DNA of 64,000 nt. Origin: Candidatus Kuenenia stuttgartensis. GTDB taxonomy: Bacteria > Planctomycetota > Planctomycetia > Planctomycetales > Planctomycetaceae. Location of the stretch: positions 1 to 64,000 of the forward strand of contig CAMDPK010000004.1 of the NCBI GenBank assembly GCA_945904015.1, given 5' to 3'. This document shows, piece by piece, positions 1 through 64,000 of this stretch. Each line of letters opens with the position of its first letter. The first letter of the stretch is position 1. The notes beneath the pieces are model-generated. The model made no database searches, was not told the origin of the DNA, and saw nothing but the letters and a program-made list of their open reading frames with translations. A program made the translations under genes and the position numbers.

Positions 1-873
1 CACCAAGAGATCGAGGACGAGGAATTCGATCCTCAGGATCTGCTGCTGGCGGAGATCGACGATCAACTGGTCGGAGTCCAACTGACGATTCTCCGCGACG
101 ACGATGTTGGCATGGTTTGGCCGCCGGTTGTGGATCGTCCGCTGCTCAAACGGATGAGCGGTCCCGTTGGCGAAGTCATCGAGGATGAATTGCTCGCAGA
201 GGCGGCCCGACAACTGGATGCCGAGGATGCCTGGATTGGGCAAGCGTTGTTGGAGCCGAATCAATCGCGCGAGCACGCGGCGATGCAACGCAACGGCTTC
301 TTGCGGATGACGGAACTGCGGTTCTTCGAGCGGTCGTTGACCAGAAGTTCGTCGTTGGCGAAACGAGCGAAGGCGTCGCCGTTGAGTTACGAGACGTTTC
401 ACCGAACGAAGAATCGACTTGCGTTCGTCAATGTTTTGGAGGCGACATTTCGCGGGTCGCTCGACTGTCCGGAGCTGAACGGCGTACGCGACGGCCAGCA
501 GTCGTTGAAGAATCACGAAGCGGCCGGCTCGTTTCAACCGGACATGTGGCGGATGTATCGCCGCGCGGGAGCCGACGTCGGAATCCTGCTGATGACGGAG
601 CGTCCCGATCAACAGGCATGGGAGGTGCTGTATCTGGGAGTGGTGGAACCGGCTCGCGGCTGCGGCTGCGGACGAGCGATGTTGCTCGACGCGCTGGACG
701 CCGCTCGTGACGCGAACGTCGAACGCTTGCTGATCGTCGCGGACACTCGAAACATTCCGGCGGTGTCGCTGTACGAGTCTCTCGATTTTCAGCCGGTGGC
801 GACACGAGTCGCCTTTGTGCGTCTGGCCGATCGGCTACCACGCGATCGGCCGCACGACGCCGCTCGCCAGTAA
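1..873 (+). CDS. GNAT family N-acetyltransferase, 5' end outside window
   Basis: The reading frame is open from base 1, so the gene begins before the window; the internal ATG at 112 is not the likely start. The last third is a GNAT acetyl-CoA-dependent N-acetyltransferase fold. It shows motif A (ARGCGCGRAM, the R-x-x-G-x-G/A pyrophosphate-binding loop) followed by LLIVADTRNIPAVSLYESLDF, the usual motif B ending of the family. The N-terminal part also looks GNAT-like (LLAEIDDQLVGVQL), so this may be a tandem-GNAT protein. The substrate cannot be told. Its 3' end overlaps the convergent small membrane protein gene by 39 bp. Confidence 0.8.
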   Translation, partial: HQEIEDEEFDPQDLLLAEIDDQLVGVQLTILRDDDVGMVWPPVVDRPLLKRMSGPVGEVIEDELLAEAARQLDAEDAWIGQALLEPNQSREHAAMQRNGFLRMTELRFFERSLTRSSSLAKRAKASPLSYETFHRTKNRLAFVNVLEATFRGSLDCPELNGVRDGQQSLKNHEAAGSFQPDMWRMYRRAGADVGILLMTERPDQQAWEVLYLGVVEPARGCGCGRAMLLDALDAARDANVERLLIVADTRNIPAVSLYESLDFQPVATRVAFVRLADRLPRDRPHDAARQ

Positions 874-1062
874 CGAACCGAAGGCCGTGCCCAGCAGGCA
901 GAGCAACCAGATCACGTTTCGCGCGGTTGTCTCACCGAAACGATTGACCAGAGCCTGGCCCTTGTCCGTTTTGGTCAGTAGCCAACGGTATCTCGCCAAG
1001 CCGGTCAGGCAAATCGAGGCGATGCCGACGCCCATCATGATTTGGTGTTGCGGAATTGGCAT
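835..1062 (-). CDS. small two-helix membrane protein of unknown function
   Basis: A 75-residue protein with two hydrophobic segments, around residues 8-22 (MMGVGIASICLTG) and 49-68 (NVIWLLCLLGTAFGSLLASG), separated by a charged loop. No known family is recognised. It lies directly downstream of pyrH on the same strand, 49 bp after the pyrH stop, so it may be a distal operon gene. Its 3' end overlaps the convergent acetyltransferase gene. Reality is inferred from its membrane-protein character, ATG start and position; it is short enough that a chance ORF is possible. Confidence 0.55.
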   Translation of the reverse strand: MPIPQHQIMMGVGIASICLTGLARYRWLLTKTDKGQALVNRFGETTARNVIWLLCLLGTAFGSLLASGVVRPIAW

Positions 1063-1075
1063 GGGTCATGACGCG

Positions 1076-1114
1076 GTGACAAGGTGACGGTTCGCCGAAC
1101 GAGTCACCCTGTCA
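1076..1114 (-). terminator. hairpin at the pyrH stop, possible terminator
   Basis: Arms GTGACAAGGTGAC (1076-1088) and GTCACCCTGTCA (1103-1114) pair almost perfectly around a 14-nt loop. The right arm includes the pyrH stop codon. No T-run follows, so it could be a weak terminator, an mRNA-stabilising hairpin or chance. Confidence 0.35.
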
Positions 1115-1855
1115 GGCTTTGGTGATCTCTGCGGCGGGCAGCACGCGCGTACCGACGCGCTCGCCAGCGGCGGCGCGTTCGATGTTGCCCAGTTTCTTGT
1201 AGTTGAACACGACGATCGGAATGTTGTGCTCCATGCAGTGGTGGATCGCTTGTGCGTCCATCACTTTCAAATTCTGCCGTAGGAAGTCCTGATAGGAAAT
1301 CTCCGAATAGCGGACGGCATGTGGGTTCTTTTCCGGGTCTTCGGAATAGATGCCGTCCACTTTCGTCGCCTTCAACAACACATCGGCTTCGATCTCGCGA
1401 GCACGCAGCGCGGCGGCGGTGTCGGTCGTCACGAAGGGGCTGCCGGTCCCGGCGGCCAGGATGACGACTCGGCCCTTTTCGAGATGCCGGATACAGCGGC
1501 GGCGAATGAACGGCTCGGCGACCTTTTCCATCTGAATCGCCGTTTGCAGACGCGTCTGGACGCCGGCGTTTTCAAGCGCGTCTTGCAGGGCGAGTCCGTT
1601 GATGACAGTGGCCAGCATGCCCATGTAGTGCGCGGTCGGCGTTTTGATCGAGGCGCTCACGGCAGCGAACTCTTTGCCTCGGAGGATGTTCCCGCCACCG
1701 CAGACAATCGCAAGCTGCACGCCGCCTTGATCGACGACGCGCTTGATCTGGTCACAGATGCTCGTGATTTCTTCCATGTGAATGCCGGTTTCGCCCGGGC
1801 GGCAGAAACTCTGGCCGCTGATCTTCAGCAGGATACGCTTGGGACGATCGGACAT
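1112..1855 (-). CDS. pyrH: UMP kinase (uridylate kinase)
   Basis: A 247-residue amino-acid-kinase-fold protein that phosphorylates UMP to UDP with ATP in pyrimidine nucleotide synthesis, in the cytoplasm. Bacterial PyrH hallmarks are the N-terminal [11 protein letters not shown], the GGGNILRG phosphate-binding loop, and the [22 protein letters not shown] and [14 protein letters not shown] segments. Length is typical for the family. The ATG at 1855 is preferred over upstream in-frame codons because it opens the conserved domain and has AGAGGTG just upstream. It is the third gene of the rpsB-tsf-pyrH operon. frr, which follows pyrH in many bacteria, is not present here. Confidence 0.95.
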
Positions 1856-1980
1856 GGGGCACCTCTGAGAATGCAAATTGCAGTGCGATGGAAAATTGCA
1901 AATTGCAATCCCCGTCCAAAACGAACTGAGGGGCGGTGTCGCCCCTCGTTCAATCATTTTCAAGTCAGAACGACGAACAC

Positions 1981-2817
1981 CTAGCGGCCCAGCACCCAGC
2001 GGGTGAAGTTGACGGCTTTCAGGCCGGCTTCGGCGAGGGCTTGGCTGACCCGCTTGGAGTCGTCCTTGGCGAAGGGCTGACAGACCAGTACGCCTTGCTC
2101 GTTGTAGAACGTGTTCAACTGGCCTTCGACCATTTTCTCGATGATGCTGTCCGGCTTGCCGGTTTTCTTGGCTTCGCCGCGCAGTCGGTCACGCTCGGCA
2201 TTGACCAAGTCCACGGGCAGTTGTTCTGGCAACGTGCAGATCGGCTTGAGCGCGGTGATGTGCATGGCGACATCGCGCAGCACCGGAGCGGTCAGGTTCG
2301 CACCTTCGGCTTGGAACAGCACGCCCTGCTTGCCGTCGTGGTGAACGTAGCCGCCGACGGGGCCTTTCACGCGAGCGATTCGCGACAGCACGATCTTCTC
2401 GCGAATCGAGTTGACCACGTCTTCGTACAACTGATTCAACGTCTTGCCCGGAGCCTCCGGAGCGGGCTGCGCCAGCAGAGCTTCCGGCGAGTCAGCACCG
2501 GGTCCGTTGAGCAACTGCTCGGCACACTGCCGAGCCAGTGCGAGGAACGACTCCGCGCCGGCCACCGGGGCCGATTCGCATTGCAGTTCGATCATCGCGG
2601 CTTCCGAGCCATCCGGCTTGGACAAGATGAAAATTTTGCCTTCCGAAGTTGCGTTGTCGGCGCGCTTGAGCATCACCTTCTTGAACTTGGTCTTCAAAAC
2701 CTCAACGGCCTTGGTTTGATCGCCGTCGGCTTCGGTGAGCGCCTGCTTGCAGTCCATCAGCGGCAGATTGGTCAGTTCGCGCAGCGCCTTGACGGCGGCA
2801 GCAGTAATTTCGGCCAT
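1981..2817 (-). CDS. tsf: translation elongation factor Ts
   Basis: A 278-residue EF-Ts, the nucleotide exchange factor that regenerates EF-Tu-GTP. The N-terminal UBA-like domain carries the signature [19 protein letters not shown] (family pattern L-R-x-x-T-x-x-x-x-M-D-C-K-x-A-L), followed by the core and dimerisation domain ([11 protein letters not shown]). ATG at 2817 has GGAG 7 nt upstream. It lies between rpsB (110 bp gap) and pyrH (125 bp gap) in the classical order, so co-transcription is likely. The rpsB-tsf gap holds a single arm of a repeat also found at 54.6 kb. Confidence 0.96.
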
Positions 2818-2863
2818 GTGTCATCTCCAAATCCAAAATGAAATTGAGCGGACGAACGCGATC

Positions 2864-2892
2864 GTCCGGGGGCTGACGCCCTCCGGCTCGCC
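2864..2892. repeat. solo arm of a 29-nt interspersed repeat (family B)
   Basis: These 29 bases are identical to 54656-54684, the right arm of an inverted repeat inside another gene about 52 kb away. The core is CCGGGGGCTGACGCCCTCC. No matching left arm is seen here. It sits in the rpsB-tsf intergenic space. Confidence 0.85.
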
Positions 2893-2927
2893 TGCGAGTT
2901 TTTTCAAATCGACCGGAACGAGCCAAC

Positions 2928-3674
2928 TCAGGCCAACGACGGAACGGCCTTGTGCTCATCCGTCACGACGGCGTCCTTGTCCTGGATGGCCGCCGGACCC
3001 TTGCCGGCCAGCACGGCTTCGGCGAGATGCGTGAGCATCAAGCGGATCGAGCGGATGCTGTCGTCGTTGCCGGGGATCGGCAGATCGACTTTGTCCGGGT
3101 TGCTGTCGGTGTCGATCAGCGCCACGACTTTGATCCCCATGATCCGACATTCGTCGACGCAATTGTGCTCCTTCGTCGGGTCGATGACGATGACCGCTTC
3201 AGGCATGCGGTTGAGCGTGCGGATGCCGTTCAGATTTCGGAAGATCTTCTCGCGCTCACGACCGAGCGTGGATTGCATCTTCTTCGAGTAGGTGTTGATC
3301 TCGCCGCTTGCGACGAGTCCTTCCAGTTCCTCCAGCCGCTTGAGCCGACTGCGAATCGTGCGGAAGTTCGTGAACGTGCCGCCCAGCCAACGCTCGGAGA
3401 CGAACGGCATGCCGCAGGCATTCGCCGCTTCGATGATCGGGTTTTGAGCCTGCCGCTTGGTCCCGACGAACAGAATCAAGCTGCCTTGCGAGGAAACCTT
3501 TTCCAGGTACTTCTTGGCTCGCAGGAGACCGCGGACGGTCTCCTTGATGTCGATGATGTGAATCTGATTTCGCTTGCCGTAAATGTACGGCCGCATTTTT
3601 GGGTTCCACTTGCTGGTCTTGTGACCGAAGTGGACGCCGGCTTCCAAAATGTCTTTGACAACAATGTTCGACAC
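2928..3674 (-). CDS. rpsB: 30S ribosomal protein S2
   Basis: A 248-residue ribosomal protein S2 with all family blocks: [18 protein letters not shown] near the N-terminus, [38 protein letters not shown], and [20 protein letters not shown] near the C-terminus. S2 joins the back of the small-subunit head late in assembly. The start is GTG at 3674, supported by AAAGGAG 8 nt upstream. It is the first gene of the rpsB-tsf-pyrH operon. The 278-bp gap to the divergent thioesterase gene should hold its promoter and any S2-responsive leader, but I see no clear motif. Confidence 0.97.
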
Positions 3675-3952
3675 GCTGAGTCGCTCCTTTCCACCTCTCG
3701 CGGCGAGGTCTTCGGCAGTCGATTCGTGCCGAAGTTCGCAGTTGCGTGAGGCACACCTTCGCGAGGAAGGCGTTCGAAAGCTTGAGAAAAATGGTTAATC
3801 CTCCGCACCTGACTCACCTTGAGCCGAGCGGAAGGGGCGAGAGGATAGTGGTGGCCTGTGAGACCGTCAAACGGTCCTCTGTCATTGTCGGTGCGGCAGC
3901 GCCACGTCTATCTTGCCAGGCGTTGGGCCAATGTTCGCTGGCGAGATCATTC

Positions 3953-4405
3953 ATGCCGGTTATTTTTGAATTGCGTCATACCGTTCAGCCACACGAGATC
4001 GACGATCAAGGGCACGTCAGCAACATCGAGTATTTGCGGTGGCTGCAAGACGCGGCGGTCGAGCACTCGGCGGCGCAAGGTTGGCCGAAGGAGCGTTATC
4101 TCGCCACTGGAGCGGTCTTTGTCGTGCGGTCTCATCAGATTGAATACCTGCAACCCGCGTTTGTTGGCGAAGAAGTCAAAGTCGTGACATGGGTCAGCAG
4201 TTTTGGCAAATTCACCACCGTGCGGAAGTACCAAGTCGTTCGGATGCGAGACAACTTCGTGCTCGCCAAGGCGGCGACAACGTGGGCTTTCATCAGTTGG
4301 CCGAAACGGCTTCCCAAACGATGTCCGCCAGAATTGGTTGAGGCGTTCGTCACCGTCCCCGACGACCAAGAGCCGGTCCTGTCACCAATCCGGTCCCAAG
4401 TTTGA
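3953..4405 (+). CDS. acyl-CoA thioesterase, 4-hydroxybenzoyl-CoA thioesterase-like hotdog fold
   Basis: A 150-residue single-hotdog thioesterase. The segment DDQGHVSNIEYLRWLQDAA matches the FcbC/YbgC active-site pattern D-x-x-G-H-V-x-N-x-x-Y, in which an acidic residue acts at the acyl-CoA thioester. Length fits the family. The ATG at 3953 opens the domain directly; upstream in-frame codons encode nothing recognisable. The substrate is unknown. It is divergent from rpsB, with no functional link evident. Confidence 0.85.
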   Translation: MPVIFELRHTVQPHEIDDQGHVSNIEYLRWLQDAAVEHSAAQGWPKERYLATGAVFVVRSHQIEYLQPAFVGEEVKVVTWVSSFGKFTTVRKYQVVRMRDNFVLAKAATTWAFISWPKRLPKRCPPELVEAFVTVPDDQEPVLSPIRSQV

Positions 4406-4546
4406 GCAATTCCCGGTCTGTGGTCTCCATTCTCGGCGATCCCGTCAGGCCGGATAGAATCGGCTGGAATTCCCCACGCCAGACAGTATTCTGACAACCT
4501 CTCGTCGGCGGGATTCTCACCCGAACACTGTTCTGGAGTAGGTACT

Positions 4547-6631
4547 ATGCCTCTCGCAACTCCACATTTCCCCAATGCGTCTCCGGAACCGGTTCCTCAG
4601 AGTGGACCGCACAGCGCGTCTGACAGCGACATCTTCTCCCTCGATCCAACGATTCGATCGCGGCGCGTGACTCCTCGTAAGTTCAGCCATTACGAATTGC
4701 TAGAGCCCATTGGCGAAGGGCAATTCGGCACGGTGTGGCGAGCCAAGGACCAACGGTTAAATCGCATTGTCGCCTTGAAGTTGCCACATCTTGCTGACTT
4801 CGATGAACGTCGCCGAACGTTGTTCCTGCGGGAAGCTCGCGCCGCCGCCGGTCTAGAACATCCCAACATCGTTCAAGTACATGGCGTGGATCAAGATGGC
4901 GACCAGCCGGCCATCATCAGTCAGTTCATTGAGGGACAGACGCTGTTTCAGTTGCTGCAAGACGATCGTCCATCGTTTAAGGAATCGGCACGTATTCTGA
5001 GCACAGTCGCCGCCGCCGTGCATCATGCGCACGAAGCGGGAGTCATTCATCGCGATCTCAAGCCCAGCAACATCTTGATGGACTCCGAGGGCCAACCGCA
5101 TGTGTCCGACTTCGGTCTGGCGAAGTGGAGCGGCGACCAAGCCATGCTGACCAATCCGGGCATCGTGCTGGGAACTCCAGCGTACATGTCCCCAGAGCAG
5201 GCTCGTGGCGACAGCCACCTGGTCGATCGTCGTAGCGATGTTTACTCGCTGGGAGTCCTCTTGTACGAGTTGCTGACCGGCAAGCCGCCGTTTGAAGGCA
5301 ACTCCACGCTGCTTTTGCACCAAATTCAAAGTCAAGATCCGCGCGCTCCACGGTCGCACGACAAAACGATTCCGTTGGATCTGGAAACGATCTGTCTGAA
5401 ATGCCTCGCGAAGTCCCCCGCCGAACGCTACGCCACCGCGCAGGAATTGGCAGAAGACTTGCGACGATTCCTGGCCAACGAACCGATTAGCGCGCGGCCG
5501 ATCAGCTTCGTGGAACGATACGCTCGCTGGACGCGACGCAATCCCGCCGTGGCAGCCTTGGTGGCGGTCTCGATTCTGAGTTCCATCACTGCCATTGGAT
5601 TGGGAGCTTCATTATTCGGAGCCGCAGATCCGAATCCCCAGGTCGTCGCAGCGTTGGCCGTGCCGAAACCCGTGCAGCCCGTCATTGTGTCGCTCAATAC
5701 TGAGCCCGAAGGTGCAACCGTCGTCTTCTATCCGCTCGATGATTCAACCGGTGAACCGCTAATCTCGCAGGCCATCCGTCCGACCGAAAAAAGCCCGGTC
5801 AAATTGCCATTGATTCCGGGCGACTATCTCGTCGTCACTGCCTTGCCCGATGGACGCTTTCACGAGGTCTATCGTCATGTGCCTCGCGATATCTTCGCAA
5901 TGTCGATGTACTATCCGCATCGATATTGGGAAGTCGCTGGCAACTCGGTTTCTTTATTCCCAGTTACGATACCGCCGCGAGATCCGGAACCAAACATGTC
6001 GTTGCTGGCTGACCGGCGTTCGGCCAAAGACACGTTGAAGCCGCCTGCCGTCAGTGCGTTCTTGATGGACCGACAAGAAGTGACCATCGGTAAATTCATT
6101 CCAAAGTTCAACAACGCATTACCGCCTTCGTTACGCCACCGTCCAGAACTTTTGCAGTCTCCAGACCTTCCCATCACGGGACTCTTTTTAGACGAAGCCA
6201 TGACTTTTGCAGAAGGGTCTGGAAAACGCTTGCCGACAGCGATGGAATATGAGTTCGCAGCAACGAACGGCTGGACGACACGATTTCCTTGGGGAGATTC
6301 TGAACCTCCGGCAGAGGCATGGCAGCTCACCGCAAATTACAAACTCTTCGACAAAACACCGACGGAGTCGCCAGTCTTTGGACTTTTCTCAAACGCCTCA
6401 GAATTTGTTTTCTTTAGTGGACGACATCCCCCTCACGAATCTGTGTCAGACTTTCTGACTCTAGACCGAGAAGTCTTGATCCCAATTGTTCGAGGTGGGC
6501 CAGCCTCACCCACAACCGACACCGCCGAACTGAAACAACAAGGGGCTCGATGGCAATTGAACTCTCCAAGAACTTTTCTCAGTGAGCAGGTCGGGTTTCG
6601 TTGTGTCAAAAGCAAAAGTCCCCGACTGTGA
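4547..6631 (+). CDS. Ser/Thr protein kinase with PEGA-like segment and FGE/SUMF1-like C-terminal domain
   Basis: A 694-residue membrane kinase. Residues 49-310 are a Hanks-type kinase: glycine loop GEGQFGTV (57-64), ATP lysine K78, catalytic loop HRDLKPSN (168-175), DFG (188-190) and GTPAYMSPEQAR (209-220). A transmembrane helix at about 333-358 follows basic residues, so the kinase is cytoplasmic. The outer part has a PEGA-like beta segment (LNTEPEGATVVFYPL) and an FGE-sulfatase (SUMF1) type domain from about residue 500 (DRQEVTIGKF, GKRLPTAMEYEFAAT, RFPWGD, RGGP, GFRC). The two active-site cysteines of true formylglycine-generating enzymes are not seen, so this domain is probably a sensor or binder (inference). 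It is monocistronic by position. Confidence 0.93.
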   Translation: MPLATPHFPNASPEPVPQSGPHSASDSDIFSLDPTIRSRRVTPRKFSHYELLEPIGEGQFGTVWRAKDQRLNRIVALKLPHLADFDERRRTLFLREARAAAGLEHPNIVQVHGVDQDGDQPAIISQFIEGQTLFQLLQDDRPSFKESARILSTVAAAVHHAHEAGVIHRDLKPSNILMDSEGQPHVSDFGLAKWSGDQAMLTNPGIVLGTPAYMSPEQARGDSHLVDRRSDVYSLGVLLYELLTGKPPFEGNSTLLLHQIQSQDPRAPRSHDKTIPLDLETICLKCLAKSPAERYATAQELAEDLRRFLANEPISARPISFVERYARWTRRNPAVAALVAVSILSSITAIGLGASLFGAADPNPQVVAALAVPKPVQPVIVSLNTEPEGATVVFYPLDDSTGEPLISQAIRPTEKSPVKLPLIPGDYLVVTALPDGRFHEVYRHVPRDIFAMSMYYPHRYWEVAGNSVSLFPVTIPPRDPEPNMSLLADRRSAKDTLKPPAVSAFLMDRQEVTIGKFIPKFNNALPPSLRHRPELLQSPDLPITGLFLDEAMTFAEGSGKRLPTAMEYEFAATNGWTTRFPWGDSEPPAEAWQLTANYKLFDKTPTESPVFGLFSNASEFVFFSGRHPPHESVSDFLTLDREVLIPIVRGGPASPTTDTAELKQQGARWQLNSPRTFLSEQVGFRCVKSKSPRL

Positions 6632-6643
6632 GCCAGGGACTTT
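6615..6643 (+). terminator. hairpin overlapping the kinase stop codon
   Basis: AAAGTCCC (6615-6622) pairs with GGGACTTT (6636-6643) around a 13-nt loop that contains the end of the kinase gene. It lies between two convergent genes and could act on either strand, but there is no extended T-run. Confidence 0.3.
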
Positions 6644-6668
6644 CGCGATCCTCGATTGCCAGACACGG

Positions 6669-7580
6669 TCAACGTGATTTCGCGAGCTTCGTCGCGGTCA
6701 CGATATCGTAAATCACACCGCTGATTTTGAGCTGTGCGACGTTGTCGGAGACAACGTGAACTTGCTGCTGATCAATCTCTTTCACTTTTGCCCCTGCGGG
6801 GGCGACGTCAATCTCCGTCCCCATGGCAAACGTACCAGAAAGTTCTTGTCCCGATTTGTCAGTCCCTTTGACAGAGAATCTCCGCAGTTCAACGACCACG
6901 CGATCCGAGGCCCCAGACGCTCCCGCGAAGCTCACATAAATGGGCTGGCCGACCCGTTTTTGCTCCTTCAGTTGGTGTGGTTCCGTCGCAAGTGGATTCG
7001 CTTTGTTGTTCGGCTCTGCTCCCGCCGTCAATTTCTGTTTGAGACGGATCGCCGTCTGAAAAACACTACCTTGGATTGACGAAGAACCGCTCTCGAAGGC
7101 GGTGGGAACGACGCCCGAGCCGATCGTCACACAGGCTCCGTTGGGATTCGCGCAATCACCAGGCAATGGGGCGAGGTTATTGCCAAACATTAGAGTTGGT
7201 GTATTATCCGAACACCTCTTTGCGTAGTAAATATCATAGGTCGGATATTGATAGACTATGAATTGAGCGCAGGTCGTTTGGGCGACTGTTGGGTTGATCT
7301 CCAGAGCGTCGGGTTGTGGGGTCAGACGTCGCGGTGAAGATGGCCGCGTGTAGGCGACTAGTTCGATTTTCGGTTGAACCGACGCAGCAGCGGGTTGGCA
7401 ACAGGTTTGAGTTGGCGCTCCGGGTTGACTGGTCGTTGTCGCGCCGATGACCGGGGCCGGCTGGCTACAGGTTGAAATGGCCTGACAGCGTTTCTCGCCG
7501 GATTTTGCAGAGACCGAGGTCGCTAAGACCACCGCCGACATCAGAGCTGCAGTTGTAAAGATCGTTCGCAAAGATCGCAT
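6669..7580 (-). CDS. secreted hypothetical protein with cysteine-rich N-terminal region
   Basis: A 303-residue protein starting with a clear Sec signal peptide (MRSLRTIFTTAALMSAVVLA, cleavage probably after SVSA). The mature N-terminus is rich in Cys, Gln and Pro (CQAISTCSQPAPV, QTCCQPAAA). The rest is a predicted beta-rich region with no family I recognise. ATG at 7580 is chosen because GGAGG lies 6-7 nt upstream; the in-frame codons before it do not add a plausible leader. It is convergent with the kinase-FGE gene. Function unknown; exported or envelope location is inferred from the leader. Confidence 0.7.
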   Translation of the reverse strand: MRSLRTIFTTAALMSAVVLATSVSAKSGEKRCQAISTCSQPAPVIGATTTSQPGAPTQTCCQPAAASVQPKIELVAYTRPSSPRRLTPQPDALEINPTVAQTTCAQFIVYQYPTYDIYYAKRCSDNTPTLMFGNNLAPLPGDCANPNGACVTIGSGVVPTAFESGSSSIQGSVFQTAIRLKQKLTAGAEPNNKANPLATEPHQLKEQKRVGQPIYVSFAGASGASDRVVVELRRFSVKGTDKSGQELSGTFAMGTEIDVAPAGAKVKEIDQQQVHVVSDNVAQLKISGVIYDIVTATKLAKSR

Positions 7581-8086
7581 AGAGTCCTCCATGACTTTGT
7601 GGTTGTCCGCCGCTTGCTCAGAGAGTGCCTGGCGGGGTGTCGTCCATGACACCAAGGGGGCGGATGTTCCTAAATGCGGTAAAGTAGCTCAACCCCATTT
7701 CCACATCTGGACCCAATGTCAGTATCCTGAACAACTCTGACAAATCTGTCTTCGTGGCAAGTCAGACAAACTCACAAAGCGAAGTCGATCCAAGGGGATT
7801 ACCTGAATGCTCGTCACGACCGCTTCGGCCGTCGCGATTGCTGGCACTGATGCGTCTTGTCTGTCTGGCCGAGTTCCGCGCCGTTCGTCAATTGGTTGGC
7901 TGAACAGGCAATTTCTGCGGGGGCCGGTGGGCGATATTGGAGAACAGATCCGCTTGGCAGCGATTGCGAAGACTGCCATCGACTCGTCCGCTTCTTTCGG
8001 CCCTCCGGTCTGCACAGGACCGGCTTTCAGGAGGACAAGCCTTGTCTCACAACGCCCACACCGACTCGTCCGTAGAAAAAGATCTG
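7581..8086. other. intergenic region between divergent genes
   Basis: About 500 bp separating the divergent secreted protein and coiled-coil genes. Reading frames present here are short and have no recognisable protein character. It should hold two promoters, but no convincing consensus boxes were identified. Confidence 0.5.
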
Positions 8087-9370
8087 ATGAACATCCCCGT
8101 TGTCCGCTGGGGGTTGGCGCTGATTGGAATCGCAATCGCGTTCCTGGCGATGGATATTCTGCTGCGTCGTCCGTTGATGAATGAGTTGGCTTCAGTCAAA
8201 CGGGATCTCGCTAACGTCGAGAGAAGTTTGCATGACCTTGTGGGGGTGAAGGACGTCGCCTGGGAAACCAACCACCTGCTATCCGCCTTGCAGGCTCAAA
8301 AACGCCAATTGGAACCAGCCCGTGCGGCACTGGGAGACGTTCGCGAGTTCCGCATGAGCGTCGAGAATGAAGCACAACAGACCGGAGATGCGGTTGCCGC
8401 ATTGGATCGAATCGCCGAACTGCAAAAGCGAGTTGTCAGCCAGCGCGAACAGTCCGCAGACGTCGAACAAGTTCTCGCCGGCATCGTCAAATTGCACGAA
8501 AGCCTGATCTCCCAAAAGCCGGTGCAGCAAGAGGCGGTGACTAGCGTGAATCGCATGGTCGAACTGCATCTGCAAGTGCGTGACGCCGCGAAGGAATCTG
8601 AAGTCGCCGCCGTCGAAGTCCAGAAGCTCGGCGATCTGCGCACGAAAGTGTTGGAGAGCGCTGCCGGAGTTGAAGCAGCACAACGCGGCGCGGCCGAGTT
8701 GATCGCTCTCAAAGATTCGGTCCTCAAGGCGGACGACGTGGCCGCCGTGCAAGAGAACGCGAATCAGTTGCTGGCTCTGCGCGACTCGTTGCGGTTGAGT
8801 GACGACAGCACCGAGCAATCGCAAGCTCATGCGAAAGAGTTGCTCACGTTGCGAGATGATTTAGCCGCGAACGTCGAAGATACGCAGATCGCGCACCGAC
8901 ATTGGGCCTCGGTCCGCAAACTCGAAGCGGACATGAAGATGGCGGGGGGCGATATCGCCAACGCCATCGAGACTCTGGAATTGCTGACCGATCTGGGAGC
9001 CGAACTTCGTGGGCAAACGCAATTGCTGGCGGGAATGCGGCAGATGCTGACAGAATTCGCGATGCTCGAAACCACGATCGGCCGAGCGATGCGAGTTCTC
9101 GAACCATTGGCTCAATTGAAGAATCTCACTCGCTTGAACGAAGCCGAAGTTCGCGCCGCAGCACGAGCGATTCTCGAACAACGCAACTCGAAGCTCTCTC
9201 GCCACGACGAACTGCAACCCGCGCCGCCAGCCGCCAAGCTGCCTCTCGAAGACAGCTTGTTTTCGGACGAGCCTCCGCCCGTCATCGGCAACCGTTTGGT
9301 TCCGATGCCGCGTGACCTCGGCGAGAAGAACGAGCCTGCTCCGCCAGTCCGTACTGGCGCGATCGAATAA
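8087..9370 (+). CDS. membrane-anchored coiled-coil protein of unknown function
   Basis: A 427-residue protein. One N-terminal transmembrane helix (residues 6-24, RWGLALIGIAIAFLAMDIL) is followed by roughly 350 residues of heptad-rich, Glu/Ala/Leu/Gln-dominated sequence typical of a long coiled coil (for example VAALDRIAELQKRVVSQREQ), then a short Pro-rich tail. No enzyme motif is seen. A structural or spacer role at the cytoplasmic membrane is plausible but unproven. ATG at 8087 is preferred because it opens the transmembrane helix; an upstream in-frame ATG at 7937 would add 50 low-quality residues. A strong terminator follows. Confidence 0.75.
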   Translation: MNIPVVRWGLALIGIAIAFLAMDILLRRPLMNELASVKRDLANVERSLHDLVGVKDVAWETNHLLSALQAQKRQLEPARAALGDVREFRMSVENEAQQTGDAVAALDRIAELQKRVVSQREQSADVEQVLAGIVKLHESLISQKPVQQEAVTSVNRMVELHLQVRDAAKESEVAAVEVQKLGDLRTKVLESAAGVEAAQRGAAELIALKDSVLKADDVAAVQENANQLLALRDSLRLSDDSTEQSQAHAKELLTLRDDLAANVEDTQIAHRHWASVRKLEADMKMAGGDIANAIETLELLTDLGAELRGQTQLLAGMRQMLTEFAMLETTIGRAMRVLEPLAQLKNLTRLNEAEVRAAARAILEQRNSKLSRHDELQPAPPAAKLPLEDSLFSDEPPPVIGNRLVPMPRDLGEKNEPAPPVRTGAIE

Positions 9371-9423
9371 CTGGCTCCGAAATCACCCAGCTCGCACTGA
9401 CGGCATTCCGGCCGTCTCCTTCC

Positions 9424-9467
9424 CCGCCTCGGACGTGAAGCAGGTCACGTCCGGGGCGGTTTTGTTT
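9424..9467 (+). terminator. rho-independent terminator after the coiled-coil gene
   Basis: A 15-bp stem (CCGCCTCGGACGTGA, 9424-9438, with TCACGTCCGGGGCGG, 9445-9459; one G-T wobble), a 6-nt loop and then TTTTGTTT on the plus strand. It lies 54 bp after the stop of the coiled-coil gene. Confidence 0.85.
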
Positions 9468-9509
9468 CTCGCAGATTCAATCAGCAGAATGTCCGCTCGA
9501 AGTGTGGTG

Positions 9510-11300
9510 TCATTCCGAGTCGTCTGTTTCCGCCAGCGACAGAGTTGGCAAATTCGATCCTCCGTCCAGCGAGTCACCAACTGGAGCCAACATACGGCCG
9601 TGTCCGTTGGGCCAATTGGGGAACAACCGCTTCGGCAACCAGTTCGCCTTGTGAGCGCTGATGAGGAACCCGATCAGCATCGCCGCGATACTCCACGACA
9701 GCCCGGTCATCGCCGCACGACCGATGAGCGAAACGGCTCCACGAAAGCCCAGCATCATCAACCCGTAACCCAACACAGCCGTCGTTCCGGTCGAGGCATA
9801 CAAGTACCACTTACTGTGACAGGACATCGCGCACGCAAAACAGATCGCTGTCACTCCCGCGACGTAGAACAGTTTCCACGCGATCGGCACAGCTTCGGCC
9901 AAATGGCCAGTCATCATGAGCAATGAGGTGAGCGGTAACCAAACGGCTCCGATCAATCGCAACAGCGTCGAGAACTTGTCTCGGAAGGTCAGGCCCAGCG
10001 CCACACAACTTGCCAGCAGCAAGTGATAACAGGTCATCATGCGGAATCCGGCCAGCGGAGTCAGAGGCAACACCAACCACGTCGCGTAAATCAGAATCGC
10101 TGCCGCTCCACTGCTGCCGACCGAAGATTTTCGGCGAGCCGCAGTGATCGCCAACAATGTCCCCGCCACAAACAGTGGTGCTGGTTGCGCGGCGTGGATC
10201 GCCCGCAGGCTGAGCGTGTCTGCTCCGATAAACGTCAGCAGAACGATCATCGAGACGCAGCCCAGACTTGCGCCATCAACCTTTCGAAAGATGCCCCAGC
10301 CGAAAAACGACAGTAACAACAGCACTGTCCACCACAACGGCGCGCCAATCGTCGCCAGCACTCGCTGGGTCAGGAATGATTCGAAGGCCGGACCGCCGTT
10401 CCAAGACAGCGCAAGCAACAACAAACCCGGCGAGAACAGCAGCACCCTGCGAGCCAAAACTCGATTGCCGGCCGAGAGGAATCCCTCGAACAGCAACACC
10501 AGAAGTGACAATCCAAAGGGCACTAGAAAGTACGGACCCCAAATCGTGTCGAAGACGATTCCGGAATGAGTTTCGATGTTGCTCCAGATTGGCCCGGTCT
10601 GACCGAACGTCATGGCCAACGCGAATGACCGAATGGCAACAGCCACCGCAATGACTCCAAACGCCGCCCACGGAAACAAGGGCCAAGGCCAAGGCGTTCC
10701 ATTGTTGGCAACTCCCTTCGCCCCCCGTTTCACCGCCGGCAACAGTGTGAGATTCAGAATCGCTGCCAACTGCGGAAAGAAAAACACACTCCAATTCATC
10801 AGGCGAGTCGGAAGAGGATTCAGTTCTGGCGAGCACCACCACGGCATTGCGAAGAACAACGCCAGATACAAGACGAACGGCACTGCGTACCGCCAGCCGA
10901 TACGGATTCGCAATCCCCAGAACACTCCAGCCGAGACGGCGACCGCGAACAAGAAGCCGCAGACAAGCAACGCGATCCCTTGCCCCGGCGATGTCGCCTT
11001 CACGAAGAGATCATCCGCACTGATCGACACCGCCAAGAACAGCAACAGCAGCAACAACAGAATCGACCGAGCGTCGTCCCAGACTCGGCCCAGTCGCACA
11101 ATGCACACGCCGACTCCCGCCAGCAGCAGCGTGTACGCCGCCAATACGCCCATCATCACCCAGCAGTTGATGGACCCGATCTCTAGCTCCCCGTAACCGG
11201 CCCGCACGGCATACAGCATGAGTGCCGCGCTGATGGCATAAAACGGATTGTGCGTGTACAGCCAACGCACCAACGACGAACGCGGACTTGGCTCAGACAT
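9510..11300 (-). CDS. large polytopic membrane protein of unknown function
   Basis: A 596-residue protein with about fourteen hydrophobic segments spread over its whole length (for example WVMMGVLAAYTLLLAGVGV, ALLVCGFLFAVAVSAGVFW, VLLLLSFFGWGIF). There are few long soluble loops and no domain I recognise. ATG at 11300 (MSEPSPRSSL) is chosen because GGGAGA lies about 6 nt upstream and the following segment leads directly into the first helix. It is convergent with the coiled-coil gene and divergent from the M48 protease. A transport or envelope role is possible, but nothing in the sequence decides it. Confidence 0.75.
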   Translation of the reverse strand: MSEPSPRSSLVRWLYTHNPFYAISAALMLYAVRAGYGELEIGSINCWVMMGVLAAYTLLLAGVGVCIVRLGRVWDDARSILLLLLLLFLAVSISADDLFVKATSPGQGIALLVCGFLFAVAVSAGVFWGLRIRIGWRYAVPFVLYLALFFAMPWWCSPELNPLPTRLMNWSVFFFPQLAAILNLTLLPAVKRGAKGVANNGTPWPWPLFPWAAFGVIAVAVAIRSFALAMTFGQTGPIWSNIETHSGIVFDTIWGPYFLVPFGLSLLVLLFEGFLSAGNRVLARRVLLFSPGLLLLALSWNGGPAFESFLTQRVLATIGAPLWWTVLLLLSFFGWGIFRKVDGASLGCVSMIVLLTFIGADTLSLRAIHAAQPAPLFVAGTLLAITAARRKSSVGSSGAAAILIYATWLVLPLTPLAGFRMMTCYHLLLASCVALGLTFRDKFSTLLRLIGAVWLPLTSLLMMTGHLAEAVPIAWKLFYVAGVTAICFACAMSCHSKWYLYASTGTTAVLGYGLMMLGFRGAVSLIGRAAMTGLSWSIAAMLIGFLISAHKANWLPKRLFPNWPNGHGRMLAPVGDSLDGGSNLPTLSLAETDDSE

Positions 11301-11563
11301 GGCCAGTCTCCCTGAAAAAGAGAAATGAAGAATGAGAAAGACAGGAATGGGCCGAACAGCCCGAGGCCGGCACCGACAGCACCGACCGAAATGATGCTCG
11401 AATTCTCTCACAGGCCGCCAAAAAGAGAAGATGCGTTTGCGGAGGGAACCTGCCGTTTGCTGTTCTCAGGCAGCCCCTCGCTACGATAATCCCGATGGCG
11501 GCGCGTGAGTCCGTCGCCACGAAAACGCTGGTCCAACCACCTCCTTCAACAAAGTTGAGCGTC

Positions 11564-12427
11564 ATGCCCTACGGCTATCGATCCGGGCGTCGCGGATTTC
11601 CCATTCGTCCGCAGTGGATCATCGCACTGATCCTGCTGCTCTTTGGAACTTTCCGATTCCTGACCAGCACGCAAGTCAACCCGGTCACGGGTGAGAAGCA
11701 GCACGTCGCGATGTCGGTCCCGCAGGAGATCGCGCTGGGTTTGCAGTCGGCTCCCGCGATGGCGGCGCAGATGGGAGGCGAAGCCGATCCCCACTCGCAA
11801 ACCGCCACGCTGGTCCGCGAGGTTGGCAAACGCCTCGTCGCTGAGAGTGTCGCTCGGAAAAGTGAGTATCGTTTTCAGTTTCACCTGCTGCGTGATCCAG
11901 ACATGGTCAACGCCTTTGCCTTGCCGGGCGGTCAGATCTTCATCACGAACGGACTGCTCCGACGATTGCAGAATGAAGCTCAACTGGCGGGGGTGCTCGG
12001 CCACGAGATCGGGCATGTCATTCATCGGCACGGCGCGCAGCACATGGCTCAAGGACAGTTCGGGCAGATCCTGGTGACGGCGGTCGGCGTGGCCAGCAGC
12101 GATGACCGCCACTCCGGCCGCTCCAATCAGCAGGTGGCCGCGATGGTCAATTCGATGGTGAATCTGAGCTACAGCCGTGGGGACGAATCACAGTCGGATC
12201 AATTCGGCTTGGAAGCGATGACTGCCGCCGGCTTCGATCCCTCGCAGATGCTGGGCGTGATGAAAATTCTGTCCGAAGCCTCGAAGGGCAATCGCCAACC
12301 CGAATGGCTCGGATCGCACCCCCACCCTGAGCATCGCGCCGAGCAGATTGAAACGTGGCTACACAAGCAATACCCGGACGGAATTCCCGACAACCTGACC
12401 GTTGGCCGCAAGTTCAAGTCGCGCTGA
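11564..12427 (+). CDS. M48 family zinc metalloprotease, membrane-anchored
   Basis: A 287-residue protease. An N-terminal helix (WIIALILLLFGTFRFL) anchors it. The zinc motif H-E-x-x-H is seen in GVLGHEIGHVIHRHGAQHMA, and the downstream SRGDESQSDQFGLEAM supplies the usual third ligand and conserved aspartate. NAFALPGGQIFITNGLL is the substrate-strand block typical of the BepA/Oma1/HtpX-like group, which handles misfolded membrane or envelope proteins. The start is uncertain: ATG 11564 is chosen as nearest to the anchor, but it has only a weak ribosome binding site, and an in-frame codon at 11495 is possible. It stands alone, convergent with the M41 protease gene. Confidence 0.9.
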   Translation: MPYGYRSGRRGFPIRPQWIIALILLLFGTFRFLTSTQVNPVTGEKQHVAMSVPQEIALGLQSAPAMAAQMGGEADPHSQTATLVREVGKRLVAESVARKSEYRFQFHLLRDPDMVNAFALPGGQIFITNGLLRRLQNEAQLAGVLGHEIGHVIHRHGAQHMAQGQFGQILVTAVGVASSDDRHSGRSNQQVAAMVNSMVNLSYSRGDESQSDQFGLEAMTAAGFDPSQMLGVMKILSEASKGNRQPEWLGSHPHPEHRAEQIETWLHKQYPDGIPDNLTVGRKFKSR

Positions 12428-12471
12428 TCGTCACTTCGAGGGCCAGTTCGCAGGTGTCCTGAGCAGTCTGC

Positions 12472-12954
12472 CTATCTGCTTCCCTGGTCGAAGAGATGAC
12501 GAACGGCTCGGCCGCTGATGGTTTCGCTGCGCAGCAGTTCCGCCGCGATGAGTTCGACGGCTCGCCAGTGATCGGCTTGGTTGAGCAGATGTTCCACCTT
12601 GGCCATGAGCCGGCGTTCGAGCCGTTCGGCTTGTCGTTCACCGGCTCGTTGCACGGCGAGTCGGCGGACGGTTCGCAGGTCGGCGATGGCTCCGTCCCAG
12701 GCATACGCTCCGGTGTGTCGAGCCTCGGCCGCTGCGCCGGCGAGTGAAATCAGAATCTCACGTTCCAGCCAATCTTCCGACGGTCGAACTCGGCCTTTTT
12801 GGAATTCACATCTTCCGAGCCAGCCGCGCCCCGGCACGATGCTGACGCGCTGCACCGTGCGGCCCAGAGCCAGTGCGACCACGGCATGCCCCGCTTCGTG
12901 ATAGGCCGTCGCGATGACATCCGACGACACCTTCGGATCAGCGGGGACGCTCAT
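12472..12954 (-). CDS. stand-alone FtsH-type (M41) peptidase domain protein
   Basis: A 160-residue protein consisting only of an M41 (FtsH protease) domain. It has ATAYHEAGHAVVALALGR with the zinc motif HEAGH and DGAIADLRTVRRLA, matching the FtsH segment that supplies the third (Asp) ligand. There is no AAA+ ATPase and no membrane helix. With no unfoldase it would need a partner or act on unfolded peptides (inference). ATG at 12954 is chosen for GGAGAGGG just upstream; an in-frame ATG at 12969 is less well placed. It is convergent with the M48 gene, so two metalloproteases lie tail to tail. Confidence 0.82.
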   Translation of the reverse strand: MSVPADPKVSSDVIATAYHEAGHAVVALALGRTVQRVSIVPGRGWLGRCEFQKGRVRPSEDWLEREILISLAGAAAEARHTGAYAWDGAIADLRTVRRLAVQRAGERQAERLERRLMAKVEHLLNQADHWRAVELIAAELLRSETISGRAVRHLFDQGSR

Positions 12955-13147
12955 TGCCCTCTCCGTCATTCCGGCACGGTGACCCACAATCAAGCGTTTG
13001 CCGCCGGGCGTCCACGGTAGCTCTGAGCACCCTGGTTCTCAAGAGGGTTGTTACGACGAGAAGAGAATCTGCGGTGGTCTTGCATCTGTGGATGCGAAGC
13101 CGAATCAACTCGCTAGGCACGGGGGATGAACTCGCATCAAAAGAAAA

Positions 13148-13175
13148 GGCCGTGATCGAAGAGTCGACCACGGCC
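13148..13175 (-). terminator. terminator after the porin gene
   Basis: A 12-bp stem (13148-13159 with 13164-13175, one mismatch) with loop AGAG. Read on the minus strand it is followed by TTTTCTTTTG; on the plus strand TTTTTT also follows after a short gap, so it may work in both directions. It is placed 32 bp after the porin stop. Confidence 0.8.
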
Positions 13176-13206
13176 ATTGGTTTTTTGTCAGACACTCGTC
13201 AATCAA

Positions 13207-14661
13207 CTAGAATTTGAGGATGGCGTCGATGCCGAAGATATCTTTGTTCCACGGGGAGACATCGTTACCCGGAGCCCAGTTGTGCCGCATTTCGGGTCGC
13301 ACAACGACATTCGGCGTCACCTGGTAGTTCACACCATAAGTGAAGGTGTTGTACGACGTGCCGTCTGCCTTGTACCACTCGTAGCGAACTCCGGCTTTGG
13401 CCTTCTCGGTGAGTTGATAGAAGGCGTAGTTGATGAACCCGGTCGAGTTATCAGCGGTCAGGCTGGCGGGATCAGCCAAGTTGCCACCGCCGTTGGTGCC
13501 CAACACATCGAACTGGTGGACCGTCATCAGCTTCTCACCCCATTTCTGAGACAGGATAAAGCTGTTGATCGAGCCATCGCCACGCACGCCGAAGTTTCCA
13601 AAGGCGGCCGAGTAGACCAACGTGGTGTTTTCGCTGGCCGCGTACGTCGCACCGATGATTGCGTTGTTGCCACCCAGATTTTGGTTGAACCCGGTGTCCC
13701 AACCGAGCGTCCAACCGCCGATCACACTCAGCTTGTCGTTGACCTTGTAGGTTGCCAACGCACCGGTGTGGGTGAACGGCTCGCTGTTGTAGAAGGTGAT
13801 CTGCTTGCTGAAGAAGAAGTTGTCGGGAGTCGTAACGACTTCGTATCCAATCGGCGTGTAGAAGTGACCGAGCTTGACGGACAGATTGCCCGTCGCCACT
13901 TCACCGTACAACTGCGGCATCGCCCATTCGTAGATGCCGTGATCCCAGCCGTTGAGGAAGTCCCATTTGCCGGCTTGGTTGCCGAACGCCTGCGTGTCGT
14001 TGCCATCCACGCCGTAGATCAAGTCGGCGCGATAACCGAAGCCAACGCCATTGCTGCCGTCCGCCACTTTGGCGATATACAGGTACATCTGGTTGATGTT
14101 GAACTTGTCCCATTCACGTTGAGCCCCAGGCTGGCCGCCGAAGCCGCCATTCCCGGTGAACGCTCCATCGGGGTTGCTGGCATATCCCATAGCCAGCCAG
14201 CCGGCGATGGTGATGCCCTTGTCCTTGAGGCAGTTGTTGCCGCACTCGTCATCGAAGACGGACATCAGCGTCCAGGGATCTTTCTTCTCTTCCGCACAGC
14301 CGTCGCCGTGAGAGAACAGGCCACCGAAGAGGCAGCTATCTTTCGCGCAACCGTCGCTCAGGCATCCGGGCTGACCAGCGTTGCCACAGCCGGCGGCAGC
14401 GGTGCCGCAAGCCGGAGGGGCAGCGCAACTCGTTGCACATGGAGTTGAGCAGCTTCCCATTTGCTGAAGGTGCTGAGCCAAGCGTTCGCCGGCTCTCTTG
14501 TAGACGTCGTCCGAGCATGCCGGTTGGCAGGCCGGCTGCGGAGTGGCGCAGTTGGCGTCTTGACCAAAGGTCAATGAGTCCGTCGAAACCCCAACGCTAC
14601 CGAGCAGCAGCAGGGCTCCGGCGGATCGACGAATCATTTCCGAAATCCGGCCGTGTCGCAT
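13207..14661 (-). CDS. outer-membrane beta-barrel porin, BBP2 (OmpL-like) family
   Basis: A 484-residue protein. A signal peptide (residues about 9-33) is followed by a Cys-rich stretch (PACQPACSDD, CSTPCATSCAAPPACG) of about 100 residues and then a barrel. The barrel shows alternating hydrophobic strands with family blocks: NINQMYLYIAKVADG, GYRADLIYGVD, PQLYGEVATGNLSVKLGHFY, IGYEVVTTPDNFFFS, and a C-terminal aromatic (FGIDAILKF). Such proteins form channels or diffusion pores in the planctomycete outer membrane. ATG at 14661 has AGGAGAG about 5 nt upstream. The Cys-rich N-terminus resembles envelope-anchoring linkers seen in this phylum (inference). Confidence 0.87.
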   Translation of the reverse strand: MRHGRISEMIRRSAGALLLLGSVGVSTDSLTFGQDANCATPQPACQPACSDDVYKRAGERLAQHLQQMGSCSTPCATSCAAPPACGTAAAGCGNAGQPGCLSDGCAKDSCLFGGLFSHGDGCAEEKKDPWTLMSVFDDECGNNCLKDKGITIAGWLAMGYASNPDGAFTGNGGFGGQPGAQREWDKFNINQMYLYIAKVADGSNGVGFGYRADLIYGVDGNDTQAFGNQAGKWDFLNGWDHGIYEWAMPQLYGEVATGNLSVKLGHFYTPIGYEVVTTPDNFFFSKQITFYNSEPFTHTGALATYKVNDKLSVIGGWTLGWDTGFNQNLGGNNAIIGATYAASENTTLVYSAAFGNFGVRGDGSINSFILSQKWGEKLMTVHQFDVLGTNGGGNLADPASLTADNSTGFINYAFYQLTEKAKAGVRYEWYKADGTSYNTFTYGVNYQVTPNVVVRPEMRHNWAPGNDVSPWNKDIFGIDAILKF

Positions 14662-15211
14662 GGTTCTCTCCTAGATCATTCGGGATCGAGTAATTCCGTT
14701 ATTCGACGATTCGCCGGACCAACCGGCAGAAATTGTCGCCACGATTTGAGTCGTGTCGTCGCGCTGTTCCCTCTGAGCGCGGAACTCCACTTGACTGCAC
14801 GAACTCGGACAGCCCCACCAGTGAGCGCTGTGAGGCTAGGTTGTCCATTGCTACTTATCGGAACTGTTAGAACGCGAGTCCCACGCAGTCGCTCCCACTT
14901 GTCAGAACCTTCGGAGTTCTCAGCATCCCCGTGACTCTCCAAGTTCACGCAGATGGCAAGCTCAACGCGGTCGGCACGCCGAGCGGGTCGTGCGGCAGAA
15001 TGTGCGACCCGCAGGCTCGACTCGGTCTCTTCAGCCAGGGCGATCAGCGAAGGTTGCCGATCTGACAATCCCATCGCGCGTGGCAGTCGCGCAACTCGAT
15101 GTGGTTTTCCACGACGTGGTTCAATCCGTCGTCTCCACATCAACGGCAGAGCTCTCAAAAAACGTCACGACAACAGGCCACGGGAGTTGCCGGTCGTATC
15201 GCTTGCTCCAG
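14662..15211. other. 550-bp intergenic gap
   Basis: Lies between the porin start and the DUF1501 stop, both on the minus strand. Short open frames exist but are Arg/Ser-rich with no family character. The porin promoter should be here. No RNA gene or strong hairpin was recognised. Confidence 0.5.
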
Positions 15212-16645
15212 CTAGGCAAGCAATTCCTTCACGACGCGCGCCCCTTCGACGCCGGTCAGCCGCGAATCCAAGCCCTGGAACTTCATGCTGAACCGCGAAT
15301 GATCGATGCCCAGCAATTGCAGCAGCGTCGCATGGACGTCATGCACCGAGACGCGATTCTCGACCGCGTGATAGCCGAACTCGTCCGTCGCCCCGTAATG
15401 GAAGCCGGGCTTGAAGCCACCTCCCGCGAACCACATCGTGAACCCGGCGAGATGATGGTCGCGGCCATTGCCCTGGGCCATCGGCGTGCGGCCGAACTCC
15501 GAGCCAAACACGATGATCGTGTCCTTGAGCATGTCGCGTTGCTTGAGATCGGTGATCAGCGCGGCGATGGCTTGATCGACTTCCTTGGCCGTTCCGGCAA
15601 CGTGGTCTTTCACCGAGCCGTGATGGTCCCAGTCGCGGTGATAAAGCTGTATGAAACGAGTCCCTCGCTCGGCAAGTCGGCGGGCCAGCAAGCAATTCGA
15701 GGCGAACGAACCGTCGCCGCCCTTCGTGCCGTACAAGTCGAAGATGTGCTGCGGCTCGTTCTTGACGTCCATCAGTTCGGGAACGCTCGACTGCATCCGA
15801 AATGCGAGTTCGTACTGGCTGACTCGCGTGGCAATTTCCGGATCATCCAGTGACTCGTTCGCGATGCCGTTGAGCGACTGCACAGCATCGACGACATCCC
15901 GCTGCCGCTTCGGCGTCACTCCTTTGGGATTGCCGACGTACAGAACCGGATCGCCAGTGCCGCGAAACTCGACCCCTTGAAACTGTCCCGGTAGAAATCC
16001 CGAATGCCACTGTCGCGCGGCGATCGGCTGCTTCTGCCCGAACTTGCCGGTCGAGACCATCACCACGAAACCGGGCAAGCTCTCCGATTCGGCTCCGAGT
16101 CCGTACAGCAGCCACGATCCCATCGCCGGCCGGCCGGGGTTCATCGTGCCGGTGTTCATAAACGTGTGAGCCGGATCGTGATTGATCGCATCTGTCGAGA
16201 GCGACCGCACGATGCACATCTCGTCCGCGCACTTCTCGCCGAGGTGCGGCCAGATCTCGGCCATCGACTGCCCCGACTGACCCCACTGCTTGAAGGGATG
16301 CTGCGGAGCGAAGCAATTCAGCTTCTGTCCCTGCAACTGAGCGATCTGCTGCCCCTTCGTGATCGACTCCGGCATCGGCTGCCCGTTGAGTTCTGCCAGC
16401 TTCGGTTTGTTGTCGAACGTGTCGATGTGCGTCATGCCGCCGGCCATGTACAGCCAGATGACTCGCTTGGCCTTCGGCGCGAAGTGCGGCGGATTCAACA
16501 CTCCGGTCCATTTCGGCACTTGCTTGTCCGATGAATCCGCTGCGACGCCGTCCTGCGTCAACAACGAACCCAACGCCATTGAACCCAAGCTGACTCCCGT
16601 GGATTGCAGAAAGGCTCGTCGAGCAATGGACGTTGGAATTTGCAT
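15212..16645 (-). CDS. DUF1501 domain protein (sulfatase-like fold) with Tat-like leader
   Basis: A 477-residue exported protein with a twin-arginine-like leader (SIARRAFLQSTGVSLGSMAL). It carries DUF1501 signatures WLYMAGGMTHIDTFDNKP, GSWLLYGLGAE, LARRLAERGTRFIQLYHRDWDHH, IIVFGSEFGRTPMAQGNGRDH and LLQLLGIDH. The family is related to the alkaline phosphatase/sulfatase superfamily, is hugely expanded in Planctomycetota and has no settled biochemical role. ATG at 16645 is chosen for ATGAGG about 8 nt upstream. The usual DUF1549/DUF1553 partner is present 1.9 kb upstream on the same strand but separated from it by a PLP-enzyme gene. Confidence 0.9.
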   Translation of the reverse strand: MQIPTSIARRAFLQSTGVSLGSMALGSLLTQDGVAADSSDKQVPKWTGVLNPPHFAPKAKRVIWLYMAGGMTHIDTFDNKPKLAELNGQPMPESITKGQQIAQLQGQKLNCFAPQHPFKQWGQSGQSMAEIWPHLGEKCADEMCIVRSLSTDAINHDPAHTFMNTGTMNPGRPAMGSWLLYGLGAESESLPGFVVMVSTGKFGQKQPIAARQWHSGFLPGQFQGVEFRGTGDPVLYVGNPKGVTPKRQRDVVDAVQSLNGIANESLDDPEIATRVSQYELAFRMQSSVPELMDVKNEPQHIFDLYGTKGGDGSFASNCLLARRLAERGTRFIQLYHRDWDHHGSVKDHVAGTAKEVDQAIAALITDLKQRDMLKDTIIVFGSEFGRTPMAQGNGRDHHLAGFTMWFAGGGFKPGFHYGATDEFGYHAVENRVSVHDVHATLLQLLGIDHSRFSMKFQGLDSRLTGVEGARVVKELLA

Positions 16646-16723
16646 GGCAAACCTCATGATCGCAGGGCGATGAGTCGGGTGATCGGGATCAAACGCATTC
16701 TCAACAACACTCCATCGAATTTC

Positions 16724-16832
16724 ACCCCACCGGGCTTGCCCCGGTGGCTCGCGGGATTTTGCACTACTTGAATCTGCTCTCCCTTCGAAGTAGTGCAGAA
16801 GCCCACGAGCCACCCCGACAAGCGGGGTGGGG
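16724..16832. repeat. long imperfect inverted repeat (family H), copy 1
   Basis: Inner arms 16743-16767 and 16790-16814 pair over 25 bp with three mismatches. Outer GC-rich arms (CCCCACC... and ...GGGGTGGGG) extend the structure. It lies between the PLP-enzyme stop and the DUF1501 start. A relative lies at 18404-18519. Confidence 0.8.
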
Positions 16833-16848
16833 AGATCCTAACAGTCTG

Positions 16849-18354
16849 TCAGTGGCATTCTCGCAGAGCCTCCGCGAACCGCTCGATTTGCCAATCCGAG
16901 TCCTCCAGGCCGACCGAGACTCGAATCAGATACCGCGAAATGCCGCAGCTTTCGGCGAAGTCCAATTCGCGGTAGTGAGCCAGAAGCGTGAACGGGCAGC
17001 AGAGCGTGAAGCTGGTCCCCAGGTTCGGGCCTTTCGGGATTTGCAGCGCATCGAAAAACCGCTCGGTCTTCGTCGCCGCGTCGCGAAGCACCACTGAGAA
17101 TAGCCCGCCGAATCCGCCTCCCGGTCGAAGATGCCGTTCGTAATTCGCGCGATCGACGAAGGCCGGATAAAAAACGTCTGCGACATCGGGGCGCTCGGCG
17201 AGAAACTCGCACAACCGCGCGGCGTTGTCGTTGATCTTCGGTATCCGTTCGGCGACGTCGCGTGAGTTCCGTTCCAGCACGATCGCGTCTTCGCCGTAGA
17301 TGATGTCCTCGAACTCTTCGGCCAGCAGCGCCTTCATCCGCTCGTAGTACGGCCGCTCGCGATTGAGCACCAGCGAGCCGGCCAGCACATTGCCGGCTCC
17401 GGAGAAGTATTTCGTGAGGCTCGTGGCCACGGCATCCGCGACCGGCAGTGTGTCGAGATTCACGCACGCCGCCAACGTGTCGTCGATCAACAACGGGAAA
17501 TCGTGCCGCAACGACAACTCGCTGAGCCGCGCGACATTCGGGCTGCCCAACAGCGGGTTCCCCGGCAGCTCGACGAACAATCCCAGCAGCGATTCCGTCG
17601 CTGCCGATCGCGCGACCTCGTCGATGTCGGACTCAGTCCCGCGCGGAAAGAACGAGCAAGCTCGTTCCGCCGATCGAATCTGCGACAGCCGTTGCTGAAT
17701 TTTCAAGTTGTCGACGTACGGAAATCCAAACTGGATGCTGCGTCGCTCCGGCCGCAGCCGTTGAAACAGCCGATACGCCGTGAAGACTGCCGCCATGCCG
17801 GACGGAAACAGATAGACGTCCTCGGCCGAGCAACCCTGCAACTCAGCCACTCGTTCGCGAAGCAATTGCTTCTGGCGAGCACCGTCGGCCGTCGCCGTCG
17901 CATGGCCTTCGAGCAGCGCGACTGCTTGTCGCGAAGGAACAATCTCTCCCGCGTGTTGCCAAAAAGCTTTCGCAGTGTCGCGCGCCGCGAGCGGCATCAA
18001 CACGGCATGAACCCGTCCGTCGAATTCGGCTCCGACGCGCACCGGCGATCCTGTCTCGCGGGCCACGAACTCCGCACAGCGTCGTGCGACACGTTCGGAG
18101 GGAAACGCAATCGCGCACTCACCCGGCCGAGCCAGCCGGTGCTCGCACTCGGCGAACAACCGCGCGGTGTCGGGATGAAAAAAGAAGCGCGGATATCCGC
18201 ACTTCATCGCACCCGTGACCGCCGGATCGCCCTCTTCATAGCCGACGTTGTCTCGCCAACGCGGCAAGCAGACCGACACCGCGTGCCGTTCTTCCGGGAT
18301 CGGCAGGCCGAGGTCTGCTCCTCGCCAGCGACTGACAAACTGCGGTGACATCAT
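16849..18354 (-). CDS. PLP-dependent enzyme of the cystathionine gamma-synthase (Cys/Met metabolism) family
   Basis: A 501-residue fold-type I PLP enzyme. The conserved YLFPSGMAAVFTAYRLF block (cofactor phosphate site, about 181-197), the Asp pair DDTLAACVN (291-299) and the PLP lysine K315 in SLTKYFSGAGNVLAGS match cystathionine gamma-synthases and lyases. It is about 100 residues longer than bacterial MetB because of an N-terminal extension, as in fungal-type cystathionine gamma-synthases. The reaction is probably beta/gamma-replacement or elimination on homoserine esters or cysteine, but the substrate is not decidable. It sits between two genes that are normally neighbours and is flanked by related inverted repeats, which suggests insertion. 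Confidence 0.83.
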   Translation of the reverse strand: MMSPQFVSRWRGADLGLPIPEERHAVSVCLPRWRDNVGYEEGDPAVTGAMKCGYPRFFFHPDTARLFAECEHRLARPGECAIAFPSERVARRCAEFVARETGSPVRVGAEFDGRVHAVLMPLAARDTAKAFWQHAGEIVPSRQAVALLEGHATATADGARQKQLLRERVAELQGCSAEDVYLFPSGMAAVFTAYRLFQRLRPERRSIQFGFPYVDNLKIQQRLSQIRSAERACSFFPRGTESDIDEVARSAATESLLGLFVELPGNPLLGSPNVARLSELSLRHDFPLLIDDTLAACVNLDTLPVADAVATSLTKYFSGAGNVLAGSLVLNRERPYYERMKALLAEEFEDIIYGEDAIVLERNSRDVAERIPKINDNAARLCEFLAERPDVADVFYPAFVDRANYERHLRPGGGFGGLFSVVLRDAATKTERFFDALQIPKGPNLGTSFTLCCPFTLLAHYRELDFAESCGISRYLIRVSVGLEDSDWQIERFAEALRECH

Positions 18355-18403
18355 GAACGGAAGCTTCCTCTCGCGAACTATACCTCAAACTAGCGATGTC
18401 ATC

Positions 18404-18519
18404 CCACCCCACTGAGCTTGCCTCGGTGGTTCAAGGCTTTTGCACTACGAACCTCTTCACTCGAAAACTGAATCTCCTATTGCGGAAGCCCGAATACCAC
18501 CGAGACAAGCTCGGTGGGG
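18404..18519. repeat. long imperfect inverted repeat (family H), copy 2
   Basis: Same organisation and shared words as 16724-16832 (CCCACCCCACTGAGCTTGCC, TTTTGCACTAC, ...CTCGGTGGGG), but more degenerate in the inner stem. It lies between the cytochrome-type gene and the PLP-enzyme gene. Confidence 0.7.
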
Positions 18520-18534
18520 TTGATTGATTGAGGA

Positions 18535-21500
18535 CTAATTTCTCGTGATGGTCTCGTGCAGATTCAGAATCGTCCGCGCGACGCTCGTCCAGGCGGCTAG
18601 TTCGGGTTTGTCGAGATCGGCAGGAGCCGGCCTTGCGCCCACCGTGAGTAGCTCGTTCGCGGCGGTCGCGTCCGACTTGTATTCGTCGAGGTGCGATTGC
18701 AGCAGACGTTCGAGGACTTCCGTTTCGGCTGGCTTGATCGGGCGCGAGACTGCTCGGCGGAAGGCCCAATCGAGTTTGTCTCGCGTGGTGGAGCCGCCCG
18801 AACGGAGGATGTTCTCGGCGAACGCTCGCGAGGCTTCGACAAAGGACGGGTCGTTGAGCAGCACGAGCGATTGAAGCGGCGTGTTCGAGCGTGCTCGATC
18901 CGCAGTGCATTCTTCGCGGTTGGGAGCGTCGAACGCGAGCAAGCTGGGATGCAGGTATTGCCGCTGCCAGTGGGTGTAGAGGCCGCGGCGATACAGGCTC
19001 TCGCCGGAGTCGTTCTGCCACTCGCGAGCCGGGAAGTTGAGGTACGCGAAATAGCCCGGCGGCTGATACGGCTTGACGCTCAGGCCGCCGAGCTTCCTCA
19101 CCAGCAGGCCGCTGATCGACAGCGCGTTGTCGCGGACCAGTTCGGCGTCGATGCGGAAACGTCCCTGCCGAGCAAGCCAACGGTTGTACGCATCGGCCTC
19201 GCGCAACTCGCGGCTGGCGAGCGACGACTGCTGATACGTGCTCGACAGGACGATCGACTTGATGAGTTGTTTCACATCCCAGCCGTTGTCGGCGAACGAG
19301 GCAGCGAGGTGATCGATCAGCAGCGGGTGGCTCGGCCAATCCCCTTGTGCTCCGAGGTCGTCGAGCTTGCGCGACAAGCCGGCTCCGAAGAGCTGTTTCC
19401 AAATGCGGTTGACGAACACTCGCGCCGTCAGCGGGTTGTCTTTCGAGACGATCCAATTCGCGAGTTCGCGCCGCGTGAGACGAGTTGGGGTTTCGAGGGA
19501 TTGCGATGACAAGACGGCCGGGAACGCGGGAGTGACTTCCTCGCCGCTGTCGTCCATCCAGTTGCCTCGTTTCAGAATGCGAACCATGCGCGGTTGGACC
19601 GAGGCGGTGATGAGCGTACTGGGAATGCGAGCGTCCAATTCCTTGCGGGCGTTTTCTCGTTCGGCGAGTTGCTTGCGAGCCGCGTCGAGCGCTGGTGCGA
19701 TCGAGCGGAAGTGCGTGGCGAGTTCATTCTTCTGTGCGTCATTGCGTTGATCGGAGGCGATGACCAGCAGCGCGGCGATGTTCGGCGGCGGAGTCTGATC
19801 GGCTCGGATTGGACGGGGCGAAGTCGCCGCGAAGAGACGAAAGCGGCCGATGGTGTGCTGCGGGCTGTTGAAATTTTGAAGCAACGAAATCGTCAGCGTC
19901 GAATTCTCGCCACCGGCGATGTCGTTGACGGTTTCAAACACGGCGGACTGCGGTTGAGCGACTTTATCGTGAATCGCCCAGCCCCAAGTTTTGCCTTTTG
20001 CGTCGCCGTCGATCGCCGCCGCGACCGCCCATTTTCCGTACGGATTGTTGCCGGGTGTGCTCGTTTGCTCGTAGGTCGCGGTCGCGTTCTGCAAGGCGAC
20101 GGCCTCTTCGATCGTCTCGCCGACGATGTGCTTCACGGTGAATTCGCTGAGCACAAAGTTGGCATTCCCCGCGCGGCCCGGACCTTTCTTCGGAAGCGAA
20201 TCGTCCGGCAGAACTTCGAGCCGGAAGGCCGTGATTCCCTGCGGCGGATTCTTCACGACGAGCGTGTAAGTGTCGGTCTCCGGGTTCTTGCCGCTCGCGA
20301 GAATCGAACCGTCGTCTTTCGCGGTGAGCGTGACTCCTTCAGCCGACTGGAAGCTGTCCAGCTTGAGCGCGGTCCACGCGACCTGAGATTTCTCCCACAC
20401 GGCCTGAGCGGCGACGAGTTCCGGAGTCGATGTCCCCACAACTTTGGTGACGTCGGCAATTTCTTGATCGAGCTTCGTCCGCGCGGCCTCTTGCTCAGCA
20501 TTCGGAACTTTGACGAACGGTCCCCAGTTGCCGTCGGCGTGCGCACCGGAATACAGACCGCGTTCTTGGATGTCGGCGAAGAATGCCTCGAAGCGATAAA
20601 AGTCGCGCTGCGTCAGCGGATCGAACTTGTGGTCGTGGCACTCGGCACAACCGAGCGTGATTCCCAGCCAGGTGCCGCTCGCGTTGCGGACTCGTTCGGC
20701 GATGTACTTCGCGAGGTACTCTTTGTCTTGCACGCCTCCTTCGGCACTCATCATCCCCAGGCGGTTGTAGCCGGAGGCAATCAACTGTTCGCGGGTCGGG
20801 GTCGGCAGCAGGTCGCCGGCGAGTTGCTCGATGGTGAATTGATCGAAGCGTTTGTTGGCGTTGAACGAGTCGATGACGTACTGCCGAAACGGCGAGACGC
20901 TCATGTCCTGATCGCCGTGATACCCGACGGTGTCGGCGTAGCGCACGAGGTCCAGCCACCACATCGCCTGTCGCTCGCCGAAGTGAGGCGACTTGAGCAG
21001 CCGATCGACGAGCTTTTCGCAGGCGTCGGAGGATGAGTCGTTCACGAATGCCGTGACCTCTTCCGGCGTCGGCGGCAGCCCGATCAAGTCGAAGGTCAAT
21101 CTCCGGATCAACGTGATGCGGTCGGCTGCGGGCGACGGCTTGAGGTTTTGCTTCGTGAGCGACTCGCGGATAAAGCCGTCGATCGCTTGGGCCGATTGAA
21201 AAACGGTATCACGGCTTTCGGCTTTCGGCTCTCGGCTCTCGGCCGAGCGCTTGATGGGCAGGAACGCCCAGTGGCCTTCGTATTTCGCCTCTTGTTCGAT
21301 CCATTTCTTGAGCAGCGCGATGTTTCGCGGTGTGAGTGACTTCCCACTCTCGGCCGGCGGCATTTTCTGTTCAGGATCGGACGAAGTGATGCGGCGAAAA
21401 AGTTCGCTGTCGCTGGGCTTGCCCGGTGTGACGGTGCCTAGTTCACCGGGCTTGCCGGTCAAACCTTCTTGCGTGTCGAGTCGCAGATCGGCTTTGCGTT

Positions 21501-21666
21501 TGTTCTTGTCCGGCCCGTGGCAAAAGAAGCAGTTGTCCGACAGGATCGGGCGAATGTCGCGATTGAATTCAACGACATCCGGCAACGCACCGTCAGCGGC
21601 TTGCACCACTGGGCTTGCGGCCAACGAAATCACAGCGAGAAGCATCCACCAGGTCGAGGCGTGCAT
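18535..21666 (-). CDS. DUF1549/DUF1553 protein with planctomycete cytochrome c domain
   Basis: A 1043-residue exported protein. A signal peptide (residues 1-24) precedes a planctomycete-type c-haem domain with motif CFFCH (46-50) and the follow-up ADLRLDT. DUF1549 (about 170-380) contains LVDRLLKSPHFGERQAMWWLDLVRYADT and the second haem-like motif CAECHDHKFDPLTQRDFY. A middle insert (about 430-640) looks like a carbohydrate-binding or discoidin-type beta domain. DUF1553 (about 730-1000) contains VFVNRIWKQLFGAGL and RSNTPLQSLVLLNDPSFVEASRAFAE. The family is typical of Planctomycetota and is suspected of periplasmic electron transfer coupled to sugar or sulfate-ester breakdown, unproven. It heads the group with the PLP enzyme and DUF1501 genes. 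Confidence 0.92.
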   Translation of the reverse strand: MHASTWWMLLAVISLAASPVVQAADGALPDVVEFNRDIRPILSDNCFFCHGPDKNKRKADLRLDTQEGLTGKPGELGTVTPGKPSDSELFRRITSSDPEQKMPPAESGKSLTPRNIALLKKWIEQEAKYEGHWAFLPIKRSAESREPKAESRDTVFQSAQAIDGFIRESLTKQNLKPSPAADRITLIRRLTFDLIGLPPTPEEVTAFVNDSSSDACEKLVDRLLKSPHFGERQAMWWLDLVRYADTVGYHGDQDMSVSPFRQYVIDSFNANKRFDQFTIEQLAGDLLPTPTREQLIASGYNRLGMMSAEGGVQDKEYLAKYIAERVRNASGTWLGITLGCAECHDHKFDPLTQRDFYRFEAFFADIQERGLYSGAHADGNWGPFVKVPNAEQEAARTKLDQEIADVTKVVGTSTPELVAAQAVWEKSQVAWTALKLDSFQSAEGVTLTAKDDGSILASGKNPETDTYTLVVKNPPQGITAFRLEVLPDDSLPKKGPGRAGNANFVLSEFTVKHIVGETIEEAVALQNATATYEQTSTPGNNPYGKWAVAAAIDGDAKGKTWGWAIHDKVAQPQSAVFETVNDIAGGENSTLTISLLQNFNSPQHTIGRFRLFAATSPRPIRADQTPPPNIAALLVIASDQRNDAQKNELATHFRSIAPALDAARKQLAERENARKELDARIPSTLITASVQPRMVRILKRGNWMDDSGEEVTPAFPAVLSSQSLETPTRLTRRELANWIVSKDNPLTARVFVNRIWKQLFGAGLSRKLDDLGAQGDWPSHPLLIDHLAASFADNGWDVKQLIKSIVLSSTYQQSSLASRELREADAYNRWLARQGRFRIDAELVRDNALSISGLLVRKLGGLSVKPYQPPGYFAYLNFPAREWQNDSGESLYRRGLYTHWQRQYLHPSLLAFDAPNREECTADRARSNTPLQSLVLLNDPSFVEASRAFAENILRSGGSTTRDKLDWAFRRAVSRPIKPAETEVLERLLQSHLDEYKSDATAANELLTVGARPAPADLDKPELAAWTSVARTILNLHETITRN

Positions 21667-21684
21667 CGGAGTTCTCCGAAATTC

Positions 21685-21742
21685 GTAGGTTGGGCACTTT
21701 TGCCCGATCCGTTTCGAGGACGGGCAGGAGTGCCCATCCTAC
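21685..21742. repeat. inverted repeat (family I) at the methyltransferase stop
   Basis: Arms 21685-21706 and 21721-21742 are 22 bp with three mismatches (GTAGGTTGGGCACTTTTGCC against its partner) around a 14-nt loop. The right arm overlaps the methyltransferase stop codon. It may serve as a 3'-end hairpin. Confidence 0.75.
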
Positions 21743-22461
21743 ACGCGGGGGTTGGATCGCGAAGTGAAAAACTGCCACTCCATCAGCGTCGGCCGGAACT
21801 CGGCCAGGATCGCTCGACGAGTGGCCAGGTCCAACCCCGCGAGTTCTGGGTAATCATAGGTCTTGGCTTTTTGAATATCATCGACGCTCAGGATCGTACG
21901 CAGTTCGTGTGTCTCACGGAACAATTCCGCCAGTCGGGTCGAGATCGTGATGTCGTAACAGTCGTGGGTTTCAATCAGCAGATCCCAATCGGCGAATTGT
22001 CGGTGAGATTGCTCGGTGAAGATTTCGTTTTCCCCCCCGTCGCAGTCGCAGACGATCAACCCGCGCTGTCGAATGGGAATGCTGCCAAGTTCTTCGGCGG
22101 TAAACAGCGATCGGATTTTCAGGCGTTTTTTCACGCGGTTGAGCTTCGCGCAGGCGGCGCAGAGTTGACGCGATCCTTCGTAGGTGTCGTAGGCGTGGAC
22201 CTTCGCTTTGGGGACTCGCATGGCGAGCCCGACGGCGTAGTATCCCTCCGCACAGCCCACGTCGATGATCTCGGTGTAGCCGGCTTCACAGATCTCTGTG
22301 ATCCACGGATGCAGTTCGGACTCGTACGAACCCAGCAACTTGGGATACAGCGAGCTGGCAATGGAAGTCATCTCGGCGTACCGCAAGCCCGCGAATGGGC
22401 CGTGGCGGACGACGGCATCCGAGAACATCTGATGGATTTCCTCAGTCGACAGCGACTGCAT
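21739..22461 (-). CDS. class I SAM-dependent methyltransferase
   Basis: A 240-residue protein with the Rossmann methyltransferase motif I IIDVGCAEGYYAVGLA (65-80), an acidic residue at the end of strand 2 (VHAYDTYE) and LIVCDCDGGENEIF as motif II/post-I. No substrate-specific domain is recognised. ATG at 22461 has GAGAA about 7 nt upstream. It is the last gene of a minus-strand group with a polyproline micro-ORF (84 bp upstream), a glycosyltransferase and a DUF6065-like protein, so a peptide or glycan modification role is possible (inference). Confidence 0.8.
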   Translation of the reverse strand: MQSLSTEEIHQMFSDAVVRHGPFAGLRYAEMTSIASSLYPKLLGSYESELHPWITEICEAGYTEIIDVGCAEGYYAVGLAMRVPKAKVHAYDTYEGSRQLCAACAKLNRVKKRLKIRSLFTAEELGSIPIRQRGLIVCDCDGGENEIFTEQSHRQFADWDLLIETHDCYDITISTRLAELFRETHELRTILSVDDIQKAKTYDYPELAGLDLATRRAILAEFRPTLMEWQFFTSRSNPRV

Positions 22462-22544
22462 GAGGCTTCTCGCACCGATGTGTCAATGAAATGACCGCCG
22501 ACTCAACGAGCCGGCGGTCAGAACGAACAGCCGTTCAACCGCTG

Positions 22545-22631
22545 CTAATAACGTGGCGGTGGTGGCGGTGGTGGAAGTGGTGGCGGTGGAGGTGGTGGCG
22601 GCAGCGGTGGTGGCGGCGGGGGAAATGGCAT
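22545..22631 (-). CDS. polyproline micro-ORF (28 residues), possible precursor peptide
   Basis: The minus strand reads MPF, then runs of six, eight and seven prolines separated by single leucines, ending RY-stop. ATG at 22631 has GGAG exactly 7 nt upstream (TGGAGCACCTTC then ATG), better than many real genes here. The frame stays open upstream to an ATG at 22751 that overlaps the glycosyltransferase stop as TGATG, giving an alternative 68-residue form with a 40-residue leader. It sits between a glycosyltransferase resembling hydroxyproline arabinosyltransferases and a methyltransferase. It could also be a non-coding GGT/GGC repeat; expression is unproven. Confidence 0.4.
   Translation of the reverse strand: MPFPPPPPPLPPPPPPPPLPPPPPPPRY
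22548..22624. repeat. low-complexity GGT/GGC triplet tract
   Basis: About 75 bases of almost uninterrupted TGG/CGG triplets on the plus strand, prone to slippage. It underlies the polyproline micro-ORF on the minus strand. Confidence 0.9.
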
Positions 22632-22750
22632 GAAGGTGCTCCATTCAAAGGGTGGCGAAAGTACGCTGACGACAGATATACGGAAGCAACGACAGTTGCT
22701 CAACAGATACGAAGGTTTCCCCCACAGATTCGATGAGCCGCCATCGAGCA

Positions 22751-23638
22751 TCAGGCGATGCCGTAGAACTTGCGAGCTTCGCGAAGTTGCCGGCGGATGG
22801 TTCCGGCGATCGAACCGTCATCATCGGGAACATGCCAAACATATTCGTTGGCCGCTTCGGCGGTGCCGAAATCTCGTTTGTTAAAGCCCGGTCCGCCGTA
22901 GCAGTAGTGCAACACTTTTGGACCAGCGGCATCGAGCAGCGGCATCGGCTGATCTTCTTGAAAGTTTGTGAGACACAGTTTCGTCGATACGGCTTTGAGT
23001 TTCAGTCGGTGCATGGACATCACGAGGGCCCACATCGCGGTCAGCCAGGTTTTGCGAGCCTCGCCGTATTCTCCCGTGCCAATTGTCGGAAACAGTTCCA
23101 TCATCTCGAACCAGGAATCGCTGAGCGGACCTTGCCAGCGTGTCGGAATGACGTGCGGCACGCCGCCATCAATGAGCGGTTTCCGTAACTTGCGGGGATT
23201 GATTCCGGCTTGGCGACAGACGTCATCCAGAGTTGGCTGATGCTCGGGTGCGTCTGGCTGAAGATAGCCGCAATAGTCGAAGCTGATTTGCCGGTCGGAA
23301 AGGATCAGGTCGTCGAACGGAAACGGTTGCAGAAAGAGCATGTCTGAGTCGCACAGCACCATGTAGTCGGCATCGGTCTCGACGTGCCTGAGTGACCCGG
23401 CGGTGTTGCGCGGCGGATAACTGAGTCCATTCAGATCACGATAGTTCGGCGCGAGTTGCAGGCGTCCACCGGCTGCTCGAATCTGCTCAAAACCGGGCAA
23501 GAGCGGTTCGCCCTGCTGATGGACCACCACAATCGGCGGACGTCCCAGATGCGTCACGCACGAATAATGAAACAGCATCGTCTGCCAGACCAAGTAGTCT
23601 GTGTTTTCAGTGCAGACGACGATTTCGTGTCGTGGCAT
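22751..23638 (-). CDS. glycosyltransferase resembling hydroxyproline O-arabinosyltransferases
   Basis: A 295-residue GT-A-type protein. It opens with a short strand (HEIVVCTENTDYLVWQTMLF). The nucleotide-sugar and metal-binding acidic motif is in DYMVLCDSDMLFLQPF (DSD at 97-99). The order of blocks resembles plant HPAT (GT95) proteins: a Y/W-Q-x-x-x-x-x-Y opening, NYRDLNGLSYPPRNTAGSL, the DxD-like motif followed by hydrophobic-x-x-PF, a GGVPHVIPTRW acceptor-side loop, and TAMWALVMSMHRLKLK near the C-terminus. This is resemblance by eye, not a search result. ATG at 23638 has GAGAGG upstream. It is 36 bp after the DUF6065-like gene, so probably one transcript. Confidence 0.75.
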   Translation of the reverse strand: MPRHEIVVCTENTDYLVWQTMLFHYSCVTHLGRPPIVVVHQQGEPLLPGFEQIRAAGGRLQLAPNYRDLNGLSYPPRNTAGSLRHVETDADYMVLCDSDMLFLQPFPFDDLILSDRQISFDYCGYLQPDAPEHQPTLDDVCRQAGINPRKLRKPLIDGGVPHVIPTRWQGPLSDSWFEMMELFPTIGTGEYGEARKTWLTAMWALVMSMHRLKLKAVSTKLCLTNFQEDQPMPLLDAAGPKVLHYCYGGPGFNKRDFGTAEAANEYVWHVPDDDGSIAGTIRRQLREARKFYGIA

Positions 23639-23674
23639 GCCGTGGCCTCTCGGAATTCCACCGGATTGCGAACA

Positions 23675-24448
23675 TCACTTGGGCATGTCTTCGTGGCGTC
23701 GGAACGGACGCAGTTGCAGTTTGGTTTGATGTTCCACGAAAGACGTTCCGTCGGTTTTGCGACCGAGCAGATAATCTCGCTGCCAGCCTGGCTTGCTCTC
23801 GGATTCAAGATAACGGGCGAGCTTCTCAATTTGTGCGGTTCGCGCTGTCCGCCATTCTTCGAGAGCTTTTTCGAGCTTCGGGTTTGTGGACAAGGGTTGG
23901 CAGACTGGATCAAACGACTCGGCCAGACCGCGCGGGATTGGCACGATCATGCAGATCGGCTCCCCTTGCTCGAAGTGGACGGTGTGATTGCGGCGAGTCA
24001 GCTTCCAGTTCATGGTGAATGTGGATTCGTTCCAGTCAGTCTCCACAATTCCTTCGAGCGCTTGAATGCCGTCTTTGATCCAATTGGACGGACCCTTCAC
24101 CCACAGGTTAATGCCACGTGGGGTTCGAAACAGATAGGGCAGCAAGATCGTGAGGACTCCCCCGCCGAAGTGGCTCACGATGTAGTCCGATTGGCCCTGA
24201 CTGTTTCGCGGCTTGCGAACTTTGAGGTCCGCGAGTTCCGGTCCACCATTCCAACGCACGCTGAAACTGATGGGACAGCGGATGATCCACCCGCCTTGAT
24301 TCGCGATCACCAGCGGCAAACAACGATACGCAAATCGATCACGACTTTGATCCATCCATTCTCGGTTGGACGAAGCCGGCTCAATCGGCATGCCAGCGAG
24401 AGGATTCAAATCGAACGCGATGAGGCGGCGTTGGCGTTTTGGCGTCAT
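23675..24448 (-). CDS. DUF6065-like protein of unknown function
   Basis: A 257-residue soluble protein. The blocks IEPASSNREWMDQS, RFAYRCLPLVIANQGGW and the central FGGGVLTILLPYLFRTP match my recollection of the DUF6065 family, whose members are often found near peptide- or glycan-modifying enzymes. No catalytic motif is evident and there is no signal peptide. ATG at 24448 is the only plausible start. It is the first gene of the four-gene minus-strand group ending with the methyltransferase, and starts just after the stop of the kinase-WD40 gene on the same strand. Confidence 0.7.
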   Translation of the reverse strand: MTPKRQRRLIAFDLNPLAGMPIEPASSNREWMDQSRDRFAYRCLPLVIANQGGWIIRCPISFSVRWNGGPELADLKVRKPRNSQGQSDYIVSHFGGGVLTILLPYLFRTPRGINLWVKGPSNWIKDGIQALEGIVETDWNESTFTMNWKLTRRNHTVHFEQGEPICMIVPIPRGLAESFDPVCQPLSTNPKLEKALEEWRTARTAQIEKLARYLESESKPGWQRDYLLGRKTDGTSFVEHQTKLQLRPFRRHEDMPK

Positions 24449-24481
24449 GTTGACTCATGTGGCTGACACCGCGGGATCACA

Positions 24482-27316
24482 TCAATCCTCTTTGGATTTC
24501 CGTGGCATCCTGAGTGCCGGGTGGTCAGGGTAGTTGTTGCGAAACTTGGTCCACCGTTCGATCCATTCTTCGGAGGTCAGGCTGGTTGCCGCACCTCCTT
24601 CGTGAATGCGCTGCGAGGATAGAATTTCGCCTAGCAGCCTCACATCCTCGCGCTTCAGTTGCGAGTCTCCCGCCAGAATCCAGCGGCTCCGATCGAATCT
24701 TCGAACGGATGAGATTCTTCCGGAGGCGATGACTTGTGAACCCGAACCTTCCAGCGAAAGTTGGTAGATCATGTCCGGCATTCGCCACGAGGGAGCGATC
24801 AACTTTCCCAGCGTCGCGTCCCAAGCGGTGAGCTGACCATCGCGACTGGCCACCAGGAAGATCTCTTCGCCAGGCAGGAAAGTTGCGTCGAAGACTTGGT
24901 CGATGTGCTCTCGAGTGGCCAAGTCCGCGCGGCCCGTCGCAACGTCCCAGATGCGGGCCTGCTTGTCGGTCGAAGCGGTCAGCAAGCGCCGACCGTCGTG
25001 ACTGAACTTCACGCTGAAGACCCATCCGGCATGCACTAAAACCGGACCGACACTCTCGCCCGTTTTGGTGTCCCACAGACGAGCCGTATGATCAGATCCG
25101 CCGGTCGCGATCAGCCGCCCATTGGGCGAGAACTGCGCGTCATGGATGAAATTGGGAGAATGCCTCAGGACGAACTGTTGTTCTCCGGTCTGGGTGTTGC
25201 GCAACTCAATCATCTCGTTGCAGCCCCAGATCACGAATTGATCGCCCCGTGCCGAAAACCGAATCCGATCGCGAATCACATAGCCAAAAATCGCGGGCAG
25301 TCCCTGAAACGCCTGGTCCTCCGCGCGGACTTTGCCCGTGGCCGCATCCAGCAACATGACTTGGCCTCGGTAGCACAACACAACGATCGTTTGGCCGTCT
25401 GGGCTGCTGCGCACCGCGATCGGTTGTGACGGAGTCGTGACATCCGCGAACACCGATTCGGCCGTTTCGGAATTCACGAATCGAACAGACCCAGGATCGT
25501 CGAGCTTCTGTTCTTGCAATCCACGATGGGCATCTTCTCGTGAGCCGCCACACGCGAGCACCACGAGCGGTGATTTGGGGACGAAGTCGGCATCGCTGAT
25601 GAGCCCAGAAGCTGAGAGTTTCGGGCCGACGGACTTTCCAGATCGAGAATCCTGAATCTCAACGCTGCTCCGAGACCGTCCATTATCAAAACTCGAAGGG
25701 AGCCAGCGGTCACCGTTTTGGTTCAACCGCACAAACGGAGCCGACTCGGTATTGGCAATGGCAGAGTCCAGCGATTGTGGTTCGCTCAGACGCCAAATGC
25801 GGGTCAAATCGCCAGTCCAGTGGGTTGTCGCGAAGGTCGCTCCATCCGGCGACCACACGCATTTCTGAACGGCGTCACAATGCAGGATTGGGTTGCCAAT
25901 CAACTTTCCGGACGGAATCTCTAACAAACGAACGGACTTGTCCGCACTCCCCGCCAACAGCAATGAACTTTGCGGATGAAAGCTCAGGCAGAAATTCACA
26001 TGCGGAAATGTGATTCGTTCCGCAACCGAGCCTCCTGCATCCGCATTCAACAGAACAACGTCGAAGTCTTCCGAGAGAGCAATCCACATCCCATCGGGCG
26101 ATTGAGCCGCAGCGATGATGCGACTGATCTTCTGCTCCCATTCGATGGTCTTCTGTTCGAGATTCCAGCAACGAGCGGACTTGTAGTCGTCGAGAACCAG
26201 CAGCCGAACATTGTCGATGAAAATTGGAGCGACGTTTGATCCTGCGGGCTGGGCGGGCAGCAATGGCTTGGAGTTGCGTTGATCGGTTGAGGAAGAAAAA
26301 ACTCGGATCTGTTTGTCCTCGCTGCGAACCGCGAAACGATCGCCATTTCGAGCAATGGCCGCTGAGGAAACCGGACTGCCGACTTCCAGCGGACCAGTGC
26401 GAAACGACTTGTTCGGAAATTCGCGGACTTGCACCGTCTGTTCGCCGCCGACAACCAGTAGGTGGCCGTCCGAACTGAACTGCAAATAACTCACTTGCTC
26501 CGAGTGGTTCCAGCGGTCGAATTCCTTGTTCGTGGGATACTCGAAGGCAATGACTTCGGTGTTGGATGCCAGGACCAACAGTTTTCCATCGGGACTCCAA
26601 GTTGCGGCATTCACCCAATCTTCGATCGGGACTTTCGCACGGCTGCCATCAGTCACGCTCAATAGCTCGCAGGTGCCGTTGAGCGTGAGAAACAGCAAAA
26701 TATCATTTGCTGAAGGGCGATAGCTCAGTTCCTTGATCCACGCCGATGGCTGTACAAAGGCCTGAATGGGAGTCGTGATTTTTGGCAACCACGATTGAAA
26801 CCGAATGCGATTGTGCTTCTCGCGCAGCGGATGATGCTCGGTCGCGGAGACGGCATTCGCGAACCACAAGATTGCCTCGCGCGGATCGCCATTACGGTCG
26901 GCGGTCAGCCCGGCCTCGGTGTACGTGTCGATGATCGACTGCTCGGTGGCCAGCCGTGCCTTCTTTTCGTCGTCGCGAGCGAGCTTGGCCTCATTGGCAT
27001 CACGCTTCGCGGCCGTCGCCAATTTATCAAATTTCACAGCCAGCCAAGGTCCACCGATGCCTGCGATCAGAAGCAGCAACGTGATCGCACCACCCAAGCT
27101 CGCGATCATCCGATTGTTTCGGCACCAGCGAGCAAATCGCTCGACCGGACCAATCGGCCGAGCCAACAGCGGCAACCCCTTCAGCCAGTGATCCAAGTCA
27201 TCGGCCAGAGCTTGCAGATTCGAATAGCGTGCGTGGGGATCTTTCTCCATCGCCTTCAAGCAGCACGCTTCGAGATCGCGCGGCAGGTCGGGCCTCACCG
27301 ATCGTGGTGCGGGGGG
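24482..27316 (-). CDS. WD40-repeat C-terminal part of a frameshifted Ser/Thr kinase
   Basis: This frame continues the kinase encoded at 27317-28292 after a one-base frameshift. It holds the end of the kinase domain (PRSVRPDLPRDLEACCLKAM, DPHARYSNLQALADDL), a transmembrane helix (MIASLGGAITLLLLIAGIGG), a short coiled coil, and about 750 residues of WD40-type propeller repeats, clearest in AQFSPNGRLIATGGSDHTAR and FSHDGRRLLTASTDKQARIW. The propeller should lie outside the membrane and act in sensing or scaffolding (inference). The two parts together would encode about 1270 residues. It reads with no start codon of its own. Confidence 0.85.
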   Translation of the reverse strand, partial: PPAPRSVRPDLPRDLEACCLKAMEKDPHARYSNLQALADDLDHWLKGLPLLARPIGPVERFARWCRNNRMIASLGGAITLLLLIAGIGGPWLAVKFDKLATAAKRDANEAKLARDDEKKARLATEQSIIDTYTEAGLTADRNGDPREAILWFANAVSATEHHPLREKHNRIRFQSWLPKITTPIQAFVQPSAWIKELSYRPSANDILLFLTLNGTCELLSVTDGSRAKVPIEDWVNAATWSPDGKLLVLASNTEVIAFEYPTNKEFDRWNHSEQVSYLQFSSDGHLLVVGGEQTVQVREFPNKSFRTGPLEVGSPVSSAAIARNGDRFAVRSEDKQIRVFSSSTDQRNSKPLLPAQPAGSNVAPIFIDNVRLLVLDDYKSARCWNLEQKTIEWEQKISRIIAAAQSPDGMWIALSEDFDVVLLNADAGGSVAERITFPHVNFCLSFHPQSSLLLAGSADKSVRLLEIPSGKLIGNPILHCDAVQKCVWSPDGATFATTHWTGDLTRIWRLSEPQSLDSAIANTESAPFVRLNQNGDRWLPSSFDNGRSRSSVEIQDSRSGKSVGPKLSASGLISDADFVPKSPLVVLACGGSREDAHRGLQEQKLDDPGSVRFVNSETAESVFADVTTPSQPIAVRSSPDGQTIVVLCYRGQVMLLDAATGKVRAEDQAFQGLPAIFGYVIRDRIRFSARGDQFVIWGCNEMIELRNTQTGEQQFVLRHSPNFIHDAQFSPNGRLIATGGSDHTARLWDTKTGESVGPVLVHAGWVFSVKFSHDGRRLLTASTDKQARIWDVATGRADLATREHIDQVFDATFLPGEEIFLVASRDGQLTAWDATLGKLIAPSWRMPDMIYQLSLEGSGSQVIASGRISSVRRFDRSRWILAGDSQLKREDVRLLGEILSSQRIHEGGAATSLTSEEWIERWTKFRNNYPDHPALRMPRKSKED

Positions 27317-28292
27317 GTGCCTCGCGGACGTTGGCGACTCGCGCGATGATCGTCCACGGATCACCAGAAAACGGAGGTCGGCCACACAGCATTTCGTAGA
27401 GCACCACGCCGACACTGTATTGATCACTGTGCGGACCAATCTCGGCGATCGCCCCGCGCGCCTGTTCCGGAGACATGTAATTTGGCGTGCCGACGATCTG
27501 CCCTTCCATCGTCATGCCCGATTCGATGTCGCCTTCACGTTTCGCCAGTCCAAAATCCATGACCTGCGGCCGGCCGGCAAGATTCAGCATGATGTTGGCC
27601 GGTTTCACATCGCGATGAACGATCCCTTCGGTGTGCGCGTAGAAAAGTCCCTCGGCGATTTGCCTCGCCCAATCCACCGCCATGTGCAAGTCGGGTCGTT
27701 TTTCCCGTAGCTTCTGAGACAACGGGACACCGTTGATGAATTCGGCGACCAGATACGGACCTTCGTCGGTCTGGCCATTCTCAAACAGTGTGACAATGTT
27801 GGGATGATGCAGCCGCGCCGCCGCTTTGGCCTCACGATGAAATCGCTCCATCATGTCGCGATCGTCGGGCGCGAACCGAGGCACCTTCAATGCGACTTCT
27901 CGATCCAGCAATGGATCGTAGGCTCGATAAACCGTGCCGAACGATCCGCGACCCAGAATGCTGATCACTTGAAATCGTCCGACCAACTTTCTCGACGCCA
28001 CAAGAGCATCCGAGGCGTAGGCCGTCGGCTCGGTGGGGTCCGCCGAAGGGACGAAGTCCAGCGTCAGCGCCTGATTCGGATCGGTGTCATCGTCGCTGCC
28101 GATGATCACCGTCCGCGTCGAAGCTGCGAGATGTGCGGTCTGACCGCTCTGTTCGCCAGGAGTCTTGGGAGCCGGCGATGGAACGTTTTGAGGCGCTGTC
28201 TGACAGGACTCACAACGCGGCGGCACGGTTCTGCTCGACTCGGAAAGAATCGCGCCGCATTCTGAGCACGTTTGCCGAGTGTTTTCTGCCAT
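27198..28292 (-). CDS. N-terminal part of a Ser/Thr protein kinase-WD40 protein (frameshifted)
   Basis: ATG at 28292 (GGAAG upstream) opens a zinc-ribbon-like element (C9, C12, C27, C30) and a linker, then a Hanks kinase: LGRGSFGTVYRAYDP, VALK, HRDVKPANIMLN, DFGLAK, GTPNYMSPEQARG. The kinase frame is lost at a run of seven G (27311-27317, seven C on the coding strand). In this frame it runs on to a stop at 27198 after nonsense residues (ARPAARSRSVLLEG). Removing one C joins it exactly to the WD40 frame and restores the conserved kinase C-lobe. The break is either an assembly error at a homopolymer or a real, possibly phase-variable, mutation. Confidence 0.85.
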   Translation of the reverse strand: MAENTRQTCSECGAILSESSRTVPPRCESCQTAPQNVPSPAPKTPGEQSGQTAHLAASTRTVIIGSDDDTDPNQALTLDFVPSADPTEPTAYASDALVASRKLVGRFQVISILGRGSFGTVYRAYDPLLDREVALKVPRFAPDDRDMMERFHREAKAAARLHHPNIVTLFENGQTDEGPYLVAEFINGVPLSQKLREKRPDLHMAVDWARQIAEGLFYAHTEGIVHRDVKPANIMLNLAGRPQVMDFGLAKREGDIESGMTMEGQIVGTPNYMSPEQARGAIAEIGPHSDQYSVGVVLYEMLCGRPPFSGDPWTIIARVANVREAPPRTTIGEARPAARSRSVLLEGDGERSPRTLFESASSGR

Positions 28293-28377
28293 GCGTCTTC
28301 CAAAATCCCAATCCACCGCGAGCGCTGCGCTGCCAGCGTAAGCGTCACCGTCCAATGAATCCAGAGTTGCGAACGTA

Positions 28378-29718
28378 TCACACTTCCGGATGCACCCACG
28401 GTCCACGATACGGCCGGCGCAGCAACTTGTTCGCGGCCGGATCGTTGGCGATCACCCCCTTCGCCGCATCCCACGTCAGTGACCGGCCGAGCTGCATCGA
28501 CAAATTCGCGAGAATGCAACTCACGGTCGAGGTGTGCCCCTCCTCGATGTCGGCCACCGGCCTGCCGCGAGTCGCGATACAATCGAGCAGGTTCTGCATG
28601 TGGCGGCGGATTGCCGGAGCGACATGCTTTTCGAGATCCTTCTCGGTCTTGTCTTCAGGATATTGCTCCAACTCCATCGTCACGTCTTTGTGGATCGCGT
28701 CGCCGCTGTTCGGGATGAAATCAAAGCTGTTGACGCTGGCCTTGAGCGTCCCCTTCTCGCCGTAGAACGTCGCGCCCCACGGATACTTTGGATCGGGCGA
28801 CGAACCCCACGTCCTATGCTGCCAGACGACGTTCACGCCGTCGAACTCGAACGTCGCCGTCTGCGTGTCTGAGATGTTCGCCTTGCTGTTCTTGTCCATC
28901 AGAATGCCGCCCGTCGAACTAACCGTCGTCGGCCAGCCGAGTCCCGCCATCCAGCGAACCATGTCGAGCATGTGAATACACATGTCGCCGACAATCCCGT
29001 TGCCGTATTCCATGAACGCTCGCCAGCGACGCGGATGCACCAGCGGGTTGTACGGCCGCATCGGAGCCGGCCCGGTCCACATCTCGTAGTCGAGATAATC
29101 CGGCGGCATCGCGTCGGGCGGGTTCTCGCGAGCACGCATGTGGTAGTAGCAGTAGATCTCAATCAGTCCAATCTTGCCGAGCTTCCCTTCCTGAATCAGC
29201 TCGCGAGCCTCCGCCAAATGCGGCGTGCTGCGTCGCTGAGTGCCGACCTGCACGACTCGGCCATGTTTTCTCGCGGCGGCGAGCATCGCCTGACTCTCGA
29301 CGATGTCCACGCTCGTCGGCTTCTGGACGTAGATGTCCGCTCCGGCCTTCACCGCCTCAATCATCGGTAGAGCGTGCCAATGATCCGGCGTCGCGATCTC
29401 GACGATGTCGAGATCTTTTTCTGCGAGCATCTTCCGATAGTCGCCGTACAACCGCGGAGTCTTTTTCGACACCTGCCGCGACGCGACGATCTCACCTGCC
29501 TCTGCCAGCATCTTCTTGTCGACATCGCACAACGACACGACCTCGACCGGCGCAATCTGAATCAGCCGCAGCAAGTCACACTTGCCGTACCAGCCGGTGC
29601 CGATAAGACCGACTCGCTTCGGCTTGGGCTCGGCCGCGAACGCTGTCGGGAGAACTGGAATGAACGAACTCAACGCGACGCTGCCGGCAGTGGCATTCAA
29701 GAACTGGCGACGATCCAT
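28378..29718 (-). CDS. Gfo/Idh/MocA family oxidoreductase with Tat-like leader
   Basis: A 446-residue exported NAD(P)-dependent sugar or inositol dehydrogenase-type protein. The twin-arginine-type leader MDRRQFLNATAGSVALSSF is followed by the Rossmann motif VGLIGTGWYGKCDL, the conserved DWH-like ATPDHWHALPMIEAVKAGADIYVQKP (catalytic Lys of the EKP/QKP motif) and the planctomycete-type C-terminal domain (GNGIVGDMCIHMLDMVRWMAG). Substrates in this subfamily are mostly unknown. ATG at 29718 has AAGGGGG upstream. The leader is nearly the same as that of the next gene upstream. Confidence 0.92.
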   Translation of the reverse strand: MDRRQFLNATAGSVALSSFIPVLPTAFAAEPKPKRVGLIGTGWYGKCDLLRLIQIAPVEVVSLCDVDKKMLAEAGEIVASRQVSKKTPRLYGDYRKMLAEKDLDIVEIATPDHWHALPMIEAVKAGADIYVQKPTSVDIVESQAMLAAARKHGRVVQVGTQRRSTPHLAEARELIQEGKLGKIGLIEIYCYYHMRARENPPDAMPPDYLDYEMWTGPAPMRPYNPLVHPRRWRAFMEYGNGIVGDMCIHMLDMVRWMAGLGWPTTVSSTGGILMDKNSKANISDTQTATFEFDGVNVVWQHRTWGSSPDPKYPWGATFYGEKGTLKASVNSFDFIPNSGDAIHKDVTMELEQYPEDKTEKDLEKHVAPAIRRHMQNLLDCIATRGRPVADIEEGHTSTVSCILANLSMQLGRSLTWDAAKGVIANDPAANKLLRRPYRGPWVHPEV

Positions 29719-29729
29719 GATGTGCCCCC

Positions 29730-29861
29730 TTTGGAGTGCGGTGATTCATCACCGCTTTTTCTTGCGGCGAAGCCGCCTTTGTTTCTGATTGAGAACGTCC
29801 AGCGATGCCAAGTAAGTGACTCGCCGAAATCCAAAGCGGTGATGAATCACCGCACTCCAAA
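29730..29861. repeat. perfect 29-bp inverted repeat (family E)
   Basis: Arms 29730-29758 and 29833-29861 are exact reverse complements, and each contains its own small palindrome (GCGGTGATTCATCACCGC). The 74-nt loop holds a further short hairpin. It fills the gap between the Tat-leader protein stop and the oxidoreductase start. Confidence 0.9.
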
Positions 29862-29863
29862 TT

Positions 29864-30613
29864 TCATGGCACCAAATCCGGCATCTTGGCCTTCGCGTCT
29901 TTACCGTGGTCGCGCAACGACACGCGGAGGCTGACTTTCTCCTCTCGGCCGCCGAACGAAGCTTTCACGTCTTGCTGCATCCCCGCGATCCCAAACGGTA
30001 CGTCACGATGCCGGAAGACTCGATGCGTCACGCCGAGCTTCACGATTCCGAACTCTGATTCGTTCTGCCCTGAGATGACCGAGCACTCCAAGTTACCTCG
30101 TTGCCAACTGATTTTTTCTTTCGCGTCCTCGGTCTTCAAATTCTTTTTGGGGCCTTGGAAGAGGATTGCGAAGATCGGCTCTTTGAGTTCGATCGACCCG
30201 ACCACTTCCGGTTCCTGCTTGTCGTACTTGATCCAAATCTTGCCGGCCTTGCTGAGCGGATCTTTTCCCTCACCGAATTCCTCTTCGGGCACGAGCAACC
30301 GCCACGTCAGATTGCCGAGCTGCGGAATGTTTTCCGAAGGCGGGTTGTCGTTGGTCTGCTCAAACTCCAGGAACCGGCACTGCTTCCCACCGTGAAACGC
30401 TTGCCCGACCGATCGCGCCGTCTCGACCAGCACAAACTCCTGGCTATTCAGCTTCACATTCACATCGAACGTCGCCCACACTCCGTCCGCCGGCAACGTC
30501 TGTAGCAACGCTCCTGATTTCGGTTCATCGGCGATGGCTGTCTCGAAGGCGAACAGGAATGAACTCAACGCGATACAGCCGGCAATGGCTTGCAAGAACT
30601 GGCGACGATTCAT
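29864..30613 (-). CDS. exported hypothetical protein with Tat-like leader
   Basis: A 249-residue protein. The leader MNRRQFLQAIAGCIALSSF closely copies that of the neighbouring oxidoreductase, at the DNA level too. The mature part is beta-rich (WATFDVNVKLNSQEFVLVET, LTWRLLVPEEEFGEG, KIWIKYDKQEPEVVGSIELK) and no family is recognised. ATG at 30613 has GAGAGGTC about 6 nt upstream. It is probably co-transcribed with the oxidoreductase, although a long inverted repeat separates them. Confidence 0.72.
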   Translation of the reverse strand: MNRRQFLQAIAGCIALSSFLFAFETAIADEPKSGALLQTLPADGVWATFDVNVKLNSQEFVLVETARSVGQAFHGGKQCRFLEFEQTNDNPPSENIPQLGNLTWRLLVPEEEFGEGKDPLSKAGKIWIKYDKQEPEVVGSIELKEPIFAILFQGPKKNLKTEDAKEKISWQRGNLECSVISGQNESEFGIVKLGVTHRVFRHRDVPFGIAGMQQDVKASFGGREEKVSLRVSLRDHGKDAKAKMPDLVP

Positions 30614-30709
30614 GACGTGACCTCTCGCGAACGGAGAAGGAAGTGCAAATCCGGGAGACAGGGTAAACAATTCCGTACCGCAACCGTGAGCGCTTGTTGA
30701 AAATGTCCG

Positions 30710-30814
30710 CCACCCTGCTTGCCAGGGTGGTTCCCACGCTCTGCAGCTACCAGTTTTCCTTGGAAAGCTTCGACTAGCTACAGAGCGCGGGAACCTCTGG
30801 CACAAGGCCAGAGG
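30710..30814. repeat. nested hairpin element (family F)
   Basis: Three stems in a row: CCACCCTG/CAGGGTGG (30710-30730), TTCCCACGCTCTG with CAGAGCGCGGGAA (30731-30743 and 30781-30793), and CCTCTGG/CCAGAGG (30794-30814). Intergenic. Confidence 0.75.
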
Positions 30815-30822
30815 CGGGGCAA

Positions 30823-31050
30823 CTAATTGCTGATCACGCAACCCGGCACCGCCGCCCGAAACGCCTGAATGCCTTCGCCGGTCACTCGGGTTCGGACGAG
30901 TTGTAACGTCTTCAGTTTCTTGAGCACTCGCAGGCGTTCGAGTCCGCGTCGGTGAGCTTTGCGCCGGTCAGGTTGAGCGTGGTCAGGTTCGACAGCGGTT
31001 CCAGAAATTCGATCACGCCGTCTGTGTGGCGGCTCAGCAAAAGCCTCGCC
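30823..31050 (-). pseudogene. duplicated 3' fragment of the PQQ-LRR gene, frameshifted
   Basis: The bases closely match 34030-34245, the end of the PQQ/LRR gene (for example RLRVLKKLKTLQLVRTRVT here against RLRVLKNLKTLQLVRTRVT). One C is missing near 30944 relative to that gene, so the LRR reading is split between two frames. There is no start of its own and similarity fades past about 31050. It is a remnant, not an active gene. Confidence 0.8.
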
Positions 31051-31137
31051 CTCCTGAACGAGCGCATGCGATTCCTGGGATCCCGATAAGGTGCCCCGCC
31101 AATCCGAGCCAGTGGAGTTGTTCATGAGAAAAGCCGC

Positions 31138-33987
31138 TCACGGTTGCAGCACGACGTCGACCCGATCCAGAACCGGATAACGATCGCCGTTGTCCGAGTA
31201 AAGTTCGGCACGGTATTGCATCCGGCGGTCGTCCGGTTGAGTCGCGAATGTGTCGTTCATCACTGCGGACCAAGGACGCTTCGCCAACGACTCGTTGTTC
31301 GGAGCCGATCGCACCGAGAAGACGATCCGCGTTCCGTTCGGTCGAATCGCCTTGCTGGTTAGCTTTCCGGACGCGGCCTGGTCTTTCCAGGAGAACACCC
31401 GCGACTCGAATGCTTGACGATACTGGCGGTGATAAATGTGGCCGACGTCCTCGGCCCACATCAGGTGCGGGCCGTTCGTCGGGAGCTTTTGAATGATCGG
31501 ATTCTCGAATCGCTTTCCGTCGTTGTAGAGGATGCGCGACTGCGTGCGATGATCGCCATGTCGAGTATGCGCATTGACTGCGAGGTCGATCCGGCCATCG
31601 CCATTGAAGTCACCCGCCATCGTGTCGTTGACCGAATCGCAGAAAAACGTCGTGCGGCGGCGGGTCGCAAAGCCTGACTCGCTGCCCCAATAAATGTGGC
31701 AGGCCAAATCCTCGCGAGTCAACTCGCCGCTGTGTTGGGGCGAGACGAGATCGAGATGCCCGTCCCCATCGAAGTCGGCGATCGTTCGTCCGAGCGGTGA
31801 GAAGCCGGGAAGCCATTGCGCGGCCGAGTGCCAGTATCCGTCGCGTCCGCCCCAAAAGATGACCAGCCCCATGTCGCGATGTCCGGAGATGGGATCGTTG
31901 TAGCTGCCGGCCAGCAGGTCGAGCCACCCGTCGCCGTTGAAGTCCGCCGCATCAACCCCCACCGGCCCCGCAATCTTGAGCCGTTGATCGTGCTGGATGT
32001 CGAATCCCTTTGGCCCGCCCCACAGGATGCGGACGCAATCGAGCGATCGCGACGTGACGGCGATATCGAGCCACTGATCGTGATTGAAATCCGCGACCAA
32101 ATGCTCTTGCGCGTAGCCGTCCATTTCCAATGCGACTCGACGCCCCGCCGCCGAAACGTACCCATCGGCCCCGCCGTAATAAATGAAGAGCTTTTCCTTC
32201 TCGCCACCGTGCTCCGGGCCAAATGGTTCGAGCACGAGGTCGAGCCAGCCGTCGCGATTCAAGTCCGCGACGCTGCTCGTCCCCAAGAAGTGTTCGTGCA
32301 GAACCGTGCGTTTCGTCGAACGCTCCAATCCGTCGGGACCGCCCCACAGAATGTTCGCGCCGAGCGTCGCGTCGGCATGAGCGTGCTCGCCCGCGTGACC
32401 GGAATTGAGCACGATCAAATCGGTAAACCCGTCGGCGTTCAAATCGCTCGCGCTCGCTTCATAGCCGCTGTGAAACGGCAGCTTCCAAACCCGATCTGGA
32501 TCGAAGCCTTCTTTGCCGCCCCAGTAAACGTGCAGCGGAACGTCTTCATCCAGCTCTCCGCCGATGCTGTTGCAGAACACGACCCGCGCCGGGAGTTCCT
32601 TCTCGGCCGGAACCGCGGCGACGTGCAATGTGCCGGACGTGCGGAACCCGGTCGCGCTCTTTTTGAATCCGCGCTGGCCGTCGCCGAACCACACGAACGA
32701 CTCGCCATTGAACGTCTTCTCGCCCTGGTGAATGGCGACCGTCAGGTCGGTGAAACCGTCGCCGTCCATGTCTGCCGCCGCAGTCGCCACCGCCAGCGGG
32801 ATTTCGAGATTCGTCGCGCGCTGCTGCGCGAAACCGGCCGAGTCGCCCCACAGAATTCGCACGACCTCTTTGGCTTGCTTCCCCGCGCCGGCCTGTTCGC
32901 CTCCCGCCGCGCGGGCCTGATCGAATTGCGTCAGCACCAGATCGGCATGGGCGTCACGGTCGATGTTCGCGATCGAGATGTGAGTTGCCGAGAACGCGGG
33001 AACTTGTTGCGGTGGATTCCATGTGCGTTCCGCAGCCGCGACGAGTACTCCAATCGACGCGCTGGCGCGACCGACGACGAGATCGGCACGCTCGTCCCCG
33101 GTGACATCGCCGGCCGTGATGCACGAGGCGTCAGCGAACGGCAACGCGATCTCGGTTCGCGCCGGCGTCCAGCGACCGTCGATCGGTGCCGTGTTCCAGA
33201 TCAACGTGACACGACTGTCTGAACCCAACACAGCGAGGTCACGATTTCCGTCGCGGTCGAAGTCGGCCGCGGCGATCGACTGAGCGGCCGGCACGCCCAG
33301 GTCGTGCTTCTCGACGACCGAGTAACCCGTGGCGCTTCCCCAATACACGCGGATGATCCGTCCGTCGGGTTGAGCGGGCATCCACCGCGCCCCTCCCAAG
33401 ACTGCGATGTCGGGCCACTCGTCGTCGTTCAGATCGACGATGGCGACCGACGCAGCACCGTTCATCGGCAACGGCGAGTTGATCCGCTGCGGCGTCCAGC
33501 CGTCGGGTCCGCCCCAGGCGATCGACACGAACCGCCGATCGTGATGCACGCCGATCGGATTGGGACAGAACACCAAGTCGGTGAACCCATCCCGATTCAA
33601 GTCGCCGCACGCCACCTGCTGCGACCCTTCGACCGCAATGTCAGTGCTCGCTGCGTGGCGCTCCCGACCGATTGTTCCACTCGTCGCGGGCAGCATCTGA
33701 TAGGTGTTGTGCGTGCAGTTGAAGATGACGTCAAGATGCCCGTCCCCGTTGAGGTCAAACCGATTGATGGTCCGCAGCGTCCCATCGTGCGCGGCATAAC
33801 AATTGTGTCCGCCGTCGTCAAAGATGCCCTGAGAAAAATCCTTGAAGTCATCGTCGACCAACCGAGTCACATCCTCGGTGAATAACCCATGTCCCATCAG
33901 CGGGACGATCCCCCCGGTCAGCCAGACGCTCAGCGCGCACAGGAGCGAAACCACCAAGCCGGTGAAACCTAACTGGCGAAGCTGCAT
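31138..33987 (-). CDS. large secreted FG-GAP/VCBS-repeat protein
   Basis: A 949-residue exported protein. The N-terminal signal or anchor (LGFTGLVVSLLCALSVWLTG) is followed by some fifteen FG-GAP/VCBS repeats with the integrin-like calcium-binding pattern D-x-N-x-D-x-x-x-D (for example DFNGDGWLDLLAGSYND, DFDGDGHLDLVSPQ, DLNADGFTDLIVLN). These form beta-propellers used for adhesion or carbohydrate and protein binding at the surface. The last 100 residues form a separate beta domain. ATG at 33987 is preferred to TTG at 33999. It is flanked on both sides by copies of the same LRR sequence. Confidence 0.88.
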   Translation of the reverse strand: MQLRQLGFTGLVVSLLCALSVWLTGGIVPLMGHGLFTEDVTRLVDDDFKDFSQGIFDDGGHNCYAAHDGTLRTINRFDLNGDGHLDVIFNCTHNTYQMLPATSGTIGRERHAASTDIAVEGSQQVACGDLNRDGFTDLVFCPNPIGVHHDRRFVSIAWGGPDGWTPQRINSPLPMNGAASVAIVDLNDDEWPDIAVLGGARWMPAQPDGRIIRVYWGSATGYSVVEKHDLGVPAAQSIAAADFDRDGNRDLAVLGSDSRVTLIWNTAPIDGRWTPARTEIALPFADASCITAGDVTGDERADLVVGRASASIGVLVAAAERTWNPPQQVPAFSATHISIANIDRDAHADLVLTQFDQARAAGGEQAGAGKQAKEVVRILWGDSAGFAQQRATNLEIPLAVATAAADMDGDGFTDLTVAIHQGEKTFNGESFVWFGDGQRGFKKSATGFRTSGTLHVAAVPAEKELPARVVFCNSIGGELDEDVPLHVYWGGKEGFDPDRVWKLPFHSGYEASASDLNADGFTDLIVLNSGHAGEHAHADATLGANILWGGPDGLERSTKRTVLHEHFLGTSSVADLNRDGWLDLVLEPFGPEHGGEKEKLFIYYGGADGYVSAAGRRVALEMDGYAQEHLVADFNHDQWLDIAVTSRSLDCVRILWGGPKGFDIQHDQRLKIAGPVGVDAADFNGDGWLDLLAGSYNDPISGHRDMGLVIFWGGRDGYWHSAAQWLPGFSPLGRTIADFDGDGHLDLVSPQHSGELTREDLACHIYWGSESGFATRRRTTFFCDSVNDTMAGDFNGDGRIDLAVNAHTRHGDHRTQSRILYNDGKRFENPIIQKLPTNGPHLMWAEDVGHIYHRQYRQAFESRVFSWKDQAASGKLTSKAIRPNGTRIVFSVRSAPNNESLAKRPWSAVMNDTFATQPDDRRMQYRAELYSDNGDRYPVLDRVDVVLQP

Positions 33988-34031
33988 GTTGGTGTCCAAT
34001 GGAGAATGAGTCAGTGCGGGTTCAGTGCTCG

Positions 34032-36410
34032 TTAGCGGATCAGCTCACAATCTGGCACGGCAACTTGGAACGCCCTGATGCCGACTTCGGTCACTCGGGT
34101 TCGGACGAGTTGCAACGTCTTCAAATTTTTCAGCACTCGCAGGCGTTCGAGTCCCGCGTCGGTGAGCTTTGCGCCGGTCAGATTGAGCGTGGTCAGGTTC
34201 GACAGCGGTTCCAGAAACTCGACCATGCCATTCGACAGTGCCGGCCCGGCGAAGCCTTCGGAATAGAGCAGTTCCAGGTGCTCCAGCTTGGTCAACGGCT
34301 GCAAGTGCTTCAGTCCCGCATCGGTGATGGCGAGCAGGCTGAGATTGAGTTCTCGCAGTTTCTTGAGCGGCTGCAAATGCGTCAGGCCAGCGTCTGTCAC
34401 GTTGTTGCCGTAGAGATTCAGCACTTCGAGATTCGACAGCCCTTGGAGTCGTTGCAACCCAGTATCGGTGATGCGGTGCCGCTCGAAGCCGGTCTTCTTC
34501 AGCACGAGCGACTGGAGTTGCTTCATCGTGCCCAGCGGTTCGCAGGCGGCATCGGTGATTCCGTCGCACAGTTCCAGATCGAGTGCGAGCAAGTTCACGT
34601 TCGCCACAAGGTGTCGCAGACCGGCGTGAGTGATGCTCGTGCCGGTGAGGACCAGTGCTCGCAGAGATTTGAATGGTTGCAACTGTTTCAGACTTGCGTC
34701 GGTCACTCGACCGCATGATTCCAGGTTGAGTCCGACGACGTTCAGCCGCTGAAGTTGCTCAAGTCCCGAATCGGAAACCTGCGTCCCGGCGACGCACACG
34801 ACGAGCGGTCCCGGCACGTCCTTCAACAGGCCGAGAAGCTCATCAGACCAACTTCCCTGCGGTGAAACCTGCGAGTCCGTGAGCGTGACAAGCCATGTTG
34901 TCTCCGCCCGCTTCGTGTCGACGGGGGCCAGCGCGTACTCGTAGAGACGGCGGCCTTTCCCAGACGCACCATGCGAAGTCGGTGTGACGATGACAAGTGG
35001 TTCCATCAAGACGCCCAGCTTCCGAATCGCCGTCACCGTCGCGTTCGCAGCGGTCGCGGGTTGCGAGGTGACCGCCTCCGCCGTTGCCGAATCCCTTCGC
35101 AGATCGTAAACCCACAAAGTGTCTTGTTCGCGCAGGTAGAGGCGGCCATTAGCGACGACCGGGTGCGCCCAACTGTCTCCGCCGGCTCCGGGAATCTCGA
35201 AAGTGCCCTTGAGGTTGTAGCCGCGATTCGAGGCCTCGATCAACGCAACCACTCCGTTCTGATAGCGGAAGTAGAGCTGTCCGTCCGCGTAGACGACCGC
35301 CGCCGAACCGACGCCCAGTCCGCGACGCTTCCAAACCACGCGACCCGTCTTGAACTCCAGGCAGGTCGGCAAGCCATTGTTGTTGCCGTGACCGGCGAAA
35401 AGATATTCGCCCAACCGCACGACTCCGCCATGATGGTTCTGAAACTGACTGCCAGTGAGCGAGTAGACCACTTCGGCTTTCACACCTTGAACTGCTCCGC
35501 TCTGGCCGTTGTCGGGAACAAGTTTCAGCAGCACGCTCCCCGCCGTGTAGCCGTTCGCGGCGAAGACGAATTCGTTGTGGACGACAGGCGTCGGAATGTT
35601 GGCGGTCTCGTTCGCGATGGCGTTGTAGCTCCAGAGGAATCGGCCGTCGCGAGCGTCGATCCCGATCACGCCGCGTCCCACAAGCTGCACATACTGCCGC
35701 AAGCCCGCAGCCTCGGTGACGACGACCGACGAGAATCCAGCGCCGTCCTTGCCCGCCGAACCAATCTCCGGGAGCTTCGTTTTCCAAATCACATTGCCAG
35801 TCAGTTTGTCGAGCGCGACCAGCGCAGCGTCCGCGCCGCCCGGTGTGCAGATCAACCGCTCGCCGTCGATCAGCGGAGATTCGCCGTACCCTCGGCCCGA
35901 CATCATGCGCCCCGCGAAGTCGTCGATGAAGCTAGTCTGCCAAACGACTTCGCCGGTCTCGGCCTTCAAGCAGACCAAGTCGCCGTCGGGATCGAGAGCG
36001 TAAAGGTGATCGCTATCCAACGTCGGTGTCGAACACGGATGACGTGAGGTCTCGCCAATCTTCCTCGTCCACGCCTGCTTGCCCGTCGCCGCGTCCAGAG
36101 CGGTCACGATGACGGCCGACTCCTGTCGACCAATTGTGAACAACCGACCGCGGCCGACGACCACGCTGGAATAACCGGTCCCCAAACCGGACGCCTGCCA
36201 GGCGACTTTCGGTCCGCCGGCAGGCCACGATTGCAGCAGTCCGGTCTCGGCGGAAACCGCATCGCGCCGCGGACCTCGCCATTGCGGCCAATCGTCAGCA
36301 CGAGCGCGGCTGTCGTCCCGAAGAATGACCGAGATCGCGGCGATCGCAACGACAACAACGATCCGTAATCGGGATGCGACTCTGCAATGCAGCACAGTCC
36401 GACGAGTCAC
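34032..36410 (-). CDS. PQQ-like beta-propeller / leucine-rich-repeat fusion protein
   Basis: A 792-residue exported protein. After a leader (RLRIVVVVAIAAISVILR), residues about 40-440 form a PQQ-type (PQQ_2) propeller starting DDWPQWRGPRRDAVSAETGL with repeated A-x-D/G-x-x-T-G-K/x-x-x-W blades (LDAATGKQAWTRKIG, LKAETGEVVWQTSF). Residues about 530-792 form bacterial leucine-rich repeats with the T-D-A-G-L-x-x-L pattern (NNVTDAGLTHLQPLKKLREL). The GTG start at 36410 is chosen because AGGAG lies 8 nt upstream and GTGA overlaps the MFS stop by 4 bp, a typical coupling. The propeller-LRR fusion suggests binding rather than dehydrogenase activity. Confidence 0.88.
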   Translation of the reverse strand: MTRRTVLHCRVASRLRIVVVVAIAAISVILRDDSRARADDWPQWRGPRRDAVSAETGLLQSWPAGGPKVAWQASGLGTGYSSVVVGRGRLFTIGRQESAVIVTALDAATGKQAWTRKIGETSRHPCSTPTLDSDHLYALDPDGDLVCLKAETGEVVWQTSFIDDFAGRMMSGRGYGESPLIDGERLICTPGGADAALVALDKLTGNVIWKTKLPEIGSAGKDGAGFSSVVVTEAAGLRQYVQLVGRGVIGIDARDGRFLWSYNAIANETANIPTPVVHNEFVFAANGYTAGSVLLKLVPDNGQSGAVQGVKAEVVYSLTGSQFQNHHGGVVRLGEYLFAGHGNNNGLPTCLEFKTGRVVWKRRGLGVGSAAVVYADGQLYFRYQNGVVALIEASNRGYNLKGTFEIPGAGGDSWAHPVVANGRLYLREQDTLWVYDLRRDSATAEAVTSQPATAANATVTAIRKLGVLMEPLVIVTPTSHGASGKGRRLYEYALAPVDTKRAETTWLVTLTDSQVSPQGSWSDELLGLLKDVPGPLVVCVAGTQVSDSGLEQLQRLNVVGLNLESCGRVTDASLKQLQPFKSLRALVLTGTSITHAGLRHLVANVNLLALDLELCDGITDAACEPLGTMKQLQSLVLKKTGFERHRITDTGLQRLQGLSNLEVLNLYGNNVTDAGLTHLQPLKKLRELNLSLLAITDAGLKHLQPLTKLEHLELLYSEGFAGPALSNGMVEFLEPLSNLTTLNLTGAKLTDAGLERLRVLKNLKTLQLVRTRVTEVGIRAFQVAVPDCELIR

Positions 36411-37642
36411 GTTGATTTCTCCTGAGCCAATGTGATTGGCTCGACCTCTGTTCGGCGACTTGTCTGCCGCGGTGACCGCACCCAGCGCCACCATGCTACT
36501 GCCTGTACGACGACCATCACGAGTAGCACCGCTGCCGCCAGTAAGTACGGCACGCGCTGATTCATCAACGTGCCCAGCACGCCTCCCACGATGGTGCCGA
36601 CCGCCATGCCGACCGCCAACGTCGCCTCATGGATACCAGCAGCCAACGCGCGGCGTTCGTGCGAGCTGCCGGCCGTGCTGTAGAACAAACCGGAGAAATA
36701 GTTGTAGCCGACAAGCTGGCCCAGCAGAGTCAGTCCGATCAACAGCGTAACGGCCGACTCGGCCCGCGCGATCACGATCAATCCGACAGCCGCCAAAACC
36801 TGTGATGCCACCGACGCGCTGAGTCGGTAGTGCCAGAACGCCGCGCGGTGCATGACCAAATAAGTCGCGATGATGACGGCCCGCCAGCTTGCCAACAGTT
36901 TTCCGTGATCGTCCGCGGCAATGCCGATCGTCACCGCGAGATCGGGCAGCAAGTGAATCACCATGCTGCCGCCGAACATGCCGCCCAAGTTGGCGATCCA
37001 GCTCAGTCGCTTGAAGGCGGCCGCCAACTCCACGGCTTCGTGTTCCGCGGGCGTTCGGTCGTTCGACACCGCCGACAATGGAACGACTCGGCGGACCGCG
37101 GCGAGTACCAGAATCAGATTCAACACCGAGACACAGAATGCCGCGCCGTATGTCCAATGCGCCCCTAACGAAAACAGTGAGCCGGCCGTCAACTGGCCGC
37201 ACATCATGCCGAAATTCCACGACACGCAAAACAGAATCAACGTGCGACTGACTCCGCGACGATTGGCGTGAGCATCTTCCCCCTGATTCAACCAGCCGAT
37301 CAGTGGCGGATACAGACATCCCAGCCCAATCCCCAGCAGCCAATAGCCGGGCAGGAACCACAGGCTTGTCGGATCGCCCAGCGCGCATGCGGTGATGCTC
37401 GCGCAGAGATTGACCGCTCCTGCGACAAACACGACTCGGCCATCGAACCGGTGAGCCAGCCATCCGCCAAGGATGCTGCCGACTCCGGCACTCAGCGAAT
37501 ACCCGGCCCCGACGACTCCGAGATACCACGACTCCGCCTTCCCCTCCGCCAAGCCGCGCGACACGGCGAAGATCACGACGAACGCGGCGAAGTCGGTCAG
37601 ACCGCAGATCAAGTACAGCAGTCGTTTGAATCGAGAGTTCAT
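36407..37642 (-). CDS. MFS transporter
   Basis: A 411-residue membrane protein with twelve hydrophobic segments in two halves of six. The motif-A-like GGWLAHRFDGRVVFVAG lies between helices 2 and 3, as in the major facilitator superfamily. The substrate is not recognisable; sugars or small metabolites are plausible given the neighbours. ATG at 37642 is preferred to the TTG just before it. Its stop codon overlaps the GTG start of the PQQ-LRR gene by 4 bp, so the two are translated from one mRNA. Confidence 0.85.
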   Translation of the reverse strand: MNSRFKRLLYLICGLTDFAAFVVIFAVSRGLAEGKAESWYLGVVGAGYSLSAGVGSILGGWLAHRFDGRVVFVAGAVNLCASITACALGDPTSLWFLPGYWLLGIGLGCLYPPLIGWLNQGEDAHANRRGVSRTLILFCVSWNFGMMCGQLTAGSLFSLGAHWTYGAAFCVSVLNLILVLAAVRRVVPLSAVSNDRTPAEHEAVELAAAFKRLSWIANLGGMFGGSMVIHLLPDLAVTIGIAADDHGKLLASWRAVIIATYLVMHRAAFWHYRLSASVASQVLAAVGLIVIARAESAVTLLIGLTLLGQLVGYNYFSGLFYSTAGSSHERRALAAGIHEATLAVGMAVGTIVGGVLGTLMNQRVPYLLAAAVLLVMVVVQAVAWWRWVRSPRQTSRRTEVEPITLAQEKST

Positions 37643-37703
37643 CAACGCGAGTCTACCGTGGCCGTTGAGGTTTTAACTTGGGACGGGGTTGCTGGTTCTG
37701 TTT

Positions 37704-37768
37704 CGTGGGATCGGCTTCCAGCCTGTCGAATTCTCGGAAACATTGACAGGCTGGAAGCCTATCCCACG
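37704..37768. repeat. 24-bp inverted repeat (family C)
   Basis: Arms 37704-37727 and 37745-37768 (GGCTTCCAGCCTGTC / GACAGGCTGGAAGCC core, one mismatch overall) with a 17-nt loop. It lies between the divergent MFS and DUF1501 genes. Confidence 0.88.
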
Positions 37769-37865
37769 TCAGATCGTAGATTCTGATCGCGACAGACCGA
37801 TACTTCTGCAAGAATAGCTGCGGCCGACAGCAGTTTGGTCGAAACGCAATCTGAGGTAACGACTG

Positions 37866-39245
37866 ATGATTTCTCCGCATGACCAAATGGTTCGTCGAGA
37901 TTGGCTGCAAGTCAGCGCGGCTGGTGTCTTGGGATCGGCTTTGCCGTTGGCCTCGAATACGACGTCCGCTGCCTCGTCAACAACTGGCCGAGCCAAGTCG
38001 GTTCTGATCGTCCATCTCAGCGGCGGGCCGAGCCAGTTGGATATGCTCGATCCAAAGCCGGATGCTCCAGCAGAGATTCGTGGCGAGTTTTCGCCGATCG
38101 AAACCGCCGTTCCGGGCGTGCAGGTTTGCGAGCATCTGCCGCGACTGGCTCAGCAATTGAAACACTGGTCGGTGCTCCGCTCGTTGGCACATCTCGAACA
38201 CAATCATCTGCTGGCGACACACGTCGCGCTGACCGGCCGACCAACACCCATTCCGCGCGGTGGCAGTGATCTGGATCGCGTTGAGTCTCGCAATGACTTT
38301 CCGAACTTCGCGGGGGCGCTCAGCTATGTTCGGCCACGCAGTGACGGCGTGCCGACGGGCGTCTCACTGCCGAACTACTTCATCGAAGGACCGCTCACCT
38401 GGCCCGGACAACATGCCGGGTTCCTCGGCCCGAAGCACGATCCGTGGCAGATCAACCATGATCCGAACGATCCCAACTTCCGCATGGATTCGCTGAGCCT
38501 GCAACCGGGAATCACCTCGCCTCGGTTGCTGTCGCGGCGCGGGCTGTTGGAAACAGTGAATCGCAGCCCGCTGTCACTCGACGCAAAAGGCCGAGCCAAT
38601 TCGTTCGCCGAACAGCAGGGCTTGGCATTCTCGTTGCTGACGTCCGATCGAGTCGCGCAAGCGTTCGACATTCAACGTGAAGAAGCTCCGGTTCGCGATC
38701 GTTATGGCCGGAACAAATTCGGCCAGTCGTTGTTGCTCGCGCGACGATTGCTGCAAGCGGCGGTTCCGATCGTGCAAGCGGCGATGGGCATCGTGCAAAC
38801 GTGGGACACTCACGTCGACAACTGGGGAGCGTTGAAGAACCGCCTTCTGCCTCAGTTGGATCAAGGTCTTGCAGCGCTGATGGACGATTTGTCGTCGACG
38901 GGGCTGTTGGACCAAACGCTGGTGCTCGTCATGGGTGAGTTCGGCCGGACGCCCCGCATCTCGACGCTCCCCGGCCAAACGGTTTCCGGTCGCGACCATT
39001 GGGCTCATATGTACTCGGCTCTTGTCGCCGGAGCCGGCGTTCGAGGCGGCCAAGTCGTCGGACAGTCCGACGCCAACGCGGCGTACCCGGTGTCGCGGCC
39101 GTGGTCTCCGGCCGATGTCTGCACGACCTTGTTCAACGCCCTCGGAGTCGACCACAACGCGGTGCTCATGGACCCGTTGCAGCGGCCAAATCATTTGCTC
39201 AACGGCGAAGTGATCGCCCCGCTCTATTCCGGACGAGTCGGTTGA
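37866..39245 (+). CDS. DUF1501 domain protein 2, exported
   Basis: A 459-residue DUF1501 protein. It has a Tat-like leader (MVRRDWLQVSAAGVLGSALP), then SVLIVHLSGGPSQLDMLDPKPDAPAEIRGEFSPI, GQSLLLARRLLQAAVPIVQ, TWDTHVDN and LVLVMGEFGRTPRI, the last covering the metal-site-like DxH and GEFGRTP blocks of the family. ATG at 37866 has GAGG about 9 nt upstream. It begins a plus-strand group of DUF1501 genes without a DUF1549/1553 partner nearby. The biochemical role of the family is not settled. Confidence 0.9.
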   Translation: MISPHDQMVRRDWLQVSAAGVLGSALPLASNTTSAASSTTGRAKSVLIVHLSGGPSQLDMLDPKPDAPAEIRGEFSPIETAVPGVQVCEHLPRLAQQLKHWSVLRSLAHLEHNHLLATHVALTGRPTPIPRGGSDLDRVESRNDFPNFAGALSYVRPRSDGVPTGVSLPNYFIEGPLTWPGQHAGFLGPKHDPWQINHDPNDPNFRMDSLSLQPGITSPRLLSRRGLLETVNRSPLSLDAKGRANSFAEQQGLAFSLLTSDRVAQAFDIQREEAPVRDRYGRNKFGQSLLLARRLLQAAVPIVQAAMGIVQTWDTHVDNWGALKNRLLPQLDQGLAALMDDLSSTGLLDQTLVLVMGEFGRTPRISTLPGQTVSGRDHWAHMYSALVAGAGVRGGQVVGQSDANAAYPVSRPWSPADVCTTLFNALGVDHNAVLMDPLQRPNHLLNGEVIAPLYSGRVG

Positions 39246-39274
39246 TCGTCCTCGACTTGGTCAACAGGTTCCGC

Positions 39275-40657
39275 ATGACCCATCTTCCAAGATCAACGCT
39301 GTCTGCGATCCCGCTTTCTCGCCGCCGCGTGCTGGCCACGACGGCCGGGATGTGCGGGTTGTCGCTGCCGAACTACTTGCAGATGCAAAGTGCGACCGCA
39401 GAGAGTCATTCAATTCCGGCCAAAGCCAAGTCGTGCATCATCATTTATCTCTGGGGTGGGATCAGTCATCTCGAATCGTTTGATTTGAAGCCGAATGCTC
39501 CGGCCGAAGTTCGCGGCGAGTTCTCGCCGATCTCAACGATCGTGCCGGGCATTCAAATCGGCGAGCACTTGCCGCTGCTGGCGCAACACACCGACAAGCT
39601 GGCGATCGTGCGTTCGATTCATCACGACGACGCGGCTCACGGTCGCGGCATGTACTGGAACCTGACCGGGCACAAGCCGCCGCGAGCCGGAAACATTCCG
39701 CCGCTGCGCGACGATTGGCCGTCGATCGCCGCGGTGATTTCCAAGCTTCGCGCCGCGCCGCCCGGTGTTCCACCCGCCGTGCGATTGCCTTACCCGCTGG
39801 TCGACAACGGCACTCTGCAAGCCGGCGAATACGGCGGCTGGCTGGGAGTCAAATACGACCCGATCATCATGCGCACTCCCAGCGGCGAGCCGTTCGGCGG
39901 AGTCTCTCGCACGCTCGGTTCGGAGGTTCTGAACCTCAACGAAGTCGATGTGCCGAGGCTGACTTCGCGACGGCATTTGCTCGCAGCGCTGCACCCGTTT
40001 GGCCAACCGGCCGGTGGCGACGATGGCTTCCAACATTTTCACACGCTCGCGAACGACATCCTGTCTGGCTCGGCCGTGAAGCACGCATACGACTTGGAGC
40101 AAGAATCCCCAAAAGTGCGCGAGTCCTACGGCCACCACATTGGCGGTCAGAGCCTGCTGTTGGCCAGACGCCTGACCGAAGCCGGCGTGCCGATCGTCCA
40201 AGTCTGCTGCGCCGCCGGAGACCTCAACGGCGCGTCCGGAGACATGTGGGACACGCACGGCGACAACTTCAATCGCCTGAAGAATCGCTTGCTCCCGGTC
40301 TTCGATCGCGGGACGTCCGCCCTCTTGCAGGATCTTTCCGATCGCGGCACGCTCGCCGAAACGTTGGTCGTGGTGCTGACCGATTTCGGCCGCACCCCGC
40401 GCATCAACGGTGGAGCCGGCCGCGACCATTATCCCGACGCCTACTCCATCGCCTTCGCCGGCGGCGGCATCCTCGGAGGCCAAGTTTACGGCAGCACCGA
40501 CAGCAAGGGAGCGTTTCCAAAAACACTCCCCTGCACTCCTCCCGATGTCCACGCCACGATCTTCCAAGCCCTCGGCATCTCTCCTCGCGCCGAAATCCAC
40601 GACACGTTCAACCGCTCCTTCCCCATCTGCGACGGCGAAGTGCTGCCGCTGTCGTGA
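39275..40657 (+). CDS. DUF1501 domain protein 3, exported
   Basis: A 460-residue paralogue of the preceding gene. It has a Tat-like leader (LSRRRVLATTAGMCGLSLP), IIIYLWGGISHLESFDLKPNA, GGQSLLLARRLTEAGVPIVQVC, MWDTHGDNFNRLKNRLLP and VVLTDFGRTPRINGGAGRDH. The ATG at 39275 opens the leader; codons further upstream lie within the previous gene. The 29-bp gap to the upstream DUF1501 gene suggests one transcript. It has more typical DUF1501 spacing than its neighbour (extra glycine-rich loop GDLNGASGD). Confidence 0.9.
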   Translation: MTHLPRSTLSAIPLSRRRVLATTAGMCGLSLPNYLQMQSATAESHSIPAKAKSCIIIYLWGGISHLESFDLKPNAPAEVRGEFSPISTIVPGIQIGEHLPLLAQHTDKLAIVRSIHHDDAAHGRGMYWNLTGHKPPRAGNIPPLRDDWPSIAAVISKLRAAPPGVPPAVRLPYPLVDNGTLQAGEYGGWLGVKYDPIIMRTPSGEPFGGVSRTLGSEVLNLNEVDVPRLTSRRHLLAALHPFGQPAGGDDGFQHFHTLANDILSGSAVKHAYDLEQESPKVRESYGHHIGGQSLLLARRLTEAGVPIVQVCCAAGDLNGASGDMWDTHGDNFNRLKNRLLPVFDRGTSALLQDLSDRGTLAETLVVVLTDFGRTPRINGGAGRDHYPDAYSIAFAGGGILGGQVYGSTDSKGAFPKTLPCTPPDVHATIFQALGISPRAEIHDTFNRSFPICDGEVLPLS

Positions 40658-40767
40658 CTCCGTCGCAGATCGCTCGGACAAATGCCCGGCAACCAATCGC
40701 AATCCACTGCGCAGACAGCAGTCATCCTGGAGCGCGATGCTAGCCGAGACTATTCAGAGGGCAAAGT

Positions 40768-40825
40768 TAGCACGACGCGCAAGCGAGTGGTTGCAAACAG
40801 GATCACTCGCTTGCGCGTCGTGCTA
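40768..40825. repeat. perfect 22-bp inverted repeat (family D)
   Basis: Arms 40768-40789 and 40804-40825 (core CACGACGCGCAAGCGAGTG) are exact reverse complements with a 14-nt loop. It lies in the 353-bp gap between the DUF1501 gene and the serine hydrolase gene and could end the upstream transcript, although no T-run follows. Nothing else was recognised in this gap. Confidence 0.9.
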
Positions 40826-41010
40826 GCTCAAAACAGACTGCAACGAAATCTCCCTGACCCATGAATAATCCCGGTGAGTTCGCTGTGATCCAGTCGCACA
40901 TTGGTCGCCGGTGCCACCGGTTGGACGGCGGCCGGTCCGAGCCTAAGATCGCGGACTGGTACGTCGCTGAATGTGACCAACGAATCCTCCACCGAATCAG
41001 GAGACGAACG

Positions 41011-42162
41011 ATGAAATTCCTCTGGACCCTCTTGCTCATTCCGGGCCTGTTGCAGGAACTGCGAGCGGACGTCAACTCCGAGCGACTGGCCGAGATTCCG
41101 TCGGCAATGGAGTCGGCGGTGGCGGCTGGGCACGCGGCGGGCGTGGTGACGCTGGTGATGAAAGATGGAAAGATCGTCCATCACACGGCGACCGGCTTTG
41201 CGGATCGCGAGCAGCAAACTCCGATGAGCAAGGACTCGGTGTTCTGGATCGCGTCGATGACCAAGTCGATCAGCGCGACCACGATTCTCACGTTGGTCGA
41301 TGAAGGGAAATTGTCGCTCGATGAGCCGGCCTCGAAGTGGTTGCCGGAACTGGGGCAGGTGAAGCTCGCGAATGGACAACCGCCGAGCCGTCCCGTCACG
41401 CTCCGCGACTTGCTGTCGCACACGTCGGGGCTGGCCTTCCCGCCGCGAAAACCGACCGACGGCGCGCATTCTCTCAAAGGCTACACGTTGGAACTCGTGA
41501 AGGCCCCGCTCGCGTTCGAGCCGGGATCGAACTACGAGTACGGCTTCGGCATCACCGTGGCTGGACGCATTGCCGAGATCGTCAGCGGCAAGCCGTTCGA
41601 CGTGCTGATGCGCGAACGAGTGCTCGATCCGCTGGGGATGCACGACACCAGTTTTCATCCCGACGACCGGCTGCGTGCGCGCATCGCCAAGACCTACAAG
41701 ACCGCCGAAGACGGACACGGGCTGGTTCGGACTCACAATCCGTTTTTCACATCGGATGCCGGAGATCGCCACATGACCGAGCCATCCGGCGGCCTGTTCT
41801 CGACGGCCAGCGACATGGCTCACTTCTATCAGATGATTCTCGACGGTGGCGTTTGTCAGGGACGCCGCATCGTGTCCGAGTCCGCGATCGCCGAGATGAC
41901 GCGGCCTCACAAGGCCGGCGGCAAGGCGCTGAGTTACGGACTCGGCTGGCAATGCAGCCCGCCCGACAAAGCCACGATCCCCGGCTTCTCGACTCGCACG
42001 TTCGGTCACGGCGGAGCGTTCGCCACCCACGGCTGGATCGACCCCGAACAACGAGTCGTGACGGTCTTCCTGGTGCAAAACGTTCTTGTCAACGGCAGCG
42101 GCAGCATCCGCAACGCGTTTCAAGAAAAAGTCACCGGCGCGGGAAACGCCAAAGCTCGCTGA
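41011..42162 (+). CDS. serine hydrolase of the beta-lactamase / class C PBP-like family
   Basis: A 383-residue exported protein with signal peptide MKFLWTLLLIPGLLQELRA. The class C catalytic S-x-x-K is S82-M-T-K85 in FWIASMTKSISATT. The second motif region is PGSNYEYGFG, with Tyr177 in place of the usual Y-S-N start. The third motif is HGG in TFGHGGAFATHGWIDP. Such proteins are esterases, peptidases or amidases; true beta-lactamase activity is not implied. ATG at 41011 has AGGAG 7 nt upstream. Confidence 0.9.
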   Translation: MKFLWTLLLIPGLLQELRADVNSERLAEIPSAMESAVAAGHAAGVVTLVMKDGKIVHHTATGFADREQQTPMSKDSVFWIASMTKSISATTILTLVDEGKLSLDEPASKWLPELGQVKLANGQPPSRPVTLRDLLSHTSGLAFPPRKPTDGAHSLKGYTLELVKAPLAFEPGSNYEYGFGITVAGRIAEIVSGKPFDVLMRERVLDPLGMHDTSFHPDDRLRARIAKTYKTAEDGHGLVRTHNPFFTSDAGDRHMTEPSGGLFSTASDMAHFYQMILDGGVCQGRRIVSESAIAEMTRPHKAGGKALSYGLGWQCSPPDKATIPGFSTRTFGHGGAFATHGWIDPEQRVVTVFLVQNVLVNGSGSIRNAFQEKVTGAGNAKAR

Positions 42163-42221
42163 GGCGGTGATTGGTACCGCGGAATTTCCCGAACGATGGA
42201 TCTTGCTCAGGAGACACTCCC

Positions 42222-42314
42222 ATGAAGCTGGCCAGCATTCCCGTTTGCTTTCTGATGCTCATCGCGTGTGGCTCGCAGGTCATCGCGCAGACGAATTGGC
42301 CTCAGGACTGGTGA
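42222..42314 (+). pseudogene. truncated signal-peptide fragment of a PQQ-propeller-type gene
   Basis: ATG at 42222 with AGGAG 7 nt upstream opens a 30-residue reading: an export leader with a cysteine (LMLIACGSQVIA) followed by QTNWPQDW and a stop. N-W-P-Q-W-R-G is how planctomycete PQQ-propeller proteins start after the leader (compare DDWPQWRGP in the fusion gene at 36.4 kb). Nothing recognisable follows for 240 bp, so this looks like the head of a deleted gene. Confidence 0.5.
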
Positions 42315-42552
42315 CGAGTTGGCATGTGCGAGTGAATTGAGTTTGCTGCGCGTCCGATCGCAGTCGCCAACTCATCCGTACTGCCAGCGACGACGGTTCG
42401 ATTGGAATTCCGTTCCAAAGCACAACGCCAAGTGGTCATGGCCGGTCGCTCCTTGAAGTTCGAGTTGGCGTTTGGGTTCGAGAACCATTCGCAATAGACT
42501 GCCGTACCCGCAGCGGAACCGTGGCCGATAGAAGCCTGATGAGGATTGCTCC

Positions 42553-43896
42553 ATGCTCACCATTTCCGGCAATTCGATTCGATTGTGCGACCGTCTGCCC
42601 CGTCGAGACTTCCTGACGATCGGCTCGCTGGCCGTCGGCGGTTTGACGTTGCCTCGGTTGCTGCGCGCGGAAGGTCAGGTGGGAGTTCGGTCGTCGCACA
42701 AGTCCGTCATCATGATCTATTTGACCGGAGGCCCTCCGCATCAGGACATGGTGGATTTGAAGCCCGATGCCCCCGCCGAAGTTCGAGGTGAGTTCCGGCC
42801 GATCGCGACCAACGTCCCCGGCATTCAACTCTCCGAACTCATGCCGCGCGTGGCGGCGATGATGGACAAGTTCGCGATCATTCGTTCGCTGGTCGGAGCC
42901 GAGGATCGGCATTCGTCGTTTCAGTGTGCGACCGGGCGGCTGTTCCGCCAGCAACCGCAGGGAGGTTGGCCGGAGATCGGCTCGGTGTTGTCCAAGCTGC
43001 ATGGGCCGGTCGATCCCTCCGTACCGCCGGCCGTGGACCTGTCGATGAAGATGGAACATCAGCCGTACAACTTGCCGGGACCAGGCTTCCTGGGGATGGC
43101 TCACGCACCGTTCAAGCCGTCGGGCGATGCGATGAACGACATGGTGTTGCAAGGAGTCACTCTCGATCGGCTGACCGATCGCGGTTCCTTGCTGGCGAAC
43201 CTCGATCGCTTTCGCCGACAAGCCGACAACTCGATCGTCGCGTCACCCGATGCAGATGGCTTCACCGAACGAGCGTTGGGGATTCTCAGTTCGAGCCGCC
43301 TCGTCGAGGCACTCGATCTCTCGCGCGAGGACGCCAAGGTGCGCGAGCGATACGGGCAGGACGATCCGAACTGTCTGCCGTATTCCAAGGCGGGCTATCA
43401 AGCTCACATGTCGAAGTTCCTGGCCGCTAGGCGTTTGGTCGAGGCGGGAGCTCGCTGCGTGACCGTCGCGTTCGCTGACTTCGATTGGCACGGCGGCAAC
43501 TTCAAGAACGGACGAAAAGTGATCCCGCTGCTCGATCAAGGCTTGGCGGCGCTCGTTTCCGATCTGCATGAACGAGGACTCGATCGTGACGTGTCCGTCG
43601 TCGTCTGGGGCGAGTTCGGTCGGACACCCAAGATCAACGACAAGGCTGGCCGTGACCATTGGCCGCGCGTGACGTTCGCCATGCTGGCTGGCGGAGGTAT
43701 GACCACCGGCCAAGTCATCGGCGAAACGAATCGGCTGGCTGAGGAACCGATCTCGAGACCGATCCATTACCAAGACGTGTCTGCCACGCTGTATCACAAC
43801 CTCGGTATCGACACGGCTCACACGACGATTGCCGACCTCAACGGCCGCCCGCACTACGTCGCCGAAACTCACGAGCCGATCCGCGAATTGATCTGA
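42553..43896 (+). CDS. DUF1501 domain protein 4, exported
   Basis: A 447-residue DUF1501 protein with a Tat-like leader (LPRRDFLTIGSLAVGGLTLP). It has VIMIYLTGGPPHQDMVDLKPDAPAEVRGEF, MSKFLAARRLVEAGARCVTV, DFDWHGGNFKN and VVVWGEFGRTPKINDKAGRDHWP. ATG at 42553 has GAGG about 8 nt upstream. It follows the serine hydrolase and a gene fragment on the same strand. No DUF1549/DUF1553 gene is next to it. Confidence 0.9.
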   Translation: MLTISGNSIRLCDRLPRRDFLTIGSLAVGGLTLPRLLRAEGQVGVRSSHKSVIMIYLTGGPPHQDMVDLKPDAPAEVRGEFRPIATNVPGIQLSELMPRVAAMMDKFAIIRSLVGAEDRHSSFQCATGRLFRQQPQGGWPEIGSVLSKLHGPVDPSVPPAVDLSMKMEHQPYNLPGPGFLGMAHAPFKPSGDAMNDMVLQGVTLDRLTDRGSLLANLDRFRRQADNSIVASPDADGFTERALGILSSSRLVEALDLSREDAKVRERYGQDDPNCLPYSKAGYQAHMSKFLAARRLVEAGARCVTVAFADFDWHGGNFKNGRKVIPLLDQGLAALVSDLHERGLDRDVSVVVWGEFGRTPKINDKAGRDHWPRVTFAMLAGGGMTTGQVIGETNRLAEEPISRPIHYQDVSATLYHNLGIDTAHTTIADLNGRPHYVAETHEPIRELI

Positions 43897-43954
43897 TCGA
43901 AACCCGCGAAGGGCCGCCGAAGTCTCACGAACAGGTTGAAACGATGTGTTCGAA

Positions 43955-45370
43955 TCACTTGGTTTTGAATTGGTTCGATTGGTAGTCCCAGCTTTGGCCT
44001 TGGTCGTGCGTGACGAAGAGGCGGTAGTGGTAGGTGGTGGCTGAGCGGAGGTCACTCAGCTTGAAGTGATTCAGGCCGTTCGCGATGTTTTGTTCGGGCG
44101 TTGCAGATTGCCAGGTCCGTTCGGGGCGGTGCATGTCGATTTGAACGGCGGAGCCTTGGGTCACTTTTTGAGGCGGATAGGTCAAGCAATCCACGGTTCC
44201 GTAGTAGAGCACGGCTTTCGAGTTCGGCCCCGTCTGTTTGATCTCGTAGTCGATGACGGCGCGATTGGCGGAGACCTGCGATGCGTTTGACTCGCCAAAT
44301 TCGATGGGGAGTTGAAAGAGCTGTACGGTCTTTTCAGGACTGAGGTACTCCGGCAGCGCGGCGGGTGCGCCGTCGTGCCTCGGCGGCTGATGATCTTGAT
44401 CCGTGGCGATGTAGTTTTCCATTCCTCCGGTCGCCATCGACATCCAGCCGTCGGTAGCGTAGTCCTCCATGTAGTAAGTCCGTTTGCCGTCCAAGCGATC
44501 CGGGCTGCTCGGTTTGGCTTTCTTGCGTTTGCCGCTGTCGGAGTCATCGCTCATCTGCGCGCGATACCAGGTTTGATCGCTGCCGTAGAACCAGCCTCGG
44601 CGTTTGATCTCGCGGACCACATCACCGCTCCGTTCGCGGTTGGGTGGACCGGGAATCTCGCAAAAGGAACCTGTGCCTCGCAGCGTTCCGAAGTCGGGGC
44701 CGCTCTTCGCGGTCTTTTTGGGTCCGGGTGCTTGAGTAGACGCCCAGACTTTCCAGCGTTGCTCCGGCTCATCGTAAAAGTAGCCGTAGTAGGTCCGCAA
44801 ACCATCATCGGCGAACTCGATGCGGAGCGCTTGGATCGTGCGATCGGCTCCGTCTTTGTAGGCCACTCCCGCGAATCGGATGCCCGTTCCTTCCGAACCG
44901 AACGTGCTGTAGTGGGCATCGGGAAGATCGGTGCCGATCAAGCGTGTCATCTTCTCAATCGGCAGAGCTTCGGTCGCATTGCGTCCGGCAATCCACATCG
45001 AGAAGTTGAAACCGCTGCCGGGAGGAATTCGACCTGCGTCTTTGAACGACGTGCCGAAGTAGCCGAACGGTGTGGTGAGCGGCGAGTAGCTCGATGTCTT
45101 GGCGACCGGGCGAGTTTCAAACACCCACATCTTCGGAGCCGGGCAGTTTGCCGGAGAGAAATAGTGCCCATGCACCGCCGCCGGCCGCCAACGAGTTCGG
45201 AGCAAGCTCAGGTTGCTGACTGCGGAACCTTCCAACCGGAGAAACCGAATTCGGGTCTCAGCGGGTGGAACGTTCTTCGTGCAATCAATGGCGAAGGTGA
45301 TCTTGCCCGGCTGTTTGACGGTGAAGGTGAGTGTTCGTTGTTGCGGCGCTGAACCATCGCTGGGAACCAA
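43955..45370 (-). CDS. DUF3472-like protein, probably 5'-truncated
   Basis: A 471-residue frame whose middle (GYFGTSFKDAGRIPPGSGFNF, MWIAGRNATEALP, DAHYSTFGSEGTGIRFAG, RTYYGYFYDEPEQRWKVWAS) resembles DUF3472 domains of secreted carbohydrate-related proteins. The C-terminus resembles a fibronectin-type-III fold (LRSATTYHYRLFVTHDQGQSW). The start is doubtful. No ATG or leader is present; only TTG at 45370 is usable, and the frame closes 39 bases upstream. Family members normally begin with a signal peptide and a further beta domain, so the 5' end is probably deleted. The gene is possibly inactive. Confidence 0.65.
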   Translation of the reverse strand: MVPSDGSAPQQRTLTFTVKQPGKITFAIDCTKNVPPAETRIRFLRLEGSAVSNLSLLRTRWRPAAVHGHYFSPANCPAPKMWVFETRPVAKTSSYSPLTTPFGYFGTSFKDAGRIPPGSGFNFSMWIAGRNATEALPIEKMTRLIGTDLPDAHYSTFGSEGTGIRFAGVAYKDGADRTIQALRIEFADDGLRTYYGYFYDEPEQRWKVWASTQAPGPKKTAKSGPDFGTLRGTGSFCEIPGPPNRERSGDVVREIKRRGWFYGSDQTWYRAQMSDDSDSGKRKKAKPSSPDRLDGKRTYYMEDYATDGWMSMATGGMENYIATDQDHQPPRHDGAPAALPEYLSPEKTVQLFQLPIEFGESNASQVSANRAVIDYEIKQTGPNSKAVLYYGTVDCLTYPPQKVTQGSAVQIDMHRPERTWQSATPEQNIANGLNHFKLSDLRSATTYHYRLFVTHDQGQSWDYQSNQFKTK

Positions 45371-45456
45371 TCGGCGAGCAACGCGCGACCAAATGATCTG
45401 GAGATATCATCTTCTTGTTTGCGCATGACAAGCCGACGGGTTCAATGCCCGGTGCA

Positions 45457-46458
45457 TCAATCGCGTTGTCGGCTCGTGGCCGATCGACTCTTGTTTGAGT
45501 GGAACGTATAGCGAGCTAGCGCTTTGTCACCGGTTCGGGCTAAGCGTCCATCGTCAACGGCTTGTCGGAGATCTCGGCTGCCGGTCGCGGTGGAAAGTTT
45601 TGGGAACAGGACTAAGTAATCCTTGCGCGAGAATGATCGTTTTGCAAAATGCTCGTGTGAGGTCTCCAACCGTTGTTCGGACGTGACCGTCGCGGGGGCG
45701 AGTTGACTCAGCGTGCGTTCCAAGGCTTCCTGCGTCGCGGCGAGAGAAAACTCAATGAAGGCGGTCGAGTGACCAGCCTGATTGCATTTGCCCAGGACCG
45801 AGTAGTACTCCTTTTGCCGTTCGCGAATCACGGATTCGATGGGCACATGCTGAAACAGCGAGTGATAGTGGCTCAGAATGAGTGTGTGCCACAGGCGGCC
45901 CATTCGACCGTTGCCATCTTCGAAAGGATGAATGAACTCCAGTTCGTAGTGGACGACGGCTGCTTTGATGGCGGAATGCGTTTCGGTGTCGGTGGCAAAG
46001 AAGTCGAGCAAGTCCTTGACGAGGTAAGGGACACGACCTGCCGGCGGAGCGATGTGAATGACTTTTTTCCCTTTCATGACACCGACGCCGCCGGTTCGCC
46101 ACCGGCCAGCCCGCTCCAGCAATCCGGCCATCAGTACTCCGTGAGCTTTCAGGAAGTCCGCACGTCGGCCGGGCTTCCAATCCGCAAGACGTTCATAAGC
46201 CGCCAAGGCGTTCTGGACTTCGAGGATGTCTCGCCGTGGACCAACGACCCGCTTGCCCTCCAGCACGGCGGAGACTTGTTCTTCGGTCAGCGCATTGCCC
46301 TCGATGGCGACGCTCCCCTGCACCGTCTTCACCCGCAGCGACTTCCGCAACAAGGGAGCCGGCCGTGGATGATGCAGCCCCTCGTATCGCCCCAACAGCC
46401 GCTCGATGTCGGTCAAAAGTCGAATGCAAAACGGTGTGATCTCAAATGGCGGTCGCAT
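45457..46458 (-). CDS. Fic family protein (AMP transferase-type), class II
   Basis: A 333-residue Fic protein. The catalytic motif HPFEDGNGRMGR (177-188) matches H-P-F-x-(D/E)-G-N-G-R-x-x-R, which transfers AMP (or another nucleotide moiety) from NTP to a target hydroxyl. The autoinhibitory motif S49-V-A-I-E-G-N55 lies N-terminal, which defines class II with intramolecular inhibition. The C-terminal 70 residues look like a winged-helix segment (SRKDYLVLFPKLSTATGSRD), common in this subgroup. A perfect palindrome lies 4 nt before the ATG at 46458. It is a free-standing gene in an island of fragments; the target is unknown. Confidence 0.92.
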   Translation of the reverse strand: MRPPFEITPFCIRLLTDIERLLGRYEGLHHPRPAPLLRKSLRVKTVQGSVAIEGNALTEEQVSAVLEGKRVVGPRRDILEVQNALAAYERLADWKPGRRADFLKAHGVLMAGLLERAGRWRTGGVGVMKGKKVIHIAPPAGRVPYLVKDLLDFFATDTETHSAIKAAVVHYELEFIHPFEDGNGRMGRLWHTLILSHYHSLFQHVPIESVIRERQKEYYSVLGKCNQAGHSTAFIEFSLAATQEALERTLSQLAPATVTSEQRLETSHEHFAKRSFSRKDYLVLFPKLSTATGSRDLRQAVDDGRLARTGDKALARYTFHSNKSRSATSRQRD

Positions 46459-46461
46459 GCG

Positions 46462-46487
46462 GCGATAGTATCAGCCGATACTATCGC
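46462..46487. promoter_or_regulatory. perfect palindrome at the fic start, candidate operator
   Basis: GCGATAGTATC (46462-46472), AGCC, GATACTATCGC (46477-46487): 11-bp perfect arms. It covers positions -4 to -29 before the fic ATG, where the ribosome binding site and possibly the promoter end must lie. Binding by a dimeric regulator, perhaps the winged-helix tail of Fic itself, or hairpin control of translation are both possible. Confidence 0.65.
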
Positions 46488-46505
46488 GGCGAAGGCAGAA
46501 TCACC

Positions 46506-46689
46506 GTTGGGACAAAGCCAACTCGCTGACGTAAGCAAATCAAACTGGTGTAACGATGGCTGTATGCCAATCACTTTGTCCCAACCCCGTCGGCGGGCCA
46601 GGAACTGTGTCTCAAGCTGGACAAGAACTGTGTCTCGCGCGATCGTAAGTCCAAATTCGGTCGGGACGTGTTGGACAAGAACTGTGTCC
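46506..46689. repeat. inverted and direct short repeats downstream of the fic palindrome
   Basis: GTTGGGACAAAG (46506-46517) pairs with CTTTGTCCCAAC (46574-46585). The word GAACTGTGTC then occurs three times at 46602, 46625 and 46679, the last two as TGGACAAGAACTGTGTC. There is no coding sense. This may be the scar of a mobile element or a target site array. Confidence 0.6.
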
Positions 46690-46780
46690 GATACCGACAA
46701 CGCCATCGCCCGTCTCGCGACGCTCAACCGAACAAGCCACGTTGCGTGCGCCGGGTGCGCATTCAAACGGAGAACCAGCC

Positions 46781-46893
46781 ATGAGCGACGAACCGACGCT
46801 CCGTTCCGAACTCATCCTCTATCAGACCGAAGATGACCGCACGCGCATCGAAGTGCGGTTGGAAGGCGACACCGTCTGGCTGACGCAAGCCGA
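46781..46893 (+). pseudogene. 5' fragment of a RhuM-type protein gene
   Basis: ATG at 46781 opens MSDEPTLRSELILYQTEDDR, then TRIEVRLEGDTVWLTQA, matching the start of the RhuM family, often linked to toxin-antitoxin or virulence loci. After WLTQA the sequence no longer fits the family and soon runs into the 3' end of the opposite-strand glycoside hydrolase gene. Only about 37 of several hundred residues remain. Confidence 0.7.
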
Positions 46894-46926
46894 TCCATTG
46901 GCGTCCACGGAACGGAAGGATTTTCG

Positions 46927-48513
46927 TCAGTCCATTCGCCGGATGCGGAGAACCAAGCCGGGGTGGCCCGGAAGCTCGATGGCGCGGTCGTTCGCGTCGT
47001 CCCAGAAGTACTCGCTCACGCGCTTCAGAGTGAACTCGCCGGGGACGTCGGTGATGGTCATATTCCAAGTGTCGAGGATTTCGGCCTGGAAGCGCATGCC
47101 GTCGGCGAGTTGCTTGTCGTCGGCTTGTGGAGATTTCGGCAAACGAAACTTCCAGCTTCGACCCGCTTCTTTGCCGAGATCGACCAGATAGAAACGTCCG
47201 CCTTGGCCGCCGTATTGTGAGTTCTGCCACTTGTCGATCGGCTCGATCCCCTCGCGCGGCGCGCTGTCGAGCACTCGTTTGAGAAACGCCAATCGAGCGG
47301 GGCTTTGACCGTGTAGTTCGCCGCCGGCGGCCCACCAGATTTTGTTTTCGGGATGCTGATAGGTTTCGCCGTGAGTCGCGTATGTCCCGGCGATCGTGGC
47401 TTGCCAGAAGCGTTGCACCAGTTCCTCGGCGCTGAGGTTTCCCCAGCGTTTGGGCAAGTCTCCTTCATATTTGATTTCGTCGTAGATCACCGGTTTGCGG
47501 ATCGCGTCGCGGTAGAGCACGGCTCGCGCAGCGTCCTCGACGGCGGAGCCATTCTGGATGCTCGCGTGGGTGATCCACTCGTGCGTGTGGTTCGGCATCT
47601 CCTTGCCGTTGTGGATCGACAGCAGGTGCCGATACGGGTCCGACTTCTGCACGATTCGGCCGAAGCGTTCAAAATCGGCTTCGCGTTTTTCCTTCATGAA
47701 GTCCCACTCGTTGGCCAGCGACCACCACACGTTTCGATAGGCCGCCAGTCGAGCGACGATGTAGCGGAGATAGCGATCGTCGTCGTCAGCCGTCATGCGG
47801 TCGAAGCCCCAGTGGCCTTCGTCGTAGGGATGAAACAGGATCAGGTCCGCTTCGATGCCCAGCTTCTGCAAGTCGAGCACTCGCCGCTCAAGAGCTTGAA
47901 AGAATGCCGGATTGAATCGCGACCGATCCCAATCGCGCGGCGGAGTTCCCTCGAACGGATACAACGGCGGTTCGTTGGTGCTCCACTTATAGCGCTTCGG
48001 AAAGACGCACATGCGAATCTTGTTGAACGGTGCGGTCGCCAAAGTCTTGAGCGTCTGCTGCTGCATCTCGTCGGTCTGATGAGTCCACGCATAGCACGTC
48101 GTCCCGATCGGGCGAAACGGCGTGCCGTCGGCGAACTCAAAGTGATGCTTGTGAGCCACTCGAACAGGGCCGTGATTGCCGGGCGTCGGCTTCTGGACGT
48201 CGAACTCGCCAGTCCGATCGTTCAACTCGTTGACTCCGCTGGAAGTTCGATACCGCCACGTCCCCGTTCGTTCGGGCATGAACCGCACTCGATAGATGCC
48301 GTCGCCATCGTAGAAGCCGGTCACGTCGCGCTGGACGTCTCCCTGCTCGAAGCAGCAGGTGACGCGGACATCGACAAACGGGTTGCCCGATTTCGGTCCC
48401 GGAAGAGCGAGATCAAAGACGCCCCACTGCTCGACAGGTTCGGCGGCGGCAGGCGCTTCGAGAACGCTCAACAGGCCAATCACCAGCAACACGAGCGAAC
48501 ACAACCGATTCAT
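46927..48513 (-). CDS. DUF5060-type secreted glycoside hydrolase (TIM barrel)
   Basis: A 528-residue exported enzyme. After a signal peptide (MNRLCSLVLLVIGLLSVLEA) comes a DUF5060 beta domain (about 28-105: EQWGVFDLALPG, GIYRVRFMPERTGTWRYRT). A TIM barrel of the DUF4038/apiosidase-like group follows, with FADGTPFRPIGTTCYAW, YRNVWWSLANEWDF (acid/base-like N-E) and KPVIYDEIKYEG (second Glu candidate). Likely substrates are plant side-chain glycosides such as those of rhamnogalacturonan II (inference). ATG at 48513 has AGGTGG upstream. It is the distal gene of a minus-strand group with aldolase, dehydrogenase and GntR regulator. Confidence 0.85.
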   Translation of the reverse strand: MNRLCSLVLLVIGLLSVLEAPAAAEPVEQWGVFDLALPGPKSGNPFVDVRVTCCFEQGDVQRDVTGFYDGDGIYRVRFMPERTGTWRYRTSSGVNELNDRTGEFDVQKPTPGNHGPVRVAHKHHFEFADGTPFRPIGTTCYAWTHQTDEMQQQTLKTLATAPFNKIRMCVFPKRYKWSTNEPPLYPFEGTPPRDWDRSRFNPAFFQALERRVLDLQKLGIEADLILFHPYDEGHWGFDRMTADDDDRYLRYIVARLAAYRNVWWSLANEWDFMKEKREADFERFGRIVQKSDPYRHLLSIHNGKEMPNHTHEWITHASIQNGSAVEDAARAVLYRDAIRKPVIYDEIKYEGDLPKRWGNLSAEELVQRFWQATIAGTYATHGETYQHPENKIWWAAGGELHGQSPARLAFLKRVLDSAPREGIEPIDKWQNSQYGGQGGRFYLVDLGKEAGRSWKFRLPKSPQADDKQLADGMRFQAEILDTWNMTITDVPGEFTLKRVSEYFWDDANDRAIELPGHPGLVLRIRRMD

Positions 48514-48527
48514 GTTTGGCCCACCTG

Positions 48528-49307
48528 TCATTCGCAACGATGTTGTTGCAACGCCTCGACCCCTTCGCGGACGGCGGCTTGATACAACCACAAGTCGCCA
48601 CCGTAGGCGAGCATCCGAAAACCTTGATCGAGCAGTCGCTTGCCGGCGGTGATGTCTCCGGCGAGGAAGCCCGGCACTTTGTGGTGACGCCGACACGCCT
48701 CCAGAACTCGTGCCAGCGCGTCCTGAAACAGCGAGTGGTCGAACTGGCCGGGAATGCCCAGCGAGTTCGACAGATCGAAGTGCCCGATCCACAGCACGTC
48801 GATCCCCTCGACGGCCGCGATCTCATCGACGTTGCGAATGCCGGCGGCCGTTTCGATCTGTGCCAGCAGCAGCGTCTCGCTGTTCGCCGTGCGAATCTTT
48901 TCGACGATGTCGCCTCCCGTGTAATCGTCGTGAGCAATCGTGAACGCGGCCCCTCGGCGACCGACTGGCGGATACTTCGCAGATTCGACCAGCGTGCGCG
49001 CCTGATCCGCGCTTTCGCACATCGGGATCATGATCCCCATCGCGCCCATGTCGAGCACTCGCGAGACGAATTGGTACTCGGTGGCCGGAAGGCGAACCAG
49101 CGGGACCATTTCGGTCGCGCGAGTCGTGGCGATCAACATGCGAATGGTCTCGATGCTCCACCCGGTGTGTTCCATGTCGAAGATCGCGAACTCGGCACCC
49201 GCCTGTGCCGCGAGCCGGCCGATGCCGGTCGTGTTGAACTCGAACATGAACGTGCCGATCGAGCGTCCGCCCGACTGCACTTTGGTTTTGACATGATTGG
49301 GTCGCAT
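48528..49307 (-). CDS. HpcH/HpaI-family class II aldolase
   Basis: A 259-residue metal-dependent aldolase. Family signatures are FNTTGIGRLAAQAGAEFAIFDMEHTGWS (general base region), VPLVRLPATEYQFVSRVLDMGAMGIMIPM (binding Arg), LLLAQIETAAGIRNVDEIAAVEGIDVLWIG (metal Glu and Asp) and VPGFLAGD. Such enzymes split 2-keto-3-deoxy sugar acids such as 2-keto-3-deoxy-L-rhamnonate into pyruvate and an aldehyde, which fits the polysaccharide-degrading neighbours. The exact substrate is not deducible. ATG at 49307 has AAAGGAA upstream. Confidence 0.9.
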   Translation of the reverse strand: MRPNHVKTKVQSGGRSIGTFMFEFNTTGIGRLAAQAGAEFAIFDMEHTGWSIETIRMLIATTRATEMVPLVRLPATEYQFVSRVLDMGAMGIMIPMCESADQARTLVESAKYPPVGRRGAAFTIAHDDYTGGDIVEKIRTANSETLLLAQIETAAGIRNVDEIAAVEGIDVLWIGHFDLSNSLGIPGQFDHSLFQDALARVLEACRRHHKVPGFLAGDITAGKRLLDQGFRMLAYGGDLWLYQAAVREGVEALQQHRCE

Positions 49308-49331
49308 GAGTTTCCTTTGGTTGTCCTACTT

Positions 49332-49480
49332 GGGTGGCACAGCTTGCTTCAAGCTGTGTGCGTAGCATCGGAAATCCCAAGGTTGACGATCAGTCACAAA
49401 TCGACGTCCATTCTGGATTCCCCGTCAACTTCATGTTTCCAATGCCTCCGGCACACAGCTTGAAGCAAGCTGTGCCACCC
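49332..49480. repeat. perfect 29-bp inverted repeat (family G)
   Basis: Arms 49332-49360 and 49452-49480 (core GGCACAGCTTGCTTCAAGC) are exact reverse complements around a 91-nt loop, and each arm is internally palindromic. It lies between the dehydrogenase stop and the aldolase start. Confidence 0.9.
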
Positions 49481-49499
49481 CACGCTCTGGCGAGCGTGG

Positions 49500-50537
49500 C
49501 TACATCGTCGCGAATCGCGCGAGCTTTTGTTTCCATCGGTCTTGCGAGAGTGTCTCGCGATTCACAACTCCTTCGGGCACACGTCCGGCTGCGACATCCA
49601 AAATGCTGCGGCAGGCCGCCCGGCCATTGCCGCGAAACAGTTCGTCGGTCCAACAGATCGCGTGCGGCGACAGAATCACGTTGTCGAGCTTCAACAATGG
49701 GTCAGAGACGCTGATCGGTTCTTGCTCGAAGACATCGAGCGCCGCGCCGGCGATGCGCCGTTCGCGCAGCACTTCGGTCAACGCCGCCTGATCGACGATC
49801 GGCCCGCGAGCCACATTGATCAGGAATGCCGTCGGCTTCATGTGGGCCAGTCGCTCGCGATTCAGCAAATGATGTGTCTCCGGGGTCAGCGCACAGCAGA
49901 TGCAGACGAAGTCCGATCTCTCCAGCAGCGAATCGAGACTCAGCAATTCGACGCCGCAAGCTCGCGCGGACTCGGCGGTGACGAACGGATCGAAAGCGAC
50001 CGGCTGCATCTCCAATGGAGCCACGATGCGCAGGATCTCGCGACCGATGTTCCCCAGGCCGATCAGGCCAAGCGTGCGGCCCGTCAGCCCGACACCCATT
50101 TCATTGAGCTTCTCGTGCCAGCGACCTTCGCGCGTCATGCGATCTTTCGCCAGCAGCTTGTGCGACAGCGCCAGTAACAACGTCAACGCCGAGACCGCCA
50201 CTGGCCGGCGCACGCCCGATGGTGTGATCGTCAGCAGCACGTCGTTCCGCGTGCAGGCGGGGACATCGACGTTGTCGTAGCCGACTCCAAATCGTGCGAC
50301 GTGGGTCAGTCGCCGGCCACCATCCAACGTCGTCGCGGTGACCTTGGGAGCCAGCACCAGCAGCGCGTCAAACTGGTCCGCCACCTTAGATGGCAACTCC
50401 GAGCCGTAGTCCGGCAGGAATTCACGCTCGATCCGCGAGTCCTCGGCCAGCACGTCGATGCCAATGTCTCCGAAGCCGAGCGATCCGTCCGCCTTGAGGA
50501 AGTCACGCGTGATCCCGACGCGAAAACGTGCTGGCAT
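49500..50537 (-). CDS. D-isomer-specific 2-hydroxyacid dehydrogenase
   Basis: A 345-residue NAD-dependent dehydrogenase of the D-3-phosphoglycerate/D-lactate dehydrogenase family. NAD motif GLIGLGNIG (157-165), GVGYDNVDVPACTRNDVLL, catalytic Arg in FLINVARGPIVD, the Glu following it, and catalytic His in ILSPHAICWTDEL are all present. In this setting it could act on a hydroxy acid or aldonate from pectin sugar breakdown (inference). ATG at 50537 has AAAGGAG 12 nt upstream. It precedes the aldolase gene on the same strand, separated by a large inverted repeat. Confidence 0.9.
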   Translation of the reverse strand: MPARFRVGITRDFLKADGSLGFGDIGIDVLAEDSRIEREFLPDYGSELPSKVADQFDALLVLAPKVTATTLDGGRRLTHVARFGVGYDNVDVPACTRNDVLLTITPSGVRRPVAVSALTLLLALSHKLLAKDRMTREGRWHEKLNEMGVGLTGRTLGLIGLGNIGREILRIVAPLEMQPVAFDPFVTAESARACGVELLSLDSLLERSDFVCICCALTPETHHLLNRERLAHMKPTAFLINVARGPIVDQAALTEVLRERRIAGAALDVFEQEPISVSDPLLKLDNVILSPHAICWTDELFRGNGRAACRSILDVAAGRVPEGVVNRETLSQDRWKQKLARFATM

Positions 50538-50575
50538 GATCGGAGTCGCTCCTTTTATGTTGTGACGTCTGAATG

Positions 50576-50642
50576 ATCAGCCGCAGGGCGCTAGCCCCAG
50601 TTTGTGTCCGGTTTGAACCGGGGCTAGCGCCCTGCGGCTGAT
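50576..50642. repeat. perfect 23-bp inverted repeat (family A), copy 1
   Basis: Arms 50576-50598 and 50620-50642 (core GCCGCAGGGCGCTAGCCCC) are exact reverse complements. The loop contains a second palindrome, CCGGTTTGAACCGG. A degenerate relative lies at 60805-60862. It is found in the dehydrogenase-GntR gap. Confidence 0.9.
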
Positions 50643-50652
50643 TGGACACGGG

Positions 50653-51378
50653 TCATCGGCTGCGCGGTGTCAGGATCAATTGTCGGCCACGCTCCAAGTG
50701 CTCTTCGATGAGCCGCGCCGCTTGATCGGCTTGTCCTTGAATCACCGCGTCGGCGATCGCGCGATGTTCGGGATAACTGGTGTCGATCCGCTGGGGACTC
50801 GCGTGAATGACCAGCAATACCACGCGCTGGATTTTCTCGCGCAGTTGTTTCATCACGCGCAGGATTTCCTGATTGCCCAGGAACTCCGACAGCATGATGT
50901 GGAACGCGGCGTCCAACGTGACCCCCTGCTGAACTTTGGATTGTTTCAGGATCGCTTTCTGCGCCGACAGGTTTTCTTCAAGCCGCGCGATTTGATCCTC
51001 GCGGAGATGTCCGGCAATTGACCGCACGACGAAACACTCCAGCGCCGTGCGGATTTCATATTGATCCACGATCTCGTTGACGTTGAGTTCGCGGACGACG
51101 ATCCCCTGCTGCGGTGACACCGCGATGAAGCCTTCCAGTTCGAGCCGCTCCAGTGCGGCCTTCACAGGCGTTTTGCTCATGCCCAGCGTGTGCGCCAACT
51201 GCCGCTCGGCGAGGAACGAACCGGGGGGAAACTCATTCAAGAGAATGCGGGCTTTCAAATCCTCGTACGCGCGGTTCTTCAAGAGTTCCGGACGCTTCAA
51301 GGTCGTGTGCCCATTGCCTCGTGCGGCGGCTTTTGTGCGAGGCTTCATCGCGGGCTGATTTCGGGGGGCTACGCTCAC
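50653..51378 (-). CDS. GntR-family transcriptional regulator, FCD/FadR subfamily
   Basis: A 241-residue regulator. The winged helix (about 38-100) shows AYEDLKARILLNEFPPGSFL, AERQLAHTLGMSKTPVKAAL and RLELEGFIAVSPQQGIVVRE. The FCD ligand domain (about 105-230) has the metal or effector His pattern AFHIMLSEFLGN and YPEHRAIADAV. FCD regulators usually respond to organic acids or sugar acids and repress adjacent catabolic genes, matching the aldolase and dehydrogenase next to it. The GTG at 51378 (AAGGAA 8 nt upstream) is preferred to an internal ATG at 51348. It is divergent from the pectate lyase gene. Confidence 0.92.
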   Translation of the reverse strand: MSVAPRNQPAMKPRTKAAARGNGHTTLKRPELLKNRAYEDLKARILLNEFPPGSFLAERQLAHTLGMSKTPVKAALERLELEGFIAVSPQQGIVVRELNVNEIVDQYEIRTALECFVVRSIAGHLREDQIARLEENLSAQKAILKQSKVQQGVTLDAAFHIMLSEFLGNQEILRVMKQLREKIQRVVLLVIHASPQRIDTSYPEHRAIADAVIQGQADQAARLIEEHLERGRQLILTPRSR

Positions 51379-51447
51379 GGGATGTTTCCTTCCATTGATC
51401 GTCCGGGCTGTCGGATGAGCATTCTAGCCGACGCGGCTCGCGACGGC

Positions 51448-51475
51448 TTGCATCATTCTGAAATCTCAGTACGAT
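51448..51475 (+). promoter_or_regulatory. promoter-like element upstream of the first pectate lyase
   Basis: TTGCAT (51448-51453), 16-bp spacer, TACGAT (51470-51475). The 17 bases TGAAATCTCAGTACGAT (51459-51475) recur exactly at 59557-59573 with the same -35/-10 spacing. The pectate lyase ATG follows 76 bp later. Confidence 0.65.
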
Positions 51476-51551
51476 GTCAACTCGTCTCGCGGGATGTTCT
51501 CCACGTTTCGCGCAAATCACAGACGTTGTTTCAGTTCATCGAGCACAACTC

Positions 51552-53081
51552 ATGTCGAGTTTTCTGTCGCGGCATCAATTCTGCGCCACGATCACGGTTG
51601 CGTTCATGCTGGGAGTGATCGCCTCACCGCTCGCGGGTGAAGAAGTCACGCAACCCTCGACGTCGTCGCGATACGAACTGCGACGCAGCAACCTGCCGGC
51701 ATTCCCTGGGGCCGAAGGTGGTGGATCGCGGACGTCGGGTGGTCGCGGCGGAAAAGTGCTGCTCGTGACCAACCTCGATGACGCCGGTCCCGGCAGCTTG
51801 CGAGCCGCCATCGAAACTCCCGGCCCGCGCTTTGTGGTCTTTCGAGTCGCCGGCATCATCGCGTTGAAAACTCCGTTGGCGATCAGTCATCCCTTCATCA
51901 CGATCGCGGGCCAGTCCGCGCCGGGCGATGGCATCTGCATTCGCGGCGAGACCACGGAGATCAACACACACGACGTCGTCATTCGCTACTTGCGACTACG
52001 GCGCGGCAATCTCAAGCGGCGTGACGATGGGCTGGGAGGCAATCCGGCCGGCAACATCATCATCGACCACGTCTCGGCCAGTTGGGGACTCGATGAGAAC
52101 TTGTCGCTGTATCGGCACATGGCCAAGTCACTCACCGGCGGGCCAGATGACAAACTCGCGGTCGAGAACCTGACGATCCAGTGGTGCATCTCCAGCGAGG
52201 CGCTCGATCTCAACAATCATGCCTTCGGCGGAACATGGGGCGGTCGGAATTGTTCGTTCCATCACAATTTGTTCGCCTGCAACACGGGCCGCAATCCGAG
52301 CATCGGCATGGGAGGCGGCTTCGACTTCCGCAACAACGTCATCTTCAATTGGCGGCATCGCACGATGGACGGCGGCGACGGCAGCTCGCGAGTGAACGTC
52401 GTCAACAATTACTACAAGCCGGGACCGGCGACTCCGCCCGGAGGCATTCGCTTTCGCATCTGCAAAGCTCAAGCCCGCAACTCGCGCGACCGCTTTCCCG
52501 GCTTTGGCCAGTGGTTTGTCGATGGCAACTTTGTCGACGGATACCCGGCGATCACCGCCAACAATTGGGCCGGCGGAGTGCAGTACGACGAAGCGACCAA
52601 ACAGAAGGACGAAATCGTCCCCGCTGGTTCTGAAGCAGACGTCCGTTCGCGCACGGCGTTTTCGTTTGAGCCGATTCGCACCGAGTCGGCGGTTGAGGCG
52701 TTTGAGTCGGTGCTGGCGTTCGGCGGTACGTCGCATCCGCGCCGTGATGCGGTGGACGCGCGAGTCATGGAGATCGTTCGCACCGGCAAGCCGACGTTTG
52801 AAGAGGGAATCCTGGTCACGCCTGCGGATGTCGGCGGCTGGCCGGAATACACGGCCGGTCAAATCCCAGCGGACTCCGACAACGACGGTCTGCCGGATGA
52901 CTGGGAGCGCGCGAATCAACTCAACCCGAACAACGCGGCCGATGCGACGCTGGACGCGGATCGCGATGGCTACGTCAACATCGAAGAGTTTTTGAACGGC
53001 ACGAATCCGCGTGAGTTCGTGGACTACGCGAATCCTGAAAACAATCGCAATCCGTATCACGCCCCGCAGGCTCGGAAATGA
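51552..53081 (+). CDS. secreted pectate-lyase-like protein (PL1-type beta-helix)
   Basis: A 509-residue exported protein. A signal peptide (about 1-30) precedes a right-handed parallel beta-helix typical of PL1-like planctomycete lyases: FPGAEGGGSRTSGGRGGKVL, VTNLDDAGPGSLRAAI, TIAGQSAPGDGICIRG, HDVVIRYLRLRRGN, IIIDHVSASWGLDEN, FHHNLFACNTGRNPSI. The C-terminus has a thrombospondin-type-3-like calcium repeat pair (DSDNDGLPDDWE, DADRDGYVNIEEFLNG). It likely cleaves polygalacturonate by beta-elimination. ATG at 51552 opens the leader. Its stop overlaps the next gene (ATGA). Confidence 0.88.
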   Translation: MSSFLSRHQFCATITVAFMLGVIASPLAGEEVTQPSTSSRYELRRSNLPAFPGAEGGGSRTSGGRGGKVLLVTNLDDAGPGSLRAAIETPGPRFVVFRVAGIIALKTPLAISHPFITIAGQSAPGDGICIRGETTEINTHDVVIRYLRLRRGNLKRRDDGLGGNPAGNIIIDHVSASWGLDENLSLYRHMAKSLTGGPDDKLAVENLTIQWCISSEALDLNNHAFGGTWGGRNCSFHHNLFACNTGRNPSIGMGGGFDFRNNVIFNWRHRTMDGGDGSSRVNVVNNYYKPGPATPPGGIRFRICKAQARNSRDRFPGFGQWFVDGNFVDGYPAITANNWAGGVQYDEATKQKDEIVPAGSEADVRSRTAFSFEPIRTESAVEAFESVLAFGGTSHPRRDAVDARVMEIVRTGKPTFEEGILVTPADVGGWPEYTAGQIPADSDNDGLPDDWERANQLNPNNAADATLDADRDGYVNIEEFLNGTNPREFVDYANPENNRNPYHAPQARK

Positions 53082-55903
53082 AACGCAGACCGCTCGGACT
53101 TCTGGGAGTCGGAATGATCATCGTGGCGAATCTCGTCACGGCAGCCGATCCCTCTGCGCGATTTGTGTATCCAGATGCGACCGGCCGGTTGAAGTACGAC
53201 GTCGATGCGTGTGGCAATCGGATGCTCGATTTCTCGCACTGCGGCTACGGTGGCGGCGGGCTGGCGATTCCCGACATCGCCGCCCGCGCTACCGTGCCGG
53301 CTAGCGACGGAGATTCGACGAAACGCATTCAATCGGCGATCGACGAAGTCTCGCGGATGCCGATAGATTCTCGCGGCTTTCGCGGCGCGGTCGTGCTGAA
53401 GTCGGGGACGCATCGCGTGGCCGGTCAGCTTCGGATCACGGCTAGCGGAGTCGTGTTACGAGGCGAAGCCGGAACTATTTTGAAAGCGACTGGCCTCGAT
53501 CGTCGCGCTCTGATTCGAGTCGGTTCAGCGAACACGCGCCGCAGCGATCCCGACTCGCGGCAAGCGATCGTCACCGAGTACGTCCCGACTGGAGCCAATG
53601 CGTTTCGAGTCGCTGACGCTCAGAAGTTTGCGGTCGGCGATACGGTTGTGATCGAGCATCCCAGCACGCGCGAGTGGATTCACGCGCTGGGCATGGACCG
53701 GTTCCCTTCGCGTGATGTCGGCTCGTGGCTGGATTGGAAACCGGGCACGCTCGACGTGCGCTGGGACCGGACCATCACTCAGATCGACGGAGACACGATC
53801 ACGCTCGATGTGCCGTTGAGCTTCGCACTCGATGCGTCGCTCAGCCGGGCGACGATTGCGCGTTGTTCGTTCCCGAATCGGCTTCAGCAGGTGGGCATCG
53901 AACACCTGCGCTGCGAGTCCGAATTCAACGCCGACAACCCGCGTGACGAAGAACATGCCTGGGACGCGATCCATTTTGACGGCGTGCAGGACGGTTGGGT
54001 GCGGCATGTGCAAGCCGCGCACTTCGCGGGATCGGCGGTCGCGTTGTGGGAAGGCTGCCGCCGGATCACGGTCGAGGATTGCGAATCGCGCGAGCCGGTC
54101 TCCGAGCTTGGCGGATGGCGACGTCACACGTTCTTCACGAACGGGCAGCAGACGCTGTTTCAACGCTGCCGCGCCGAGCAGGGCCGGCACGATTTCGCGG
54201 TGGGACATCTCGCCGCCGGGCCGAATGCGTTCGTCGATTGTCGAGCGAAATCGGCTCATCAATTCAGCGGGCCGATCGGAAGTTGGGCCAGCGGTGTGCT
54301 GTTCGACAACGTCGAAATCGACGGCGGCGGACTGTCGCTGACCAATCGCGAAACGGCGGCTCAAGGGACCGGCTGGTCGGCGGCGAACTGCGTGTTGTGG
54401 CAATGCACGGCTCCGGTCATCACCTGTCGGATGCCACCGACGGCTCAGAACTGGGCGATCGGCGTGTGGGGCGAAGTCGTCGGCGACGGGCATTGGCGAT
54501 CGCTCAACGAGTTCGTCGCGCCGGAGAGTTTGTATCGAGCGCAACTTGCCGGACGAATGAGTTCGTCAACTCAGTTGGATCGCCGGGGCGCGTCGGCAGT
54601 AATCGCATCAACCAAGGGTGAGCCGGAGGGCGTCAGCCTCCGGACGACTGAGCCAGTCCGGGGGCTGACGCCCTCCGGCTCGCCAAGTCGATTGGCGATC
54701 AAGAACGGTTGGCTGGTGTTCGGCGACCGGCTGGCGACGGGCGAGCGGATCGGGACGATGTGGTGGCGCGGTAGCGTCCTGCCGCAACGGACCAACGAGT
54801 TCGGAGTGGGCGTCACGCGATTCGTTCCGGGGTGCGACGGAGCCGGTTTCACGGATGATTTGTCGAGGTTGACCGACGAGATGCAACAGCGCGGACAAGT
54901 CGCGCTCGAGCATCATTGGGGGTTGTGGTACGACCGTCGCCGCGATGATCACCAGATGGTGCGGCGACTCGACGGCGAGGTGTGGGCTCCGTTTTACGAA
55001 CAGCCCTGGGCGCGCAGCGGGAAGGGAACGGCTTGGGATGGCCTGAGCCGCTACGACCTGACCAGGTTCAATCCGTGGTACTTCGCGCGGCTCAAGCAGT
55101 TCGCTGATGAGTGCGACCGCAAAGGGCTGGTGCTGATCCAGCAGATGTATTTTCAACACAACTTGCTGGAGGCCGGCGCGCACTGGGCCGACTTCCCATG
55201 GCGACCGGCCAACTGTCTGCAAGAGACCGGCTTCCCCGAACCTCCGCCGTACGAGAACCGCAAGCGGATCAGTCTGGCTCAGTCATTTTACGACGTGACT
55301 CATCCCGTCCGCCGCGAGCTGCATCGAGCGTACATCCGACATTGCTTGGATGTGCTCGGCCACAACACGAATGTCATTTTCCAAACGGGTGAGGAGTTCA
55401 CGGGGCCGCGAGCCTTCATGGAGTTCTGGCTGACGACAGTGGCCGACTGGCAGCGCGAGCACAAACGCGACGTGTTGGTTGGGCTGAGTTGCACGAAGGA
55501 CGTGCAAGACGCGGTGCTAGACGACTCACGTCTGCGCGATGTCGTGGACATCATCGACCTGAAGTATTGGTGGTACATGGCCGACGGCGAGCTGTTCGCT
55601 CCCGCCGGTATTGCCAAGTTGGCTCCGCGGCAGCAGCTTCGCGAATGGAAGGGGAAGAAGAGCCGCAGCGACGAACAGGTGGCTCGGCAGATTCGCGAGA
55701 CACGCCTGCGATATCCAGACAAAGCGGTGTTGTGTTCGCAGCCCGCGGTCAATCCGTGGGCCGTTGTTGCCGGCGGTGGATCGCTTCCGGCACTGCCGCA
55801 GTCCACGAGTTTTGAGTTGCTGGAAGCGATTCCGAAGATGGCTCCCTCGATCGACAGCGGGGACGAGTTATCTCGTGTGGCTTTCGGGCGGAAGGCCGAG
55901 TGA
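53078..55903 (+). CDS. secreted beta-helix / glycosidase-like fusion protein (DUF6298-type C-terminus)
   Basis: A 941-residue exported protein. The signal peptide (1-22) is followed by a pectin-lyase-fold beta-helix (about 60-500: STKRIQSAIDEVSRMP, AVVLKSGTHRVAGQLRITAS, DAIHFDGVQDGWVRHVQAAH). A C-terminal TIM-barrel-like domain (about 560-920) has RFNPWYFARLKQFADECDRKG and NTNVIFQTGEEFTGPRAFM, with a catalytic Glu candidate in TGEE. The start overlaps the lyase stop by 4 bp (ATGA), so the genes are coupled. Residues about 514-536 are encoded by an inserted inverted repeat and fall in the linker between the domains. It probably acts on pectic polysaccharides. Confidence 0.85.
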   Translation: MKRRPLGLLGVGMIIVANLVTAADPSARFVYPDATGRLKYDVDACGNRMLDFSHCGYGGGGLAIPDIAARATVPASDGDSTKRIQSAIDEVSRMPIDSRGFRGAVVLKSGTHRVAGQLRITASGVVLRGEAGTILKATGLDRRALIRVGSANTRRSDPDSRQAIVTEYVPTGANAFRVADAQKFAVGDTVVIEHPSTREWIHALGMDRFPSRDVGSWLDWKPGTLDVRWDRTITQIDGDTITLDVPLSFALDASLSRATIARCSFPNRLQQVGIEHLRCESEFNADNPRDEEHAWDAIHFDGVQDGWVRHVQAAHFAGSAVALWEGCRRITVEDCESREPVSELGGWRRHTFFTNGQQTLFQRCRAEQGRHDFAVGHLAAGPNAFVDCRAKSAHQFSGPIGSWASGVLFDNVEIDGGGLSLTNRETAAQGTGWSAANCVLWQCTAPVITCRMPPTAQNWAIGVWGEVVGDGHWRSLNEFVAPESLYRAQLAGRMSSSTQLDRRGASAVIASTKGEPEGVSLRTTEPVRGLTPSGSPSRLAIKNGWLVFGDRLATGERIGTMWWRGSVLPQRTNEFGVGVTRFVPGCDGAGFTDDLSRLTDEMQQRGQVALEHHWGLWYDRRRDDHQMVRRLDGEVWAPFYEQPWARSGKGTAWDGLSRYDLTRFNPWYFARLKQFADECDRKGLVLIQQMYFQHNLLEAGAHWADFPWRPANCLQETGFPEPPPYENRKRISLAQSFYDVTHPVRRELHRAYIRHCLDVLGHNTNVIFQTGEEFTGPRAFMEFWLTTVADWQREHKRDVLVGLSCTKDVQDAVLDDSRLRDVVDIIDLKYWWYMADGELFAPAGIAKLAPRQQLREWKGKKSRSDEQVARQIRETRLRYPDKAVLCSQPAVNPWAVVAGGGSLPALPQSTSFELLEAIPKMAPSIDSGDELSRVAFGRKAE
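54617..54684. repeat. 29-bp inverted repeat (family B) inserted in-frame in a coding sequence
   Basis: Arms 54617-54645 and 54656-54684 pair over 29 bp with two G-T wobbles around a 10-nt loop. The right arm is identical to 2864-2892. The insertion keeps the reading frame of the beta-helix/glycosidase gene open on the coding strand. Confidence 0.92.
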
Positions 55904-55978
55904 AGTCCAGATTTCTGTGGTGCGTGTTTTCAATCCATTTTTTCGCGTTCGATTCTCACTTTTTGAAAGGGACAGGTC

Positions 55979-56947
<969 letters not shown>

Positions 56948-56973
56948 CTTCAGCGACTCAAGAAAGGACTAGC

Positions 56974-57390
56974 ATGTTTCGTTTTTCATTTTCCGGCCTT
57001 GTCCTGGTGATTGGGCTTGGTGCGTCGTGCTTTGGTTTAGTGGGCTGCGGAAACGGACTGGCCGTGGTCGAAGGGAGCGTGACACTGGACGGTGCGCCGG
57101 TGAATCGCGGCATGATCAGCTTGGAGGCTTCGGACGGCAAAGGGACCAGTTCGGGCAGCAATGTCGAGAACGGAAAATTCCGCATTGCCGATGTACAACC
57201 GGGGCCGAAGACGGTTCGCATCAGCGCCGTGAAGGTCGTCGGCAAAGAGAAGGCTTATGAAACTCCAGACAGTCCGGAGATCGAAATCACCGAGGAGTTG
57301 TTGCCCAAAAAGTACAACGAGGCCACGGAATTGAAGTTGGACGTCTCCGCTTCGAAGACGACTCATGACTTCAAACTGGAATCCAAGTAA
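56974..57390 (+). CDS. small lipoprotein with carboxypeptidase-regulatory-like (transthyretin-type) fold, module A
   Basis: A 138-residue lipoprotein. The leader ends in a lipobox FGLVGC (Cys at about 25). The mature part is a compact beta fold with VEGSVTLDGAPVNRGMISLE and NGKFRIADVQPGPKTVRISA, the pattern of carboxypeptidase-regulatory-like domains. Such small lipoproteins commonly follow DUF1559 genes in planctomycetes; a partnership at the cell surface is plausible (inference). ATG at 56974 has GAAAGGA upstream. It begins 26 bp after the DUF1559 stop and 13 bp before the GH127 gene. Confidence 0.85.
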   Translation: MFRFSFSGLVLVIGLGASCFGLVGCGNGLAVVEGSVTLDGAPVNRGMISLEASDGKGTSSGSNVENGKFRIADVQPGPKTVRISAVKVVGKEKAYETPDSPEIEITEELLPKKYNEATELKLDVSASKTTHDFKLESK

Positions 57391-57403
57391 GAGGTGACTG
57401 CGC

Positions 57404-59467
57404 ATGAAACCATTGCGGATCACGGCGCTCGGCAGTCGAGTTGTCATGCTGTTTGTGGTTGTGGCGGTGTTGACGAACTCCGGCGGAGTCGGCGTCGCGG
57501 ACAAGAGGGCCGGACTGACGGACACGTCTGCCAGTCCACACGTCGTGATGTGCAGCGTCGGGCTGAGCGATGTGCGCTGGACGGACGGCTTCTGGGCGAG
57601 TCGGCAGGCGGCGTGTCGCGAGGGATCGTTGCCGGCGCTCCGCGAGATCATGGACGGGACGCGGCACTCGCAGTTCTTGCAGAACTTTCGCATCGCGGCC
57701 GGACTGATCGCAGGCAAGCATCGTGGTCCCGATTGGAACGATGGGGACTGCTACAAGTGGCTGGAAGCGGTCGCCGCGATGTACGCCGTGACGCACGACG
57801 ACGAGCTGGCTCGGCAGATGGAAGCGGCCGTGCGAGTCATCGCGCAGGCCCAGCGCGATGACGGCTATCTGCACACGCCGGTGCTGATCCGGCAGCGACA
57901 GGGAGATGCCTCGGCGGTGCCGTTTCAGAATCCGCTCAATTTTGAGATGTACAACTTCGGGCAACTTTTCACTGCCGCCTGCGTGCATCGCCGAGCGACC
58001 GGCCAGGACGACTTGCTGAAGGTGGCGATCAAGGCTGCGGATTTTCTCGATCGCGCGTTTGCCAATCCGTCCCCCATGCTGGCCCGCAATCACGTCTGCC
58101 CGTCGCACTACATGGGGATGATCGAGCTTTACCGAGAGACGCGCGACGAACGGTATCTGAACCTGGCGACGAAGTTCCTCGCGCTGCGCGATTTGGTGCA
58201 GGACGGCACGGACGACAATCAGGATCGGCTGCCGTTCCGCAAGCAGACCCAAGCGGCCGGTCATGCGGTGCGAGCCAATTACCTGTTCGCCGGTGCGGCC
58301 GATCTGTATGCCGAGACTGGCGACGCGACGTTGTTGCCACCGTTGATGTCCGTGTGGAACAGCGTCGTACAGCGGAAGATGTACGTCACCGGAGCCTGCG
58401 GCGCGTTGTACGACGGAGCTTCGCCCGATGGCTCGGCGAGTCAAAAACAAATCGCTCGCGTGCATCAGGCGTATGGCCGGGACTATCAGCTACCGAACGC
58501 GACGGCTCACAACGAGACCTGTGCGAGCGTCGCCAACGTGATGTGGAATTGGCGGATGCTGCAAATCACCGGCGAGTCGCGATTCGCCGACGTGCTGGAG
58601 CGGTCCTTGTACAACGCCTCACTGGCCGGCATCAGCCTGGATGGCAAACGTTTTTTCTACACCAACACGCTGCGGCAGTTGAACAACTCGCCCACGGAGC
58701 TGCGCTGGTCGCGCACGCGCGAGCCGTTCATCAGTTGCTTCTGCTGCCCGCCGAATGTCGTGCGGCTGATCGCCGAAGTCGGTCACTACGCCTACGGCCA
58801 CTCGGGCGATGATTTGTGGGTCAATCTTTACGGAAGCAATCAGCTCGACACCGAGACCTCGGCAGGCTCACGCTGGACGGTGACGCAGACCAGCAACTAT
58901 CCGTGGGACGAAACGGTGCGCCTGACGATTCAATGTGGACCGGCCAAGCCCAGTGTGATTCGGCTGCGCATTCCAGACTGGGCGGACAACGCGCGGCTGA
59001 CGATCAACGGTGAAGCTCTCGCCGAGCAGCCTCGGCCGGGCACGTTTCACGCGGTCCGTCGCCAGTGGCAGCAGGGCGATCAAATCACGCTGACGCTGCC
59101 GATGCGCACGAAGTTGATTCAGTCGCATCCGCTGGTCGAAGAAACTCGCAATCAAGTGGCGGTGCAGCGCGGGCCACTGATCTACTGCCTCGAATCGCCC
59201 GACTTGCCGGAAGGTGTGTCGGTCTCCGACGTCGTGATTCCTCGGGACATGAAGCTGACCCCGCGCTTCGATCGAGAACTGCTCGCGGGAATCACGATTC
59301 TGGAAGGGGACGCGCTGGCGGAGCCGTCCTCGATCAACTCGAACGAGCTGTTTCAAGAAGTGAAACCGTCCGCCGCGAAGCCGGTTCACGTGCGGCTGAT
59401 CCCGTATTTCGCCTGGGGCAATCGTGGAAAGACCGAGATGTCCGTGTGGCTGCTGGGGAGTCGCTGA
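57404..59467 (+). CDS. GH127 family glycoside hydrolase (beta-L-arabinofuranosidase-type)
   Basis: A 687-residue exported enzyme. After a leader (residues about 10-33) comes an (alpha/alpha)6 barrel followed by beta-sandwich domains, as in GH127. The zinc/nucleophile site is recognisable: E371-T-C373 in ATAHNETCASVANVMWNWRM, and C447-C448 in CFCCPPN. Together they give the Glu-Cys-Cys-Cys set in which one Cys is the nucleophile. Known members release beta-L-arabinofuranose from hydroxyproline-linked or pectic arabino-oligosaccharides. ATG at 57404 has GAGG upstream. It is the third gene of module A, 13 bp after the lipoprotein. Confidence 0.92.
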   Translation: MKPLRITALGSRVVMLFVVVAVLTNSGGVGVADKRAGLTDTSASPHVVMCSVGLSDVRWTDGFWASRQAACREGSLPALREIMDGTRHSQFLQNFRIAAGLIAGKHRGPDWNDGDCYKWLEAVAAMYAVTHDDELARQMEAAVRVIAQAQRDDGYLHTPVLIRQRQGDASAVPFQNPLNFEMYNFGQLFTAACVHRRATGQDDLLKVAIKAADFLDRAFANPSPMLARNHVCPSHYMGMIELYRETRDERYLNLATKFLALRDLVQDGTDDNQDRLPFRKQTQAAGHAVRANYLFAGAADLYAETGDATLLPPLMSVWNSVVQRKMYVTGACGALYDGASPDGSASQKQIARVHQAYGRDYQLPNATAHNETCASVANVMWNWRMLQITGESRFADVLERSLYNASLAGISLDGKRFFYTNTLRQLNNSPTELRWSRTREPFISCFCCPPNVVRLIAEVGHYAYGHSGDDLWVNLYGSNQLDTETSAGSRWTVTQTSNYPWDETVRLTIQCGPAKPSVIRLRIPDWADNARLTINGEALAEQPRPGTFHAVRRQWQQGDQITLTLPMRTKLIQSHPLVEETRNQVAVQRGPLIYCLESPDLPEGVSVSDVVIPRDMKLTPRFDRELLAGITILEGDALAEPSSINSNELFQEVKPSAAKPVHVRLIPYFAWGNRGKTEMSVWLLGSR

Positions 59468-59545
59468 AACTCCGCGTGGCGCATTTTTCAGGCAGCCGGC
59501 CGCCGTGAAAGCCCAAAGATTTCCCAAGAATTCGCGACATTTTGG

Positions 59546-59573
59546 TTGAATCGCCGTGAAATCTCAGTACGAT
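59546..59573 (+). promoter_or_regulatory. promoter-like element upstream of the second DUF1559 gene
   Basis: TTGAAT (59546-59551), 16-bp spacer, TACGAT (59568-59573). Positions 59557-59573 are identical over 17 bp to 51459-51475 before the first pectate lyase. The DUF1559 ATG follows 87 bp later. Confidence 0.65.
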
Positions 59574-59660
59574 CCGTCTCACATTTCATCCGGTGGTTGC
59601 GGGCTCCCAAGCAATCACATCGATTCGCTCATTTCTTGTCTCAACTCAGGAGATCAAATT

Positions 59661-60770
59661 ATGCGTTTTGTAAGACGTTCGTCGCATCGTCAGCGTGGGT
59701 TCACGCTGATTGAACTCCTGGTGGTGATCGCCATCATCGCCGTCTTGATTGCGTTGTTGTTGCCCGCGGTTCAACAGGCCCGCGAGGCGGCGCGGCGATC
59801 GCAGTGCAAGAACAATTTGAAACAATTTGGTTTGGCGCTGCACAACTATCACGACGCCCATAAGGCCTTCGCTCCGCGCCAGTCCGGGTCGGGTGGATCG
59901 AATACACCCGGATTGGGCTGGGCGCGAACCGCCTACGCAGGGCACATGTACCTGCTTCCGTACTTGGAAAACCAAGGCCGCTTTAAGGACGTGATGGGGC
60001 GCGTCCCGCATCCCGTGCCGTGGGATACGGTCGTCTTCGTGGGTAAGTCGGCTCCGGCCGTCTTCGATTGTCCGACGGACTCTGGTCGCACGGATCCCGT
60101 CGCTCCGACTCGGACCGCCGGATTGAATAGCTATGCATATTGTGCAGGTGACACGATCGCTTACAGCAAGACTCAGTTAGTCACGGGCGCGACGGCTCCG
60201 CTGAACACTCGCCCCACGCGCGGCATGTTTGGAGTGTTGCAGTGCTACGGATTGACGGACTGCAAAGACGGTTCGTCCAACACCATTGCGATGGCCGAAC
60301 GGCCGCGCGCCGAAACGGCTCCCCGTGGACGTGGCTTGGTCGTCCCCGTCGCTTCACCGATTGCTCCGCTGGCATGCTCGGCTTTGTTTAATCGCAGCAC
60401 ACAGCAATACGTCATCAACGCTTTGCCGGCGACCGATAGCGCGCCAGGCTATCGAGCCTACGGCGGTCAATCCTTTTTCGTCGCGTTCTCGACCGTGCTG
60501 CCGCCGAATTCCGCGAGCTGTTTAGACGCATCGGATTTCGCGGGCATGAGCGAGCATTGGGCCGGCGCATTGGCCTCTGCTGGAAGTTGGCATTCGGGCG
60601 GCATCCATGCCTTGATGTCCGATGGTGCCACCCGATTCATCAACAACAGCATTGACACCGGAAACTTGAGCGCCGCGCTTCCAGCGATCAACGGCAGCGG
60701 CCGCAGCCCCTACGGAGTTTGGGGAGCGCTTGGAACACGGAACGGACGCGAGCCGGTTGGCGAGTTCTAG
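59661..60770 (+). CDS. DUF1559 protein with prepilin-type N-terminus, module B
   Basis: A 369-residue paralogue of the protein at 55979. It has [20 protein letters not shown], then [40 protein letters not shown], and the C-terminal [23 protein letters not shown] at 59661 with AGGAG 8 nt upstream is preferred to an upstream in-frame codon that would disturb the prepilin leader. A promoter-like element shared with the first pectate lyase lies 87 bp upstream. Next come a lipoprotein and a pectate-lyase-like gene, repeating the order of module A. Confidence 0.93.
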
Positions 60771-60804
60771 TGCTGTGTCACGTCTTGATTTTCGGGTTCA
60801 GTAA

Positions 60805-60862
60805 ATCAGCCGGAACGCGCTAGTGTCCGGTTCTAACCGTGGGCTAGCGCCCAGCGGCTGAT
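60805..60862. repeat. degenerate inverted repeat (family A), copy 2
   Basis: ATCAGCCG...GCGCTAG on the left and GGGCTAGCGCCCAGCGGCTG on the right, with TGTCCGGTT...AACCG in the loop, mirror the family A element at 50576-50642. The left arm is decayed. It lies in the 214-bp gap after the DUF1559 gene. Confidence 0.75.
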
Positions 60863-60984
60863 GGGCTCAACCCGAGTTCTTAGTCGTGACGCACCAATCA
60901 TTTCACACACATTGGAATCGAAGGATGGCTACGCTCGACGTTCGTTCGAGCGTGGCCTGATCCAGTTGTTTTGGAAGGAATCTT

Positions 60985-61428
60985 ATGCTTCGACATTTTT
61001 TGATCCTGACATTGGCGTTGATGGCTATCGGCTGCGGCGCGGATCCGGACAAAAAGAACCGTCCGAAAACGGTCAAGGTCACTGGAGTGATTACACTGCA
61101 AAAGCAGCCCCTGGATGCCGCGACCATCGTGCTGATCCCAGCTAGCGGGTCGCACGGTGCCTCGGGAACGTCGGCCAAGGATGGCTCATTTGAGCTGAAA
61201 ACTTTTCCCCCAGACTCAGGTGCGGTTCCGGGTTCGTACAAAGTCATGGTGCAAAAGATTCAATCACCGACTGAGCCGTCCAAAACATCGGATGACGGCG
61301 AACTCGTCCCGAGTTCAGACGTCAAGTGGCTGATTCCAATGCGATATGGCGACATCGAGACTTCCAAGCTGACCGTCATCATTCCCGAAAGCGGTTTATC
61401 GGATCTGAAACTCGAGCTCGTCGAATGA
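60985..61428 (+). CDS. small lipoprotein, carboxypeptidase-regulatory-like, module B
   Basis: A 147-residue lipoprotein. The leader MLRHFLILTLALMAIGC ends in a lipobox (AIGC, Cys 17). The mature part KVTGVITLQKQPLDAATIVL, KDGSFELKTFPPDSGAVPGS and YKVMVQK has the same transthyretin-like organisation as the module A lipoprotein, with a longer acidic C-terminal strand set. ATG at 60985 has GGAA upstream. Its stop overlaps the next start by 4 bp (ATGA), so it is coupled to the pectate-lyase-like gene. Confidence 0.85.
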   Translation: MLRHFLILTLALMAIGCGADPDKKNRPKTVKVTGVITLQKQPLDAATIVLIPASGSHGASGTSAKDGSFELKTFPPDSGAVPGSYKVMVQKIQSPTEPSKTSDDGELVPSSDVKWLIPMRYGDIETSKLTVIIPESGLSDLKLELVE

Positions 61429-63689
61429 TCGAATGCGAGGTTGCTGTGCGCAGTCTCAGAGGATGCCGGACCACATGCGGCGTGGTGTTGCTGACGCTTT
61501 GTTGGCAGTCGCTCGTCGTCGCGCAGAGTCCGTTGCGAGTGGACTTCAATCCGAACGATGACCGCCGTGATGTGTTGTCTCGGCACGCCGAGAACTGGCG
61601 AGTCGTTCCAGCCGAGTCGATCTCGAAGACGCTCGGAGCTGTCAGCGTCACGCTGCGAAAAGTCGGAGACGCGGGGAGTCGGCTGACCTGGGGCTGGTGG
61701 AAAGGTGGACTCGATTGGGGGGCGACGCTGGCGTCGGATGGAGTCACCGTCGAGAACGGCGAATCGGGCGGCTCCATCGAAATGACGATTCGCGGGCTGG
61801 CTCCGGGAAAGCACTCGATCGTGACCTGGCACAATGCTTGGGACACGGCGGGGCAGAGTCCATTCGATGTGTCGGTGAATGGAGTGATCCACTCGCGCGG
61901 CAATCAGCCGTCGTTCCGAGCCACTCATGATGACGACGCCACGACGCACTTCGTCGAAGTCGTCGCCCGATCGGACGAAGACGTCGTGCTGCGATTCGCG
62001 CCGGCGGATTCTGACTCCCCCAACGCTCGCAGAAACATCGTCCTCAATGGATTCGCGATCGACGTTCCCGATCCGACTCGGCAAGCACGAAAGCCGGAAC
62101 CGGCCAATGACGATGAGCATGTCGTCGAGCAACCCGTGTTGAAATGGACCGCCTCGAAGCAGGCGGCGAAACAACAGGTCTATTTCGGAACGAACCGCGA
62201 GTCGGTCGCCTCTGCGACGACACAATCGCCGGAGTTTCGCGGCGAACGGAGCGAGTATCCCGCCGCCGTGCTCGACCCGTTCACGACGTATTTTTGGCGT
62301 GTCGATTCCGTGGACCGGGCCGATTCCCGGGTGGTGACGAAGGGCAACGTCTGGCGGTTCAAGGTGCGGCGGCTAGCGTTTCCGGGGGCCGAGGGCTACG
62401 GCCGATTCGCCGCCGGTGGTCGCGGCGGCCGAGTTCTCGAAGTCACAAACCTCAACGACAGCGGGCCAGGCTCGCTCCGAGCGGCCGTCGATGCCGAAGG
62501 CCCGCGCACCGTCGTCTTTCGAATTGCCGGAACGATCAAACTCGAAAGCAAACTCGTGGTTCGCAATCCGTATTTGACCGTCGCCGGCCAGACCGCGCCC
62601 GGTGACGGCATCTGCATTCGAGGTTACACGTTTGGGTGCCTCGGAACTCACGATGTCGTGCTGCGACACCTGCGCATTCGAGTCGGCGACGAGGCCAAAC
62701 TGACGATGGACGGCACCGGCTTCGCCAGCACCGACCACTCTATCATGGATCATTGCTCGGTCAGTTGGAGCATCGACGAAGCAGTCAGCAGTCGCGGGGC
62801 CGCGAACATCACCGTGCAGCGCTGTCTGGTCGCCGAGGCGCTCAACATTGCGGGGCACCAAAAGTACGAGGCCGGCAAGGGCCATTCGTTCGCCGGGAGC
62901 ATTTCCGGCAACGTCGGCAGTTTTCATCACAACCTGTTGGCTCATTGCGCCGGCCGCAATTGGAGCCTCGCCGGAGGACTCACGCGCGGCGGTCAATTCG
63001 CAGGACGTCTCGACATCCGCAACAACGTCGTCTTCAACTGGCAGCATCGCACGACCGATGGCGGCGCGAAGGCGGTCAACTTCGTCAACAACTTTTATTT
63101 GCCCGGCCCCGCGACTCGAGTCTTTCATCTCGTGAAACCCGATGCGGGATCAGCGACCGATCCGCAGCAGTATTTCATCAGCGGCAACGTGATGTCCGGC
63201 CGCCCACAGTACGACGCCGATAACTGGGCGAACGGCGGAGTCGTTGTCGATCCCGCATTGATTCCGCAAATCAAGCTGACCGAACCATTCTGCGAATCGC
63301 ACGTCATGACCAGCAGCGCGATCGAGGCTCACGACAACGTGCTGAACGATGTCGGAGCCAACTTGCCTCGGCACGACGCAGTTGACTTGCGAGTCCTCAA
63401 CGACGTGAAGCAGCGCCGCGCCACCGCGATCGGCAGTCGAGGCAAGCTGCCAGGGATCATTGATTCTCAGACGGATGTCGGTGGCTGGCCGGTGCTCCGC
63501 AATGGAGACGCTCCGATCGACACCGATCACGATGGCCTTCCCGACGATTGGGAACGTTCGCACGGGCTCAATCCGACGGACGCCACAGACGGTGCCCACG
63601 ACACCGACGGCGATGGCTTCACCGAACTGGAGTCTTACTTGAACTGGCTCGTCGTGGGGCACGTTTCCAATGTGTCCGCCCCGCATTGA
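61425..63689 (+). CDS. secreted multidomain pectate-lyase-like protein, module B
   Basis: A 754-residue exported protein. After a leader (about 1-34) residues 40-200 form a beta-sandwich, probably carbohydrate-binding, and about 225-310 a fibronectin-type-III-like domain (FTTYFWRVDSVD). A PL1-like beta-helix (about 320-650) has FPGAEGYGRFAAGGRGGRVL, LNDSGPGSLRAAVDAEG, TVAGQTAPGDGICIRG, HSIMDHCSVSWSIDEA and GSFHHNLLAHCAGRNWSL. It ends with calcium repeats (DTDHDGLPDDWERSHGLNP, DTDGDGFTELESYLN). The start ATG at 61425 overlaps the lipoprotein stop. The last residues (GHVSNVSAPH) come from a repeat-like sequence. The helix is clearly related to the lyase at 51552. Confidence 0.88.
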   Translation: MIECEVAVRSLRGCRTTCGVVLLTLCWQSLVVAQSPLRVDFNPNDDRRDVLSRHAENWRVVPAESISKTLGAVSVTLRKVGDAGSRLTWGWWKGGLDWGATLASDGVTVENGESGGSIEMTIRGLAPGKHSIVTWHNAWDTAGQSPFDVSVNGVIHSRGNQPSFRATHDDDATTHFVEVVARSDEDVVLRFAPADSDSPNARRNIVLNGFAIDVPDPTRQARKPEPANDDEHVVEQPVLKWTASKQAAKQQVYFGTNRESVASATTQSPEFRGERSEYPAAVLDPFTTYFWRVDSVDRADSRVVTKGNVWRFKVRRLAFPGAEGYGRFAAGGRGGRVLEVTNLNDSGPGSLRAAVDAEGPRTVVFRIAGTIKLESKLVVRNPYLTVAGQTAPGDGICIRGYTFGCLGTHDVVLRHLRIRVGDEAKLTMDGTGFASTDHSIMDHCSVSWSIDEAVSSRGAANITVQRCLVAEALNIAGHQKYEAGKGHSFAGSISGNVGSFHHNLLAHCAGRNWSLAGGLTRGGQFAGRLDIRNNVVFNWQHRTTDGGAKAVNFVNNFYLPGPATRVFHLVKPDAGSATDPQQYFISGNVMSGRPQYDADNWANGGVVVDPALIPQIKLTEPFCESHVMTSSAIEAHDNVLNDVGANLPRHDAVDLRVLNDVKQRRATAIGSRGKLPGIIDSQTDVGGWPVLRNGDAPIDTDHDGLPDDWERSHGLNPTDATDGAHDTDGDGFTELESYLNWLVVGHVSNVSAPH

Positions 63690-63747
63690 ATTGAGACAGC
63701 AGCCGCTGTGACGTTCCCTTTCGGAGAGCTGTCGCATCAGGAGATCA

Positions 63748-64000
63748 AAGCTCGGTCTGTGGCTGGTGATTGTCGTTCTTCGGCCGTTCGCTGAGCTGAC
63801 GGCGGCTTCGCGAAAGCCGAACGTCATTGTCTTTCTCGTGGACGACGTGGGTTGGATGGACTGCGGTGCGTATGGCTCGAAGTATTACGAGACGCCGAAC
63901 ATCGACCGGTTCGCGGCGCGGGCAACGTCGAGTCGGCACGATCACCGACGGGTCGGATGGCGAGTACAGGTTGCGTGCGATTTGCAAAATCCACGCGCTG
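63748..64000 (+). pseudogene. 5' fragment of a sulfatase gene, degenerate
   Basis: The frame reads a leader-like KLGLWLVIVVLRPFAELTAA, then PNVIVFLVDDVGWMDCGAYG and YYETPNIDRFAARA, the start of a type I sulfatase including the first metal Asp pair (VDD). Two defects are visible: no start codon where one is expected (TCA at 63745 right after AGGAG), and loss of family similarity after about 63920, before the C-x-P-S-R formylglycine site. The window ends soon after, so an intact continuation cannot be excluded. Confidence 0.55.

Follow-up and report, generated by a model that had tools for sequence, protein, structure and literature searches.

The closest described systems are the plant extensins, which are hydroxylated before they are arabinosylated, with HPAT1-3 (GT95) and the serine galactosyltransferase (GT96), and the glycocins and other glycosylated RiPPs, in which a short gene-encoded peptide lies beside a glycosyltransferase. 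The locus analyzed here, in a 64 kb stretch of DNA (the window), is like the plant system in that an HPAT-like glycosyltransferase and Pro-rich peptides stand side by side, with SPPP and YSPP motifs in the peptide of locus L004 and SPPPPP in that of L043. In contrast to plant extensins, it is bacterial and operon-encoded, with peptides of 11-47 aa that have no signal peptide evident by eye, and no Golgi is involved; no linkage to a prolyl 4-hydroxylase was found, and the glycosyltransferase match lies at the Pfam threshold. With glycocins and RiPPs it shares this pairing of a small peptide gene and a glycosyltransferase gene, but the peptides are mostly Pro, lack Cys and a common leader/core layout, and the glycosyltransferase is of another family. 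Nor was a shared protease or transporter seen by eye in the flanks compared, those of the window, G506, G393, G434, G474 and G482. The third gene concerned is a member of the DUF6065 family (PF19541), distinguished by its tie to a glycosyltransferase and a micropeptide; bacterial collagen-like and polyproline surface proteins adjoin DUF6065 in Sinorhizobium and Ochrobactrum, whereas the Pro-rich part in the window is a free micropeptide and not a portion of a surface protein.

Judging from sequence, we put at roughly 0.5 the probability that this is an operon encoding both a free Pro-rich micropeptide and the enzymes by which it is modified. No published account of such a system was found in the literature searches made.

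Recurrence of the glycosyltransferase-micropeptide pair

The preliminary description of this DNA had listed four minus-strand frames, for a DUF6065 protein, an HPAT-like glycosyltransferase, a polyproline micro-ORF and a methyltransferase, and all are present (Table 1). Its account of the micro-ORF, 28 residues with 22 or more prolines and a well-placed GGAG, is also borne out, the Pro count being exactly 22 of 28. The ORF starts 119 nt past the glycosyltransferase stop and is the sole ATG-initiated ORF of 10-80 aa with at least 50% Pro in the 64 kb. A longer form starting in a TGATG overlap does exist in the window (68 aa), but its 40-residue leader is not conserved. We rejected this form because the nearest relative (L002) carries an in-frame TGA and because the 20 differences upstream of the micro-ORF (ten at phase 3, eight at phase 2, two at phase 1) give no clear coding pattern.

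Table 1. Features of the locus in the window
Feature	Position	Strand	Size or sequence	Remarks
Ser/Thr protein kinase-WD40 gene	24482..28406	-		two overlapping frames, 24482-27439 and 27198-28406
DUF6065 protein	23675..24448	-	257 aa	PF19541, 302.3 bits (cut-off 26.6), E 2.9e-90
HPAT-like glycosyltransferase	22751..23638	-	295 aa	PF23452, 23.8 bits (cut-off 23.9)
GGAG, Shine-Dalgarno-like	22639..22642	-		7 nt 5' of micro-ORF ATG; kept in L002/L003
Pro-rich micro-ORF	22545..22631	-	28 aa, MPFPPPPPPLPPPPPPPPLPPPPPPPRY	proposed substrate peptide
Hairpin	22492..22520	-	13 bp	24 nt 3' of micro-ORF; z -2.9 against mononucleotide shuffles
Putative class I methyltransferase	21739..22461	-		behind hairpin

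A genome search for HPAT-like genes next to short Pro-rich ORFs, which the preliminary description had proposed, found a full-length glycosyltransferase in seven genomes, all seven with a strong DUF6065 gene. Wherever the 3' flank of the glycosyltransferase could be read (6/6), an ATG-initiated ORF of 49-79% Pro follows 61-119 nt past the stop. The count leaves out G434, whose contig ends in the glycosyltransferase, the decayed cluster of G482, the G300 fragment (L083), the G745 fragment (L045), which has just a 10-aa frame, MLYSVPPPVM, and a weak second match in G393 (L032), beside which no Pro-rich ORF lies; L002 and L003 are one contig and were counted once. Searching at order level (170 genomes) gave the same tally as at family level and so apparently brought in no further genomes. 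The recurring gene set comprises kinase-WD40, DUF6065, HPAT-like glycosyltransferase and Pro-rich micro-ORF; the glycosyltransferase and the micro-ORF form its tightest pair, although in G624 the glycosyltransferase-peptide pair and WD40-DUF6065 are on separate contigs. The kinase-WD40 gene changes frame near 27312 in the window and is one frame in L036. This recurrence in distantly related Planctomycetes suggests that bacteria have an unrecognized system for producing polyproline peptides and decorating them.

Low-complexity drift, by which CCN repeats in high-GC DNA would yield Pro-rich frames by chance, is a very improbable source of this pattern. The pattern ATG-N3..12-(CCN)5 does occur 8-25 times per genome in six genomes (5-12 times when read backwards), and at a 30% Pro threshold one non-glycosyltransferase ORF also precedes a small Pro-rich ORF (MPKTLPLRPPELQ, L092). 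However, the ORFs share place and strand in all six loci, and across 272.6 kb (14 loci) ATG ORFs of 10-80 aa reach 50% Pro just six times, each time at a post-glycosyltransferase place, G743 being counted via an inner start (MQHS...) because its full 41-aa form has 49% Pro. Such an ORF lies within 150 nt of 5/174 picked ORFs, all five of them glycosyltransferases, and of 0/169 others; the picks omit the glycosyltransferases of G434 and G624 (for the latter a spurious antisense frame was picked instead) and include other spurious frames and the weak glycosyltransferase-like gene of G393. Three of the 30 pattern loci fetched, from 100 matches, are cassette peptides, and among the other 27, frames no longer than 80 aa reach 50% Pro at just two places, one antisense to a Gly-rich protein in G434 (L052/L058) and the other formed by the last nine residues of a longer frame (L076). 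Finally, the micro-ORFs of the window and L002 differ by 13 substitutions, with one, one and 11 at codon positions 1, 2 and 3, and the codon changes (10 synonymous versus 1 nonsynonymous) show a purifying pattern.

Genes and signals around the pair

The hairpin behind the micro-ORF is a possible terminator, though it lacks a clean T run. Marked hairpins lie 3' of the peptide ORF in four of the six loci (window, L003, L043, L044; z -1.7 to -2.9); that of L006 is weak and A/T-rich (z -0.8), and L004 has none of note (z -0.1). The genes beyond differ by lineage: those of G506, G393 and G743 are convergent, a methyltransferase gene follows in the window's genus, and G624 has a same-strand gene that by eye encodes an ABC-type ATPase. 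These data bear on the idea that the ORF is regulatory, with ribosome stalling sensing EF-P or proline status for a neighboring gene. Ribosomes stall on runs of 6-8 Pro, and in the window the methyltransferase gene does come next; but the ORF is the last of its unit, the next gene is a different one in each lineage, a marked hairpin intervenes in most loci and the L004 peptide has just PP or PPP with other residues between. We therefore regard a regulatory role as unlikely.

The methyltransferase had been described as part of the cluster. Its frame is real, but it is not conserved: tblastn matches are confined to the genus, occurring in the window, in G474 and as a fragment in G482. It has no Pfam family over the cut-off, its best family match is weak (TIGR01444 FkbM, 21.4 of 37.7 bits), and it is probably not part of the system. 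The GH127 enzyme that had been mentioned alongside the cluster (57404-59467, PF07944, E 5.4e-111) is likewise real, but no tie to the system was found; it lies ~33 kb from DUF6065 on the opposite strand.

A genome search for prolyl 4-hydroxylases had also been proposed. The oxygenase search covered PF13640 alone, and this family occurs in 4/7 genomes with an intact glycosyltransferase versus 29/54 cluster-free genomes; G434, G624 and the 79% complete G743 lack it, and G482, with its decayed cluster, has it. PF13640 does not track the cluster, and we rejected it as an obligate partner. The idea of a Pro-rich substrate beside a Pro-glycosylating type of enzyme accordingly keeps its recurring ORF and loses the leader, the methyltransferase and the obligate hydroxylase.

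Glycosyltransferase and peptides

The likeness of the glycosyltransferase to plant HPAT holds insofar as PF23452 matches six of the seven proteins at E<=0.01, but the window's score falls just short of the cut-off. Two of the others exceed it (L003 28.0, L044 26.3 bits), three score 18.9-20.2 (L004, L005, L043), and L006 has no match at E<=0.01. Alignment of the seven shows D97-x-D99 and H244-Y-C-Y247 to be invariant at 42-57% identity to the window's enzyme outside the sister genome. A PDB profile search gave no match, and NCBIfam gave none at E<=0.01 for the glycosyltransferases of the window, L043 and L044 or for DUF6065. Structure predictions reached mean pLDDT values of 31-32, that of the glycosyltransferase (30.9) being built from two near-identical sequences. 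The trees of the glycosyltransferase and DUF6065 have one well-supported inner branch each, and co-descent is not shown. The glycosyltransferase was not found in the plasmids searched, and viral contigs contain Pro-pattern matches but no relative of it or of DUF6065.

The peptides themselves vary widely in sequence, and no leader motif common to the six was found. The preliminary description had named variation of the tract in length and frame between strains as a ground for refutation; its length does vary, but its frame is kept. Two peptides look extensin-like (MSYSPPPYSPPYSPPVSPPPYSPPASPPPVSPPPYSPPTG and ...SPPPPPSPPPPPPPAPPPPSPPP...). By the extensin screen of at least two SPPP repeats, as given in PMC4769139, two of the six qualify (four repeats in L004, three in L043) and the window peptide does not (L006 and L044 have one, window and L002 none).

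We consider glycosylation of the peptide likely. A minority possibility, yet one to be taken seriously, is that the micro-ORF encodes a genuine small protein but no substrate: the peptide would be a polyproline II rod that binds the glycosyltransferase or kinase as adaptor or activator, while the glycosyltransferase acts on something else. It would fit the window and sister-genome peptides, whose only hydroxyl is one terminal Tyr (window), the kinase-WD40 within the unit and the lack of a PF13640 partner that tracks it. However, the wide variation in length and sequence is more like that of a loosely specified repeat substrate, and DUF6065 has a second polyproline link in another phylum.

DUF6065 and the proposed sequence of steps

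DUF6065 is a candidate for a second, proline-acting enzyme because it co-occurs with the glycosyltransferase and adjoins polyproline or collagen-like proteins in Alphaproteobacteria. In Sinorhizobium medicae it lies 9 nt after a polyproline autotransporter (Pro runs of 20 and 11), in S. medicae WSM1115 it stands beside one with 34 Pro and, among the neighborhoods listed, in Ochrobactrum it follows a collagen-like protein by ~150 nt, these neighborhoods having no matched control genes. In G189 it precedes by 54 nt a 53-aa peptide ending GGKPPAPPPSA. No Pro-rich partner was counted for DUF6065 in L010-L013 or at the Niveispirillum place inspected, and most weaker DUF6065-like matches (L015-L027) are set aside in these results; opposite-strand upstream frames of 33-40% Pro in L010, L011 and L013 were read as another gene's alternative frames and not counted.

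On the modification reading, the micropeptide would be translated, with the help expected of EF-P on polyproline, would form a polyproline II rod and would serve as acceptor of the glycosyltransferase. Because Ser, Thr and Tyr are all lacking from the sister-genome peptide MPFPPPPPPLPPPPPPLPPPLPPR, O-glycosylation there would need a modified proline, and a proline-acting step, most plausibly by DUF6065, would come before the glycosyltransferase, an order modelled on that of plant extensins. The kinase-WD40 protein may regulate the unit. It is tempting to speculate, more tentatively, that DUF6065 is an unrecognized family of proline-modifying enzymes whose substrates, across phyla, include polyproline and collagen-like proteins as well as micropeptides. 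In Planctomycetes it would be coupled to an HPAT-like enzyme that, controlled by the kinase, adds sugar to free extensin-like micropeptides. If so, the glycosylation of hydroxyproline in plants would have an equivalent in bacteria, one whose small substrate could be synthesized and assayed directly; DUF6065 would gain its first function, and the system would bear on the origin of HPAT enzymes. The micro-ORFs are also a conserved kind that is easily missed because they are short and low in complexity.

Within DUF6065, all seven cassette copies and 12 planctomycete members have H93 and H240 without exception, and no His is invariant across 11 diverse members once alphaproteobacterial ones join. 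The iron center of 2OG-Fe(II) prolyl 4-hydroxylases has the motif HxD/E...H; no acid stands two residues past H93 or H240 in the cassette copies, and an HxD/E motif was not found. A PDB profile search returned matches at E 0.09 or worse only, which we took as chance. DUF6065 was not found in the phages searched, and in PHROGs it matches phrog_7084, which is annotated as of unknown function.

Proline-rich micro-ORF beside the glycosyltransferase

The four genes of the cassette lie on the minus strand in the order kinase-WD40, DUF6065 (PF19541), HPAT-like glycosyltransferase (GT) and micro-ORF, separated by gaps of 33, 36 and 119 nt. The preliminary description had placed a short Pro-rich ORF preceded by GGAG directly 3' of the GT, and we find it there, with GGAG 7 nt 5' of its ATG and a 13-bp hairpin 3' of it. 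It is the sole ATG ORF of 10-80 residues with at least 50% Pro in the window. A frame change near 27312 (region 27198-27439) splits the kinase-WD40 gene, which is a single frame of 1269 residues in the sister genome (locus L036); the split may be either an assembly error or a real break.

Cassette genes in the window and micro-ORFs 3' of the GT in other genomes (G numbers)
Feature	Position	Strand	Sequence or remark
Kinase-WD40 gene	24482-28406	minus	two frames
DUF6065 gene	23675-24448	minus	
HPAT-like GT gene	22751-23638	minus	
Pro-rich micro-ORF	22545-22631	minus	28 codons, 22 prolines
G474 (sister genome) micro-ORF	ATG start 119 nt past GT stop		MPFPPPPPPLPPPPPPLPPPLPPR
G506 micro-ORF	ATG start 61 nt past GT stop		MSYSPPPYSPPYSPPVSPPPYSPPASPPPVSPPPYSPPTG
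G393 micro-ORF	ATG start 119 nt past GT stop		MPESPPPPPPG
G743 micro-ORF	ATG start 112 nt past GT stop		MPRQARHARQASMQHSPPPPPSPPPPPPPAPPPPSPPPAKK; 49% Pro
G624 micro-ORF	82 nt past GT stop		MSEPTYPPPTSPPPPVPPPPLPPPPVPPPPLPPPPAPPPPLPPPPLP; in-frame upstream ATG also present

When other HPAT-like genes were searched for adjoining short Pro-rich ORFs, all six readable loci (window, G474, G506, G393, G743, G624) had one 3' of the GT, G434 being left out because its contig stops within the GT. The micro-ORF is conserved by position and type. In G743, an inner ATG at MQHS lifts the Pro content above 50%. GGAG or AGGAG precedes the micro-ORF in the window, G474, G743 and G624, with GGAAGGGG at this place in G393 and merely AAAGGG in G506.

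Across 14 loci (272.6 kb, GC 0.56-0.75), ATG ORFs of 10-80 residues with at least 50% Pro occurred only at six places, all adjoining a GT. A set of 174 picked ORFs, each 150 residues or longer, included five with an ORF of this kind starting within 150 nt, and all five were GTs (0/169 for the remainder); with the threshold lowered to 30% Pro, one non-GT ORF also had a Pro-rich neighbour. The looser pattern ATG-N3..12-(CCN)5 occurred 8-25 times per genome in six genomes, against 5-12 when read backwards. Thirty of 100 matches were fetched, of which three were cassette peptides; among the other 27 loci, frames of up to 80 residues reached 50% Pro only at one G434 place fetched twice (L052/L058), antisense to a Gly-rich protein, and at L076, the 9-residue end of a longer frame. 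Aligned with its G474 counterpart (locus L002), the window micro-ORF has 10 synonymous and one nonsynonymous codon differences (1, 1 and 11 by codon position), although gap placement in the repeat is ambiguous; the corresponding values are 13, 3 and 44 for the GT and 11, 4 and 45 for DUF6065. We put the probability of a genuine peptide gene that belongs with the GT at roughly 95%.

Occurrence and membership of the unit

The GT was found in 6/170 genomes of the family (one a fragment with a stop), 7/397 of the class sample (one a weak fragment) and 2/95 of a second family; in the phylum sample (n = 392), a single-protein query matched one genome and an alignment query two, the second through a weak 46-residue piece. 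The gene set is therefore rare and patchy. Full-length copies are present in seven genomes, that of the window and G474, G506, G434, G393, G743 and G624, the last six sharing 95%, 57%, 49%, 42%, 53% and 52% identity, respectively, with the window GT.

Kinase-WD40 and DUF6065 precede the GT in the window, G474, G506, G434 and G743, and the G393 contig starts within the WD40 part upstream of the GT. In G624, WD40 and DUF6065 sit on a contig other than that of the GT, leaving GT and peptide as the tightest pair. Each of the seven full-GT genomes carries one strong DUF6065. Genome G482 has only a piece of it, and in a short stretch there (L037, about 9000-9800) remnants of the kinase, DUF6065, GT and methyltransferase genes lie side by side, which we read as a deletion scar, so that the unit seems dispensable. 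The methyltransferase, previously counted as a cluster member, probably lies outside the unit, its matches being confined to the genus; the gene 3' of the peptide differs in each lineage.

The resemblance of the GT to Pfam HPAT (PF23452) is weak but repeated: six of seven GTs match at E<=0.01, but only two score above the cut-off. D97-x-D99 and H244-Y-C-Y247 are invariant across the seven aligned GTs, and NCBIfam and PDB gave no match. HPAT1-3 are named as founding members of GT95, a family related to GT96, to which extensin serine galactosyltransferase belongs (PMC8012813).

Proline chemistry and DUF6065

We lean slightly towards the GT modifying the peptide. As the G474 peptide contains just M, P, F, L and R, its O-glycosylation would need a modified proline. 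The suggested search for a prolyl hydroxylase did yield a PF13640 protein in the window's genome, but the family shows no association with the cluster (4/7 intact-GT genomes versus 29/54 cluster-free genomes). That protein (L050, 1298-2431), encoded elsewhere in the genome, joins a peroxiredoxin to a 2OG-Fe(II) oxygenase domain.

DUF6065 appears to be the constant second enzyme of the unit, and tentatively it might act first, modifying proline. All seven cassette copies have H93 and H240; no histidine is invariant across 11 diverse members. The HxD/E motif is absent, which counts against a usual iron hydroxylase. In the literature searched, which covers few subscription papers or preprints, we found no paper on DUF6065 and, judging by the search results, no description of a bacterial HPAT-polyproline pair.

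Neighbours of DUF6065 outside the cassette are suggestive. In Sinorhizobium, an autotransporter with a long polyproline linker is followed by DUF6065 (L104 6451-9732, L110, L103); in S. medicae, DUF6065 lies 9 nt 3' of an autotransporter that carries two proline runs, of 20 and 11 residues, and the upstream autotransporter of strain WSM1115 has 34 prolines. On pSymA of S. meliloti ABS7 the proline tract is distributed over several frames. A second Sinorhizobium type, examined in three copies (L106, L107, L111), has neither gene intact: DUF6065 and an autotransporter remnant are disrupted in each, which looks like joint loss. In Ochrobactrum, a protein whose GPx tail is collagen-like (L108 2154-4732) lies about 150 nt 5' of DUF6065, and in G189 a 53-residue peptide with the Pro-rich end GGKPPAPPPSA lies 3' of it. 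At L038 (9869-11031), the 53-residue Pro-tailed peptide 3' of DUF6065 is followed by a 324-residue protein with no Pfam match at E<=0.01. No adjoining Pro-rich partner was counted in L010-L013 (one genus) or at one of two Niveispirillum places. Altogether, three of five non-cassette lineages have a partner. This is an uncontrolled count of few cases, and high-GC DNA yields Pro-rich frames more often. In a sixth lineage (G178), DUF6065 itself starts MSEPAPLPPLPPPAPDG.

The GH127 beta-L-arabinofuranosidase gene mentioned in the preliminary description is present in the window at 57404-59467, about 33 kb from DUF6065.
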